Source of the DNA: Acrasis kona
Taxonomy: Eukaryota; Heterolobosea; Eutetramitea; Acrasida; Acrasidae
DNA: 64,000 nucleotides
Direction: 5' to 3'
Assembly (NCBI GenBank): GCA_026419775.2
Contig: JAOPGA020000078.1
Location: 62,001-126,000, forward strand
Positions within the stretch are counted from its first letter, which is position 1. Each line of letters starts with the position of its first letter. Below, piece after piece: positions 1 through 64,000 of this stretch. The position numbers were made by a program, and so were the translations under genes. Below the pieces are notes generated by a model. The model was given only the letters and a program-made list of their open reading frames with translations, made no database searches and had not been told where the DNA came from.

Positions 1-17
1 AAAATTTAAATTGTATT

Positions 18-1433
18 TCATTTTGACTTTCCAAACACTCTCATGTATGCGTCCTTCAAGTTTTTATATCTTTTGTACAATTCTCCCGACACTGATTCTG
101 AGTTTGACTCGGAATAGTTTACTCTTTTGTTACGCGGAGATTCAGACCTGTCTTGGTTTGCGTCCTTTAAAACTTTTTTGTGTGCGACAAGCTTTACTTC
201 TTTATGATGCTGTATTGATGGTGACTGTGGTTGTAAACGAACTTTCATAGGACTCGACATCGCACGCAGTTGGCTGCTTGGATTATTGTTCATTATTTCT
301 CTTCCTTGACTACTGAGCTCGTCCAGTCTTTGTGCAAACTCTTGCATCTTGTCCTGATGTTGTTGGAGTCTAGTTTCAAGCTCTATTTGTACTTGATCCA
401 GCTCTAATTGCCTATTTGCATAATGTTTTACATGTTCAGACAAATCACGTTGGTCATCTGAAATTCTACCAACGTCACTCCGTATTTTTCCAATATCATC
501 AGATTGTTTTCTTATTTGATCAGTGAATTGGGTTTCGATTCCATCAATCCTCTGTTTAAATTTTTCCTGCTGCTGTTTCGATTTATTGCCGATCATATCT
601 AGAACCTTTAGTTTCTTTTCTACTTCTATTACTCTTTCATCGATAGACTGCAGATGAGATAAGGCTCCCCTCTCTATGACTTGTATTCTGTTCTCAATAA
701 CTGATATCTTCCGCTTTGTACTCTTGTTCCTTACAGGAGAAGAAAGAGGTGAAGATTGTGTTGACATAGGTGATTTTGATCTATACTTTTTGGTTTGCTT
801 TTCAGTTTTTTCATGTGTTTGGTTGTTGGAGTGTATACTTGATATCGAAGCCACTGTACCAGTACTTATTCTTCTTTTATTATCGATATCAAGAGATAAC
901 CTCCTACTAACATTGTGATCTCTAGAGCTTATGGCATCCTCTATCCGCTTTGCACTGTTCTCCAAGCTAATGTTATCTTGGTCTGTATAAGCTCCTCTGG
1001 GCTTTCTTATGCTGGATATGGTCGATTTTTTAGCTTGTAATATTTTTTTACGAGTAGAATAAGGTGATGCTGGTACTATCTTTGCTCTAGAGCTAAATGT
1101 TTGTTGCGAAAGACTAGAACTTGGTTTTGCATGATATTTGTTATCTCTGCTAAAATTCTCTTTCTCATGTTCTGACCTCGCCACCTTTTTTTTTGCAGTT
1201 TGAGCGTCAAGAAGCTTCTTGTTGTATCTAACGAGTTTTTTAATTCGTCGAGCTGACATGACGTGATCGTCGTCATCGGTTGTATAATCACTAGACGGAG
1301 TACTGTATGAATCATTAGAGTATGTTATTGTTGATGGTTCGAATAAAGAGTGTTCGTTATCAGTGTTGTATTTTGACTTGCGCTTGGGGACAGAGTGAGC
1401 AGCTGATGGCCTGGATTTCGATTGCCCAGGCAT
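18..1433 (-). CDS. Coiled-coil protein of unknown function
   Basis: Single-exon reading frame of 471 residues; I do not recognise the family. The first ~240 residues are rich in Ser, Lys, Arg and Thr and look disordered. Residues about 245-380 are rich in Glu, Gln, Lys, Ile and Leu with heptad-like spacing (for example IDERVIEVEKKLKVLD) and should form a long coiled coil. The C-terminus is again polar with a short basic helix (LYKRYKNLKDAYMRVF). No signal peptide, membrane segment or catalytic motif is visible. A cytoskeletal or scaffold role is possible but is only inferred from the coiled coil. The start is the first ATG after a stretch with stops. The stop lies almost at the window edge, so the 3' context is not visible. 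Confidence 0.75.
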   Translation of the reverse strand: MPGQSKSRPSAAHSVPKRKSKYNTDNEHSLFEPSTITYSNDSYSTPSSDYTTDDDDHVMSARRIKKLVRYNKKLLDAQTAKKKVARSEHEKENFSRDNKYHAKPSSSLSQQTFSSRAKIVPASPYSTRKKILQAKKSTISSIRKPRGAYTDQDNISLENSAKRIEDAISSRDHNVSRRLSLDIDNKRRISTGTVASISSIHSNNQTHEKTEKQTKKYRSKSPMSTQSSPLSSPVRNKSTKRKISVIENRIQVIERGALSHLQSIDERVIEVEKKLKVLDMIGNKSKQQQEKFKQRIDGIETQFTDQIRKQSDDIGKIRSDVGRISDDQRDLSEHVKHYANRQLELDQVQIELETRLQQHQDKMQEFAQRLDELSSQGREIMNNNPSSQLRAMSSPMKVRLQPQSPSIQHHKEVKLVAHKKVLKDANQDRSESPRNKRVNYSESNSESVSGELYKRYKNLKDAYMRVFGKSK

Positions 1434-1588
1434 AACGTTTCTTTCAAAATTGCGCCAAAGAAAATTGAATGATTACAACAGAAGACAAGAATCTATTTTT
1501 TATTTTTAACAACTTGATGGTTTCGTAGTTCTCTCGAAAGTTTACTTAATGGCATACCCATCACATTAAAGTAGCACTATATTAGTTA

Positions 1589-2223
1589 TTAAAATGCACA
1601 ACAAAAATAATCACATACACCGACAATATATTCGACCATCATTCCGCCTCTTCCTTGAATTCCATAGGCACCTGCTTTATCCATCGGCTCGCCTGTGTTG
1701 ATGTAAGCATCAATAAATTCATCTGATAGATCAGAAAATTTCACTTTTGTGCCTTCATAAAAATTTGATATGGAAGGGTTGTTGTTTGCATCTTTTGTTA
1801 CGATGGACACTCCGGTATACACAAAATGTTCGTTTCCACTCAAAAAGCGAAGGATGGATTTGGCATCCTCCTTGTCTTTCGGCTTTTCTAAAATTCTGTC
1901 GCCTAAGTTAACTATTGTATCTGCACTTATAATAAGATCAAAATTCTCGCTTCTTTCCTTCAAAGTATTAAACACGCTCAGTGCTTTACATTCAGCATTT
2001 TTAACAACAAAATCACAAGGGAAAGCGAATGCTTTTTTATCAAGTGATTCTTCATCAAAATTTGAAGGTATGCAGACAATGTTTTTTATTCCCATGTTCT
2101 CAGTTAAAATCTACACCATCGGTCATGATCTGAATTTGGTTAGCGTACCTGCTTTCTCCGAGGTGACTCAGAAGCCAGGATTATCTTCTTCCCTAACAAA
2201 TCATTGATGACATCAAGTACCAT
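1589..2223 (-). CDS. Maf-like nucleotide pyrophosphatase (two exons)
   Basis: Maf/HAM1-superfamily house-cleaning pyrophosphatase that hydrolyses non-canonical or modified nucleoside triphosphates (family knowledge). Exon 1 (2149-2223) encodes the diagnostic N-terminal motif ILASESPRRK. It is joined over a 50-nt intron (2099-2148) to exon 2 (1589-2098). Exon 2 carries ISADTIV and EKPKD, the expected catalytic Asp region, and YGIQGRGGMMVEYIVG near the end. The spliced product is about 194 residues, normal for the family (about 190-210). Starting instead at the ATG at 2095 would lose the SPRR motif, so the spliced model is preferred. It is divergently transcribed from the P-type ATPase gene with only ~69 bp between start codons. 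It could be the Maf half of an ASMTL-type protein in other lineages; no methyltransferase is attached here. Confidence 0.88.
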
Positions 2224-2292
2224 TTTGTAAGTGCTCAACTCTCTCCAATTCCGATTTAGAACACACGTATTGAAACAACGAAATATAAAAAC
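2224..2292. promoter_or_regulatory. Compact divergent intergenic promoter
   Basis: This 69-bp interval separates the start codons of the Maf-like gene (minus) and the P-type ATPase gene (plus), so both core promoters and 5' leaders must fit here or extend into the neighbouring coding exons. It is AT-rich; a tataaaa-like stretch (ATATAAAAAC) lies just before the ATPase start. The promoter role follows only from position. Confidence 0.4.
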
Positions 2293-5200
2293 ATGATAAC
2301 GAAGAGAGAAGGGCCGTATCTAAGTTTAATTACATATGCGGTCTCTTTAGTTTATTTATTACTTTTGGGACTATCAGCATACTTCCTCTATACCGATAAT
2401 TTCGACTTCGATTGGTTATTCGTACATCAGGTGGATCAACGTCCTCTTCGTAAGACACATACTAGTATCAAAAGGATAAGACCTGCGCTCCAGCAACTTT
2501 TCACAAAACATTCGAGACCCTTACGGTGAGTCGTGCATTTTTAGATTTTACTCATCGACAATTCAAAGGGCATTCTTTTTGATACTTGTGATCGTGGTTA
2601 TCGTCATGAAATTGTTCAAGAGCTTGATCTTGGATCGTGTTGAAAAGAGATGGTGGTTCACTAGAGACAACAAAAAGAATAGGAAGGTGAACAGTAGGAC
2701 AATCTCCATCAAACAAGTAAGGTCGCACCAAATTTACAGCAGTTAACGCGGAATAGAATAGCGAATTTACCTGCTCCGACACTGCCACAAATGAACTTAC
2801 CTCGACGTTCCAAGGGTCTTACACCACAGTTGCGGTGTTGTCTTTTCTATATGGGTCTGTGCAGTACCTGGCAGTAAGTTCATGCTGAATGCATTGCATT
2901 AACCTTTTAGCAACGAATGCAAGTTTGGTGCTTAGCTATCGCTTTTGTACAATTATATGTGTTCAGAACCGGCAAGTCGTTCTGGCCCCTAATCATCTTT
3001 ACATTTGTTATTGGTTTCATGTACATGTGGAGGCAGTTGGGAATTTGGAAGACTGATCGCAAGCGCAACGACCACATGATACAATTAGCTAGTGGCGGAA
3101 CCATCCGTAGCGGAGACATAAAGCCAGGACATGTAATCAGAGTTTCAACAGACGAGTTGATACCTGCTGATGTGCTCATCATTGGTGTTGATGAACCACA
3201 AAAAAGATTTTATCTCAACGAAGTGCAAGTAACTGGCGAGAACACACCAGTGAGAAAGCTCTTGTTCAAGAATGAAGTTGACTGCATTGACATTGATGAC
3301 CTTCATGTGAGGAGTCTTGTCGTAACTACAGGTCAAACCAAACGTGCCGTTGATGAAAGCATGATTGCTTTTGCCAACTCTACCTTAGTCGGGCCCACAA
3401 AAGTAAGTCGATCCCATCGTTCAATCAATCTTACCATTAGTTCATTGTTGGAATCGTATGTTGGGTCAATAGGGAGACGAAAGCATTGAGCGAGCCCAAA
3501 CAAAAAATGTCACAACAATCATCTCCATTTACAGAGTACACAAACAAGGCCTTCTTAGTGTCCTTAATCACCATGTTGATCTTGGCAACCATGGATGCAA
3601 TAGCTGCATTCATTGGCGCCCAATCACTAGAAGGAGTTAAAATGCCAAGTTCGTTCGGAACCATCCTCGTCAATCATATCATGTATTTAAACATGTTAGT
3701 GCCTCAAGCCATCGAACAACTCAGATTGACCGTATGCTCATTACTTTCATTTTCATTCCGTTCCCGTGTCAAATGCAACAATCCTCTAGTCGCAGACGTA
3801 TGGGCCAGCATCACAAGAATCGTAACCGACAAAACAGGAACATTAACCGAAAACAAGATGGTAGCAAAAGATCAAGTTTTATACACAAAGTTTTCGGACA
3901 ATGAGACAAACTTTCAATTGGAAGACACAACATCAATGACGGAAGTCACTCCCGATCTCATGAACCACCTACTTGCCATCATGTCCACGACCGGAATGGA
4001 ACCAGAAGAAGTCAGCATTGCGTCTTGTATGAAACATTTGAGCGCTTTGGACTCGGTGACTGATCATGAAATACGATTCGATCACGACACAATTGAGATT
4101 ATCATTGCTTTTGGATTCGTGAGAGCACTACTTGCCAAAGTAACATTATTCCGATCAAAGTCAACCGGAGAATATTACGTCGGAGTTCAAGCCGGAGGAG
4201 ATGACTTTTGGCGCGGAAAAACAGGAGTAACACCACATGAGGACACCATTCAAAAACTATCCGATTGGACCACTTTAAACATTGACATCACTTCCATCCG
4301 CGGAGCACCTCGTTTATGGAGTCATGGATTAAAAAAGATCACCAAGATGGAATCACAACAGGTGGAAGCCGAGTGGAACCAATGCGATTCGATCCTACAC
4401 GAGTCAGAAAGATTTTTGGAACAATTACAAATACTAAAGAAATTAACACAAAAGGTTCCATTAATTTCCAGAACGTTCATGATTGATTCGTATCGAAAGG
4501 GAGTCAAGGAGGGAATCGAACAATTATACAAGAGCGGAAAACCAGTTTATATCTGTACGGGAGACAGCACCGCCGCAGCAAAAACAATTGCAACCAATTT
4601 GGATTTTCCATCCACCACCATCGAATTGGATGGATCCAACGAGCAATCTCTAATTCGTTCCATAAGCATTGCCATCGATCGTCAACGAATTCAATTACAA
4701 GATCCACCACCATCGCCCCATCCTCAATCATGGTCGAATCAAGTTCAACAAGAAATCAACATTCCAGAGAATTCAGAAAAGACGATTACCCCATTAACCA
4801 TTTTCATCGATCAAGATGTGATGCAATTGCTCAAATCTATTCAAGAACGAGAAAATGGATACAAAGGAAAAGCATTCGATTTGCTATTCGAATTAATAGA
4901 GGCCAGAAAACCTCACAAACCTCACAAACACGGCAGACCTCTGCATTACTTGTTATTTTGTAGAGCCACGCCTGCTCTGAAACCATGGGTGGTTCAACTC
5001 ATGCAACACGGTCATCCACCACCACTTCCAGTCCATGCGCATCCCTCTCTATCGAGCGTAATCTCCCAGCGCATCAGAAAGGTATTTAATCCTGGTAAGC
5101 ACTATGTATTAGCGATTGGCGATGGCGCCAATGACATTAACATGATTAAAGTGGCCGATGCTTCGTTGGGAATCAAGAGCACCGATATCTCTGATGATGT

Positions 5201-6278
5201 ATGCAACACTGCGAGCGTGTGGCATCACGAATGGAAACCAGTGGTCACTCTCTTGTTGGAGGATGGACCCGAAAAGGCGACCTTGTTGAGCACCATGGTT
5301 AAGGCTACCTTCTTAAAGCACTGGATGACTGCCATGGCTTTATGGGCTGATTTGTTGTTTAATGGATTCACGCTGTTCCCCATGGATCCCACTCATCCAA
5401 TGCTCATGATGTTCTATAATGGCGTGGTGTTTATGCAAATCGCTTCTCATACGGGTCACGATGTTGTTCCTGGACGTATCAGAGCACAATTAAGAATAAA
5501 GAATTTGATGAGCTTTAGGGCATTTTTGAGATGGGCAATTGCTGCAGTCATGAGTGGGTTTGCGATTGACTGGATTGTGAGAAGCTTGTTCCCTAATGCA
5601 AAGAATACTGAATTTGGTGCCATGATTCAAGTGGCTCAGTGTTTTTCTGTTACTGTTTATTTGTTGTTATCCACTAACGCTTGGACCGATCATCATAAAC
5701 ATTCCACCTTTAATATCAAATCGCCCGAGCACTTTGAACATCAACAACAGGCGTTGGAGCCTGAGGATGTACTTGGTATCGTGTTGGGTTTGATGAGCCT
5801 GATTGGTGCTGTTCTGTCCGTGTTTTTTGCTTATCGATTCGGTAGTATTTTCCATTTGGTTGCAGTCGTGATGGTTGGCGCTTCTTGTTACTTGTCGAGA
5901 AATTTACTGTATGTCATCACAAAAGACTTGATGCACGCACGGGAACAAATTCAGCACATGTTAAAGTCTGGCGGACAGCCTCGTATCGATAAGTTTATTG
6001 CCTGGAGTCATACAAAGAATGGTAGGTTGTTGCCTATCCTTGTATTTGCATTTTCTATCAAATTAATTAGTGGCGGNGGTGTGCCTTTTATTGCATTGAT
6101 ATTTATCAGTGCACTAACCAGTGCTGTTAGTGGCGGTATTTTCTTATTAGTGATCAGCAGAATTGGTTTTATGAGGGCTTTGCTCGATGGTAGGAGCATG
6201 GCCATTGCAGTTGTTGCCTTTGCTTTGGGTGTATGGTTTGGGAGGGGCACTGCTCCTGCACCAGCAGTTGTTGTTTAA
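2293..6278 (+). CDS. Divergent P4-like P-type ATPase (putative lipid flippase, five exons)
   Basis: Membrane ATPase of about 1275 residues, probably translocating a lipid (inference from P4-like features). Exons: 2293-2525, 2569-2716 (acceptor could be at 2544, adding 8 residues), 2757-2873, 2911-3402, 3441-6278; introns are 37-43 nt. P-type hallmarks: DKTGTLTENKM (phosphorylated Asp about residue 460), CTGDST (hinge) and GDGANDINMIK (P-domain). CRATPALKPWVVQLM and the long helical C-terminus are P4-like. Oddities: the actuator loop reads VTGENTPVRK rather than the P4 consensus DGET, the TM4 segment reads LVPQAIEQL rather than PISL, and two extra hydrophobic segments precede the usual first helix. 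One ambiguous base at 6077 makes one residue uncertain. It could alternatively be an unclassified P-type subfamily. Confidence 0.82.
6077..6077. other. Ambiguous base (N) in the assembly
   Basis: A single n in the ggcggnggt context lies inside the C-terminal membrane region of the P-type ATPase. The reading frame stays open through it, so the length of the tract is probably right and only the base identity is unresolved. Confidence 0.99.
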
Positions 6279-6390
6279 AATAATAAAACATGTAAATTAA
6301 ATTAAAAGGATGGGTGTTTGTTGTTGAAGGAAGTTCCATGTAACTTTCATTGTAAGACTTCATTGTTTAGAACTTACCAACAAAACAGAC

Positions 6391-7407
6391 ATGGGCCAAA
6401 AACAAGCTACACCCAAGGCCGAAGCGCCCTTAACACCATTCAAACCGCTTGTTATGTATTCTGAAAACCCCGAGTAAGAGTTCTCTGCTTTAGATAACAT
6501 TTAATAATAAAGATTTATTATCGCACTATTAGAGTCTGAGTCACGTGGACCACGTGCAGATGATAATGTATATCGCTCCGCCGTACACTTTACAGCAAAA
6601 GTTATCGACATGGGGCGCCATCCTTTGCAGATTTGTCAACATCTTATTGCACAAGTTCACCACTCCTCCCGACGCAATATAATTTTAGCAAGAGCTTACA
6701 TCCTTCACAAAAAATATAATGAGAAGCAGTCATTTAAGATCCTCTCAAATGTCAAAGATTATTCGTTAGCACTAGATATAATTTTTGAAAGTTTTATTAA
6801 AAGTAAACGCCTTCACTTTCAGCGTTCAGCATTCTCAGATGTAAATTTCATCTTCTGTGCAAATTCAATCCCTAACGACGAAATCACAACAAAGGATCCA
6901 ATGGAAATACCCACAGAAATAAAAATGGTACTAGCCGCAGTGGACTTCGCCTTTAAAAACAGTAAAGACCAAAACAATATTCTTCTAATGAAGAAAATTA
7001 CACTTTTGTTACTATATTGCCCTGAGGGCATGTCTGGACACGTTTTGGATTGTTATGAATCGTTGGCTAACGCGTTATTAGATTCAGTCCCATTGAATGT
7101 AATATTCAGAAGTGATGACCACATCACTGGTGCATATGATTTTATGGAACGATTATCAGAGAATACGACATACAATGAATACCTTATAGAATGCAGCCAT
7201 CGTGACTACTATACAGATGACTATGTATTTACTTTGAGCAAGGATCCACACCCCAACCTTACCGACAAAAAATTGAATTGTGAACTTACCAAATATTGTA
7301 AGAGAAGAAAAGAAATGATGCTCAGGTCTACACTACACCCCACCATAAGAGAGTTTTTACAAGGAATACCTCAATGTAAGAGCACTAAATCGTATCCGAT
7401 GATGTAA
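6391..7407 (+). CDS. RasGAP-domain-like protein (two exons)
   Basis: About 325 residues. Exon 1 is 6391-6473 and exon 2 is 6513-7407, joined over a 39-nt intron whose acceptor is aataaag. Other acceptors nearby run into stops. The first ~130 residues follow the pattern of a Ras GTPase-activating domain: an N-terminal ENPEFIIALLES helix, a DDNVYRSAVHFTAKVID helix, then RRNIILARAYILHKKY, which lines up with the arginine-finger segment (LFRxNSxxTK) and keeps the Arg. The NS and TK positions of the consensus are changed, so activity is uncertain. The remainder is not recognised. The call rests on pattern similarity only; it could be a RasGAP-fold relative (IQGAP-type) or an unrelated helical protein. 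Confidence 0.5.
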
Positions 7408-7542
7408 AGTGTTTTAAATTGACCAAATATAAAGTTCATCACCATCGGGTTTATTTCAATCTTTTTTTAATCCGTCAATCTTGACCTGGTCAACATGTCA
7501 GCCTAATCGGTTTTAATTAAATTTCTGACATTGACAAATAGG

Positions 7543-7550
7543 TATATATT
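7543..7550 (+). promoter_or_regulatory. TATA-like element upstream of the 7TM-RGS gene
   Basis: TATATATT lies 29 nt upstream of the start codon at 7579 in an otherwise unremarkable AT-rich leader. Position is compatible with a core promoter, but such strings are common at this base composition. Confidence 0.3.
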
Positions 7551-7578
7551 TAACATCAGACAGTTGAAGAACTAAAGG

Positions 7579-10404
7579 ATGTATGTCAGGACACTTTTGA
7601 TTGCAGTTATCCTATTGAGAGCGGTGAGCACCCGGACTATTAGTTGGACAGAGTGCCCAGTAGTAAACCCAAGTTTCCCTAGTATTAACATGTTCCAACA
7701 ACCCGATAACGGCATTTCATTCTGTGGGGTGCAATCTTTACCATATAACTACTCAAACTCAAATAATGTTACGCTCAGACATAAACTATTCTTATCCCCT
7801 TCCCCAAAAGGTAACGTTATTCTTATAGGAGACTCTATAATAGTACGTCAAACAAACATTTTTACAAACATTTCAATAGGGAAACAGTGGAGAGGGAATT
7901 GAGCAAATCGGCTTCTTCTTGTACAAATCACTTTCTAATGCGTACAATGTATATATTCCAGGGCTTAGGGGTACGAACGACGAAGCTTTATCAATGTGTA
8001 GCGGGCAAACTGGTTTGTCTTTGGATCGTTTAGGAACCATCAATTGTCAAAACGACCCACTGTACGGTGATTATGATGGTCTGACCGTTGACATGATTGC
8101 AAGTGATGTAATAGAATTTATAAATCAAGTTACCTTGAAATATCCAGATATACCATTTACATATTATGGAAGGGGTTTTGGTAGCTACATTGTCAACCGC
8201 ATCCTTACAATGAATAAAACAAATCCAAATTCTGTCATATTAGAATCTTCCTGGGGTCCTCATACAAACGCGAGCGATTGGTAAGTCATATCAAAAGCTC
8301 AATTGTTTACCATTTTGTAGGGATTATCAACGCAATAAGATGTCAATGTCACTCGTCAAATTATTCGACGAAAACCCCTCACCAGAATATATATCAATCA
8401 CGTCCGCGAAGAGTCTGCATTTGTATCATTCCATAGCATCCATGCAAACTGAATGTTCGATATATGGATATGACTATGTTCCTGTGCTCACAAACACACT
8501 ACTAGATCCATCTCTACGCCCAAAATTCTTTAGTTTGATGGCACAAATGGATAGGTGTATGACTTATGATTTGGGTAATATAGGTTCTTACTTTGACCCA
8601 ATTGGAGATGCAAGATTTAACTTTGATACATATTTGAATTGGGACAAACCATTAGTTTCATCAATCCTAGCTAATAACGTTATATTATCAGAGCTATTTG
8701 ACAGTGAAGTAGACATTCACTTGGATATGCAATACCATGTAAATGACTATTGTAAGAAATTGAAGGAGGTTGGATGGAAGAAGTATCCACAAAGTCCTTA
8801 CCGATACGTAACAGCAAACTACTCTGGTCCGGTATTGATATTGAATGGAGATTATGACCCTCAATCAACTGTAGAGTCCTCACGTTTGTATTCAAAATCG
8901 TTTGTGGACGTAAGATACTTCGTAATGGCTGGTATGGGTAGTGATACGCTCACAAAGTCATTTGCTGCAGGTTCTAATAAAACTTGTTCGGCTCAAATCA
9001 TAGAGCAATTCCTGCTGTGTAAGAATTGTTCAATCGATTCGTCTTGTGTTGGAAATATGACGCAAGTAAATTTTCTGGGTGATGATCGCACGAAACTGTT
9101 TTTCGGCGATTATTTGTGGAAAAGTCGATACTATGCTCCCGATACATATAGTGTAGTCATGGCTGTCATTTATTCGGTTCTTTTGACTTTCTCAGTTTTG
9201 GTATTAATTCTTCTTGTTGTATTTAGAAAGAATAGAAGGGTGACTTCTAGAAGTATCTCTCCATTTATCGGTCAATTGTATATAATGTGTAATCTTCTTG
9301 TGTTGATAATATCGTCATGTACCTCACGTATTGCAAAACCACTTAGTGTGATTGCGATTTTAGTACAGCAGACTTTGTTCATCGCGTCCTGTGTGGCAAC
9401 GACAGTGCAAATCATCCGTTTCTTCATTTTCTCTCATTTGTATAGAAACATGATGAATAAGGCACCGAGTAGTGCAATGTTGAAGGTTTTGTCAAGCGTC
9501 ATCCCTTTGTTTGTCGCAGAGATTACAATCATCCTATTGTGGTTGATATTTGATATTATTGGACTGTCACTGTACCTGAGCGGAATAGATATTATTACTT
9601 CATACTATTATTATATTACACTAGGATTGGGTATTTCATTTGCATTATGTACTATTATTATGACATTGTATGATGTCATCTCTCAATTAATAGTCACAAA
9701 ATTCGATATGCGCCTTGTGCTCCTTCATAGTGACCCTCTCTACTTTCGAATCGATTCTCTGTTTATTCTTTTACTAATTCCAACAGGTTTGGTAAATACC
9801 GTTTTACAAAGAAATGGTGATATTGCTTCTATGATTACTGCAAATGTTTCACTTGTCATATATTTTATAGTATTTATACTATTTTTTTGGTGGGATAGTA
9901 GTGTCAGCTTGTATAAAAGAACTTATTATTAATAAAAATGTAAAGACCGCTGTTTTATTAGGTATTGGGGAAGATTCAGATTCAGAGCAACCAGATCATG
10001 ATATTATTCAAATGTTTAGATACAGTGTGTCAAGGAAATTTGTAGAGGAGTACTGTAAAGGTGAATTTTCTCTAGAAAATGTACTGGCGTTTATAGATCT
10101 GCAGGATTTATTAAGTCAAGAAAACCTTGATTCAGCAAAGTTTGGGCCATTCTATGAGATGTACATCAAGAGATTTTCTCAAAGAGAGGTTAATTTACCA
10201 GCAAATGTTGTCAATGAATGTAAAGCGTTAATAACAGAAGACAAACCTGACAAGGAGGTAAGGAGAGTTGTAAGAAAAGTTTCGATTGCCACTTTTGTTA
10301 ATCTTCAAGATACTTTTAATCGTTTCAGAAGTACAAGAGAATACCAAGAATGTGTTGAGGCTGTGAGGAGTGCTCAGCTAATAAAAGAAAAAATTGGCAT
10401 GTAG
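7579..10404 (+). CDS. Receptor-like protein: inactive S33-type alpha/beta-hydrolase ectodomain, 7TM region and RGS domain
   Basis: Exons 7579-7842, 7880-8280 and 8321-~9897, then an RGS-coding exon to 10404 (start 9920 or 9962, unresolved); about 894-908 residues. A signal peptide (residues 1-18) precedes an ectodomain resembling secreted S33/TAP peptidases: Cys-containing N-terminus, GDSIIGNSGEG at the oxyanion loop, YIPGLRGTND, and LILNGDYDPQS at the acid position. The nucleophile elbow reads GRGFGS instead of GxSxG, and the expected His site reads AGMGSD, so both catalytic residues appear lost. Several N-glycosylation sequons are present. Seven hydrophobic helices follow (about residues 499-746). 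The last ~120 residues match an RGS domain (FVEEYCKGEFSLENVLAFIDL to FNRFRSTREYQECV). The RGS frame has no good own ATG near its start, which supports one fused product. Likely a plasma-membrane regulator of heterotrimeric G proteins (inference). Confidence 0.72.
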
Positions 10405-10476
10405 TTGCTTGCTCTCAAAAGTAAAACATTCTCCGTTCTTACACAAAGCTACTTCGATCAAGCTATTGAAGCAAAT

Positions 10477-13400
10477 TTACAACGTTCGCAGAATTTCATC
10501 TATATCTTCACCAGTACAAGGTTTTACAACGTATTGATCCATTCCAGCCTCCATAGCGTTCTGCGAATGTTCTTGACGAGCATTGCCACTCAAACCAATA
10601 ATTCTTACTCTTTCAATACCTCTCTCTAATTCCAAATTTCTAATCCGTCTGGTGCACTCCAATCCGTCCATCTTTGGCATCGAAATATCCATAAAAAATG
10701 GCACCATAGGGGGCGCTTCTCTTGTTGTATTTTTCAAGCGCCTCCACGCCATCACCAGCAACTTCCACCAGACATGATTTCATCGTAAGCATCTTTGCAA
10801 TTACTTTCTGGTTGATCAAATTATCTTCGACAACCAAGACTTCCAATTCTCGCGAAGGTTTCTTGTCGCTCTTCCTCTTGTGATTCGATACAACGTTGTT
10901 CCCACGAACCACATTTGCGTCTTTATCCATTACTTGTTCGCACTCGAGAGCGAAATAAAAGTTACTACCACGCCCGACAGGATTGCTTTCTATCCATATA
11001 TTTCCGTTCATCAACTCACAAAGCATTTTGGATATAAACAGCCCTAAACCACTCCCAGAGTATTCCACAATACTACGTTGAGTAGCTTGTGCAAATCGAT
11101 CAAATATGATGGAGCGATTTTCAATCTCCACGCCCACACCCGTATCAGAAACACAAAACTCTATATGCACCGTGTTTTTGAGTTGCACTTTGGCCGTAAT
11201 AGTTATTCCTCCCTTCTCCGTGAACTTGATTGCATTCTAAAAGGTTAGGAACTGATATGAATGGATGATGACATACGGATACCAAGTTCGTTAGTACTTG
11301 TAGGATGCGATTATAATCAGCATTCACTATCAAATCAACCACGTGTTGTTGTAGTTGATACGTTAAATATAAATTCTTTTGTACTGCACTACTCTCGAAC
11401 ATTCTGATCACATGTTGTAACAACATATCTATGCTCATGGGTGCGTAGTTCAACTTTAATTGTTTACATTCCAATTTGGACAGTAACAGCACATCATCGG
11501 TAATTACTTTTTGGTACTTACCACACGTACGTATGGACCGTACTCCCTCTAAGAGAGTTTGTAGATGATTTGGATTGAAGCTTTGTTCCTTTTCCATTTT
11601 ATCTAGAACATCGGTCATAATCTCGCAAGTGCCCAAGAAGCCTTGAATGGGATTACGTATTTCGTGACATATACGATCTACGAATTCCTCTTGTTGTCTA
11701 TAATACATGAGCTCCTTTTCTTTGGTGGCTTCTGCATGTTCACGCACAGCTGCCATTTGTGTTTGAACGCTACGTGCATTTTCCAAGCTAATTGCCACTT
11801 GTGAAGCCAACACGCCCATCACGTCCACTTCCTTTTTGAAACAATTGCGAACTAGGTTGTTCTCTACGTATAGTACAGCTTGTACCTTATTTCTACTAAT
11901 CACTGGCATGCACATCATGCTCTTGATGTTATTGGATTGAATGTATGGATCGTTCCTTATAAATGAATACTGAGAATCTTCGTACGCACATTTACAAACG
12001 ATAATGCGTTTATTCTCTATCGCGTATTTGATGACTTCGACACATCCATCTTTCCATTCTTCTAGAGGAATGTGATAACATTGATTGGTGCCCGATGAAC
12101 AACACACCATTCCGTTTACAATAATGGCACCTTTGGATGCATTCGCCGTTCTTACAATCTAATTACAACTGTCATTTACAATTCAAAGTAGTTACTTACA
12201 ATGTTGGTCACGTTCGTGATGAGTTTTTCCTCATCGATATCGCTACTGATGAGTTGAGCAGCGCTCAATACATTCCTAATGTCGTAACTTGCTAATTCCA
12301 CATTCATCGTATTGGTCATTGCTGATTTTGATTGACTAGAATCATTCGAATCTTGATGATCCACCATATCACATAATTGTTTATATTTAATCTTCATCAT
12401 TTCATTTTTACTATGTGCACCCCATTTCGAATAAGCATTATAAGATTGACGCAGCGAATCCATTGCAATTCGATCTGCGTTTGCTTTGAATAGTGACTTG
12501 GCCTGTAATTCCAGCGCCAATGCCTCTTCATGTACAAATCCGTGTTTTTTACATTCTTGTATGGACCTAATCAAGATTTAATCAATGTCAATGATGATTA
12601 TACTTACTCTTCATAAATACCTATGCTGTTCCATAGTTGATTATCTACATGCGCAGTCATCTCTGCTTGTATCAATAAAATTTTGCTCTTGAAATTAGCT
12701 TCGTATTGTTCACAATGGGATTGTAACGTCGATAAATACTTTGCGATCCTATCTAATATTTCTCTTCTTAAATCGCTCTGATCTACATATGGACAATTAT
12801 CAATCTCTCTAATCACACGAATCATTAATAAACTGCCGTAGAAAAAGTGATATGTTTCCATGTACATGACTGCAATGTAAGGTTGGTTCTGCTCGATGGT
12901 GTAAATGGCGTCCATGTAGCGACTAGAAAACTCTCCTGGTGACTTGGTGCACTGATCTACATCTTGTTGATAATCATCGAACAAATGACACTGTAGCATT
13001 TCTCGTATAATCATGCTCATTGTGGCAGTGCATGTGGATGATTTGTTATTAATCACATCATCCATGTATTGATAAAAGTTCTTTACTGGGACAATGCCCT
13101 GCATCACATCGCACACAGCCAATGATAAAGACGATACATCCAATAAGGTCATATTTGAGAATTTCTTGGCCATTTCTTGACCTTGTTTGATTTCTCTAGC
13201 GGCGCTACTCAAATTCTCACCAACATAAATCAAACTAGGTTGTCTAAACGTATGACTCAACACTCCATAAAAAATCTCACCAGAGCTCATACCCAACGTG
13301 TACAACTCTCTCGCGTTCTCTAGTCCATATCGAAGGGAAAAGTAATAACACCTTAAAAAGTAATTATACAAGTGCAAAGTCCTCACGTTCTCGCTAATGC

Positions 13401-16400
13401 GATCAGGAAAGACGTTTTCGGTCAATAAAATAACTAGGTCCGATAAATTTCTAGTGATATCGTAACGACCGGCTGATGCCTGCGTAATTGCATAATAGAC
13501 CATTACACCTGCTGTTTCTCCAGTTATACATTTATTTAACATGACAATCAATGCGGTGGAGGCAACTGCTGGGAACACCGCTTGATCAGATAAATAACTC
13601 TTGAGCAACATGGTCACCAGTGCAAAATAAACAATTTCAGTTTCCAAATCAACGGTGTACTTGACTAACGGTAAAATATCAATTTTTCCATTCGAATCAC
13701 GTAACTCATCCAAACGCATATCGATTAGTTTTTGATTTTGTCTAAAGTTTTCGTTTGCAATCACTGGGTCGCTCTCCACGATATCAATGTTGTATAATTT
13801 AACCAATGTACGTCCAATGTCTATTGTTTCGGGACTCATCAAGGTGATGCACTTCATTAGTTCCACTCTATAAATCATGGCCAATTCTCTTCGGGATTTG
13901 TTCTTCTTGTGTAGGATGTTCATGATGGTTTGCATTTTTTCGTAATCGGATGTACTAAAGTAAGCGGTGCCGATTTCGATATGTAACATGAACATGAGAT
14001 CGTGGTGGCGCTCCCATCGAGTATCTTCGTCGGGACACGATAGTTCTAAACAAGTAATGCCCTCGCTCAGGTACTTGATGCTACTTCCATACGAAGCCAC
14101 TTCCATACTCTTGCGACCAACTTGCATGTTGAGTTGACTCATTTCTATTAATTGTGTTTCTATGCTTTGGTCACACAATGACCTGACGTGATCGATCGAT
14201 TGTTGATTAGTGTCGAATAGAATGGATCTGCCCTTGTTGAGATGATCGGTAATGTCGAAGAGGGCATCGTTTTTTACAATGGATTGAGAAGAATTCAACG
14301 TATTGTTGTTTTGTAATTGTTGCCATTTTCTACCAATGCTGTAATGAATGTATACTCGTTCTTGGGTGCTCGTGAGACCATAAGCAGCCTCTTGAACCCG
14401 ATCATGAGCAAATTGTAATCGATCTTCTACGTTGACCATCATCCCTGCGTTCATCACCTCGTATAATTCCTCTTGGACCTGTTCAAGAGTGCTGTTCATC
14501 GCATAAGCCAACACTCTCACATCAAAGCTATTGCCCATACAACTAGCCCACTTGAGCACTCGTTCGGTTTCCTTACTGAATTGACTGACGCGATGCGACA
14601 TGAGCGTTACCACATTCTCCGTAGCCTTTTGTGCTCTAATCTTATCAATGTCCCATTTCCACACTGGTGGTTTTCCTTCTCGATACAACAACTTTTCAAA
14701 GTAGATTGTACGCATGAATAAATGCACAAAGAATGGATTTCCTTCTGTTTTTTGATAAATCATATCGGAGAGCTCCATTAGGCTCTCTAATCCTTTGGAT
14801 GATTGTTGACGACGATTGTCGCGAGCGTTAGAGTCATCATTGAGGGTATCGTGCACCCACAAACGAACGGTGTCCCTTTGTAATGGAGATAACACCAAAT
14901 CAGTTACGGTGGTGGACTCTCTCATTTGTTCGATCATTTTAAAAGTGGAGTGTTCGGGTCCCACTTCATTGTCGCGATATGCACCGATGAACAACATGTT
15001 GGACACGTTGACGATGAGTGCTAACATGACTCTGGTACTTTCTCTATCGGCCCATTGGATATCGTCGATGAAAATTACCATCGGTCTACCTTGTTGTACG
15101 AATGCCTGTATAAAGTGTACTAGAGTGCTTTCGAGACGCCCTTTCGCCTCTGCTGGTGCTACTTTGAGTACTGGTGGTTGGTCTCCGATGACTTGATGTA
15201 ATTCAGGCACTAGATCAATGATCAATTGTCCATAAATGCCCACTGCGTCTAGTATTGTTTTTTTCCAATAGACTAGCCGTTGTTCTCCCTCTCCCAAAAC
15301 TTGTTTCACTACCATTCTCATGGCCTCGACTATGGCGCCATACAGACTGTTTCTTTCTAGTTGGTCGTATTTGCCGCTTGCAAAATAACCTTCCTTAAGT
15401 TGAGCAGATCGTTGTAATTCCCTCACCAGAGATGATTTTCCAATACCGCTGCTTCCGCTGACTAGAACTACTTCGGTAGTACCCCTTGCTGCCACTCTGT
15501 CGAATACGCTTACTAACAGGGAAACTTGTTGTTCTCTTCCGTATAGCCTCGTGGAAATGCCGAATCTTTCGGCATAATCCAAATGACCAATGCAGAACCA
15601 TTCAATGTGGTCTTGATTGTTTGCATCCGTTTGTATTAATTGTTGACATTTTTGTAAATCATGAATGAGGCCTTGACATGATTGATACCTCTCGCTCGCA
15701 TCCTTCTTCATGAGTTTGTTGATAACGTCGCCAATGACTCTCGGAACTTTTTTGGGATTAAGTGGAGGTGCCTCCGTGGCAATGTGACAATGTATGATTT
15801 GCATGATTTCCGTACTTTCGAATGGTAATCTCCCCGATAAAATTTGGTAAAATGTAACCCCTAAGCTGTAAAAGTCTGTCCGGTAATCCATTTTTCTGTT
15901 GATGCGTCCAGTTTGTTCTTTGATTGTGAGAATAATTGTAATCATCGTTTACCTGGTGACAAGTATGCGAGAGTACCATACACTTTTTGTAAATGTGTTG
16001 TGGATGATCCCATTTCTTCTTGTAATTGTGTCGCGCTCCCAAAATCTACGTAAACAATCTTCTCATCTGGAGTAAAAACCTATATAGGGTGTAAAAAAGA
16101 ATCGAAGCGTGGACTTACAATGTTTGCAGGTTTGATGTCTTTATGTATTACACCATTTCTGTGAATATCCATGAGTCCCTGTGCACATCCCACTGCAATA
16201 TGTAAGAATTCTTTTACAGAGAATCCTTCGCTTGGTGTAAGAGATGATAAACTCTTCGCCTTGTCATCCTTAAAAATTAAAAAAACCGCGACTCCTTTCT
16301 CGTTCTCGCCGTCAAAAGTCTTCTCTAATATCGCTTTGTACTGGACTACACGATTGGTCGACCTGCTCGCCTGTGTACCAATTTTATATTCTCTTTTAAG

Positions 16401-16595
16401 CTGCTCCCTCTCACTATCAGAGGCACAAGTAAGTACATGTGTTTTGACTATTACTTCCTCCTCGACATTGTTTGAATAATAAATGCACCTCAGCACACGA
16501 TAGTGCCTTCCCTTGTGTATACATTGTTGAAGATCTAAGACCTTCCCATCGGTAAACGTAATCAGGGTCTTGGACCCAGATTGTTCATCAGGCAT
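10477..16595 (-). CDS. Hybrid Ser/Thr kinase - AAA ATPase - GAF - histidine kinase - receiver (six exons, one apparent frameshift)
   Basis: About 1973 residues. Exons: 16119-16595, 15953-16079, 12608-15917, 12200-12566, 11277-12158, 10477-11236; introns are 35-41 nt. Order: protein kinase (IHKDIKPANI, VDFGSA, YLSPEQTGRI) in the first ~280 residues; AAA/PknB-associated ATPase with Walker A SGSSGIGKSS (about 350) and Walker B VIFIDDIQWAD (about 475); a long helical region; GAF (about 1330-1520); histidine kinase with H-box CHEIRNPI (His about 1590), N-box VSNAIKFTEKG, SDTGVGVE and GSGLGLFIS; receiver with VLVVEDN and MDISMPKMDG. The same architecture occurs in fungal Mak2/Mak3-type sensors. The receiver changes frame at a run of six A (10693-10698) just upstream of the phospho-acceptor codon (10687-10689). 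One base too many there is the simplest reading, and the summed exon length is one more than a multiple of three. Confidence 0.9.
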
Positions 16596-16771
16596 TTTTT
16601 TAAAGAATATTTTTGTCTCTTCAAGTGTTGTAATTTGATTCTATTAATACTTCAAATCGAAAGAGCGAGTGTTGATGAAGAACCATAATTATCCGCATGA
16701 TGACTGGAATGACTTGGAATGGCTCTGAAATATTTCCTCAACAAAAAGAATATCAGTTAAAAAATATTTAT

Positions 16772-17539
16772 TTATCCAGTTTTTCTTTGGTTGCTCTCGA
16801 AAATTGCTTGTTGAATTTGGGACGACATTGCTTGTGAGTATGATTGTTGAGTAGGTGCAAAAGAATACAATTCTGCAGTCGGACGCTTCTCACTGAACTC
16901 GTGTGTAGAATGACTAGATGTTACCGCAGACCTGTACATCGTTCGCAGTGACATATGTGGCTGGATTGAAATTCCTACATCTACTTCTATGCTGGTAATT
17001 TTAAAGTCACTACTGATGGCATCATAAGATTCTTTAAACTTCAAGACCATGCCATCGGTAGAGTTGTTTATTTTACAAAATGTATACTTGATGTTGTTTT
17101 GGACAAGCCATTCCATGTATCCCTTCCCAATACTTCCGTCTGCATCAATGTCCGGATATTGATCGAGCGAACCGCTACTATAGAGCTTTCCGTGTCCAGG
17201 GGCATCTGCAAAATGCATAAGAAGCCTTGTTTTGTTAGACCAGCTCAAGTTTTTTACTAATTCGAGTCCACCCAAAACATCTTCACAAGTATCTCCACCG
17301 CCCAATGCTTGTACACCTGATAGGTGATTTTTAAACACGCTAATATCCTCCGTGAAGTCTAAAACACTATTTGTTGTGTCGAAGTCTCTATATCCAACAA
17401 AAGCATAGCGAATACTGGCGTCGTTGTAGTTTTCCCTGACATCATCAATGATAGATTTAGTTTTCTCCTTGCATATGTCGATGCAGGAAGACATTGACGC
17501 AGTGCAGTCCATGATAATAGCGCAGTCTACTTTTGACAT
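16772..17539 (-). CDS. von Willebrand factor A domain protein
   Basis: Single exon, 255 residues. The N-terminus CAIIMDCTASMSSCID contains a DxTxS MIDAS-like metal site typical of the vWA domains found next to alpha-kinases (vwkA type) and in stand-alone protist proteins. The Rossmann-like body continues with YAFVGYRDF, the GGGDTCEDVLGGLE segment and LLMHFADAPGHG, all family-typical. The C-terminal ~50 residues are Ser/Gln-rich and probably disordered. There is no kinase domain attached, no signal peptide and no membrane helix, so it is likely a cytosolic protein-protein interaction module. The product partner is unknown. Confidence 0.85.
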   Translation of the reverse strand: MSKVDCAIIMDCTASMSSCIDICKEKTKSIIDDVRENYNDASIRYAFVGYRDFDTTNSVLDFTEDISVFKNHLSGVQALGGGDTCEDVLGGLELVKNLSWSNKTRLLMHFADAPGHGKLYSSGSLDQYPDIDADGSIGKGYMEWLVQNNIKYTFCKINNSTDGMVLKFKESYDAISSDFKITSIEVDVGISIQPHMSLRTMYRSAVTSSHSTHEFSEKRPTAELYSFAPTQQSYSQAMSSQIQQAIFESNQRKTG

Positions 17540-17860
17540 TTTTTTGTATGTTTTTGTTCTGCATTAAATTTTTTTATACGTACCAGCAAACGTACTTCGC
17601 ATTGAGTTCGGTTCATCATCTATTTTGAAGGAAGACACACACCTGGTCACGTTTCTAAATTGGAGGAGTTTTGTAATCACTTTTTGAACCAAAAACCAAC
17701 CCTAACCGATAAATCCCTATTTTCACATCCGCTGTCAAAGATCTCATCCCACAGACTCTCTTGATGTGTTTTTTTTTGAGATATGCACTTTACAAGGGAC
17801 ATGGGCGTAAGAACTCGGTTTACAATTCAACTCCTAAATAGCATAGACTTGGTGTAGGAG
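17540..17860. other. Intergenic, divergent promoter region
   Basis: This 321-bp stretch lies between the vWA gene (minus) and the first D123-like gene (plus). It should hold both promoters. I see AT-rich tracts and a run of T near 17770, but no further coding, RNA or repeat signal. Confidence 0.5.
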
Positions 17861-18997
17861 ATGAGCTTCCTTGATGATATAAAGAATAGAAATAGTAATC
17901 TTAGAAAGGTGCAAACAAAAGTAGTAGACTTTGCTTTGAACAACGATATTATTTGCAAGGACGAGTCAGATTATGAGAAATTATTGAAGGAAGTTAGTTT
18001 TGAGAGCTACTATGACGCAATCAAAGAGTTTACCTTCCATAGTGTGACATTCCCAATCAAAATGTCAGTAATAAAATCTTTGGTAGAGGAAGGTAACAAA
18101 TACCTGGAATACAAAAGAACGGGCAATAGCGAAGAATATACACAATGGAGGTCAAACGAGGAATTACTGTCCTTCTGCAAGGAGATTAATCAGAAAAGAG
18201 ATGATGAAAGGAGGAGAAGTAACAGAAGGGATACCGGTGTATTCGTTCGACTCTCCACAATTTCTCCAAAAGATGCTGTTGTAAATCGCACAAGCTTCAA
18301 ACATCTTGTCGATTCTAGGCTTCAAGACGTGGACATGTTGGAGAAAAAATTAAATATTTCATTCCTTTCCGACATGAACAGACGCCTCTATGCTTTGTAC
18401 ATAGCAAGCACAGAAGCATTAGAAATAAACGACGGAAGTGAAGCTGTGCAGTTGTTAATTGAGAGCGGTAGAACTCAACAGGAGCTCAACACCGCAGTAA
18501 GAACCAACCAAGAGATCCACTGTATTGTACGTGAATTTTCAAAGTTCGATGTCGCGCATGAATTCAGATGTTATATTAATAATGAAAAGTTATCTGCTAT
18601 ATCTCAATACAATCACATGCTATACTTTCCTCATCTGGCCATACAAAAAAATAAAATTAGTGAGGCAATTTCCAACTTTTTTGAACAAAACATCTTGCAT
18701 AGCAGTAAGATCAAGATGAAGCGTTATGTTGCGGACGTTATTTTGGTGCAAGAAAATGACTTGTCCGACACTTGCCAATTAGATTTCGACAGACCATTTG
18801 ATGTAAAAATTATTGAAATTAACCCACTGGCTGAGTTTGCGGGGTCCTGTATGTTCACGTGGGAAAATGATAGAGACCAACTTACTGGTAAATTACCTCT
18901 TGAGTTTAGGATTGTAGAAAGTCTTCCTCATGCAGCGGAGGAGATGGTAGGCCCAGAATGGAGGCCACTTCTAGAACATCAAAAACCGCAGCAATAA
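17861..18997 (+). CDS. D123/CDC123-like protein, copy 1
   Basis: Single exon, 378 residues. CDC123/D123 proteins are ATP-grasp-like chaperones that help assemble the eIF2 complex via its gamma subunit (family knowledge). Family signatures in order: VFVRLSTISPKDA (the R-L-S-x-x-SPKDA motif), IVREFSKFDVAHEFRCYI, LSAISQYNHM, RYVADVILVQ, and IIEINPLAEFAGSCMFTW with the Asn-Pro of the metal site. The N-terminal ~140 residues are longer and more charged than in canonical CDC123 (~330-360 residues), and the WFP-type N-terminal motif is weak. A second, diverged copy starts at 63053, so at least one of the two is likely a specialised paralogue rather than the core eIF2 chaperone. Confidence 0.85.
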   Translation: MSFLDDIKNRNSNLRKVQTKVVDFALNNDIICKDESDYEKLLKEVSFESYYDAIKEFTFHSVTFPIKMSVIKSLVEEGNKYLEYKRTGNSEEYTQWRSNEELLSFCKEINQKRDDERRRSNRRDTGVFVRLSTISPKDAVVNRTSFKHLVDSRLQDVDMLEKKLNISFLSDMNRRLYALYIASTEALEINDGSEAVQLLIESGRTQQELNTAVRTNQEIHCIVREFSKFDVAHEFRCYINNEKLSAISQYNHMLYFPHLAIQKNKISEAISNFFEQNILHSSKIKMKRYVADVILVQENDLSDTCQLDFDRPFDVKIIEINPLAEFAGSCMFTWENDRDQLTGKLPLEFRIVESLPHAAEEMVGPEWRPLLEHQKPQQ

Positions 18998-19078
18998 ATT
19001 ATTCTTGTTTACACCAAATTCTTAGTTGATTAACTTTACAATGAATGTTTTTCTACGGACGAACAAACTCAGAACTAA

Positions 19079-19912
19079 ATGGAACACATAAACCGCATAC
19101 TGAAGAAGGTTGAACTTGACAATGACATTAGGATATTATTCGCTTCTGAGACTGGCAGTAGGAGTACAGGACTAGCTGCCCCTGACTCTGATTGGGATGT
19201 CAAAGCAATTTATATTCACAAGTTGGACTGGTACCTCAAAGTGGAAGAAAATACTAAAACAGAATTGGCATTGAAAAGTGAGGTAGACGAAACAGATCTT
19301 CATGCGTATGAGCTGCGAAGGGCTCTAAGGCTAATGAAGAATGGCAACCCAACTCTTATTGAAACACTATTCTCCTCCGTGGTGTACTATAGTGTACCAG
19401 ATGTCACACAGGAGCTTCAAGAATTGATGAGCATTTTCTACAATAGGAAGACAATGGCCTACCACTACGTTAATATCGTCAAACAAAATGTACACCAATA
19501 CATTTACAACAGAGAACTGGTGAACCGTAAGAAGTACATTTACATTCTTCAATACCTACTTCGAGGCAAATACCTCATTGAACATCACGACGACCCTAGG
19601 ACCCTACCACCACTTAATCTAGATGAATTAATCAGCCAAGTACAAGTTCCTCAAGAATTGTTATCAATTTTAAATGAATTGATTACAAGAAAGAGATCTG
19701 CTAGTGGTCAATGGGAAAAAGAACCTCCAATCTCACTTGTTGATGATTACATTGTGAAGCTGAGGACCGATCTGAAAGCTCATGCAGATAAAATCTTGAG
19801 CAATGAACCTAGATATATTGATACTTTATCTGCAGAAGAACAAAATCAAGTCGAGGCGCGTATGGACAATCTTATAAAGAAGTGTATTACAAACTTTGAA
19901 AATTTTAATTAA
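19079..19912 (+). CDS. RlaP/YcgL-type predicted nucleotidyltransferase
   Basis: Single exon, 277 residues. It belongs to the polymerase-beta-fold nucleotidyltransferases (COG3541, RlaP), known mainly from bacteria and phages where they sit beside RNA ligase and repair genes. The catalytic region reads FASETGSRSTGLAAPDSDWD, giving GSR plus the DxD carboxylates, followed by AIYIHKLDWYL. Next come ELRRALRLMKNGNPTLIETL and MAYHYVNIVKQN and KYIYILQYLLRGKYL, which match the helical C-terminal part. Length agrees with bacterial members (~250-280). It starts 81 bp after the D123-like gene, on the same strand. Acquisition from bacteria is possible but base composition does not stand out. Substrate in this organism is unknown. 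Confidence 0.85.
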   Translation: MEHINRILKKVELDNDIRILFASETGSRSTGLAAPDSDWDVKAIYIHKLDWYLKVEENTKTELALKSEVDETDLHAYELRRALRLMKNGNPTLIETLFSSVVYYSVPDVTQELQELMSIFYNRKTMAYHYVNIVKQNVHQYIYNRELVNRKKYIYILQYLLRGKYLIEHHDDPRTLPPLNLDELISQVQVPQELLSILNELITRKRSASGQWEKEPPISLVDDYIVKLRTDLKAHADKILSNEPRYIDTLSAEEQNQVEARMDNLIKKCITNFENFN

Positions 19913-20144
19913 AGTTGTGATTTGAAATATACTTTTTCCTCCTACAAAGAACGATAGAGCGGCAAATGAGTTGATTAGTATTAATAAATTGACCGGTTAT
20001 GTTTATCAATACATTTGTGTACAAGAGTAGTGACTTGTTGCGATTCACAAAGGAGTTCTGAGATTCTTCAACTCCGACATTGTGTTCGGCCGCCATTAAA
20101 AATAAACCCGCGTTGTTCAATACAGTAATAATTCTGTGTCGGGC

Positions 20145-20153
20145 TATATAAAA
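20145..20153 (+). promoter_or_regulatory. TATA-like element upstream of the ABC transporter
   Basis: TATATAAAA is located 85 nt upstream of the preferred start codon at 20238. It falls inside the reading frame if a non-ATG upstream start is used, which argues that the upstream frame is leader, not protein. Confidence 0.4.
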
Positions 20154-20237
20154 ACACACGCAGCGGGTCTATTATTAAACACGGCAGGTTATTTAAACAA
20201 ATCTTTTTTCTTTGTACAAAGTTCAAAAAAACACAAC

Positions 20238-23200
20238 ATGGACGGGAGAAATGATAGTAACACAGGGATTGACGATAACCTAGCCGTATCTCAACCCTCA
20301 GAAGCACGTCTTGATCCGACATATGGCGACAAAGCGCCAGGGTCTACAAATGAAAAGGGAATGGAATCGAAAGAGGCCACCAGAGTAACAATAAATGATG
20401 ATGCCGAGAAGCCAGATTTGAAGCCAATGAACGAAAATGGCAAACCAGTCGAAGATGAGGAAGTTCAGTCTGAAGATCCAAGAAAACCCAAATTAAAACT
20501 TGGTCCATTATATTTATTCAAAATAATAGGTAGGGAGTGGATCCCTATACCTATTGCTGCCGTTTGCGCTGGTGTAACAGGAGTAGCACCTCTACTGTTT
20601 TTCGAAGTTTTGGGAGGACTATTCGGTTCACTTGGTGGTGGGTCAGACATTCAAGCCCAAACCTCTCAAGCGGCCTTGTATATATTCATTATCGCACTTG
20701 TTGCTATGGTTCTACAATTCTTCTCACACGGATTGTTCAACTTGGCCTCGCAACGTATGGGTAACAGAGTCAAGATGGCCTACTTTAATAGTGTAACGAT
20801 GCAAGAAATTGGCTTTTTCGACATTAAGAAAGCTGGTTCTATTGCTAATTCGTTGGGAGATGATGTATCCAGAGTGACCGACGCTCTTAGTACAAACTTC
20901 CAGGATTTATGTCAATACACAGTGCAGTTTGTTGTTGCTGTAATTTTGGCAATCATTGCAAACTATGCAATGGCACTGTTTGATTTGATTTGCGTTCCAA
21001 TTATACTTGTTATCCTCGGTATCGCTGGTCGTCTTTTAGAAATGTTTGGAAGAAGACAAGGACGCCTCTTGGGTGACAGTATCTCCACTGCAAACGAAGT
21101 AATCGGCTCCATGCGTACTGTTCGTAGTATGGCTGGTGAGAAAAGAGAAATAAATAGATACAAAGCCAACCTTGCCAAAACAAGATGGTTATACATTGCC
21201 ACAGCCTTCACTAAGGGTTTCGCCTTCTCAGCTATGGTCTTCACTATCTGGGGATGCATAGCCTTGGCCTTCTGGTTCGGAGGACTCATGATCGGATGGG
21301 GAAGATTGGACGTTGGTGGCTTCATTAAGGTGTACGGTTTGGTTTTGCTTGCCGTGACTGGTTTGACACAAATTTTTGCTGTTTTACCCGAAGTCATCAA
21401 GGCATTAGCATCAGTCAACATTCTACTCGAAGTGATCAAGAGAGAGCCTGCCATCAGGTTCAAGGGAGGAAAGAGACCAGAGGAAATCCATGGAAACATT
21501 GAGTTCACGGATGTTACTTTTAGATACCCAGCCAGACCAAAACAAGCCGTACTCAAAAACTTTAGTTTGAAGATTGACAAAGGAACCAGCGTCGCCCTAG
21601 TTGGTCAATCCGGAAGTGGAAAATCAACAATTGTTGGTCTCATCGAGAAATGGTACGAACCCGAAAGTGGCAAAGTGACACTAGATGGAGAGGACATTAC
21701 GGAGATTGATCCACAGTGGCTCCATCGTTACGTAGGAATTGTGCAACAAGAACCAACACTGTTTGCAACCACCATTAAGAGAAACATTACGTACGCAGTC
21801 GACACCATCAACATGCTCATCAAGAAGGAAGCCAAGAAGGAAAACAAAAAGATCACCGACGATCAATTAAAGGATAAGTTAATCGAAGTTAACGACGAAA
21901 CCATCGAAAAGGCTGCCAAGATGGCCAACTGTCACGAATTCATCATGACGCTGCCCGACAAGTACGATACAGTAATTGGAGAACGTGGTGTCAGCATGTC
22001 TGGAGGTCAAAAGCAACGTGTCGCCATCGCTCGTGCCGTTTTACAAGATCCCAAAATTCTTCTTCTAGACGAAGCCACGTCCGCACTTGACACCAAGTCA
22101 GAATCTCTTGTCCAAGATGCTCTCAACAAACTAATGGTCGGTCGCACATCCATAGTCATCGCCCACAGATTAACGACCGTTCAAGATTGTGACAACATTG
22201 TCGTCATGAGAGAAGGAAAGGTGGTTGAGATGGGAAAGCATGATGATTTGTTGGACAAGAAGGGAGCTTACTTTTCGCTAGCAAAGAAACAAATGAAATT
22301 AGGAGGCAACGACACTTCGACCAGCGATCTATCCAACTCCGACGGAGAAAGCGATCTCTCATCAAGAGTCACCACCGGAAGTACTGACGAACATGATCAC
22401 GATCACACAGATGATGACATTAATCTATCACACACGCCCACCACACACGAATACAAGCCACTCTTCGCAACCACAAAACCAATCAAGGACGATTCCAATA
22501 ACTTTTACGGTGACTCTCAACCATTCACCATCGAACCATCATCATCACCCAAAAAACAAAATTCCACACCAACGACACCAATCGAAGAAGAATCAGAAAT
22601 GGATGCCAACAAGCAAGTAGAGCCCAATGGGGTCGCAGCCGCACCAGCAGACGAACAAGTCCAACCCAACAAGTCGCGTCGTCATCGCCGTCATCGCCAC
22701 GAAGGCAAATTACGTCGCAGACACAGGGAACGCAAAAACAAGAGAAAACAAATGGAAGAATTCACCAACGAAGAAGATGTGGTCGATCAAAATGCACCAA
22801 AAGTTTACACGGGATTACAAATCATACCTTATCTTGGACCCGAATGGTTCTTGATTTTATTGGGTGCCATCGGAAGTGCAGTCAACGGAGCAGCGCCCAT
22901 TGCATTTTACATTGTTTTCGGAAGAGTGGTGAATGCATTGATTCCGCCCGCCAATTTAGATGGAACGGCCGGAACTTACCCACCAGGATACGACATTGCG
23001 GGCATCATTGCGCGTCACGCCAGTTATTTGGCAATCGTAGCAGCAGGAGCATGCGTCGGACAATTCTTCAACATGACATGTTTCTCATTAGCAAACGATC
23101 GAGTTGGAATTCGATTAAGAAACATTTATTTCAAATCGGTCGTTCATCAGGAATTAGGATTCTTCGACATTAAAAAAGCAGGAAAATTGATTAATGTGAT

Positions 23201-24653
23201 GAGCGAGGACATGGAAGCGATCCAAACTGCATTCACGAGCAGAGTCAGCATTTTCGTGCAATATGCATCTCAGTTCACGTTGGGCGTGATTTTTGCATTA
23301 ATCACCGACATCATCACCGCGTTATTAGCACTAGCAGCGGTTCTCTTTTTATTCTTCTTTGTCATCTTCATGAGCACGTTATTGAGCTTCATCAATAAAA
23401 AGATTGGTCATTTGAGCGCGAGCAGCATGGCCACGGCATCAGAAGTGATCGGAAGCATGAGAACCGTTCGTTCCATGGGAGGAGAAGAAAGAGAACAAGG
23501 TCGTCTCAATAACGATTTGAAACTAATTGCACATTATGCAATCTTCAAGGGATTAGTGAGAGGAGTGACTCAAATGGTGATTCAATTCATTATTCTAGGA
23601 GATGCCGCTTTTGTGTTTTGGTACGGCGGTAGAAAACTAAGCAACGGTCAAATCACGCCTGGTGCATTGATTCAAGTGTTCGGTTTCATTTTATTGGGCG
23701 TGTTGGGACTGTCGCTAGGTCTCACCGAAGTGCCAAATATCGTAAAGGGAATCAACGCTGCCAAAGAAGCTCTCGTCGGCATCAAGAGGAAACCATTAAT
23801 ACCCATGGAAGGTGGAGAAACATTAGAAAAGGTCGAAGGAAATATCGAATTCACCAACATTACATTTTCGTATCCTTCTAGACCTAACATTGAGGTGTTA
23901 AAAAACTTTTCGCTAAGTATCAAAAAGGGTCAACACGTTGCACTGGTCGGAGAATCAGGTTGTGGCAAATCAACCATTACCGGATTACTAGAGCGCTTCT
24001 ATGATCCAAAAGAAGGTAAGGTCGAATTGGATGGATTGGATTTATCGACTGCCGATGCAACATGGTTACATAAAAATGTTGCCATCGTGACTCAAGAACC
24101 CATTTTGTTCGCCACGAATATCAAAAAGAACATTGAGTATAGCGTCGGTGGAGAGGAACAAACAATGGAAAAGATTATAGAGTGCTGCAAGGCTGCTAAC
24201 TGTCATGATTTTATAAGCAAGTTACCCAATGGGTACGAAACTGAAATTGGAGAGCGTGGCGTGAGTATGAGCGGTGGTCAGAAGCAACGTATTGCTATTG
24301 CCAGGGCCATGTTGCAGAATGCTAATGTGTTGATTCTTGACGAGGCTACTAGTGCGTTGGATACCGAAGCGGAGGCGTTGGTGCAAGATGCTTTGAACAA
24401 GTTGATGAAGGGAAAGACTTCGGTGGTGATAGCTCATCGTTTGAGCACCGTGCAGGATTGTGATATGATTGTGGCCATGAAGGCTGGTAAAGTGGTAGAG
24501 AAGGGCACTCATCAGGAGTTGATCGAGAAGAAGGGAATGTATTATAAATTGGCCAAGAAGCAAATGGAATTCGGTAATATTCAACATGGAGATGCTGTCG
24601 ATGGCAAGGACAAGAAGCAGGAGGAAGAAATTCAAATGGCTGAAAATGATTAA
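20238..24653 (+). CDS. Full-size ABCB (P-glycoprotein/MDR-type) transporter
   Basis: Single exon, about 1471 residues from the ATG at 20238. The frame is open further upstream but only from a GTG, across a TATA-like element. Architecture is TMD-NBD-TMD-NBD. NBD1 has Walker A GQSGSGKST (about residue 456), signature VSMSGGQKQR and Walker B ILLLDEATSALD. NBD2 has GESGCGKST (about 1238), the same signature and VLILDEATSALD. Both end with an IVIAHRL/VVIAHRL H-loop. Both halves contain EVIGSMRTVRSM, the family's coupling segment, so the protein is a full internal duplication. The linker is unusual: a His/Asp-rich patch (DEHDHDHTDDD) and an Arg/His-rich basic stretch. Likely an ATP-driven exporter of lipids or hydrophobic compounds in plasma or vacuolar membrane; substrate unknown. 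Confidence 0.95.
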   Translation: MDGRNDSNTGIDDNLAVSQPSEARLDPTYGDKAPGSTNEKGMESKEATRVTINDDAEKPDLKPMNENGKPVEDEEVQSEDPRKPKLKLGPLYLFKIIGREWIPIPIAAVCAGVTGVAPLLFFEVLGGLFGSLGGGSDIQAQTSQAALYIFIIALVAMVLQFFSHGLFNLASQRMGNRVKMAYFNSVTMQEIGFFDIKKAGSIANSLGDDVSRVTDALSTNFQDLCQYTVQFVVAVILAIIANYAMALFDLICVPIILVILGIAGRLLEMFGRRQGRLLGDSISTANEVIGSMRTVRSMAGEKREINRYKANLAKTRWLYIATAFTKGFAFSAMVFTIWGCIALAFWFGGLMIGWGRLDVGGFIKVYGLVLLAVTGLTQIFAVLPEVIKALASVNILLEVIKREPAIRFKGGKRPEEIHGNIEFTDVTFRYPARPKQAVLKNFSLKIDKGTSVALVGQSGSGKSTIVGLIEKWYEPESGKVTLDGEDITEIDPQWLHRYVGIVQQEPTLFATTIKRNITYAVDTINMLIKKEAKKENKKITDDQLKDKLIEVNDETIEKAAKMANCHEFIMTLPDKYDTVIGERGVSMSGGQKQRVAIARAVLQDPKILLLDEATSALDTKSESLVQDALNKLMVGRTSIVIAHRLTTVQDCDNIVVMREGKVVEMGKHDDLLDKKGAYFSLAKKQMKLGGNDTSTSDLSNSDGESDLSSRVTTGSTDEHDHDHTDDDINLSHTPTTHEYKPLFATTKPIKDDSNNFYGDSQPFTIEPSSSPKKQNSTPTTPIEEESEMDANKQVEPNGVAAAPADEQVQPNKSRRHRRHRHEGKLRRRHRERKNKRKQMEEFTNEEDVVDQNAPKVYTGLQIIPYLGPEWFLILLGAIGSAVNGAAPIAFYIVFGRVVNALIPPANLDGTAGTYPPGYDIAGIIARHASYLAIVAAGACVGQFFNMTCFSLANDRVGIRLRNIYFKSVVHQELGFFDIKKAGKLINVMSEDMEAIQTAFTSRVSIFVQYASQFTLGVIFALITDIITALLALAAVLFLFFFVIFMSTLLSFINKKIGHLSASSMATASEVIGSMRTVRSMGGEEREQGRLNNDLKLIAHYAIFKGLVRGVTQMVIQFIILGDAAFVFWYGGRKLSNGQITPGALIQVFGFILLGVLGLSLGLTEVPNIVKGINAAKEALVGIKRKPLIPMEGGETLEKVEGNIEFTNITFSYPSRPNIEVLKNFSLSIKKGQHVALVGESGCGKSTITGLLERFYDPKEGKVELDGLDLSTADATWLHKNVAIVTQEPILFATNIKKNIEYSVGGEEQTMEKIIECCKAANCHDFISKLPNGYETEIGERGVSMSGGQKQRIAIARAMLQNANVLILDEATSALDTEAEALVQDALNKLMKGKTSVVIAHRLSTVQDCDMIVAMKAGKVVEKGTHQELIEKKGMYYKLAKKQMEFGNIQHGDAVDGKDKKQEEEIQMAEND

Positions 24654-25018
24654 AAATTTCGATTTTGTAAATTTATGTTATGTCTAGGTTGGTGACAATT
24701 CCACATGAATCTATCATCTGATGCAGATCCGTGAACTGATGGAACAATCAAAGCTCTCAATGAGAGCAAAAAAATAAATGTCAAAATTCTCAAAACGACT
24801 GATGTCAATTTGCACTTTGATTATCATAACACTACTCTAGGTATAATGCACTTGAATATTAGAGGTATCCCTAACAAATTCATTTTTGATGATTATGAAT
24901 AAATGAGGTGTTCATGATCAGCCAACTTTGATACTACGCCGCCCCCTGTTAAGTAGCAAGAACTGACGCGAAAAAGTGTAATCTTACTCTTTACAAAAAT
25001 AACGTCCTGGAATCGATT
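24654..25018. other. Intergenic region between ABC transporter and kinesin
   Basis: This 365-bp region holds the ABC transporter 3' flank (AT-rich, with several aataaa-like strings around 24772) and the kinesin promoter and leader. I see no additional open reading frame, RNA gene or repeat. Confidence 0.5.
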
Positions 25019-27916
25019 ATGAGCGAACAGATTCGTGTATATAGTCGGTTCCGTCCGACTTCAGGGCTGACAGCAGATTATGAGGTGGAGAAGGATTTTG
25101 AAGCAAGCTATATACACTTCAAAAAGCTCTCAAATGTAGAATATGGACCCAACTCTGTGAACAAAGAATACAGGTTTAGATTTGATGGTATCATGGAGGA
25201 CGACTGCAAACAAGATGCTGTTTATGATATATGTGCCAAACAGAGCATTGCATCTGTACTAGAGGGCATCAACTCAACTATATTCTGCTACGGACAAACT
25301 GGTTCAGGTAAAACATATACCATGACTGGTGACCAAGATCAAGAGTTCGCAAAAAGAGGGTTGATACCCAGAGCAGTTGAAAATCTTTTTAATCAAATCT
25401 CCCAAATTTCTGGAAAGGGGGATATGTCGTTCAAGGTCAGGATCAGATATGTTGAGTTTTATCTTTCTGATGGATATGATTTACTTGACTCCAACGAAAA
25501 ACTAAGCGTTCAGGACCTTAAGAAATCAAAATTAAGAATGAGAGAAAAAGATGGTAATTTTTACCTAGAAAATTGCGATGGGATAGAAGTATCTTCGGAG
25601 GAAGAGGCGCTCAACTGTTTATGGAAAGGCTCCACCAACAGACATATTTCCTCTACATTTATGAACGAAGCATCTTCTCGCTCACACAGCGTCTACACCA
25701 TACAAGTGGAGAGTAGTGTCAAAGGAAGCGAGAGCAAAAAAGGCGCCAGGCTTCACCTCGTGGATTTGGCAGGATCTGAAAGAGTAGCCAAATCAGGCTC
25801 CAGCGGTAGCGTTCTCAATGAAGCAAAGAGCATTAACTCCTCTCTATTTCATCTTGTTCGAGTCGTAAACGCACTTGCTAACAAGGAAGATCATGTTCCT
25901 TTTCGAGACTCTCCCATGACAAAGTATCTTAAGGACTCTTTAGGTGGTAACTGCAAAACTGTGATGATTGCCAATATGAACCCAGCTATCGAACACACTG
26001 AGGTAAAGCAAATCAAAACACCTTAGCGACTAATCTTTATATAGGAAACCATATCAACGTGCAGGTTTGCTCAAACCGTAGCTAGCTTGACGACAAGCGC
26101 CGTAGTGAATGAGTTTGTAGAAGACAAGGTACTTATCAGAAATTTAAAAAAGAAAGTTGCCGAATTAGAGGATCAACTTGCTTTTTATAATAAAGATGGA
26201 AAATCATCGGGCGAATTAGATGCCAATGACATGGCACTGTAAGTCGATCACTATACATTTATACGTGTAACACCACGATTTAGAATTAAACAAAGAGTGA
26301 ATGAATACGTGCAAGATACAGATAAGAACGCACAACTAGTACTTGGAGGAGATATATCGAGAATAAGGGCGGCGTTTAAAGAAATGAAGAACATGATTGT
26401 TTACGAAAGGAGAAAAGCGGGAGGTGATTTCCATGCTGCACCTCCAACTAGTCAATCCTTGCCACCAAAACCTATCAAACCAGCTGCAGAGCCTGTAAGA
26501 AAAAACATTATTGAGGAGAATAGCACCAATTCTAAAGAAGAGGGTACTTTTGTAAATAACGATGCCGTGCAGAATCAAGTAAAGAAGTTATTGATGGGCA
26601 TTCAACAAAGAGATAAAGAAATTGATATTCTAGTGGCCATGCTTCAAAAAAAGGGAGAGGGTAAGGTTGAATCAGGTACACAAACTGATGATGGATCCAA
26701 TTCCTCAAAATCAAAATATGAATCCAGCGGCTCCAGCAGCTCTTCTAAAATGTCTTCTTATCAGAGCAGCATCAGTAATAGCAAACCAGTGGAGAGTACT
26801 GTGAGCAAGGATGCCATTATGGAGCGCATCAAAGCAAAACAAGAACAAGTCCTAAAGCAAGATATTAAGATCACAAATGAAAAACTCGAAGCCATATCTA
26901 GGGATGTGGGAATGATGGACAGAGCAAAGAGTTTTGAAGCCTTCAGAAAGACGTACAGACACAATGAGGCCATAGAGATGAGAACAGCTAATTTGAAAGT
27001 ACAGTACACAAAATGTAAACAATTATCCACCGCCATCCAAAAGCAAAGAGAGGTGGTGGAAAAGTTGAAAAAGGAGCTGGTGCAGATTCAAATCGAAGAT
27101 CAACAGCACGGTGGAGACAATAGCATGGAGATTGAATCGATCCGAAGTAAAATTATAGACGAGAGAGCCATTTATAATAATTTGGTGGAAGAAATGAAAC
27201 AAGTCAAGAGAGAAATTGAATTTACACAAAAGCAAATGGATTCAATGAAAGAGAAATTAGCTTTTGACTTTAACAAGTGGCACAAGTCCACTTATCCAGA
27301 TGGACACCAAGACGAGAAGCAGTCAAAACCATCCAGTGCTATTCCATCACCGGTCACTACCGATAAGCAAGATGACGTCTTCGTGATGCCTACTGTCACA
27401 AACCAAAAACCAAAAAGTGGTCGCTATGATGACTTGGCGTCATCAACCTCTAGCATTTCCTCTCAATCCTCTTCTGTGGGCAAATACGACTATGGTAATA
27501 CACAGAGGGAATCCAAAACAAGTATGAAGTCCTCCGAAGAGTTCACTCAACCAAGAAGCTTCCAAAATGGTCCTAGACAAGCTTGGGCCGATGATTCATC
27601 GGTGATATCCACTCCATCCAGTAGCGACAGTGCCACGGTGAGATCGTCTAGTAGTGACTCCAGCAGCCGCCCATCGGATAGGTATCTTTTGCGTTCAAAT
27701 TCGAATTCAGACATGAACAATGGTATTAATAATAGTTCGAATATTAGAAGCAAAGTAGAAGAATATCGTCGTTTAAACGAATCAATGAGAACATCAAACT
27801 CCTCTAATATTATGTCGGGTGTAAATATGAATAACACCAATCGGAATGTAGAAACTCCGCATTCCAGGTCGTTATTTAGCAAAGCAATTAACATGATGGA
27901 ACGCAACAATTCTTAA
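25019..27916 (+). CDS. Kinesin motor protein, kinesin-9-like (three exons)
   Basis: About 936 residues. Exons are 25019-26002, 26045-26238 and 26284-27916 with 42- and 45-nt introns. The N-terminal motor carries the P-loop GQTGSGKT (residues 92-99), switch I NEASSRSHS, switch II VDLAGSERV and the neck-proximal ETISTCRFAQT, which is restored only by splicing. N-kinesin polarity and the overall motor pattern (YIHFKKL, SVLEGINSTIFCYGQTG, RGLIPRAVENLF) resemble kinesin-9 (KIF9/KIF6) most, but subfamily assignment by eye is uncertain. Behind the motor are a short coiled coil, a Pro/Ser-rich spacer, a second coiled coil (about residues 560-720) and a Ser/Asn-rich disordered tail. Kinesin-9 members are usually flagellar, which would be informative about the life cycle if confirmed. 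Confidence 0.9.
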
Positions 27917-28215
27917 ATTAGAAATTAGAAATATCCCACGGAAATAGTTGTGTCTTTAATGGTACACTCGCGGCGTTTCAAATTTGAATGACGATGGTGA
28001 TGTGGAAGTTGGGAGGCTGTTGAAGAAACATTTTGATTGTTTACCTCTTTATTAGGTGTAAATGAATAAAAAGAGCTCTAATAATAAATTATACAATAAA
28101 AGACATTACAACTCGTTTTAGTACACCTGGCATGTCACGTCAAAATATTCCCCCAATTGTATAAACGTTGTTATTAAATTGAACGGTGTAAATATCAAAA
28201 GAGAAACCGAATTAA

Positions 28216-29400
28216 ATGAACATTAGAAGCCACCACGACGCAGCCCGTCATATTTATAATGAATTTTATCTAGGTCAAGTTAGGATGGCCACGTTCAAGG
28301 TTGTTCATAGACTTCGGATTGCTGACCTCCTTAAAGAAGGCCCCATGACAATAGAGGAGTTAGCCGCCGCCACAAATACGCATGAGACTAGTTTACACCG
28401 TATCATGGTCACAGCCCATCAGATGGGTTTGTTCCAGATGTACACAGACAATAAGACCTTCTCTTTGACGATGATAAGTGACCTGATGACCATCGACCAC
28501 CCCATGAGTATGCATGGTCTTATCGAATTCACCTGTGAGGAGTACATGGAGAAGAGCTTGGATTTAATACATACTACAGTCAGCACAGGTGTACCTAGTT
28601 TCACCAAAGCTACACCCAGTGGAGAGGACTTTTATCAATATCTACGTAATGATTCAGAGAAAGGGTCCACCTTCGACTCGGCCATGACATGCATGGATAC
28701 AACTGTTTCACCTCTTCTAGCACAAGTGTGTGACTTTGTAGACGTGAAGAGTATTGTAGACTTGGGAGGTGGGTCAGGTAACAGCGTACTCCACATCCTT
28801 TCGCAAAATGAAAATGTAACAAGTGGCACTGTTGCCGATATGACCGTCGTAATTGAGGACTCAAAGACTGAAAAGAGGAGGAAGGCTCGTACAAGGCGCT
28901 TCGGTGACGCCGTTTGCAACAAGATCAACTATACACCCTGTGATTTGTTCAAGAAGGATGAATGGAAAGGTTTACCAACTGCTGACGCCTACATGCTCAA
29001 AAACATTCTTCATGACTGGAGTGATAATGAGTGTGATGACCTTCTTTCTAACGTTGTTAGGAAAATGGAAGGAGATGCCACAAAGCGTCTGTTGGTTGTA
29101 GAGAAGATTGTAATACAAGAGGATGTTCAGCCACATAAAGCCGGCCACGACATTGTGAAACTCATATTCTTCAAAGAGGAGTCAACTCATAGGTCTTTTG
29201 AAAACTTTGAGAAGATATTCCAAAGAAACGGTTTAAAACTTACGAATATAACTCCGCTTGGTGATACAGATTATTACGTGTTTGAGGGGAGACTTGGTAC
29301 AAATTGTCAAAACGAAGCTGCCTTGAGTTGCTTTAGTATGGCAAATAGATTGTTAAATGTCGGTTCACCGTTACCTGGCGCAGAAAGCGTAGATTTGTAA
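28216..29400 (+). CDS. Class II (COMT/ASMT-like) O-methyltransferase
   Basis: Single exon, 394 residues. The N-terminal half is the winged-helix dimerisation domain (KVVHRLRIADLLKEGPMTIEELA). The SAM-binding fold follows with motif I VDLGGGSG (about residue 181), a further acidic strand and the catalytic motif KNILHDWSDNEC (His about 265). LLVVEKIV and a C-terminal YYVFEGR complete the family pattern. SAM-dependent O-methylation of a small phenolic or indolic molecule is the expected reaction; the substrate cannot be told from sequence. The SAM domain contains a longer, basic insertion (EKRRKARTRR) after the second acidic strand, which may be lineage-specific. Confidence 0.9.
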   Translation: MNIRSHHDAARHIYNEFYLGQVRMATFKVVHRLRIADLLKEGPMTIEELAAATNTHETSLHRIMVTAHQMGLFQMYTDNKTFSLTMISDLMTIDHPMSMHGLIEFTCEEYMEKSLDLIHTTVSTGVPSFTKATPSGEDFYQYLRNDSEKGSTFDSAMTCMDTTVSPLLAQVCDFVDVKSIVDLGGGSGNSVLHILSQNENVTSGTVADMTVVIEDSKTEKRRKARTRRFGDAVCNKINYTPCDLFKKDEWKGLPTADAYMLKNILHDWSDNECDDLLSNVVRKMEGDATKRLLVVEKIVIQEDVQPHKAGHDIVKLIFFKEESTHRSFENFEKIFQRNGLKLTNITPLGDTDYYVFEGRLGTNCQNEAALSCFSMANRLLNVGSPLPGAESVDL

Positions 29401-29584
29401 AATAGAAATAGTGTAGAACATTCAAGATTGAACAAATAAAAGTCATAAATATTGTACTAATAACTCCTTCTTTCCTTTGTTTCAATCTCGTTCATACGAT
29501 GAAGGCTGCGTGCGTTGAAATGACCGGTTCCGACTTTTCTTTTGATCGATCATTTTTAGTCAACCAAACCAAGTTACAATTTCA

Positions 29585-30730
29585 ATGAAAGACACAAGAG
29601 TTCCCTCACAACAAACACAGATTCCAACCTCGTTTCCAGTGACGACTGCCAGACCAACTCCCGATCAATTTGTTACAAAGCGACCAGATTTTGTGGGGCA
29701 ACTACCTCAAACAGCATTACCCTCCACATTATTGAGACAGAAATTACTCGCCGAACAAAAACAAAAAGACAACGCACCAATTATCCACAACTTTGATGAT
29801 CCTGAAGTTCCCCAGAAGAGAATTAACAATGAAGATGACATGAAAAAATTCCGAGAATCTCAAGGATACAAAATATTGGATCACTTTATAAGAGAGTTAA
29901 ACCAATCAATGATTGACAAGAAAATAAGCGATCTTGATGAATCCAAAGTAAATCCAATTATAAATAAATGTGTCGACATTCTAGACCAATGTGAAAGGTG
30001 GATTGATGAATACCCCATCTCGACATCCCTACAAAATGCTTCCAGGTACGGAAACATTGCCTTTCGTGACTGGTTCGGTCGTGTCTGCAAAGAAGCACAA
30101 CAACTTGTCAACACCCTTTTAAGCGAAAAAGATGCCAAGTCGTGGAAGGCAAAAGAGCTCTGCGCATACTTTAAAGAAAGCTTTGGTAACATAGTCAGAA
30201 TTGACTATGGCACCGGTCATGAGACTGCTTTTTGTTCTTTCATGTGTTGTTTAGCCAGATTAAATTTGGTGACCAAAGATGATGCCTTTGCGCTTGTGGC
30301 TAAACTTTTCAATAGATATCTAAAATTAATGCGTCACGTACAATTATATTATAAACTCGAACCAGCCGGATCTCACGGTGTTTGGGGCCTTGATGACTAT
30401 TACTTTTTGCCATTCTTGTGGGGAGCCGCACAACTTGTTAACCATGAATACATTGTTCCAAACAGCATCCACGATAAGGCTATCGTTGATGCAGAATCAA
30501 AAGATTATTTATATTTGGCTGCAATACAATTTATTAATCAAGTCAAAAAAGGATACTTTGGAGAGCACTCTCCATTGTTGAACGATATAAGCGGATCTGC
30601 TAATTGGTCAAAAATAAACAATGGCATGATAAAGATGTATCATGATGAGGTGTTGGGTAAGTATGTTGTAATTCAACACTACTTGTTTGGAAAGTTGATA
30701 CCATTTGTACCTGTCGAGACGAAGCAATAA
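29585..30730 (+). CDS. PP2A activator PTPA (peptidyl-prolyl isomerase type phosphatase activator)
   Basis: Single exon, 381 residues. PTPA loads metal and activates protein phosphatase 2A in cytosol and nucleus. Diagnostic segments: RYGNIAFRDWF, RIDYGTGHETAF, GSHGVWGLDDYYFLPFLWG and the terminal GKLIPFVP. The N-terminal ~90 residues are a polar, Pro/Gln-rich extension beyond the conserved fold. The start chosen is the first ATG in the frame. The gene is convergent with the small minus-strand gene that ends at 30736, only 5 bp away. Confidence 0.94.
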   Translation: MKDTRVPSQQTQIPTSFPVTTARPTPDQFVTKRPDFVGQLPQTALPSTLLRQKLLAEQKQKDNAPIIHNFDDPEVPQKRINNEDDMKKFRESQGYKILDHFIRELNQSMIDKKISDLDESKVNPIINKCVDILDQCERWIDEYPISTSLQNASRYGNIAFRDWFGRVCKEAQQLVNTLLSEKDAKSWKAKELCAYFKESFGNIVRIDYGTGHETAFCSFMCCLARLNLVTKDDAFALVAKLFNRYLKLMRHVQLYYKLEPAGSHGVWGLDDYYFLPFLWGAAQLVNHEYIVPNSIHDKAIVDAESKDYLYLAAIQFINQVKKGYFGEHSPLLNDISGSANWSKINNGMIKMYHDEVLGKYVVIQHYLFGKLIPFVPVETKQ

Positions 30731-30735
30731 AGTTT

Positions 30736-31253
30736 TTATTCTTTGAGCTTTTCTACATTGATTTTTCTTGTACGATACGCAATATGTGCTATCGATAGTG
30801 ACTCGGAGTGATTGGGACTGTCTTCAATTTGTTTTGATTCGTAATGTAATGGTGCCATACTTTCTAATAGCTTCTTGTGATAGGCCATCTCAGCGTCCTG
30901 AATGTCGGTCTTTAGGTTTTGTCTAGAGATTTGTGTAACCATCTCTTTAATGTATCTTTTACTCTTCCATTTTTTTACGTCCTCGGGTTCACGATATTTC
31001 TCCGAAAGTAATTCCTCTACCATCATTTTGTCATTCTTTTGCTGCACTGTGCGAATCATCGAAGTCGGGATTTTTTTGATTGCAGCTTCGCTTGCTGTTT
31101 TGCGTTGGTCCTTTTTCAAAGGCGCATCTTGTCTTGTGTTGTAGTAGACTGGTGCCGAAATTGTTTTTAGCTATCGCTTAACGTCTTCTTTTTGGAACTA
31201 TCGTATTTGCTCTCCTTGCGAGCGCTTTTGGAATTGGATTGTTCTTCACTCAT
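30736..31253 (-). CDS. Small charged orphan protein (two-exon model uncertain)
   Basis: Not recognised. The main exon (30736-31132) encodes a Lys/Glu-rich, helix-prone chain (KKWKSKRYIKEMVTQ, AEMAYHKKLLESM). A good upstream start (MSEEQSNSKSARKE at 31253) runs into a stop. Splicing 31133-31182 (50 nt, donor gttaag, acceptor cacaag) joins it in frame to give about 155 residues, but the donor is weak. An alternative acceptor at the gatag just before 31169 would require another first exon. No signal peptide or membrane helix. It is convergent with PTPA and divergent from the SERBP1-like gene. Confidence 0.5.
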
Positions 31254-31401
31254 TGTAAATTATAAAAAATCCAAAAATCTTCGATTGGCTCGTTGTATTT
31301 TTCTTTTTTGTATTTTAAAAGTTTGTGTGATCAAAACCTAACGTAAGTGTTAACACACACATTTCATTATTGACAACAACAGGTCATAGTATATATTAAA
31401 T

Positions 31402-32747
31402 ATGTCAACTAACTTCTTCTCACTGCTTGAGGATTCATCCTCAAGCGACTTGACGGAGATCGCCAGAAAGAGATTGGCCCAAGAAAAGCCAAAGGTAACT
31501 GCTGCTGCAAAGAAGGAAGAGGCACCAGTTCAACAGCAGGAAAACGAACAACAACAAGGAGATAGACCACAATCCTCACGTGGAGAACGTGGAGGCCGTG
31601 GACGCGGAGGCAGACCACAAGGTAAGCAATAGGATTTCACACAACAAATGTTAACATTTTTCTTTTTTCACACAAATAGGAGATCGTTCTGAAGGTATGT
31701 TTTAATGATTTTGTGTGAAATTTTTTAACACGCTGTTTAGGACGCCCACGTGAAGATAGACCACCCCGTGAACCAAGAGGTGATGGTGAAGAAAGACGCG
31801 GTGGACGTGGAGGTGGACGTGGAGACAGACCACCACGCGAACCACGCGAACAACGTGACGGTGAAGAATCAACTGGACGTGGCGGTGGACGCGGACGTGC
31901 TGGACCACGCACAGAGAGAACAAATGACGAGACCTTCCAAAGACACACTGAGGACAGACCCCGTCGCAACTTTACTAATGCAGAGGAGAGACCACGCAAA
32001 GTCATTAACGAAGATGGCGAGGTAAGACCATCCGGTGGACGCGGCCGTGGCCGTGGTGGAGATCGTTATGCACGTGAAAATGACGAAACAAGACCACCAA
32101 GACAAAACCGCGAAGATAGACCAGAGGGTGAGTCCCGTCACAGACAATTCGACAGATCCGTTTCAGGCACAGGCCGTGGACGCGGAATGAAGAAGGGAGG
32201 CGAAGGAAGCCACAACTGGGGTAAGGATGGTGAAGGAGACGACCGTCGTGGTGACCGCGTCTTCTACAACGAGAGCAAGGTTGTCGCAATTGGAGACGAC
32301 AAGTTGATTGAAGGTGTCACCGCACCCATCGAAAACGCCGTAAGCTCACCAACCGACGAGACCGCCGCCGAACAACCAGCCCAAGAGGGTGATGCATCCG
32401 CCACCCCAGCACCAGCAGTCGAAGAGGAAGTTCAACTCTCATTAGACGACTACAAGAAGCAATTGGCAGAAAAGAGAAAGGCACTACCCAACGCCAAGCC
32501 AGAGCCAGAAGTCAAGGCCGTAGAAAAGAAGAAGAAGACAAAGAAGGAGCCAAAGGCAGGTGAAGCCCAATCCATCCAAACCTTCTTGGCAGACAGAGCC
32601 GATGAACTTCAAAGAAAAGCTGACGAGGAGAGATCTCAACGTTATAACAAACATAACAACCGTCAGAACCAAGCACCACGCAAGAAGCAACAACCAGCTC
32701 CTAGCCACGACGACCTCAAGGCATTCCCATCCCTTGGATCCAAGTAA
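31402..32747 (+). CDS. SERBP1/HABP4 (Stm1-like) ribosome- and RNA-binding RGG protein with microexon
   Basis: About 413 residues from three exons: 31402-31621, a 15-nt microexon 31680-31694, and 31741-32747 (introns 58 and 46 nt). An N-terminal Stm1-like segment (SLLEDSSSSDLTEIARKR) precedes long Arg-Gly-rich (RGG) tracts. The signature HABP4_PAI-RBP1 core reads RQFDRSVSGTGRGRG and KKGGEGSHNWG, then the C-terminal LDDYKKQLAEKRKAL motif and a Lys/Arg-rich end. Family members bind mRNA and occupy the mRNA channel of idle 80S ribosomes. The microexon keeps frame and encodes about five residues (GDRSE-type) inside the RGG tract, so skipping it would also keep frame. Confidence 0.9.
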
Positions 32748-32823
32748 ATTGCGCACGCTCATATGCTGTTGAATATCTCAACCACCCCCTTTTAATATAA
32801 ATGAAAGGCCATAAAAAATTATT

Positions 32824-33090
32824 TTAAAAATCTTTATCATCAGTATATCTGTCTTTCATTGCTCTGTACTTGTGAAGCGATATGAGTGCTTCTATTTCCT
32901 TGAGAACGAATTCCCCTCTGGACAATGCTGTTTTGATTTGTTCATGTGACTCCAAATGAGAGTTTTTACGGAAAGCGATCCTGACTTTTTCTTTGGATAG
33001 ATGTGAGGGGTTGCCAGGTATTTGTGATGCTGCAAATAACAATCGTTTGTACAAGTCTATGACTGCAGGTCTTGTGTGATTCATTTTCAA
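32824..33090 (-). CDS. LYR-motif (Complex1_LYR) small protein
   Basis: Single exon, 88 residues, the normal size for LYRM proteins. The N-terminus AVIDLYKRLLFAAS is a variant LYR motif (LYK), followed by the second helix KVRIAFRKNSHLE, and the third helix ALSRGEFVLKEIEALISL. LYR proteins act in mitochondria as adaptors for Fe-S cluster delivery or as respiratory-complex assembly factors and bind acyl carrier protein. Which LYRM this is cannot be decided by eye. It ends close to the SERBP1-like gene (convergent) and begins just downstream of PSF1 on the same strand. Confidence 0.65.
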   Translation of the reverse strand: MKMNHTRPAVIDLYKRLLFAASQIPGNPSHLSKEKVRIAFRKNSHLESHEQIKTALSRGEFVLKEIEALISLHKYRAMKDRYTDDKDF

Positions 33091-33102
33091 AAATAGATTT
33101 AT

Positions 33103-33742
33103 TTACAAAATTTGATGACGGCTGTTTATTTGTACTGCGAGGCCCCTGTTGATCAGCATTTCTGCATCTGACCTGTTCATATAGTAGATGTGGTTCTTCT
33201 TCAGCTTGATTGTGCGGTCTTCCAAAACAATGTCATCTTCTCCTTCAGTCTTTATGATTCGTATTTCAATAAATGCATCTTTGGGTGGTTTTGAGTCGGA
33301 CGTTAAATCAAAATTAACCTCAGCTCCATAGTCACCAAGTAGTTTATCGTACTTGTCGAAGAAACCCTTCTCAGTTTGATGTAGATTTGGTTCAATGTTT
33401 GTTGGCAGGGTTACACCACACTCCCATCTTAGTCTCTTTATTCTTTGGATTCTTTCGTACAAGTATGCAAGTATGCAGCGCTTATTCCGCATGAAACCAG
33501 AGTAATGGGTTATAACGTTTGTCGCGATGGCAGGATCTGATTGATCTAGTTCTTCGCTGTTATTTATCTTTAAAATTGTCAAATATAATAGGTCCATCTC
33601 CTGCATAACACTGGTCACACCAACTTGCTGCTCACAGTTAGTAAAAGATTCAATGAGATTTACGGTTCGTTACATTATAGATGGGAACAGATTCATTGTG
33701 CTTGAGGTCTTTCAATACTTCTATTGCCTTCTCCCCATACAT
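33103..33742 (-). CDS. PSF1: GINS complex subunit PSF1 (two exons)
   Basis: Subunit of the GINS part of the CMG replicative helicase. Exon 1 (33674-33742) encodes the conserved start MYGEKAIEVLKDLK. A 43-nt intron with a tactaac branch site (33631-33673) leads to exon 2 (33103-33630). The second part has RNKRCILAYLYERIQRIKRLRWE, here best seen as RCILAYLYERI, then the B-domain KPPKDAFIEIR and KKNHIYYMNRSDAE. The spliced length of 198 residues matches PSF1 elsewhere (~196-208). Without exon 1 the conserved N-terminus would be missing, which decides the model. Only ~83 bp separate it from the divergent secreted-protein gene. Confidence 0.94.
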
Positions 33743-33825
33743 GGTTGTCTAACAATTTCACTTACAAAATCCATCAATATAAAAGCGATATTACAAGAAA
33801 ACGTGTCTGAATTCAATCTTAAACA

Positions 33826-34645
33826 ATGAACACACAACTATTTGCACTTTCAATACTTTTGATAGGTGTATATTCAATCAAAGTGTCTTTTAAACCTGAG
33901 GACGGAGTTAACGTGATTGAAAGGGAGACCACAAAACCTGGTGCCACATTCTATGATTGGAAGGAGTGTTATGGAGAGTCCACATCAGATTACATAACAC
34001 CACTTTATGCCGACCTAAAGTTTGTCAGAACAAAGTACGACCAACCAGGTATTTAAAAACAACCACACATTCACCAACATTTTAGGAATCCAAATAAGTG
34101 TCCAGGCAAAGCTAAACAATAACTTCACAATATCACCGAACGAGATCTTTTACAAGTTTGAGATGTGGTCTGAAATCTCAGGTGGAAGAATAAGATATAA
34201 GGGTCCTTTCGACGTTTGCTGTGGAGGTTTTACTCTTCCTTCTGGCATGACCGCAGATAAATGGACTGAATCATGGATGCAAGAACATCGCAGCGGAAAA
34301 GAGGAACAAGGTTGTGCACCAGAGCAAACTTATTGTCCTCCAAGCAACGGTATATTTACAGTCTCAACAACAAGACCACTGCACAGAGATGATCAGGGTA
34401 AATACGAAGCTAATTTAGTACTATACCGCAAGAAGCATGTAGAAGAAGAGGGGAGATCTTACACAGAGCAGGAAGAATTACTATGTGTTGATCTGCCATT
34501 TTATTTTTCTGGAAATAAATGTGACAAGGAGGACCAATGTTGGCTACTAGGAGCGGAGGAACGTAAATCTGAAGATGTAGTGCAAGACAAGTCCAATCTT
34601 CCAGTATTAGTTGTTGATCAACAATCTCAAAATAAATCTGAATAA
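33826..34645 (+). CDS. Secreted orphan protein (two exons)
   Basis: Not recognised. Exons 33826-34048 and 34086-34645 (37-nt intron) give about 260 residues. The N-terminus MNTQLFALSILLIGVYS is a signal peptide. The body is probably beta-rich, with a Cys-Cys pair in DVCCGGFTLP and further Cys at QGCAPEQTYC and NKCDKEDQCWLLG, suggesting disulphides. There is one N-glycosylation sequon (NNFT). The C-terminal ~40 residues are acidic and polar. No membrane anchor is visible, so it is likely secreted or lumenal. The topology resembles male-gamete HAP2-like or transglutaminase-type lineage proteins only superficially; I do not assign it. Confidence 0.7.
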
Positions 34646-34773
34646 TTGTACATCAATTATGTTTTAATATATGTCATATTGTTTCTTCATATACCACACA
34701 GTTGAAGGTATTGTGCAAATTGATTACTGCACCTTGTGTGTAATATTTCATCATAGGTCAACCTACCACCAAC

Positions 34774-35763
34774 ATGGCAACATTCAGAGACGTCGCTGAG
34801 ATACTTTTCGCGGTCGTTCTAATCTTAGGAGTGTTTGTCTCCCTAACACCACAACTCAAAAACGTTATCAAAAGCAAATCAACCGCTGGAATCTCATTTA
34901 CTACACTTTATTTGGGTACAATTGGTTCATTCTTCACGGCTACTAATGCTGTGCTACTCAATGGGATGTATTTACGATATGACATAGTGGGAGTTCTAAC
35001 CGGTGTTAAAAAATCTTTACTTTTGTTCCAACTCGTATCGCTCTGGGTAATGTACGTTATCAATTACATCGTTTATTGCATTTATTTCAAAGACGAACCA
35101 AAGGAGCAAGGTTCTGAACTCGCCGCAACACCGAAAGAGCATGAAACAATCACTGATGACCTCGACTTGGGAGGTAATCATTATCAAGTAGAATTCCCTG
35201 AAAAGAGCCATAGTAGAATGGAAAGCAAGCAATGGAAAATCATTCTAGCCTCAACAGCTTTTTACCTTCTTGCTTTTGTAGAAACAATATTTATTGCTGT
35301 TGTTTTAGTCGTACTGTTCGGCATTCCAGATAGTAGGTTAACCCTATTTGCTGACATCTTAGGTTACATCACCGCGTTTATAACCGTGATACAATGGATG
35401 CCCCAAATTATAAAGACAATCAAAAATAAGAGTTCAGGCTCGTTCAGTATCGTGATGATGTTGGTCATGATGCCCGGAAGTTTTGTAATTCTTTTTTATC
35501 TAGCATATTTGTCGGGAGAGCGCTTCTCAACATGGTTTTCCTATCTAGTTGCTGGTATTCAACAAATCATTTTGTTGGTTTGCATCATTTACTTTGATTA
35601 CATTGCACCACGTGGTGTAAGCATTAAAGCACTTTTCAAGAGAAAGAAGGACCAACCAGATACAAATGAAGGTGCCACTACTTATGTAAATGTAGATGAA
35701 CAAACACATTTGGTCGGATCATCAGTAAACACAAAGAATAATTCAACATTTACACAACAATAA
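34774..35763 (+). CDS. PQ-loop repeat membrane protein (SWEET/cystinosin superfamily)
   Basis: Single exon, 329 residues with about seven membrane helices. Two PQ-loop motifs are visible: SLTPQLKNVIKSKSTAGISF in the first half and QWMPQIIKTIKNKSSGSFS in the second. The halves are separated by a polar loop of ~50 residues (around residue 110-150). The C-terminal tail is polar, with a possible sorting signal. PQ-loop proteins move amino acids, sugars or other small solutes, often across lysosomal membranes; the substrate is unknown here. The start is the first ATG after a short leader. Confidence 0.88.
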   Translation: MATFRDVAEILFAVVLILGVFVSLTPQLKNVIKSKSTAGISFTTLYLGTIGSFFTATNAVLLNGMYLRYDIVGVLTGVKKSLLLFQLVSLWVMYVINYIVYCIYFKDEPKEQGSELAATPKEHETITDDLDLGGNHYQVEFPEKSHSRMESKQWKIILASTAFYLLAFVETIFIAVVLVVLFGIPDSRLTLFADILGYITAFITVIQWMPQIIKTIKNKSSGSFSIVMMLVMMPGSFVILFYLAYLSGERFSTWFSYLVAGIQQIILLVCIIYFDYIAPRGVSIKALFKRKKDQPDTNEGATTYVNVDEQTHLVGSSVNTKNNSTFTQQ

Positions 35764-35958
35764 AATTTTGTTAAAGAATGTGCTTGTTTTTATTTGTTGG
35801 TCTTGTTTTTGATGGATACTTTAAAAGAGAGAGTGACCGACTAAAAACTGGTCAGGGCTTCTTAGAGAAAGAAATACATCATTATTAAATCATTTCCGTT
35901 TTTCATCATAATAGTGTTCACGTTGCATCTGTGATGTGTTTATAATAAATTAATTTGA

Positions 35959-36612
35959 ATGAATTGTGGTACAAACGAACAACCGGAGGAGATAGACATG
36001 CAATCAAATACATCGTGGTTGAAGAACAACATTCGGAGATATCACAACATCCTTAGTATATTCGTGTTTGCGCCGCTGCTACTGACAGTGGTTACGGGCG
36101 TCGTGTATCAGATCGGAAGACTTTGGCTTGGACTATCAAAGGAAAATCTTACCATATTAATGAAACTTCATCAAATGAGCATTCTTGGAAAAACATCTAA
36201 AGCCTTGTATTCCCCCATCCTTGGGTACTTCACTTTCTACATGATATTTTCTGGAATTTACATGGTTTTTAAAAGACCCATACTTTCTACCTTTGCATTG
36301 AAAGGTAAATGGTCGACTTTTCGTGGCTTTCATAGAAACATGTCGAACTTAATCTTGTTTCCATTCCTGATAACCGCACTAAGCGGAACATTGTATAGAA
36401 TGCTTAAAACATGGTTCGGTTTGGAAAAGGAATCAGTTGGATTTCTACTGAATTGGCATCAAGGAAAATTCATATCAGGTCTTGGTATCGAATATGTCTA
36501 CCCCGTATTGTTAGGAATCGCAGCAATGGCTTCGATAGGTGCTGGCCTAACGATGAACAAAACAGTGGTGGGCATGAAGAAGAAAGCCACAGAAACATCA
36601 CTGCCTAGCTAA
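35959..36612 (+). CDS. Duplicated PepSY-associated-type membrane protein
   Basis: Single exon, 217 residues, about four membrane helices, arranged as two copies of the same ~100-residue unit. Compare RRYHNILSIFVFAPLLLTVV with RGFHRNMSNLILFPFLITAL, then YQIGRLWLGLSKENLTIL with YRMLKTWFGLEKESVGFL, each ending in LHQ or WHQG. Each unit has two conserved His (after R-x-[YF]-H and before Q), and this spacing could bind haem, as proposed for PepSY-associated transmembrane proteins; that is inference. Such proteins are common in bacteria and some algae. No signal for organelle targeting is evident. The exact family needs a profile search. Confidence 0.6.
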   Translation: MNCGTNEQPEEIDMQSNTSWLKNNIRRYHNILSIFVFAPLLLTVVTGVVYQIGRLWLGLSKENLTILMKLHQMSILGKTSKALYSPILGYFTFYMIFSGIYMVFKRPILSTFALKGKWSTFRGFHRNMSNLILFPFLITALSGTLYRMLKTWFGLEKESVGFLLNWHQGKFISGLGIEYVYPVLLGIAAMASIGAGLTMNKTVVGMKKKATETSLPS

Positions 36613-36807
36613 CAACAGGAAATCTTTAATAAAAATACAATAAATTTAACAAAATATCTATTTAATCAATGTTTTATGTCATACTATTTGAAGATACAAC
36701 GTTTTATCTTTACTCTGCAGATGTAACTCACGGCGTTCAATCTCAGAAGGACCGTATCTAAGAAATAAGAGAGGGATTTATTGCAGTTACTCGACCATTT
36801 GAATTGT

Positions 36808-38185
36808 TTAATTGAACACATTTATTGATCTACCATAAATTAGCATCGCAAATAAATAAGGCACTATCATAATCTGGTAGCCCTGCAACAACAGTGTGGC
36901 ATGAGTCACAGCCACTAACCACTGACACCCTATAGCAATGTTCTGTGAGTGAGGATTTACCCCCAACTCACTTTCTAAAAACAAAACATTCGGAATTATA
37001 CAAGAAGAAGCACCGCGTACAACACCCGCCAATGATATTGGAACATTTTTCAATTTAAATTTCACGAGGCAATAAAAAACTGGAACAACACAAAGTACAA
37101 AGAACTTTTTAAAATGATCAAAGTCAATGTTTTCATCTTGTTTGTTTTGTAACTTTTTCTTGTTTCTCTTGTGCTTTTGACTTTGTGGATCGTAACATGT
37201 TCTTGCAAGTTGTAACCCAATAGCAGCCCAATCTCTCATTTCGTCCGTTCCGTTCAACTCGTCAAAGATCTTTTGCAATAGAACGCTCAAGTATACGTGG
37301 TTGAGTCCTGACAAGACGCTCTTGTTGATGGAATCTAAAGTGTGAAACACTCACAACGAGTCAACTTACCATTGGAGAACATTCTTGTAATGAGGCGGCA
37401 CACAGCGGCCCTTGCGTCATCTGTTTGGAATATACCCAAGTTTATAATTGTGTCTTGCCAAGGCAACATGTTCAAGTGAGAGTGCTCTATAAATAAATGA
37501 GTGAATGTGTGAACTGGTGCTTACCATTTTTGCCTAAAACATCCAAAAATTGTATGGCATACTTTGACAAGAAACCTTGCTTGCAGGCAAGATTAAAGGT
37601 ACACCCCATGATTCCACCCTTTGTTATCTTATCAATCATCAATTGGTTGTTTTCCTTTGTGGTCGTCATTATCTCCAGAGAACCATACGTTGATTTGTAA
37701 ATGAAATAAGCAATCATGTCGGTGATTTTGTTTTGAACATGTTCCCCAAACGTTGGATATATAACTTCAGGCTGATCGTCTGGACTCAAATCAACATCAA
37801 AGACAACGTCTTTCTTATAACTGTTTTGGAATAGTAACAGAAACTTCCTAAGAATATTTATGACATCGTCATCCTCAAGTGTTTTTTTGTATATTTTTGA
37901 GTAGCCGAACAAAAAGTACGTTTGTAGTTGCTGCATTCGTAGGGCTAATACAACAAGATCGATATAGCTGACTTGGTATAAATTAATGTCATTACTTCTC
38001 AATTTTGAAGTTTTCTCATTCAAGTATTCGATATTGTTCGTCATGATGTCATCTTTACGAATATATTCGTGGATGGAGACCAAAGTAGGAACAGTTACCG
38101 ACGCGATAGCAGCTGCTACATATCTTTTTTTCAAAGTCCTGTCTGCGTATTTACCGTATGTATATAACTTGTAGGCTTTTGACAT
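36808..38185 (-). CDS. Orphan protein with N- and C-terminal membrane segments (three exons)
   Basis: Not recognised. Exons 37525-38185, 37370-37486 and 36808-37334, introns 38 and 35 nt, give about 434 residues. The frame upstream of the ATG at 38185 has only a GTG, so that ATG is used. A hydrophobic stretch near the N-terminus (YVAAAIASVTVPTLV) follows a basic segment and could be a mitochondrial or membrane anchor. The central part is helical (LVVLALRMQQLQTYFLFG) and reminiscent of armadillo-like mitochondrial proteins, without a clear match. Two or three hydrophobic segments lie near the C-terminus (FFVLCVVPVFYCLV and WLVAVTHATLLL). Likely an integral membrane protein of an organelle, by inference. 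Confidence 0.65.
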
Positions 38186-38637
38186 TGTTTGTAATACCAC
38201 CTTACAATTCCATGTTTTTAAATACAGGTGCGATCTATAATATTTAGTTCGACACCTGGATTGGGCTCAATATAATAGTTATGTTAAAAATAAATAGGCA
38301 CACCTATTGTTCAATATGTCCGATGCTTTGTTCTCGTCGCACTATGCCTGAGTTCTTATGGTTATGGAGGAAAAACAACTCAAAGTTTGAAAAAGCCTAA
38401 AAATAAGTTCGACAGTGCGTCAAAAATTAAAAACCGTCCTGCTCTGACATGCACCCTTAATTTCACAGCATAACAACCATGCTTATTAAAACTATTGATA
38501 CTAGTTCCTTCAGTACCTTTTAGATTCGTTGATGTCATTGTTCTGATACTGGTTTGTTATTTTTTTAAAAATAAACTTTTTATGACAAAATTGTAAAAAG
38601 TAGATTTTGATCGAACAACCAAATCAAAAAGTCAAAA
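38186..38637. other. Intergenic, divergent promoter region
   Basis: About 450 bp between the orphan membrane protein (minus) and allantoicase (plus). It is AT-rich with A- and T-tracts. I found no convincing reading frame, RNA gene or repeat. Confidence 0.5.
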
Positions 38638-39774
38638 ATGTTGTCAAAGGTTCTTCCACTATTTATTTTGATATGCGTGGTTTTCGGTCTAGAACAGACT
38701 TCAAATGTTGGAGAACGACCAGCGTTTGTCAATAATGTAAATTTACTATCAAGCAGGGTTGGTGCATCAGTGGTGTCATACAGCGATCAGTTCTTTGCAG
38801 AGGCCGAAAATCTATTAAATCCTATCGCACCGGTATTTAAACCACAAACCTTTACAGATCGTGGGCAGTTGATGGACGGTTGGGAGACCAGACGTCACAA
38901 TCCTAATGAATATGATTGGGTCATACTCAAGTTGGGTCTTCGTGGTACTATCAGCGGTTTCATGATTGACACAGCATTCTTCACAGGTAACCATGGGCCT
39001 CAAGCTTCCATTGAAGCAATTCATTTTGATAATGCAAATCCACTACCAGAGGAACTTGAAAAATCTGATAAGGTATCCTTTAATCAACTTCGCTTCTTAT
39101 TATTGTAGTGGGTTGAAGTCCTACCAAAGGTCGATCTACTCCCAGGGTTCATAAATCAATCTCAACACTATTTTGACTCTTTATCACAAGATCAAATGTG
39201 GACTCACTTAAGGCTTAAAATGTATCCAGATGGCGGTATCGCAAGATTCAAAGCATTCGGCAAGGTTCTACCAGATTGGGACAACATGGATCCTACCCAA
39301 GAGATTGATCTTGCATTTGTTGGTAACGGTGCATCAGTCGTTGCCGTGTCCGACATGTACTTCTCAAGTAAAGACAACATCATCATGCCAGGAAGAGGAA
39401 TTAACATGGGTGACGGTTGGGAGACAAAAAGATCAAGAACAAAAGGTCACGTTGATTGGCTAATCATTAAACTTGGTAGGGCAGCAAAAAAGATTAATTC
39501 ACTAGAGATTGACACGGCTCACTTTAAGGGAAATTATCCTGAGAGTTGCATTGTAGAAGTTGCCAATCTGAGCGACTCACAAGATGTTGCTTCTGCAAAG
39601 TGGTCCACCCTATTGCCAAGAACAAAACTATCAGCACACAATCAACACATTTTCGACGTTTCAGTAGATTCTGTCGATAATGCACTCTCCACATCAACCG
39701 TAACACATGTCAAATTAACAATCATACCTGATGGAGGTGTGAGCCGTTTAAGAGTGAGAGGTTTGTTTGTATAA
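38638..39774 (+). CDS. Allantoicase (two exons)
   Basis: Allantoate amidinohydrolase that converts allantoate to ureidoglycolate and urea in purine breakdown. Exons 38638-39072 and 39109-39774 (36-nt intron) give about 366 residues. It consists of the usual two homologous jelly-roll repeats: SDQFFAEAENLL with MDGWETRRHNPNEYDWVI, and SDMYFSSKDNII with GDGWETKRSRTKGHVDWLI. Each is followed by an IDTAFFTGN or IDTAHFKGN segment and a PDGGIARF or PDGGVSRL end. A hydrophobic N-terminal stretch (LSKVLPLFILICVVFGL) looks like a signal peptide and is not typical of cytosolic allantoicases, so secretion or vacuolar/peroxisome-independent targeting is possible. No other ureide-pathway gene is nearby. 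Confidence 0.93.
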
Positions 39775-39786
39775 ATAAAACTTTGT

Positions 39787-42664
39787 TTATTTAAGCCTTG
39801 CAGATAATGTATTAATGATTCCTTTGGTCTTTACATCAGCACACTTATCACTACATGTCACCATCAATTCGCACAATTTACTCTTGTTCATTTGCTCCAA
39901 AGCATCCGACGAGGCACTCAAAACCAACAACAAACCAAAAGCAACTCTCAAGAGATCTACGTGCTTGTCTTGACTGTTCAAAAGTACGGAAACGCATTCA
40001 CATGTCATTTCGACAATTGTTGATTCATCGTTGTAATTAGCTCGCACTACATGGTCTCGATAACCTTCGAATGATCCTGCCACCATCAAGAATGCAAAAA
40101 TCTATAATGTCAAACGCATCAAATCACTCGAATTCACTTACATTCATCAACAGGGATGCAACATTATGATCAGGTTCGACGCTCAACTTTTGGTGCATCA
40201 TGTGAATTAATTTCACACATTCTTTAATCACAAGTCTCTCGACAAACAAACCACAATACTCCTCATCAGCACTCAACACCAATATCGCACCGGATGCTGC
40301 TCTCAACATTTCCAATCTACCAACGCTCATTGTATTGTAATTGGTTTTGATTCTCTCCAACAACAATGACACCAAATAGACTTGTTCGGCGATCAATCCT
40401 CTTCTCTTGGTGGAGTCCATGCAATTCTGGAGCACATTAATTAAAAGTGCAATGGCGTCATGTTGTGTGGTTGGACATGAAATGTGATCTGCAACGAAAT
40501 AAAAGTATCCTGTGCTGGCGAACCAATCCTTGACATGTACGCTATCGGCTGTTAATTTACAAAACAATCTACACACCATCATTAATAATGCATGGTCGTC
40601 GTACTATATTAAATTAATCATCTTGATGATGCATGTCGCTTACTCTTAATAATCCAGCCATGGCATGTAGGAATGCTTGATCGTTACAAAAATGAATTTT
40701 TACATCCTCGCGTTGGTACACCAACTGTAACGCTTTTGTACAAATGTGATGCATGATGTTGTATTCTTTTGTGGTTCTGATGGCAAATGTGATCAACTTG
40801 GTCAGTATGGTTGCGCTCGTAAAGTAATTGAGTTGTAACAGCTTGCTGAAGAATGTTGTGTTCATGTGACATGGTGGTTCGTTGATCCTTCGACATGCTG
40901 CTTGTTGATGTGCTACGCGTTGAAATCTATTCTTGGCTTCCGCATGATTGGGATCCGACTCAAAGAATGACTGTCCTGTGAGAGCCGAATCATCTTCTGC
41001 TTCTTGAGGAGTGTAGGAATCAAAAGGTGTCAACGTGGATAACACCATGTCTTGTTTACTTGATGCTTTGAACTCTACCTTGTCTATACGAACGTCTAGC
41101 GATTGATCCCATACGAATGGTTCGTCCTTTGGCTTCAAGTGTAGTGCATAGTCTAACAATTGAGACAGTGCGGACTTTACTTTTTCGTCAGTGTTTGGAT
41201 TTTTGATCCGGTCAACCACTTCATTTAAAAAACAATCACCAACATTAATGACACCCGAGTCCATTTTGAACGCTAAATAGGCAGAAAGTTGTTCTCTAGG
41301 TACATTTGAGTTACTAAATAATTTATTTTCAATTTTAGTGGGTCTGTGGAGAAGTTCTTGAGAGACCTTGTTACTGATTGTGAGTGCTTTGAGTGCTGTC
41401 ATAAAGTCGTCCAGTGAAGTGACCTCTGGGTCGTTGACTACCTCTGGTTCCATTTGTAACCTCTTGTAGCACCAAGTATAAAAGTCATCATCTGCTGTCA
41501 AACTCTCTAATCTGGTCCGAAGCAGTAATGTGTCGTAGATGAAACAATTGGACGTGGAATGTAAAGAATGTACAATCTTTTCAAGTAATGTAACTTCAGA
41601 GTTTGGTCCGCTCATTTCAAAAACAATGTCTTCGTACTTGTCACCGAATGGAGGTAAGTAGGATCTATATCAAAGTTTAGTAGAGAATGCGATCGAAACG
41701 TACCTTCTTGTTACAATGACCACACGCGTTGTTACATTTTCTAATGTCTGTAAGGATATTTGATATCCACTCCAAACTGACTTGTCCAAAATTTGGTTAG
41801 ACCTGTCTTTGTCAAATCCATCACTGCTAACAATTTTGTAGTCGACATTATTTCTCTATATTGGTTAGTCGAAAATCCAGTGGAAATGCATACTAGGTAT
41901 TCGCAAGTGGCAACCTTTTCTGCTAGTGTTCGTAGGTTCATTTGAGGCGATTGCATGCTTCTCTCCTTTACCATTGATACTTTTATAAGATTTCCATCTA
42001 TTGAATTAGAATAGGTAATAGCTATGGAGAACTTACTGTTGTGCTTAAAAGTGATCGATTTTAGTTTTGTGTCACTGGTTAAATCATCAGCCCCTTGCTT
42101 TTTGTATTCATCATCTAACGCTATGACATATGTACTGAATAATTCTCTTTGATTCTTGCTTGATTGAATAAGAGAACTCTCCTTCCTTCTTGTAAATTTA
42201 ATCTTTTGTTTGACTACATTTAGACTTGCAGATCCAGACAGCATGTTTCTGGTCACGCGGTCATTCTTCCAATGTACTCTAAATTCCCTCAACAATTGGT
42301 CCTTCTGAGATGTCTCAAAAACAAATTCTTTCTAAAAGAAATATTTAAAAACAATCTTCAATGTAACTTACTGTTATCTTTGAGTTACTAAGTGTTATTT
42401 GAATCAAGGATGAATCGTCTGGATCTGTGGTGACGGTGCTCAATTGTTCAAATGAAAACTGAACAGGTTCATTCTCCATATTCTCGCTTGTTAGATAAAA
42501 AAAGTGACTGCACAAGCACAAGTAACATCTTTTCCCCTCCAATTTGACGACACTATGAACATGAGTAAAACGATACATGATTATTTTCAAACATACGCAT
42601 AATACAAGATTCTATCCTTGATCACCTCCTCTAACTGCAACCAAGAAGCACTTCCCTCCCTCAT
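39787..42664 (-). CDS. Orphan protein, N-terminal PH-like and C-terminal ARM-like helical region (seven exons)
   Basis: Not recognised at family level. Exons: 42597-42664, 42372-42552, 41894-42331, 41704-41855, 40644-41664, 40142-40603, 39787-40101; introns 38-44 nt, giving about 878 residues in one frame. The intron at 41856-41893 (donor gtatgc, branch gactaac, acceptor atatag) resolves what first looks like a frameshift. The N-terminus SWLQLEEVIKDRILYYAVVK and KRCYLCLCSHFFYLTSE looks like a PH-type or similar beta domain. The second half (for example LLLERIKTNYNTMSVGRLEM and AIALLINVLQNC) is helical and ARM/HEAT-like. It starts 72 bp from the end of the downstream SET gene on the same strand. 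Function unknown. Confidence 0.7.
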
Positions 42665-42735
42665 CAAATAATTGTGACAGGTAAAATAAACCCCAGTTGA
42701 CCAATCAAACGTTTCAACAAATCACAAAATTAAAT

Positions 42736-45700
42736 TTATTGTACCCATTGTCTACACGTTGCAGCTCCACAATAACACTTCATCTTTTTATATATTTGAT
42801 ACTTGTAATCAAAGTTCAATTCCTCCATAGCACTAATATCTCTTTTGGCAAAGAATGCAATCCTAGATACATAATCATCCTGCACATCCACACCCACCCT
42901 CACGCTCAACATGTTGGGCCCACACGAATGATTAAAGAAGCGCGTCAAGTTACCATAACGATAAGCATCTATCGTATACTTATTATCGCCTCCAGCCATA
43001 TCAAACAAGTAACTACATCCCCTCTCATCATAAATATCTCCTCTGCTCTCCGCCTCTGCTTCCAGTATGACCTCTCCCAAATACTCTTGTATGAACTGAT
43101 GGGCCTTGATGTCCACGAGAGTCCTCACTCCCCATCCCTTATTCATGGTCTTGAACACTTGCAACACTAATTCAGGCGAACCACGCTGCACCACGCGGTT
43201 ATTACAAAATTGATCGCAGCTACAATTCATGTTGCATTCAAAAATCTTATCGTCCACACCTTCCCCAGGTTTCAACAATCCATTCGCATCGTAACTACAG
43301 TGCTTGTTCTCTTGCAAAAGACAACAAGAGCATTTATCGCCACACACGCCCGGACACGTACATCCGCTACACTTGTTATGAATGTTCTGATTAATGCTCT
43401 CCGTGTCTTTACAATACACCATATTTTCGTAATCACTAATGTATTCTACGTGTGGATAGGGCTCATGATCACATAGATTGATGGCACTGATGGGATACCT
43501 CGCTCTCGCATTACTAATGTCATCAATCTTGTAGTAATACTCCTCCACTACCGGCGAAGTATCATCTTGATCATCTTGGTAAATCTTAATCTTTACCAAT
43601 CCACCCAACAAATCAGTTTCGTTTTGCTGAGCACATTGCTTCAATCGAACATAATTATACAAATCGTTAGTTGCCGTTTTCATATCCAACGATATGGAGT
43701 CCCTGATGGCTTGTAATTGACTGGCATCCGTCAACATCTCTCCTGGTACGTTCGAATCACGATTCAAACTATGATACATGGACTGCATGACTTGTCGCTT
43801 GTTAGATGAGCCATGATTAGAATCATTGGCAGACAAGTCGACGACGTTGCTGGATATGATGTTCTTTAACGTAAACGTACATCCACGCGAAATCAACTCT
43901 TGATGAATGGTGGATGGATCGTGACCCAATAAATAACCGAGTAAACACACTAACACTTGTTTGGGTTGATAACCTAATCCATCGCCAGCGAACAACTGCT
44001 CGCAAGTCGAAAAATACTGATTCAGGAACTCCCTCTCCATTTCGCCAACTACATGTGGTTTGACGGTCATGCTCAGCGCGATAACCGTTTCGTGATTCAA
44101 TAACTTGACCGTCAAGTCGCTGAATGAATCCAAGCATGTTTGATAAGAAGCATCTTGATTGGAAGCTTTCATAAGCTCCAACAAGGTCATGACCGATTCG
44201 TGATAAATGTGCGTGACGGGCGATTGATCGTCGACGTGCACAATGTCGCTCGTCACGTCCAATATATCCTTTGCCAACTCTTGGTCGTCATAATCCTCTT
44301 GCGTGATCTTCTCCAACGACATTTCTCCTCCGTTCCAATAAACGACTTTTAAGGTCAATCCGATCCTCTCTCTTCTCCAGTACCGATAGTATAAACGATC
44401 GGATAGTATTAGCACTGGAGTTGCACTAAAGTAACCACCCACCACCGTGTACTTTGTGCTATGACCCATGTAAATCACCTTGTGCACGTCGTCTACGAAC
44501 GCTTCGCACAGGGTCTTTGCTGGTTCGAAATTTGGAATGTGAAATGGATCGTTCGCGTCATTGTATTTTTTGATTTGTGATTGATAAAGTCGATTGATCA
44601 TTTGATATTTACACCTGTCGTAGGCTGCACTCGAACTCTCGCTGTTGATGCAACTAAATCGTTCCATGTATGGAATGTTCTCCATCGTGATTAATCGATC
44701 CAAACACAATTTCCAATAGTCAATTTGAGAAGCGGGTGCCTCGCTCGGAGATCGCACCATGGGATCATTTTCGTTGGTCATGTCGAATCCCCATCCGCGC
44801 AATATGCCGGCTAATTTATCGCTCGATTGAATCAAATCGTCGGGTTTTACTTCTTGAATGTATCGTTCGTATAGATCGCTCACCGTTGATTCTTGTTGAA
44901 AGCATTGTTGAAGTAAATACAAAAGCGGTAGGTATAGATTACTCTTGGATACGCGATTCAATAAATCATTCTCCAAAGTGAGTCCATCCATCCAAAGGTA
45001 TTGGACCCATTGAGCATTCTTGTCCTTGGACGATGACGTGCTCTTCCTTTCTTTTTTGATCAATGTTTGAGTGTATGACTTACATTGTTGATCGCTCCTG
45101 ATCAATTGTCCCTGCGACGATACTCTCAATTTTGATCTTGCTTTGATTGTGGATGGTGGCGTGGACGGAGGTGTGATTGATGGTGGCGTTAATGTCGTTC
45201 TTCTTTTTCTGATCACTGTTCCATTGGGTGTGATTGGAGTGGGTGGGGTGGGTGGAGATGCGGGCGACGTGTGCTTTTTGTTGGTCGTTGTGTTTTGTGT
45301 GACTGGTGTTGATGGGTGGTGGTTGGGTGGGGATGGAACGGGACTCGATGTTGGTTGCGGAGTTGATTTTATTTTTGATTTTCTTTTTCGCAAGGTTCTC
45401 TTGTCCTCCGTTATTGGAGTGCTTGGTGTCTCTGGAATCACTTGAGGTGAAGGTTCGTTCTTTGTGGGAGTGCTTTCTTTTAATGTGGTTTGTGTTCTTT
45501 TTGTCCACAGCGGTGTAGCACTTGATTTTGGTGTGCTGGAATGTAAAGGTTGGTCGAAAATTGTTGGTGTTGGTGCGGTTGTTGTGGTGGTGTCGAGATT
45601 AGTTGTCGACGTTTTAACGGGAGGTGGCGGTGGGGGCGATGGTGGTGGATCATTAAATAAAAGTACTTTAGGTGGCGTTGTGTGAGTTGGGAAATCAAAT

Positions 45701-46107
45701 ATTGAAAATTTTGGTGGCGATGTGTTTGGGGTTTCGTTCACACTTTCTGGGGGTAATGTAGTGGGTGTAGCGAATTGGCTCAAACTTCGATTATTTTTTC
45801 CATTTATAAGTGGTTTGTTGGAGGGTGTTTTTGGTGATGCATCCACCTTGTTCTTTACTTTGTTCGCGCTTGTGTTTGGTTTAGATGCCTCGCGTTTCAA
45901 ATCCCCCGCTGTTTCAATGGAACTTGATAAACTTGTATTTATAGAGTTTGAAGAACTTGATGTTCTGTGTTTTTGTGCTTTGTTGTTTAATTTGATTTTT
46001 TTGGAAGTTAAAGGAGTTTGCGGTAGGCTCCTCTTTTTACTTGTGATAGGTTGGGATGGTATATCTATATCATCGTCAGATGAAATGACAATGCTCTCAG
46101 ACATCAA
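42736..46107 (-). CDS. SUV39/G9a-type SET-domain histone-lysine methyltransferase
   Basis: Single exon, 1123 residues. The C-terminus holds a pre-SET zinc cluster (CSGCTCPGVCGDKCSCC and CNMNCSCDQFCNNR, from about residue 910), SET motifs GWGVRTL and EYLGEVI, the catalytic-site FFNHSCGPN (about 1060) and ELNFDY, and a post-SET CYCGAATC. This combination is characteristic of H3K9 methyltransferases, though substrate is inferred. A pre-pre-SET strand (ISNARARYPISAINL) is present. The first ~330 residues are a low-complexity Ser/Thr/Pro/Lys region with repeated TP and SP sites. The middle ~550 residues are not recognised. The antisense reading frames over the low-complexity part are shadows. Confidence 0.93.
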   Translation of the reverse strand: MMSESIVISSDDDIDIPSQPITSKKRSLPQTPLTSKKIKLNNKAQKHRTSSSSNSINTSLSSSIETAGDLKREASKPNTSANKVKNKVDASPKTPSNKPLINGKNNRSLSQFATPTTLPPESVNETPNTSPPKFSIFDFPTHTTPPKVLLFNDPPPSPPPPPPVKTSTTNLDTTTTTAPTPTIFDQPLHSSTPKSSATPLWTKRTQTTLKESTPTKNEPSPQVIPETPSTPITEDKRTLRKRKSKIKSTPQPTSSPVPSPPNHHPSTPVTQNTTTNKKHTSPASPPTPPTPITPNGTVIRKRRTTLTPPSITPPSTPPSTIKARSKLRVSSQGQLIRSDQQCKSYTQTLIKKERKSTSSSKDKNAQWVQYLWMDGLTLENDLLNRVSKSNLYLPLLYLLQQCFQQESTVSDLYERYIQEVKPDDLIQSSDKLAGILRGWGFDMTNENDPMVRSPSEAPASQIDYWKLCLDRLITMENIPYMERFSCINSESSSAAYDRCKYQMINRLYQSQIKKYNDANDPFHIPNFEPAKTLCEAFVDDVHKVIYMGHSTKYTVVGGYFSATPVLILSDRLYYRYWRRERIGLTLKVVYWNGGEMSLEKITQEDYDDQELAKDILDVTSDIVHVDDQSPVTHIYHESVMTLLELMKASNQDASYQTCLDSFSDLTVKLLNHETVIALSMTVKPHVVGEMEREFLNQYFSTCEQLFAGDGLGYQPKQVLVCLLGYLLGHDPSTIHQELISRGCTFTLKNIISSNVVDLSANDSNHGSSNKRQVMQSMYHSLNRDSNVPGEMLTDASQLQAIRDSISLDMKTATNDLYNYVRLKQCAQQNETDLLGGLVKIKIYQDDQDDTSPVVEEYYYKIDDISNARARYPISAINLCDHEPYPHVEYISDYENMVYCKDTESINQNIHNKCSGCTCPGVCGDKCSCCLLQENKHCSYDANGLLKPGEGVDDKIFECNMNCSCDQFCNNRVVQRGSPELVLQVFKTMNKGWGVRTLVDIKAHQFIQEYLGEVILEAEAESRGDIYDERGCSYLFDMAGGDNKYTIDAYRYGNLTRFFNHSCGPNMLSVRVGVDVQDDYVSRIAFFAKRDISAMEELNFDYKYQIYKKMKCYCGAATCRQWVQ

Positions 46108-46483
46108 AGGTCAGACAACCTTTTAACAAAGTATCTATTGTAAAATATTTCAGCGGGTTCAGGCTTCTTGTCTCAACGCGAACTACAGGATGATCAGTTC
46201 CAACCAAGCAGAGTTAAATTGTTACTTAGAACACGAAAACACTAAAGATTCCCTATCTCTATGATTATATGAACTTTTTAATGTTATCAAATTCTGAGAC
46301 AAACATTTTATGATTTCGCTACAATTTGATGTAATTTTATTAAGAATAATGCTAAACTCGATTTATGAATCGTTTGTTGAATGACAAGTCACTTGTTCAT
46401 TGCCATGCAGACTTTATGTAGGCATGACTGCGATACCTTAAGAGCAATAGAATAAGGCAAACAAAACACAATATAAAAATTTA
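46108..46483. other. Intergenic, divergent promoter region
   Basis: About 376 bp between the SET methyltransferase (minus) and the Nse3-like gene (plus). Strongly AT-rich; no further coding, RNA or repeat signal seen. Confidence 0.5.
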
Positions 46484-47602
46484 ATGGCAACATTGACCTT
46501 GAAACGTACGCTGAGTGTATTTGAACATTTACTTACAACAGAGAAGTTCACCCGACTTGTTGATTTTTACTTACAACAACAACTGATAATGCCACCAAAA
46601 GCATCACAATCAAGAAAACAAAAAAGGATTGAAGACGAGTCAGAAGAAGATGATGATGATGTATATTCTGAGGAGTCAGAAGATGAGGCTTCCAAGCGCA
46701 AGGCACCTACAAAAAGAAACAACGCTTCACAAGATAAAAAAGAGCCTGCTAAGCGGTTAACAAAGAAGAGGAAGGCAGCAGACGATGACCTAGAGTTTGA
46801 TGGTGGAGAACAACAAAAAGCCCCACTTGATGCACAAGAAAAGGAGATAATTATTAACGACTTTATGCGCTTTGCTTTATTTATGGATTCCAAAAAGCTC
46901 CCAATCAAAAGGGAGGATGTGAATAAAAATGTCATCCCAGAAATTCACCGAAAAAAGAAGGGCCTACTCGTCCAGCACATCATTCCAGAGGCGAAAATAC
47001 GTTTCGAACAAATATTTGGTTTCGAACTTATAGAGCTAGAGAGGCACCCTGTGGAAGCAAATACAAATAATCCAGATGCTCAATTATCACAACTAAGTCA
47101 AAAATCAAAGAAACCAAAAGCGCCACCCGCCGATAGCATGTGGATACTACGTCTCAAACAAACACCAGATGTGGATCAAAGAACCTCAGAAATACAAAAA
47201 GACGTCGACGGACCACATTTGGCGCTACTGATGGTCATTTTATGTTTGACTTATGCCAGAGATGGGCCTCTCCCTGAAGAGGACATGTGGGATCATTTGA
47301 AAACATTGGGATTGGTGCCAAAAAGAAACCATCCGGTGTTTGGATATCCAGAGAAGGTAATAGATCAGCTGATAAAGGAACTTTATTTGGAGAAGGTGAG
47401 AGATGAGAGGGCGGAGCTACAGCATAAGGCAAACCCAAATGCATTCACAGATGTTAATCAAAAAAAGACATTTTATGTGTACAAGAGAGGTTCTAGAGTT
47501 CAAAAAGAGATGAATCAAGATGCTGTAGAAAAGTATTTGACAAGCGTGATGAGAGGTAGAGCTCAAAACGGAGCGAGAGAGGATTCTGACCAAGATGAAT
47601 AA
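46484..47602 (+). CDS. MAGE-domain protein, probable SMC5/6 subunit Nse3
   Basis: Single exon, 372 residues. The MAGE homology (tandem winged-helix) domain begins about residue 125 with IIINDFMRFALFMDSKKLPI and continues with FEQIFGFELIELE, MWILRLKQT, LLMVILCLTYARDGPLPEEDMWDHL and QLIKELYLEKV. Outside animals a single MAGE protein normally serves as Nse3, binding DNA and the Nse1 RING subunit in the SMC5/6 complex. The N-terminal ~100 residues are acidic and lysine-rich with SEEDDDD and nuclear-localisation-like KRLTKKRK. The true start may be the ATG at 46589 (MPPKASQSRKQ), because the 35 residues before it look like leader; both are in frame. Confidence 0.82.
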   Translation: MATLTLKRTLSVFEHLLTTEKFTRLVDFYLQQQLIMPPKASQSRKQKRIEDESEEDDDDVYSEESEDEASKRKAPTKRNNASQDKKEPAKRLTKKRKAADDDLEFDGGEQQKAPLDAQEKEIIINDFMRFALFMDSKKLPIKREDVNKNVIPEIHRKKKGLLVQHIIPEAKIRFEQIFGFELIELERHPVEANTNNPDAQLSQLSQKSKKPKAPPADSMWILRLKQTPDVDQRTSEIQKDVDGPHLALLMVILCLTYARDGPLPEEDMWDHLKTLGLVPKRNHPVFGYPEKVIDQLIKELYLEKVRDERAELQHKANPNAFTDVNQKKTFYVYKRGSRVQKEMNQDAVEKYLTSVMRGRAQNGAREDSDQDE

Positions 47603-47612
47603 ATGTATTTTT

Positions 47613-48092
47613 TCAAGATTGAAGTTTTATTAAAATGTTATCTGTTATGTCTTTTCCTCTTGCGTACGAGTTGCATTTTGACATTAAAGAAAGTACTTGC
47701 TCTTTTGTTATACCCCTTGGGAAAAAGCTTAATTTGGTTAATATACATTCCTCCTGGCTATCATAAATTCTGGAAGGGAACTTGCCGCAATCAATTAGGC
47801 CGTACGCTTTGATCTCGGAGCATGATGCTTGTATTTTGTCTCTCATGTTTGCGCCAAGGATAATGTGATCGTGCGCATGAACTATTTCGTGCATGAGAAC
47901 ACTTTTAGCAGTATATAGACTTCTATTGTTCCCACTACACATTTTAATTTCATTCAAGAAGGAGTTGTAAAGCCCTAGATGATAATCACTTGAACACTTT
48001 CCCCATATCACTTTTGTTCCCGTTTGTTTCAGTATTTGTTGGTATTCTTTGTCTATTTGATCCACCAAATCCTCTTGTTTAAATGACCTCAT
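47613..48092 (-). CDS. Atp23-like M76 metallopeptidase
   Basis: Single exon, 159 residues. The zinc-binding motif HEIVHAHDH (HExxH) is followed at the expected distance by SCSEIKAYGLIDC, matching the Atp23/KUB3 family signature (HExxHxxD and ACxEIRAxxLS.DC). Atp23 is a mitochondrial intermembrane-space protease and chaperone that processes Atp6 and helps assemble the F1Fo ATP synthase. The usual Cys-rich N-terminus is short here (GKCSSDYHLG and KMCSGNNR), as in compact protist members. It is convergent with Nse3, 10 bp away. Confidence 0.88.
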   Translation of the reverse strand: MRSFKQEDLVDQIDKEYQQILKQTGTKVIWGKCSSDYHLGLYNSFLNEIKMCSGNNRSLYTAKSVLMHEIVHAHDHIILGANMRDKIQASCSEIKAYGLIDCGKFPSRIYDSQEECILTKLSFFPRGITKEQVLSLMSKCNSYARGKDITDNILIKLQS

Positions 48093-48166
48093 TACAAATA
48101 TCTAACCAACTAATCGAGTGTGCACACCAACAACAAATAAGAATAGAAGATCAAAAAGTAAAAAAT

Positions 48167-49333
48167 TTATACAAACATCTTAGACATGAAAGCGTTGGGA
48201 TTTTTGGCAACTCCTATTATTGAACTCTCAATCTTTGGTTTCATCCATGCAAACATCTTTCCTTTACCCTTCAAACTGTTACCTTGAACCATAATAGCAT
48301 CTGATTTTCCGAGCATAATCACTGATTGATATTCCTGAGGTACATGTTTTAATGGCTGAGTGTTTTTTCCCTGGACTTCATTGGAAATGTTTACGGCTGC
48401 TACTTTTGCATGAAGCCTTGCAAAATTAGAAATCTTTTCCTCAACAACATTATTAGCATCTCCTAATGCCAACACATTAGTATGTCCTTCAACGCGAAGA
48501 TGCTCATCTACTCTAATTCTTCCACTCTCATCTAGAGGAATACCAAAAGCTTCAAATCCAGCAGTGTTTGGTTTTGGTCCGGTACAATTAAATCTGAGGG
48601 TATCAGCTGGTAAAGTCACTCCTTTTGTTGTGACGTTAGAACCAGCATCAATTCTATCATCAACCAAAATGGTAATTTTTGATGCCTCTGGTCTCTTCTT
48701 GTTAACCTTCTCAACCCAGTTTAGTATGTATGAATGTGCATCTTTGGAGGTTCTTTCCAGTAGTTGGGATTTGCCATGTATCAATGTGACTGGCACGGAG
48801 GGGAAGTGGTCGTTTAGTTCACCCATGAGCTCAATGCCAACACTACCACCACCAACGATTGTAACGTGCTTAGCTCCTTGTATGTCTTTGTTGATCTTTT
48901 CAAGGTTGGCCCTACGATCCGCAAGAACTCCCTCTGCAGGTCTTAGGTTAGGGAAGCTACTATATGAGGACCCAACTGCAATAACCAAGTAATCAAAGAC
49001 GATAGTGTCTGACTCTCCGCTTGTAATATCACTGATAGTAACGTTTTTTCCATTCAAGTCGAAGTTGGTTGTTTTTTTGTTGGAGAGTACGACGAGTTTG
49101 TGGTCGTTTGAGGCTATTGAAGAGTACGTATGGGTCATGTTGCTGTGGTATGTTGGGGACACGAGTGAGCGAATTGTTCCATACCCAACCACTTCGAAGA
49201 AGTCCTTCTTATCAATAATGGTTACCTCCAAGTGGTGCTTCTTGCTCACCCTTCTCATAAGAGATGCAGCAAAAAAAGTGCCAGCGAGTCCTCCACCTAC
49301 TACAACAACCTTTGTGGAGTTTTGTTGGGACAT
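48167..49333 (-). CDS. FAD-dependent oxidoreductase, FSP1/AIFM2-like
   Basis: Single exon, 388 residues. Pyridine-nucleotide-disulphide-oxidoreductase fold: N-terminal FAD Rossmann motif VVVVGGGLAGTFFAASL, a second Rossmann motif HVTIVGGGSVGIELMGEL for NAD(P)H, and the C-terminal FAD motif NVLALGDANNV. Length and motif order agree with AIFM2/FSP1-type NAD(P)H:quinone oxidoreductases and alternative NADH dehydrogenase relatives. The conserved redox-active Cys pair of disulphide reductases is absent. Likely reduces a membrane quinone (inference). The C-terminus has a basic, amphipathic patch (GKGKMFAWMKPKI) that might contact membrane. Confidence 0.85.
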   Translation of the reverse strand: MSQQNSTKVVVVGGGLAGTFFAASLMRRVSKKHHLEVTIIDKKDFFEVVGYGTIRSLVSPTYHSNMTHTYSSIASNDHKLVVLSNKKTTNFDLNGKNVTISDITSGESDTIVFDYLVIAVGSSYSSFPNLRPAEGVLADRRANLEKINKDIQGAKHVTIVGGGSVGIELMGELNDHFPSVPVTLIHGKSQLLERTSKDAHSYILNWVEKVNKKRPEASKITILVDDRIDAGSNVTTKGVTLPADTLRFNCTGPKPNTAGFEAFGIPLDESGRIRVDEHLRVEGHTNVLALGDANNVVEEKISNFARLHAKVAAVNISNEVQGKNTQPLKHVPQEYQSVIMLGKSDAIMVQGNSLKGKGKMFAWMKPKIESSIIGVAKNPNAFMSKMFV

Positions 49334-49598
49334 GATGTGGTATAATTTTTTAATAATATGGCAGTTGTTTATTCACATAAAAATAATTGAGGTTAATTTG
49401 TGCGCATAATACCCCGAACATTCCGACTGTAGAATCGAAGGCGATTGGGAATCGATAAGGGTTTTATGGTTAGATTCTATGGAATTTGCTAGTACAAAAG
49501 AGATAGTCTAAATGAGCATTTATGTTTGATTTCTTTGTTTCTTTTTACTGGTTGTTTGGTTACCACCGGTAACACATTAATTACAAAAGATTACAATA

Positions 49599-50499
49599 AT
49601 GCAACTTGAAGTGGGTTAGTGAATTCGATCAATCAATTTTATGTAACTCTACAAGCTATATGTCAGTTCAATTCAAAGTTGAAGCAGATTGAACACAACA
49701 AGAATATAGTCAACGATTTTCTTTCAAGATGCAAGGAAAGCCCTTTCGACATCTTGCTGCTTCCAGAGATGGCCTTCACAGGCTACATGTTCGAAAGCAA
49801 AGAGGATATTGAACCATACCTTGAGATATGTGGACAAGGACCAACTTACGTTTGGTCGAAAAGTACTGCATTAAAGTACGACTGTGTTGTAGTTGTTGGA
49901 TATGCAGAGAAATGTAACGATAAAAACTACAACAGGTTAGTCATTGATTCGTTTTTGACCTTTTAATTTGTAGTGCATACATTATTGGTCGCGATGGAGA
50001 AATCATTGCAAATATAAGAAAACATTTTTTATATGAGACAGATTATCTGTGGGCATCTGAGGGAGAAAGCTTTCAATGTACAGATATAACGATAAAAAAG
50101 AATAATCACAAATTAAAAGTTGGTTTGGGAATATGCATGGATCTCAACCCGAAAAACTTTGAATCAAATTGGGACGAGTTTGAATTTGCAAAGTTCAATC
50201 ATGGTCACAATCCAAAATTAATCCTATTTTGTGCTAATTGGTTGGACACCACAAACATTCATGATGGTAAGCCGTTCAAACCAAAAGACCATTTAAACAC
50301 GCAAAACTATTGGGTTGCTCGTTTAAAGCCACTCTTTGGTTCGGGCGCCTATTTTGTGGCATGTAACCGGACAGGTGTTGAGAGGAATGTGAGATTTTGT
50401 GGAAGCAGTTGTATTATTAAGTTGGACAAACAACCTCATCTTTTATGTACATTTGATAAAGTGCAAGAGGGCATCATAATAAAAACATTAAACATTTAA
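49599..50499 (+). CDS. Nitrilase-superfamily N-terminal amidase, NTA1-like (three exons)
   Basis: Exons 49599-49614 (16 nt, MQLEV plus one base), 49656-49935 and 49974-50499, introns 41 and 38 nt with gttagt donors; about 273 residues. The first exon restores the conserved start LEVAICQFNSKL. The Glu-Lys-Cys triad is complete: LLLPEMAFTGYMF (Glu), RKHFLYETDYLW (Lys) and GLGICMDLNP (Cys). The Lys and Cys contexts, notably H-x-x-x-T/Y-D, are those of Nta1, which deamidates N-terminal Asn and Gln in the Arg/N-degron pathway; other branches of the superfamily are possible. It starts ~265 bp from the divergent FSP1-like gene. Confidence 0.85.
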
Positions 50500-50625
50500 T
50501 TACACTTCCCTTCCTGTTTATTGTGGCTGTGGCATTTTCGAACTATAATTATTTTACAATGATTGATCAGATTGTGATTGGTAGGTTGACATACAGTAGA
50601 TTAGTAAGCCCACCATCAAAAAAAT

Positions 50626-50694
50626 AGCAAAGGTTTAAACGCTACAAATACCATAAAAAAGAAAGATGAGCAAAGGTTTAAACGCTACAAATAC
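50626..50694 (+). repeat. 26-bp direct repeat spanning the fimbrin start codon
   Basis: Identical 26-bp copies at 50626-50651 and 50669-50694, beginning agcaaaggtttaaacg and ending acaaatac, are offset by 43 bp. Copy 1 is in the fimbrin 5' leader and copy 2 encodes SKGLNATN immediately after the initiator ATG at 50666. The perfect identity implies a recent tandem duplication or an assembly artefact. Confidence 0.9.
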
Positions 50695-52309
50695 TGACAA
50701 GATCACCCAGATCAAGGGAGAAGGGTCTGGTATCCACTCATATTCTCATGAGGAGACGGAAGCCTTTACTGAGTTCATTAACGATCATCTTTCAAAAGAT
50801 GCTCAAATCGGAAGTCGCTTCCCAATCACCCCAGAGCAATTGTTCGACTCTGTTCAGGATGGTGTTCTATTATGGTAAGCTATAATCACATTGTTCTTCG
50901 GTTCTGATATCCAAAAGTAAACTATTAAACGTGTGCGTTCCAGGTACAATCGATGAGCGTGTCATCAACGTCAAAGCTAAGCTTAACCCATGGGAGGTCA
51001 ACGAAAATCACACCCTAGCCATCAACTCTGCTAAGGGTATTGGTTGCAGTATCGTAAACATCGGACAGAACGATTTGAATGAAGGAAGACCACACATTGT
51101 TCTTGGTCTAGTCTGGCAAGTAATAAAGATCGGTCTATTGCAAGACATTAACTTGAAACAACATCCAGAGTTGGTTCGTCTTCTATTGGACGGAGAAGAG
51201 CTCAGCGACTTATTGAAGCTATCTCCTGAGGCAGTAAGTAAACAATTATTTTGGTTTGGTTTAAACATCACAACTAGCTACTTATCAGATGGGTCAACTA
51301 CCACCTAAAGGAAGCAGAAAGCCAAAGACGTATCAAGAACTTCACTGAGGACATTAAAGATTCCGAAGTTTATACCATTCTTCTAAAGCAAATTTGTCCC
51401 AACAACGAGTGCGATCTATCACCACTAAACGAAAGTGACTTGGAACAAAGAGCCGAGCTTATGTTGCAACAGGCAAATAAATTGGACTGCAGAAAGTTCG
51501 TCAAGCCTCGCGATGTTGTCAAGGGAAATCAAAAGTTGAATTTGGCATACACCGCTAATTTGTTCAATAGTTACCCAGCATTGAACCCCATTAACAAAGA
51601 AGATTATGACTTTGCAGAGTTACTTGACTTTGATGGTGAGGGTACACGTGAGGAGAAGGTATTCAGATTATGGATGCAATCTTTGGGTCTAGACGTAAAC
51701 AACTTGTTTGAGGACTTACGCGATGGTTCTCTATTGTTGAAGTTGATTGAAAAGATCAACCCTGGAGCCGTTGACTGGAAGAGCGCAAAGACAACACCAA
51801 AGAACAAGTTCGAAGCCGTTCAAAACACTAACTATGTTATAAACTTGGCCAAGCAATTCAACTTGAGCACTGTTAATGTGGGAGGTGTGGACATTTATGA
51901 GAAGAACAAAAAATTGATTCTTGGTATCGTTTGGCAATTGATGAGATTGTCATTGGTCAACACATTGAAGGAACTTGGTGGCGGAAAGAAGGTCGACGAC
52001 CAGGCCATTTTGAACTCGGCCAATTCCAAGGTACCTGACGATAAGATCTCCAGCTTCCAAGATCCAAAACTAAAGACTGGTGTGTTCTTGATCAAGTTGT
52101 GCAAGGCCATCTCTGAGAGATCCGTCAACATGGATTTGGTCACTTCAGGTGAGACTGAAGCCGATGCCGCACAGAACGCCAAGTATGCAATCTCTGTTGC
52201 ACGTAAGATTGGTGCACCAGTGTTCTTGTTATATGAAGATATTGTGGAGATCAAGCCAAAGATGATTCTAGCGTTTGTTGCATCATTGCTCAGTGTAAAA
52301 GAGAAGTAA
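50666..52309 (+). CDS. Fimbrin/plastin actin-bundling protein lacking EF-hands (three exons)
   Basis: Exons 50666-50874, 50918-51233 and 51278-52309, introns 43 and 44 nt, about 518 residues. Four calponin-homology (CH) domains in two tandem actin-binding domains are visible: CH1 [15 protein letters not shown] through [13 protein letters not shown]2 beginning [17 protein letters not shown]3 [23 protein letters not shown] through [13 protein letters not shown]4 [11 protein letters not shown] through ILAFVASLL. The two splice sites are decided by restoring [18 protein letters not shown] and EALLIRWVN. The usual N-terminal EF-hand pair (~100 residues) is absent, as in some protist fimbrins, so bundling should be calcium-independent. 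Cytoplasmic actin network (inference). Confidence 0.95.
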
Positions 52310-52597
52310 AAATTTAATGTTTTGTTATGATTGGGTTTTGTTGTACTTTTGTTTCTTATTCGATAATCCTCTACTTGTCAAGCCTGTTTGTGGACATCAA
52401 CTCTAGAATGTTTATAATTTAAATCACAAACTATCACTTCTATTCATTTTTATAAACCTACACAGGCTGTACTTGCTCTTGTCTTTTGATACTTACTTGG
52501 CCTGCCTGTACATTGTTCAATCAAGCTATTTACTTTAAAGGCTGTCTAACGCGAGTTGTTTCTTGTCTTCATCAATACAATTTTAAAATAAAAATCG

Positions 52598-55144
52598 ATG
52601 CCAACGCCAGCCTTTGATGATGAAATGGTGACAGACTCCCCTGAGAGCACGAGCGAAGATGCACCATCACTTCGAAAAATGACTGTTAGGGTCTTAACGC
52701 CCGGAACAGGGCAGGCCATCGAGCATGTTATAAGATTAAAGGACTCAACAAACAAGAAACTCAACGCAGAAGAGAACAATGAAATACACACGCTGAATGA
52801 AAACAATACCATGGACCAACCTATTGTCGAATCGAATGGAGAAGTCGTGGAGGACACACAAAGTTCTTCCGAGTTGGACGATGACGACTCTAATTCGGCA
52901 ATGGACAAAGATTATCGACCTGCTAGAACTACACAAAACCAAGAGGGGATTAAGTCACCAAAGAGCAAAGCACAACCGGTTTTTGAGTTGGACATACCAG
53001 ATGACGCTCCACAAGAAGAAAAAGATTTTTACCCAAAGCTTTTTACATGGCTGAGAGAGCAGGGAATGGATTTAAAGAAGGTGCCCAACATGGGTCACAG
53101 AACGTTAGATCTTTATAATTTATACCTACAAGTTACACAGAGAGGCGGCATTAGTCAAGTAAACGAAAGAGCTAGGGCTAACGCACTTGAAGGTTTGTGG
53201 GCTTCTATATTCAGAAAAATGAGGAACTATAAAATAACAATCACAAACAGTGCGGTAAGGTTAAAGCAATACTACAACAAATACCTGGCTGCATTTGAAA
53301 AAGCACACTTTCATCCTCCAGCCGTATCGGACGCACCAACAAAACCAACCAAAAAAACAAGAACACCACAGCCAATTGAGACTCCTAACCCAATACAAAA
53401 CAATCACACAGAAAGTTCGAATGAAGTTGAGGTGAACAATCAAGAAAAGAGCGAAGAAATTACGGAAGAATACACACCAGTATTATTAAGAATTTTCAGC
53501 CCATGGAAGGAAGCGCCCAAACAAGACGAAAACACTTCGAACGCAACAGGTTCGAATTCATCGGCCACGACCCTTTTGAATCCATCAGAACCCTCCGCTG
53601 CACCCATCCTCAAAAATAGGAAAAACAGAAAAACTACTTTTACGCACCCGATAGCCACTGATGACTTGTGTACTTTGGAAGAAGCCAACGAGTTCATTCG
53701 CACGGGCAAGTTCACGGCCGAACAAATCCTGAACGTCGAGAGAAGACTCCCCATCATTGAAATCAAAGCCACCATCAACAATCACTCCGCCACAGGACGT
53801 GCCATGTTGAGCGAACTTCCATTCCAACATAATGTGACCACGTATGGTCATTTGCTGTACTTTACCATTCCTCCCATTTCAAGGAAACCAGGCGTCAGAT
53901 CAGAAATGAAAAAGATTGGAAAACAATATGTAGATAAGGGCGAATTAGTTTACTGGGAAGATGGAAGTAGCGTGTGCTTGCCCTGGGGTAAGACTGGAGT
54001 TTCGATGGACGAAGAACTCGACGGATCGACACGTGACAAGAGCGCCGATAAATTGAACCAACACAAATGTAAATTAATCGAAGCCTGCACAATGTTTGGG
54101 CGGTGTGAACAATTATCATGCACCCGATATGAGATCAACCAGGAGACAGGATTGATTACAAATCACTCGGACTTGGATTCATTTGTGGAATTGGACAGAG
54201 TTATGGATGACTTTGTGGTGTTGATACATCATGATGACAGCCGGTCAACGACGTCGACGTCACCAAAGAATAGTAGCTTACAATCAACCTTGAACAAACC
54301 TATCCAAATACAACCATCAAACATCCCGCCACCGCCGCAACCACCAAGAGATAATATTTCGAACGGAACTACATTTAATGTGCCCATTTCAACTGCTCTA
54401 GCATCACTTGTAACCATGGAGAGAGAAAACTCTTCCACGCCCCATCCTCCTTATCAGACCAAGATCAAAGCTACGACATCTATACCTTCAATATCCACCA
54501 ATAAGAAGCGTCGCAAGAAAACCGACACAAGAGATGAAGATCCCAATAGACCTAACAAGGTACAAAAAATGACTTCACCGTCGACGCCTAGTTCAAACGT
54601 TGCGCCCATTGTTGAGTCCACTCAAGAAGCCGTGAGCGCCGAACCGACCACCACTCACGACAGGTCAACTCTTAATTCACAACCAGTTACCACCAACTGC
54701 ACATTTAAACCTCAAAAAGAAACAGCTCCTGCCATTAACCAATTAAAGAGAAGAAAATGTATCCTTCCATCCCCCCTACCAGAAAGTTTTTGTGAGGTCA
54801 ATCAAGAGGACGCTCATAGTTCGACCGAACCCGCCAATCACGTGGTCATTAGATATAAATACGAAGGAGAAAAGGAGAACGACAGCAGGCTACTAAAAAA
54901 AACTTTTATTTGCAATCCATCGACCGATTGTGAAATCAACGGTGGGAATGTAGTTCATTTGTTGACTCAAGATCATGTCGACGTAGATGAGATTGAGGAG
55001 ATTAGATATTACGAGTATGGTAGCGACGAAGAGAGCAGTGGATGGGTGTTAATGGGTGAGACCTACCGGTGTAAATTTAACAATGATAAAAAAAAGGACA
55101 ACGGAAAGACAAGGATCAAACTTCAACTGAAAAGAACTTATTAA
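52598..55144 (+). CDS. ARID/BRIGHT DNA-binding domain protein
   Basis: Single exon, 848 residues. The ARID domain lies at about residues 140-235: KDFYPKLFTWLREQGMDLKK, DLYNLYLQVTQRGG and AVRLKQYYNKYLAAFEK, with the expected buried Trp and the Tyr of helix 5. It should bind DNA as part of a chromatin regulator such as a SWI/SNF-type complex (inference). Flanks are acidic and Ser/Thr-rich. The middle of the protein (about 350-550) contains an unrecognised folded region with several Trp and Tyr (for example VYWEDGSSVCLPWG). The C-terminal ~110 residues also look folded (RYKYEGEKEND). No other known domain is visible. Confidence 0.85.
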   Translation: MPTPAFDDEMVTDSPESTSEDAPSLRKMTVRVLTPGTGQAIEHVIRLKDSTNKKLNAEENNEIHTLNENNTMDQPIVESNGEVVEDTQSSSELDDDDSNSAMDKDYRPARTTQNQEGIKSPKSKAQPVFELDIPDDAPQEEKDFYPKLFTWLREQGMDLKKVPNMGHRTLDLYNLYLQVTQRGGISQVNERARANALEGLWASIFRKMRNYKITITNSAVRLKQYYNKYLAAFEKAHFHPPAVSDAPTKPTKKTRTPQPIETPNPIQNNHTESSNEVEVNNQEKSEEITEEYTPVLLRIFSPWKEAPKQDENTSNATGSNSSATTLLNPSEPSAAPILKNRKNRKTTFTHPIATDDLCTLEEANEFIRTGKFTAEQILNVERRLPIIEIKATINNHSATGRAMLSELPFQHNVTTYGHLLYFTIPPISRKPGVRSEMKKIGKQYVDKGELVYWEDGSSVCLPWGKTGVSMDEELDGSTRDKSADKLNQHKCKLIEACTMFGRCEQLSCTRYEINQETGLITNHSDLDSFVELDRVMDDFVVLIHHDDSRSTTSTSPKNSSLQSTLNKPIQIQPSNIPPPPQPPRDNISNGTTFNVPISTALASLVTMERENSSTPHPPYQTKIKATTSIPSISTNKKRRKKTDTRDEDPNRPNKVQKMTSPSTPSSNVAPIVESTQEAVSAEPTTTHDRSTLNSQPVTTNCTFKPQKETAPAINQLKRRKCILPSPLPESFCEVNQEDAHSSTEPANHVVIRYKYEGEKENDSRLLKKTFICNPSTDCEINGGNVVHLLTQDHVDVDEIEEIRYYEYGSDEESSGWVLMGETYRCKFNNDKKKDNGKTRIKLQLKRTY

Positions 55145-55209
55145 AAATAATTATTGTTTGTAAACGCATCGTTTCGTTTTTATTCAATATACAATTATTT
55201 ACTTTTACA

Positions 55210-56114
55210 CTAGCATGGCGATTGTGGTGAATTAACATCTCCTGGGGACAGTAATTTCCTTCCATCCGAATCGATCCTCCTACTTATGGACAGCATAGCT
55301 GGTTTTAAATCTGCGTGAGCGTGCTTTACGGTGTGTGTCGTTGTCTTTCTAAAGCGACCACAAGTGACGAATGTGAGCAATGACGACCACAATTGATGAT
55401 GTGGTACAATCGCCCAACCACTTTCTTGTAGATGATATTTCCTATATAATGTTCCGACAAAGAAGTAGGTGCACAATAAAAAGACGACCGAAGCGGTCAT
55501 TACCGCAAAGCTTATGCCGACTATCAAAGCAGCGGATGTTTGATTTGCTGGACAAGCTAGGTGGGATCGTATTCTAAATACATAAAGAATTTCCGATCCT
55601 GTGTCTTGTTCGCCGACATATTTTAAACTAGTTTGATTTAATTGTTTTTCGTTAGGGTCACACATCATCTGAATTTTTACTGTCTTTGAATAGCCGCTGT
55701 ATTCAAAAGGTAAGTAAGTTAGTTGTGCACCAAAAGAGGCGTCGTTTTCATCCAAAAGCTCAATGGTTACATCATTTTCGGCAGGAGAGGCCATAGGTTC
55801 GCATATGCTTGTATGATGCCCATACTCGTAAGACTTGCTTTCAACCCCATTCTTTTTACAAGAAGTGTATTGTTGGAAGTTGTTCGCCACGTCACAAATC
55901 TGTATAAAATAAGACCACGTTGGCTGTTTGGAATCTTTCACAATATAATACCCTTCGCTAATGGACAATTAAAAACCATAATAGGTGCAACTTACGGGCT
56001 GCGAAGTTTATTCAGATCGATTTCAGACCCCTTGTGATTTATTTTACAGTTTTCATATAGTTGTGCGTGGGCCATGAATGCGATGCACAGGCACACCAAC
56101 ACCTTCAATGTCAT
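55210..56114 (-). CDS. Type I membrane protein, MRH/Atg27-type putative sorting receptor (two exons)
   Basis: Exons 55996-56114 and 55210-55957 (38-nt intron) give about 288 residues. The start is placed at the ATG at 56114, since TLKVLVCLCIAFMAHA is a clean signal peptide; upstream in-frame ATGs would bury it. The lumenal part has paired Cys (ENCKINH, QICDVANN, TSCKKNG, SICEPM, MMCDPNE, LACPANQT) in the pattern of mannose-6-phosphate-receptor-homology and Atg27-type domains. A single membrane helix (ALIVGISFAVMTASVVFLLCTYFF) precedes a cytosolic tail starting YRKYHLQESGWAIVPHHQLW, similar to cation-dependent M6PR-like tails. Probable cargo receptor of the Golgi-endosome route; family call is moderate. 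Confidence 0.7.
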
Positions 56115-56336
56115 TTTCAAAAAACCAGTTTGTAACAACCGAATTTTTGTAATCCTCATTAACGTTTTTTCTTCTGCGTAAGGCATGTCCTTTGAATTAG
56201 ACCTTAATTTAATATTACTCAAGTAGGGGCGCTTCCTTGTCTAATATCTTGCCATTGCATCTTGTTCACTCGGTTGAGTTTTTTTAGCAATGGTACAAAA
56301 AAGTTCAAAACAAATCATCATTTACAATTTTTGAAA

Positions 56337-57671
56337 ATGAGGAACGACAACCACGACCAAGGATTTCCAGTTCATCCAGGATCGTCGGCATCCCCACCAG
56401 CATTTACAAACATGCGACCTCAAACACCTCCACAAAATCTCAGCTTTTACGAAACCACGGCCTACAATCAACAAAATGGGCTAAACGGAAACATGAACAC
56501 AATGAATAGCGCACAACCAAATCCCGGGTACAATAACTACGGGCAATTTAATCCAGCTGACCAAGGTATGGGATTCGGTCAAGGAGGTTTCGGACAAGGC
56601 ATGGGTCAGCAGTTTGGTGGTTTAATTAACAACCCAGCTGCTAATCTACTTGTGGGAATGGGAATGAACAGCCTCAACAACGCGTTGGGAGATAACGTAC
56701 GTTAAACAATTGAAAATACTCATTAACAACATTAGGTTGGTAGATACAAGGGCTATTTTGAAGGTTTAAAAATGTATTTTAACGTTGATAATCGCTATGT
56801 CCTACAAAAACTCCGTCTTCTACTACTCCCCTACACAAACAAATCATGGGAAAGAAAGGGAAATCAACCACAAGACGAAACATTCAGCACACCACGCGAT
56901 CCAAACGAACCCGATCTATACATACCTTTTATGGCATTTTTGACCTACATCCTATTGACATGCTATATTATGGGAATAGAGAACAGATTCACACCAGACC
57001 TATTGGCTGCAACTGCGTCGACCAGTATCTTCGTCAACTTGATTGAGATTAGTTTAGTGAAGCTCGGCTTCTACATTCTTTCCGTACCAACGAACATTCC
57101 ATTTTTGGACATGTGCGCATATAGCGGCTACAAGTATGTTGGCATTGTGTTGAGCATTTTTGCTGGGAATATCTTTGGAGGAGTAGGCTATTTCCCCATG
57201 CTCGCTTTCACTAGCATCGGGACGTGCTACTTTATGGTAAGTATTTTTAATCAATCGTGATTTTTTCATCACTCACATCAGGTCAAAACACTACGTCGCG
57301 CCGGAGTTCAAAACGAAGACAGCAGCTTGAGAGTGAGATTCGATCACAACACAGCCAAGAGAAATTACTTTGTAGTGATTGTGGCATTGTTACAACCACT
57401 GTTCATGTTCTTCTTGAGTTATTCATATTCCAACCAATTCGTCTTTTCCTCTTTGTTTGCTGCCGCTGGTGCCAAATCATTGACTCCCATCAACGACGGT
57501 AATAATGCGTTGGCACCTGCGAATGAGCCTGTTCAAGATAAGCCTGCAGAAGTTGTCGAACCACAACAGAACGAAGTTTTAAGAGAGGAAGCCAAAGTAG
57601 ATCAAGATGTCATAAATCAACAGCCGAAAAGGAACGAAAGATTGAAGAGACCACGTAACTTGAAGAAATAA
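56337..57671 (+). CDS. YIF1: YIF1 (Yip1-interacting factor) ER-Golgi membrane protein (three exons)
   Basis: Exons 56337-56696, 56736-57236 and 57282-57671 with 39- and 45-nt introns, about 416 residues. The N-terminus is Asn/Gln/Gly-rich and disordered. The conserved entry into the membrane domain, KGYFEGLKMYFNVDNRYVLQ, is best seen as YFNVDNRYVLQKLRLLLLPY, followed by WERK and about five membrane helices (YIPFMAFLTYILLTCYI; ISLVKLGFYIL; VGIVLSIFAGNIFGG). TLRRAGVQNEDSSLRVR is family-typical between late helices. YIF1 works with YIP1 in COPII vesicle budding and Golgi trafficking. The C-terminal tail after the last helix is unusually long and charged. Confidence 0.9.
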
Positions 57672-57675
57672 ACAT

Positions 57676-58464
57676 TTATAAAGTTAATCCACCATCAATT
57701 GTTAAAACGTGACCTGTAATGTATTTTGATTCAATAAGGAATATGACTCCTTGTGAGATGTCTTGCGGGTCTGCCATGCTTGATCCCAAAACATATTTTA
57801 CTTGGTCAACCGAGACTTGTTTTGTCATGTCCGTGTCAACAAAGCCCGGTGCGACAATATTTACTTTGATGCCTTTTGGTATTAATTCTTTTGCTAAAGA
57901 CTTGGAGAAACCTACTATTGCGGCCTTGGATGAAGCATAGATACTTTGACCTGGATTGTTTCTACCATTTCCAATCACACTAGAAATGTTAACAATATCA
58001 CCCTGTTTTTTATGTTTAATCATCAATTTTACTGCCTCTTTGCTCGTAAAAATTGTTCCCATAACATTTGTTTGGATTAATTGTTGCATTTCTTGGGTTG
58101 GGTATTGAAGTATTATACCGTTTCTGTTGACACCAGCACTATTCACAAGTATGTCTACATGATTAAATTTGGTCTCAATGTTTTTGAACGCGTTCTTAAC
58201 ACTCATCTCATCTGAGACATCACAATAGCAATACATATGATTTTGGTCGCAACCATCAATTGTTGGTAAATTTAACACGTTTGATTCTGATCTACTGAGT
58301 AATGCTACGGATGCACCACGCTCCGCTAAGGAGTGTGCAACTGCTCTTCCTATGCCACGAGAGGATCCTGTAACTACAGCTGTCTTTCCTTTAAACGGAG
58401 TGTAGTTTGAAAAGCATCTTTGTGTTGACTTGATTGGTGTATGTTCTAAAAATTTTCTTATCAT
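57676..58464 (-). CDS. 3-oxoacyl-ACP reductase (FabG-like SDR), probably mitochondrial
   Basis: Single exon; about 262 residues from the ATG at 58464, ten residues more if the ATG at 58494 is used. Short-chain dehydrogenase fold: TGSSRGIG cofactor motif, NSAG, catalytic Ser in VNISSVIGNG and YASSKAA (YxxxK), and a terminal HVLTIDGG. This set is typical for FabG-type NAD(P)H-dependent reductases. The N-terminal stretch before the fold (MIRKFLEHTPIKSTQRCFS) is basic, Ser/Thr-rich and without acidic residues apart from one Glu, resembling a mitochondrial transit peptide, so a role in mitochondrial type II fatty acid synthesis is likely. Confidence 0.88.
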   Translation of the reverse strand: MIRKFLEHTPIKSTQRCFSNYTPFKGKTAVVTGSSRGIGRAVAHSLAERGASVALLSRSESNVLNLPTIDGCDQNHMYCYCDVSDEMSVKNAFKNIETKFNHVDILVNSAGVNRNGIILQYPTQEMQQLIQTNVMGTIFTSKEAVKLMIKHKKQGDIVNISSVIGNGRNNPGQSIYASSKAAIVGFSKSLAKELIPKGIKVNIVAPGFVDTDMTKQVSVDQVKYVLGSSMADPQDISQGVIFLIESKYITGHVLTIDGGLTL

Positions 58465-58684
58465 TTGTTGTAATAGACAAGGGTACAATAGCAATAATAA
58501 ATTATCCTAATGAAAGAAGTAATCCTATTCGCGATCATTCCTTTTCCTCATTTGTTATTCAACGTAAAAGTTTTATCGTTGGTCCAGTGATTCGGATTTT
58601 TGTAAGATCTGTTCCCATGTTTGGTATTAACGTCATCTTTCGCTGATCAAATCACCTACTGAATAAAACCAACTCAAGTCAAAG

Positions 58685-59350
58685 ATGGCCACCTCTCCGA
58701 ATTCTAACCTTTCATTATCACCGGGAGCCCCAGCAAACGTTAGGATAGCTGTCTTAGGGGGACAACAGGATGTTGTTTCAGATTTTGTGTTTAGTTTCCT
58801 CGACAGACCCTCCTGTGTAGACCCAAATGATGAAAAGTGTTTATCTAAATCTACACAAATAAACGGGCAACAATTTAATGTCCAGGTTAATTATACAAGT
58901 GGCCAAGAATCATATAGATCCCTTCAAGATTCATACCTCAGACAATGCCATGGATTTGTGTGTATATACGATAAGTACAAGCAATGGACACTTGATGAGC
59001 TTCTTATGGATTACCTGCCAAAAATCGAACGTGTTGCTGCATCCAACAAAGAAATCAAAACAGTCCCACTAATCTTCTTCGCAAATGAGACAGACGCACA
59101 TGCGTGGAGCTCGTTGGAAGAACTAACTGCAAAAAACAAACTAGAGGCGTGGTTGAAATTTAAACCGCTTTGGGTGGAAGGTAACACTAGAACTGGAGCC
59201 AACGTTAATGAGTGTGTGTGGATGCTACTTAACCAACTCGTCAAGTTACATTACGAAAGAGAATTAGAGTTTCAAACGCTGTCAAATAAGAAGAAGCTTA
59301 CAGGAAAGAACAAAAAATCAATCAAGCAGAAAAAGTGTTTGATCATGTAA
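58685..59350 (+). CDS. Ras-like pseudo-GTPase with CaaX box
   Basis: Single exon, 221 residues. The chain aligns with a Ras-family G domain: a P-loop position reading VLGGQQDVVSDF, which lacks the GK[ST] of the GxxxxGK[ST] motif; a switch II position reading NYTSGQESYRSLQDSYLR in place of DxxGQE; HGFVCIYD; and FFANETDA in place of NKxD. A longer, basic C-terminus ends in CLIM, a canonical prenylation (CaaX) signal. Fold and membrane anchoring look retained while nucleotide binding is doubtful. It may act as an adaptor or pseudo-GTPase in signalling (inference). Divergent from FabG with ~190 bp between. Confidence 0.75.
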   Translation: MATSPNSNLSLSPGAPANVRIAVLGGQQDVVSDFVFSFLDRPSCVDPNDEKCLSKSTQINGQQFNVQVNYTSGQESYRSLQDSYLRQCHGFVCIYDKYKQWTLDELLMDYLPKIERVAASNKEIKTVPLIFFANETDAHAWSSLEELTAKNKLEAWLKFKPLWVEGNTRTGANVNECVWMLLNQLVKLHYERELEFQTLSNKKKLTGKNKKSIKQKKCLIM

Positions 59351-59385
59351 AATAATAAATTATTAACAACTTCACATTTACTTTT

Positions 59386-60758
59386 TCACCACTTTCTTGT
59401 TCCAACTCCAAATCTTCTTGGTTCGAACGATGACTGTGGCTGCTCCTCTTCAGATAAATACTTCTTTACATAATCATTTAACATGCATGTGGTTGCTTTT
59501 GTAAAAACGGTTTCTTTACATTCTTCCAGCAAAAGAGCATCCTTCATTAGTTGTCTAGTTATTCTCATTCGACTAGCAGCAAACTTTAAAAAGATGAATT
59601 CGGAGTTCATCATGTTGAAAGAAAGCTTCAAATCATAAAAAGATACTAATGTGAACATGCACTTGTTATCTGAAATCTCTTTAAAGACCCAACCGCAAAT
59701 CATGCTGATGGGTATAAAGTTTGTGGTATCAATGTCGTCTCTTCCGTGACCCGACTTGAAAGGTTCCACGTCGCTCATTTGTTCTGGATATCCGCCGGTG
59801 TGTATCTTCTGTGTTGTCTTCATCAGAAAGATGTAGCATTTCTTCTCAGTGTCATAAACAACGGTTGACAAAAGATTGGCGACACGTCCAGTGGCGAGTG
59901 GAAAGTGAAAAACAAGTTGCGAACAGTGTATGGGGTATGGTGTGGAGGCATCTATTTTTTTGTAACCTACAGACTTCCATGAAGTAATAGTTTTATCGGA
60001 TCGTGAAGTCCACTCAAAGTTTGATGTAATATTCATTGCTTTAAAAGCACTACACGACAAGTATCCGGAGCTTTTACCAAGTTTTAGTCTAGTTGAACCA
60101 CCAATAGCATAGTTCGTTCTACTTGTATAGCAACTAAAGTGGTCAGGGTCGCTGTCAATGTTGCCCCCACTCCAATCAGGAGAATCTTCTGCTAACTTTA
60201 ACAAAAAGACAATGTCTCTGTCGTTTATTGTCTCACAGTTAAAATCCTTCGGTTCGTATAGGAGTGCCTTGTTGGGAATCTGGGAAACATGTATGGATAT
60301 TTTTTTTATCAATGCTTCTCCTTTCTTAGAATACATTTGAAAATGTTTGCTTCGGACATAGCGAGGAAGACAATCTTCTTTCAAGTCACTATACACTATT
60401 TTATATGCCTCAAAAAACAACAACGGCTTCTTGATAACGTCGTCTCCTTCGATTGCAGCTTTTATAGCATTTTTCAGTACACCATCAATGTTCAACTCAA
60501 AGTTTGCTCCTTCGACAAAGTATTTGTGATATATGGAATCGTATGTATTTTTAATATCTCTCTCTGATGTGAGCCCCCTTACTTGTTTAATGTCAGTGAG
60601 GAAAGGAATCGCTTCGGGACTGTTTTTAAAAATAGAATTCAAAGTTGTGAGACTTACACATGGCATAGTTCAAGGTACTTCTGAAAGTCAGCAAGTACTT
60701 CGTTCTCTTCTAGAAGAAGGTCAAACTGGACTTCATAATCCAGAAGTTTGAACTTCAT
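59386..60758 (-). CDS. RGS domain plus START-like lipid-binding domain protein (two exons)
   Basis: Exon 1 60658-60758 and exon 2 59386-60619 (38-nt intron) give about 444 residues. Splicing restores a complete RGS domain: DLLLEENEVLADFQKYLELC, FLTDIKQVRG, IYHKYFVEGANFELNIDG, then FFEAYKIVYSDLKEDCLPRY and VRSKHFQMY. The ATG at 60666 inside the intron-exon boundary would truncate it. Residues about 140-370 look like a START (lipid-transfer) fold: GYLSCSAFKAMNITSNFEW, YPIHCSQLVFHFPLA, GWVFKEISDNKCMF and a C-terminal helix with MKDALLLEEC. Likely modulates heterotrimeric G-alpha activity in response to or together with a lipid ligand (inference). Convergent with the Ras-like gene. Confidence 0.78.
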
Positions 60759-61234
60759 ACGTTTTTTAAAAAAATTTGACATTTGAACGTCGACATTATA
60801 CCAAAATGGTAGTTGGGCTCTCTCAACTTGTCACTCACTCGCCACAAAACAAACATCTAATTGTCGCTACTTTTTCTATTAGATTTTAATGCTGATGAAC
60901 TAGTTGGACAGTGATAGAGGTTCAAAACAAAAATCAGTCTCAGGCATCATCTGAGGGAAATCCAAAAAAATTCATCAAAAAATTCATCATACAGTAACTG
61001 TTAGTACTTCAGCACGTCTACGGCGAAAAATTGAGGGTCTACAGCCACTTGTTCGTTTTCAAACAATTCATTATGACAGTCATCGGACAAAGGATTAAAT
61101 TCTAATTCTGGATTCTGCCGCGGTTATTGTTGTTAACGAAAGATCATCTCCACACTAGGTCTCTCCTGTTCGGTTGGGTTGACACCAGTTTCACAACCTT
61201 GATCGATTACAACAGCTTAGTTGACAGGCAAGAA
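60759..61234. other. Intergenic region with unresolved short coding-like fragments
   Basis: About 475 bp between the RGS-START gene (minus) and SPT4 (plus). It should contain both promoters. Short open stretches exist on both strands: on the plus strand from an ATG at 60806 (27 codons), and on the minus strand an acidic frame ending near 61005. None connects convincingly through splice sites, and no homology is apparent. I do not call a gene. Confidence 0.35.
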
Positions 61235-61603
61235 ATGAGTTCATATGAGGACTACGATGATGTCCCACGTCAAGTCACTGCTTCGGACGTAGTACCAAAT
61301 AATCAAAGAACATTACGCGCATGCGTAACGTGTGGATTAATAAAAAGCATAGATCAGTTTATTACGAATGGATGCGAGAACTGCACAAACATTAACATGA
61401 GGGAGGACAGAAAAAGAGTAGAAGAATGCACAAGTACAGCGTTTGAAGGGTACGTCATATAAATTAAGTAGTGTCCGACTTTTAGAATGATTGCTCTGAC
61501 AGCTCCAGAAAAAAGTTGGGTTGCAAAATGGCAAGGAGTGGAGAGAAAATGTAAGGGAATGTACGCTATAGCTGTATATGGAGACTTACCAGACCAAGAT
61601 TAA
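61235..61603 (+). CDS. SPT4: Transcription elongation factor SPT4 (two exons)
   Basis: Exons 61235-61449 and 61486-61603 (36-nt intron), about 110 residues, the normal SPT4 size. The zinc ribbon shows two CxxC pairs, ACVTCGLIKSIDQF and GCENC. The rest matches the SPT4 core: ECTSTAFEG, then after splicing MIALTAPEKSWVAKWQ and GMYAIAVYGDLP. SPT4 pairs with SPT5 (DSIF) to regulate RNA polymerase II and I elongation. The frame is open upstream of 61235 only without an ATG, so MSSYEDYDDV is taken as the start. Convergent with MED4, 13 bp apart. Confidence 0.93.
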
Positions 61604-61616
61604 ATTTTTTCATTTA

Positions 61617-62510
61617 TTAATCACTTTCACTATCTGAGTCACTATCACTTTCCGAATCACTACTCGCATCGTTCAACCCAAATAACTCAATGGGCGCGGC
61701 AATCTGTTGCGCTTGTCTTTGCGGCGCGGCATGATACGCTACCTGTGGAATGGTTGCCGTGCTCGCTACAAACTTGGCTGGACTTGGTGGCTCTGGTTCC
61801 TTCTTCTCCTCTGTCAAACTCTGCTTCATCTTTTCTTCGTAAGCCTTTCTATTCTCTAAAATGAATTGTTAAGTCACGTAAAAAAATGTTTCCTCTTACT
61901 TGGATATAGCAATGATGCAGACCAAACATGAGGTGGTGGATATGGAGGGGACTTGAGGGCAGCTTGATCCATTGAAGGGGCGCTGGTGGTCCCGCTTATT
62001 CGATGGGCATAGGAAGTCACGTCAGTGAGATCTACTTCCTCTAATAATGGTTGAGATTTTAATGTGAACATTAGTTACTTCGTGTATTCATTGCTTTTGT
62101 TGTTTGTGAGGTGTCATGTAGGCTTGTTAAGAGATCAGAGTGAATGTGCTCTAGTGTGGTCGATAGGTTTGAAAGCTGGCTGTTCTTCTCCTCTACTAAC
62201 CGCCTTACGCTACGTATTTTGGATTGAAATTCTTGATGAACAACCACTAATGTTGTCAGCGAATTGAATCTGATAACTTACGTTCTTTTAGTAATAAATG
62301 TAATTCTTTGTCTTTTTCAATCATGACGGCCACAAGAGATGACACTGTATTTTTCTGTGTGTTGATTTGCAAGTCCAATATTTCTAATTGACTACCAGAC
62401 CCTATGTCACTTAATGATTTTGTACTTTTAACAATCTCTCTCAGCAGCTCCGCATATATGGAAGCATAGTCAGCAAGAACTTTATTAATCTTTTGCTTGA
62501 TGCTGCTCAT
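61617..62510 (-). CDS. MED4: Mediator complex subunit 4 (four exons)
   Basis: Exons 62282-62510, 62079-62246, 61900-62040 and 61617-61855 (introns 35, 38 and 44 nt), about 258 residues. The N-terminal half is a coiled coil typical of MED4 (LVAVMIEKDKELHLLLKE, then HQEFQSKIRSVRRLVEEKN). Exon 3 carries the signature DVTSYAHRISGTTSAP followed by Pro-rich YPPPHVWSASLLYP, which identifies the family. The C-terminus is a Ser/Asp-rich acidic tail. MED4 sits in the Middle module of Mediator. All four exons are needed: each internal boundary otherwise runs into stops. Confidence 0.9.
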
Positions 62511-63052
62511 CTAGATTCAATACCAGTTGACTGGTCCAACATTCGCTCGAACGATCCTTTCTGTGGAGTCGGACCTGAAGGAGAATGCTAAGTCAGCTCA
62601 TACGCAGAATTGGACGTTACGTCATCGTATAGCTCATGTTATAAAATAGTTAAATAATTAATAGTTTATTAGTTGGTTACAAGTGTCGGGTAACCAGTTG
62701 CCACTTCCCATCACCATCGTTTTTGTAGTTTGATTTCCTACTACTAGCATTATGGAAAATAAATCTACCTGCTATGTACGTGTTCCTTCTTGTTATCAGT
62801 CTTGTACTTGAAATATGTGATGCAATTCTAACTTTCCCGCGATGCTCCCCAAGTCTGTTTGAATAATAAAGTATTAATTGAGCTTAAGTCCTGATTTCGT
62901 CTCTGCCACCCTCTGATTGTCTTCATGCAATGTGTATCCATTAGAACTTTCATCTTTAGGTTGAGTTCATTGTGGTTGAATGTTCGTTGGTAATTCGTCG
63001 TCTGGTTTTATGATGTCCCTGAGATGTGATTTGTATTATTAGTTTGAAACAA
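62511..63052. other. Intergenic region with a possible 30-codon secreted-type ORF
   Basis: 542 bp between MED4 (minus) and the second D123-like gene (plus). A short open frame at 62774-62866 begins MYVFLLVISLVLEICDA, which looks like a signal peptide, and ends next to an aataaa-like string. It is too short to call; the rest shows no feature I can support. Confidence 0.4.
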
Positions 63053-64000
63053 ATGAGTACAACTGAAAGATTCAACTTTGGGGATTTCAGAGTAGAGGAT
63101 TGGTACAAGTTTCTGTCCAACCTCACCTTCCCTACTGAATTCCTACCCTTAACTGTTGGTCAAATTATTTCAATACTGCACAAATATGAGGCGAATCACA
63201 AATTCAAAGCAGTAGATGCCAACACTAGTACCATATTCACAAAGGATGATGATGTGGTATTGAGCAAACTACAAGAGGACCTTCAAGCACTAATGGATAA
63301 TCACCCCAGTGGCACCTCATTTTTTGTTCGCTTGTCTACACGCTCTCCGAAAGATGCATGCTTGAAAACTGAAGAATTCAAAACTACATTAAGAGAAATA
63401 ATTTTGGAGCAGAAAGACAACGTTAATGAATCTTTGGCTGTTATTCTTAGTTTAAATAAACACCTTATTGTTAATTCGTCTCAACAGGCAATCAACATGC
63501 TTTGTGCAAGCGAGCGGGTTTATACTGACCTAACAAGAACTTTGTTGTTTCTAGATGAAAAACATAAGAAGAATTATGATCATGTACTTGAAGAGCAGAG
63601 CCTTGTTTTAAGATTGTTTCATGTCATGTCCACTCCACAATATGAATTTAGAATCTTCGTCAAGAATAATGGAGAGGAATACATTACCACTGCCATTACA
63701 CAGTATTTCAAAACATGTCGGTTTAGTGAAGAAATGTTAACGGAGTCGAACTTGAAACATTTGAAAACTTTAATTGTTAATTCATGCAATCGAGTTCATC
63801 AAATCATGCATCAAAAAACAAGTGAAAATTATGTATTAGATGTAGCCTATGATAAAGAATGTGATACTTTGCATGTAATAGAACTTAACCCCTTCTCAGA
63901 AGCCACCAGCGCTGCTTTGTTCGATTGGAATAAGCCTGAAGACAAGAAGATTTTGCTTGGAGAAGCACCTTTTGAATTTAGAGTTCTTTTGGAGAATGTC
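63053..64000 (+). CDS. D123/CDC123-like protein, copy 2 (3' end outside the window)
   Basis: The frame opens at the ATG at 63053 and runs open for 316 codons to the window end, so the C-terminus is missing. D123 signatures: FFVRLSTRSPKDA, QYEFRIFV, YITTAITQYF, YVLDVAYD and VIELNPFSEATSAALFDW, then FEFRVLLENV. It is homologous to the protein at 17861-18997 in the same order of motifs but strongly diverged (for example FRIFVKNN versus FRCYINNE). The REF motif before the EFR segment is changed (LRLFHVMSTPQYEFR). It could be an eIF2-assembly chaperone paralogue or a lineage-specific ATP-grasp-like enzyme. Confidence 0.85.
   Translation, partial: MSTTERFNFGDFRVEDWYKFLSNLTFPTEFLPLTVGQIISILHKYEANHKFKAVDANTSTIFTKDDDVVLSKLQEDLQALMDNHPSGTSFFVRLSTRSPKDACLKTEEFKTTLREIILEQKDNVNESLAVILSLNKHLIVNSSQQAINMLCASERVYTDLTRTLLFLDEKHKKNYDHVLEEQSLVLRLFHVMSTPQYEFRIFVKNNGEEYITTAITQYFKTCRFSEEMLTESNLKHLKTLIVNSCNRVHQIMHQKTSENYVLDVAYDKECDTLHVIELNPFSEATSAALFDWNKPEDKKILLGEAPFEFRVLLENV

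Follow-up and report, generated by a model that had tools for sequence, protein, structure and literature searches.

The locus at positions 7579 to 10404 on the + strand of the window, the 64,000-nucleotide stretch of Acrasis kona DNA analyzed here, raises the question of whether a heterolobosean gene joins a peptidase-like ectodomain that has lost catalytic residues to a seven-helix (7TM) membrane region and an RGS domain, and what such a protein would do. A. kona is a social amoeba that aggregates into fruiting bodies (PMC11589745, available text). The gene is probably one of a group of A. kona paralogues predicted to encode 7TM RGS receptors of the plasma membrane, in which a dead-peptidase ectodomain would allow a ligand to set the brake.

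Gene layout, family and the frame change in TM7

Translation was taken to start at the ATG at 7579, and the gene was read in the following parts.

7579..7842 (+): exon 1, with a signal-like start and the first part of the hydrolase ectodomain
7843..7879 (+): intron 1, 37 nt, GTACGT...TAG, by the GT-AG rule and frame
7880..8280 (+): exon 2, ectodomain with the nucleophile elbow
8174..8176 (+): Gly codon GGT in the catalytic Ser position (YGRGFGS), by comparison with triad-bearing relatives
8281..8320 (+): intron 2, 40 nt, GTAAGT...TAG, by the GT-AG rule and frame
8321..9932 (+): exon 3, first frame, with the remaining ectodomain and the 7TM region, to the in-frame TAA at 9930-9932
8856..8858 (+): retained catalytic-type Asp (NGDYDPQ), by alignment with relatives
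8940..8942 (+): Ser in the catalytic His position (MAGMGSD versus FPGVVH), placed by eye via paralogue C362 (MPGVVN); a gap in the MAFFT alignment sets the site slightly elsewhere
9144..9930 (+): seven-helix membrane region, by hydropathy and the GPCR-like fold of the AF2 model of paralogue C466
9871..10404 (+): second frame, covering the TM7 end, linker and RGS domain up to the stop TAG at 10402-10404
9882..9888 (+): run of seven T, with a one-base frame change inside TM7
10024..10350 (+): RGS domain, Pfam PF00615, 29.2 bits

The signal peptide proposed in the preliminary description held in part: the N-terminus is hydrophobic by eye, and five of seven paralogues reached the 1.6 hydropathy threshold at their start, but the window gene stayed below it. 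Exon 1, with an intron 1 at the same spot, was readable in all nine other loci (L035-L043, counting the near copy C241), the intron being 35–42 nt long as picked from several candidates per locus; the C551 protein in the database, P0001, is spliced from a different donor. The stretch 10477-15948 (-), which converges on the RGS gene, held parts of a large hybrid histidine kinase in several frames broken by introns or indels (AAA_16, GAF, HisKA, HATPase_c and Response_reg, with a partial protein kinase domain below cut-off). A 945-aa frame at 3441-6278 (+), with one undetermined residue, gave HAD-hydrolase matches and looked P-type ATPase-like by eye.

Searches made separately with the ectodomain and the 7TM region led to the same genome loci, namely C36 (the window gene), C466, C888, C362, C530, C551, C719, C241, C237, and C333. 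These ten loci comprise nine distinct copies and C241, which differs from C719 in 14 of 885 aligned codons; a fragment of the family ectodomain at C150 (L049), perhaps a remnant copy, stands outside the ten. The pairs C241/C719 and C148/C564 are near-identical loci on separate contigs, which may be recent duplicates or stem from two haplotypes. After splicing of predicted introns, seven of the ten loci (C466, C888, C530, C551, C719, C237, and C333) encoded an unbroken protein from ectodomain to RGS domain, C237 with one short predicted intron towards the end of the RGS domain, which makes the fusion a family-wide trait. The search for relatives with the same domain order, suggested earlier, thus found them within A. 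kona, and the claim that hydrolase, 7TM region and RGS domain form one protein was borne out for the family, but not for the window copy as assembled, which is interrupted in TM7. Like the window copy, C362 has a frame change in the 7TM region, and C241 diverges from C719 towards the 3' end. A database profile search with the family matched three A. kona proteins, those of C551, C888, and C362; the other six distinct copies, including the window gene, were absent from its hits.

The window gene lacks a single frame in the assembly, with a stop at 9930-9932 and an RGS frame (9871-10404) shifted by one base. The joint falls on the T7 run at 9882-9888, where the paralogues have ILYFGGLVVTHC or MVIYFGGGVVFSC and the window copy has ILFF and then, in the next frame, GG; directly past the break, the window residues correspond to the last part of TM7 and the linker in the paralogues. 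Reads of the 454 type are prone to homopolymer errors. The A. kona assembly is a 454 and Illumina hybrid (PMC11589745, available text), and an error of this kind is the simplest reading of the break, although it is possibly a real lesion. An intron at the 7TM–RGS joint was judged improbable: among the GT-AG pairs that restore one frame (donors 9761-9930, lengths up to about 140), those removing short stretches cut TM7 or have poor donors by eye, and the seven unbroken loci are intronless there, so that a one-base difference is simpler. Nor is an intron needed at this joint, because seven of ten loci read straight through.

Were the frame shift real, the window copy would be a pseudogene that had lost its RGS domain, and only the paralogues would be functional. 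The in-frame stop at 9930 agrees with this, as do the break in the 7TM region of C362, for which a homopolymer cause was dropped because no long run lies at that place, the departure of C241 from C719 near the 3' end, and the survival of C150 as a fragment only. However, the sole break in the window gene sits in a T7 run of a hybrid 454 and Illumina assembly (PMC11589745, available text), and the other 2.8 kb are open except for the two introns and align with the paralogues; we regard a pseudogene as unlikely, if a chance to be reckoned with. The same stop might instead separate two adjoining genes, one for hydrolase and 7TM region and one for RGS. This is refuted for the family by the seven loci that are continuous from ectodomain to RGS, and the match of the post-break residues to the TM7 end and linker of the paralogues also argues against it, making two genes highly improbable here.

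A hydrolase ectodomain with an incomplete triad

Homology and the predicted fold of a paralogue indicated an S33/TAP-like alpha/beta-hydrolase core with a cap. The ectodomain is homologous to S33-like proteins encoded elsewhere in the A. kona genome, whose triad motifs are intact; L044, L045, L046/L047, and L048 are predicted proteins of this sort. Pfam alone was not accepted as proof, since the window exons were below threshold for Abhydrolase_4 (16.3 bits, cut-off 21) and Hydrolase_4 (14.5, cut-off 27), although paralogue C530 exceeded the cut-offs for Abhydrolase_1 (31.6 > 25.8) and for the TAP-like Abhydrolase_4 (31.5 > 21). Both structure models are of paralogues, built on a 14-row and a 13-row alignment, and the comparison of the ectodomain with S33 peptidases gave the core and cap. 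This fold is common to Hip1 (Rv2224c), TnmK1/K2, and tricorn factor F1, which we take to be members of family S33; unlike them, the window ectodomain lacks the triad His and Ser and sits on a 7TM–RGS protein. The same-genome homologues, the paralogue fold and the C530 matches uphold the hydrolase fold first proposed from the window.

The Ser-Asp-His triad was found to be incomplete throughout the family. The His is missing from all nine distinct copies and the Ser from four, including the window copy, and Asp-Pro is retained in all nine. Both replacements read earlier from the window were confirmed: GRGFGS has GGT at 8174-8176 where triad-bearing relatives have Ser, and AGMGSD stands where the His is lost. 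The preliminary description had not mentioned that the catalytic Asp (NGDYDP, codon 8856-8858) is retained. The five copies that keep GxSxG (C362, C530, C551, C719, and C333) form one group in the tree (support 82/87), with a Ser codon of AGT in four and TCC in one; the four Ser-lost copies have GGN. A single loss of Ser was rejected, as on the tree the Ser-lost copies require two changes, in an order that neither the tree nor the codons settle. NG86 dS was near saturation in the C551–C333 comparisons, and the ectodomains of the paralogues are divergent (28.8–63.9%). Because five of nine copies hold the nucleophile Ser, residual chemistry may persist in them. Overall, comparison and modeling predict an S33/TAP-like hydrolase behind a signal-like start, deprived of His in every member and of Ser in the window copy.

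The 7TM–RGS core and its relatives

The seven hydrophobic helices described earlier were recovered as seven stretches by hydropathy in the window gene; C551, one of seven paralogues, gave six. The AF2 model of C466, compared with VIA-align, had a GPCR-type seven-helix fold, with class C GPCR structures at the top of the list and other GPCR classes within 2 Z. No 7tm family was listed in the Pfam scans of family members, and no GPS motif before TM1 was detected at E ≤ 1 in eight of them. Membership of the adhesion GPCRs was rejected, since no GPS turned up in the eight scanned members and all 40 GPS matches in the genome are located elsewhere by their listed coordinates. These matches lie mostly in long frames, and none coincides by coordinates with a listed RGS match; A. 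kona may have a set of adhesion-type proteins that lack RGS. Loop charges, with helix limits set by hand, weakly favor a topology in which the ectodomain would be outside and the RGS domain inside.

The RGS domain was corroborated by a profile match in the second frame (PF00615, 29.2 bits > 23.9 cut-off) and by a PDB sequence search that led to RGS17 (E 3e-5). Four of nine copies were over the PF00615 cut-off and five below (18.0–23.3 bits), all at E ≤ 0.004, the C237 piece being scored without its last exon; the G-alpha contact motifs were present in all nine. Because five copies are below cut-off and C530 is the only member among the 150 RGS matches listed for the genome, the RGS domains of the family are divergent. 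Since the VIA-align rows span the 7TM region, the RGS assignment rests on sequence. In most members, a GPCR-like seven-helix bundle and a canonical-type RGS domain with G-alpha contact motifs are predicted in one chain.

The A. kona genome gave 74 G-alpha matches at E ≤ 0.001, some of them short of the family cut-off, and 19 at E ≤ 1e-40. At least 150 RGS matches were present, and a second one in the window lies at 59386-60669 (-; PF00615, 44.7 bits). The 28 surveyed among the 150 listed were the 8 best-scoring and 20 longer + strand frames, and are not a random sample because they were picked by score, frame length and strand. They included RGS domains joined to bacterial-type sensor parts (CHASE-RGS at L005 and L068, MHYT-PAS-RGS at L069), and L001, L061, and L066, which resemble short multi-helix RGS proteins.

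With the C466 7TM–RGS region as query, one other protein was found, the metagenomic P0004 (REJ-GPS-7TM-RGS; E 3.5e-5), which hhalign matched to the family at E=4e-26; a search from P0004 reached P0005 and P0006. All three have a homologous 7TM–RGS core with motifs like those of the family (SR..PYxGL, DPLxFR, and EFsLEN), but carry a GPS before TM1 rather than a hydrolase, with REJ in P0004 and P0006 and fibrinogen C in P0006. The A. kona multi-helix RGS locus C108, with DPLRYR and EFSVEN motifs and a short N terminus in its frame, matched the P0004 7TM region weakly (E 0.004). Because these proteins and C108 carry related cores behind other N-terminal parts, the core seems to be modular. Each homologue search scored about 8000 candidates, and absence elsewhere is therefore weak evidence.

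Plant RGS1 had been named as a precedent, and AtRGS1 is indeed, by description, a 7TM protein with a C-terminal RGS domain, whose target G-alpha takes up GTP by itself. It is not known to have a large ectodomain. Closer are the 28 putative 7TM RGS proteins of another heterolobosean, Naegleria fowleri, several of which have large ectodomains (PMC9283941). According to the available text of that study, the RGS domains of Nf 7TM RGS2-4 accelerate GTP hydrolysis by G-alpha subunits, of which two take up GTP without help, and a response to extracellular cues was left undetermined by its authors. These proteins share with the family the 7TM region, the C-terminal RGS domain and, in some, a multi-domain ectodomain, but the latter, compared by description, is built of GPS, EGF-like and lectin-like parts instead of a hydrolase (PMC9283941). 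In mammals, an extracellular binding domain on the 7TM protein GPR158/mGlyR similarly controls an inner GAP, RGS7-Gb5, and a binder of the ectodomain lowers the GAP activity of the complex; unlike in A. kona, the RGS protein is recruited, not fused, and the ectodomain is a Cache domain (PMC12834959, available text). The words 'peptidase' and 'hydrolase' do not occur in the main text of the Naegleria paper (PMC9283941) or of a choanoflagellate GPCR paper (PMC12716839), and words starting with 'RGS' are absent from the main text on the A. kona genome, which treats G-protein regulators in general only (PMC11589745). The open-licence literature yielded no paper joining RGS domain, GPCR and Heterolobosea by those words, nor, judging by titles, a relevant one on a pseudoenzyme ectodomain on a 7TM receptor or RGS protein. 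As no 7TM RGS protein with a pseudo-peptidase ectodomain was found in that literature, supplements aside, the earlier statement that none is known stands as far as searched. Measured against that literature, the dead-peptidase outer part is new, whereas the 7TM–RGS kind of receptor is known.

Proposed role and rival readings

The most likely role, judged from this analysis, is that of a receptor in which the cleft of the dead enzyme would bind a ligand and set RGS activity. The ligand sensing and the direct control of G-alpha deactivation suggested in the preliminary description are likewise conjectural. With the ectodomain outside the cell and the RGS domain inside, the former active-site cleft and the cap would bind an extracellular ligand (a peptide, an acyl compound or a surface partner) without turnover; binding would shift the 7TM region and reposition the RGS domain, which would alter the rate of G-alpha-GTP hydrolysis. 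The receptor would set the brake on G-alpha subunits, a role also ascribed to the 7TM RGS proteins of plants and perhaps of Naegleria; some of the subunits concerned load themselves with GTP.

Neuroligins and other cholinesterase-like adhesion proteins are precedents for dead hydrolases that serve as protein–protein recognition modules, and the ectodomain might likewise convey cell–cell contact to the RGS domain during aggregation. Such an adhesion receptor would accord with the aggregation of Acrasis into fruiting bodies (PMC11589745, available text), the adhesion-type ectodomains of some Naegleria 7TM RGS proteins (PMC9283941, available text), the related cores behind GPS domains in P0004-P0006, and the divergence of the paralogue ectodomains, which would suit recognition; but the Pfam scan of eight members detected neither GPS nor another adhesion family, and we regard this reading as unlikely. 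Alternatively, the Ser-bearing copies could keep partial chemistry (an acyl-enzyme or slow hydrolysis) and signal through the modified state, with the window copy as a more degraded member. The GxSxG of five of nine distinct copies, which fall in one tree group (82/87), and the Asp-Pro of all nine are consistent with this, but the catalytic His is gone from all nine and the window copy and three others lack Ser as well, making such a hydrolase-receptor improbable. A bolder version of the preferred ligand-binding receptor, to which we give a slender chance, is that an Acrasis surface peptidase was turned once into a ligand-binding domain setting the G-protein off-rate; the Ser copies would capture the ligand covalently, and the hydrolase lineage would therefore be a graded sensor of peptides or acyl compounds in aggregation.

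The 7TM–RGS core appears to accept unrelated ectodomains, a dead peptidase here and GPS/REJ in the metagenomic proteins. If the receptor reading is true, a ligand outside the cell would directly set the inner RGS brake, with no separate, recruited RGS protein. The family would then be a defined group of social-amoeba orphan receptors, to set beside the aggregation receptors that the genome paper presents as candidates only (PMC11589745, available text).
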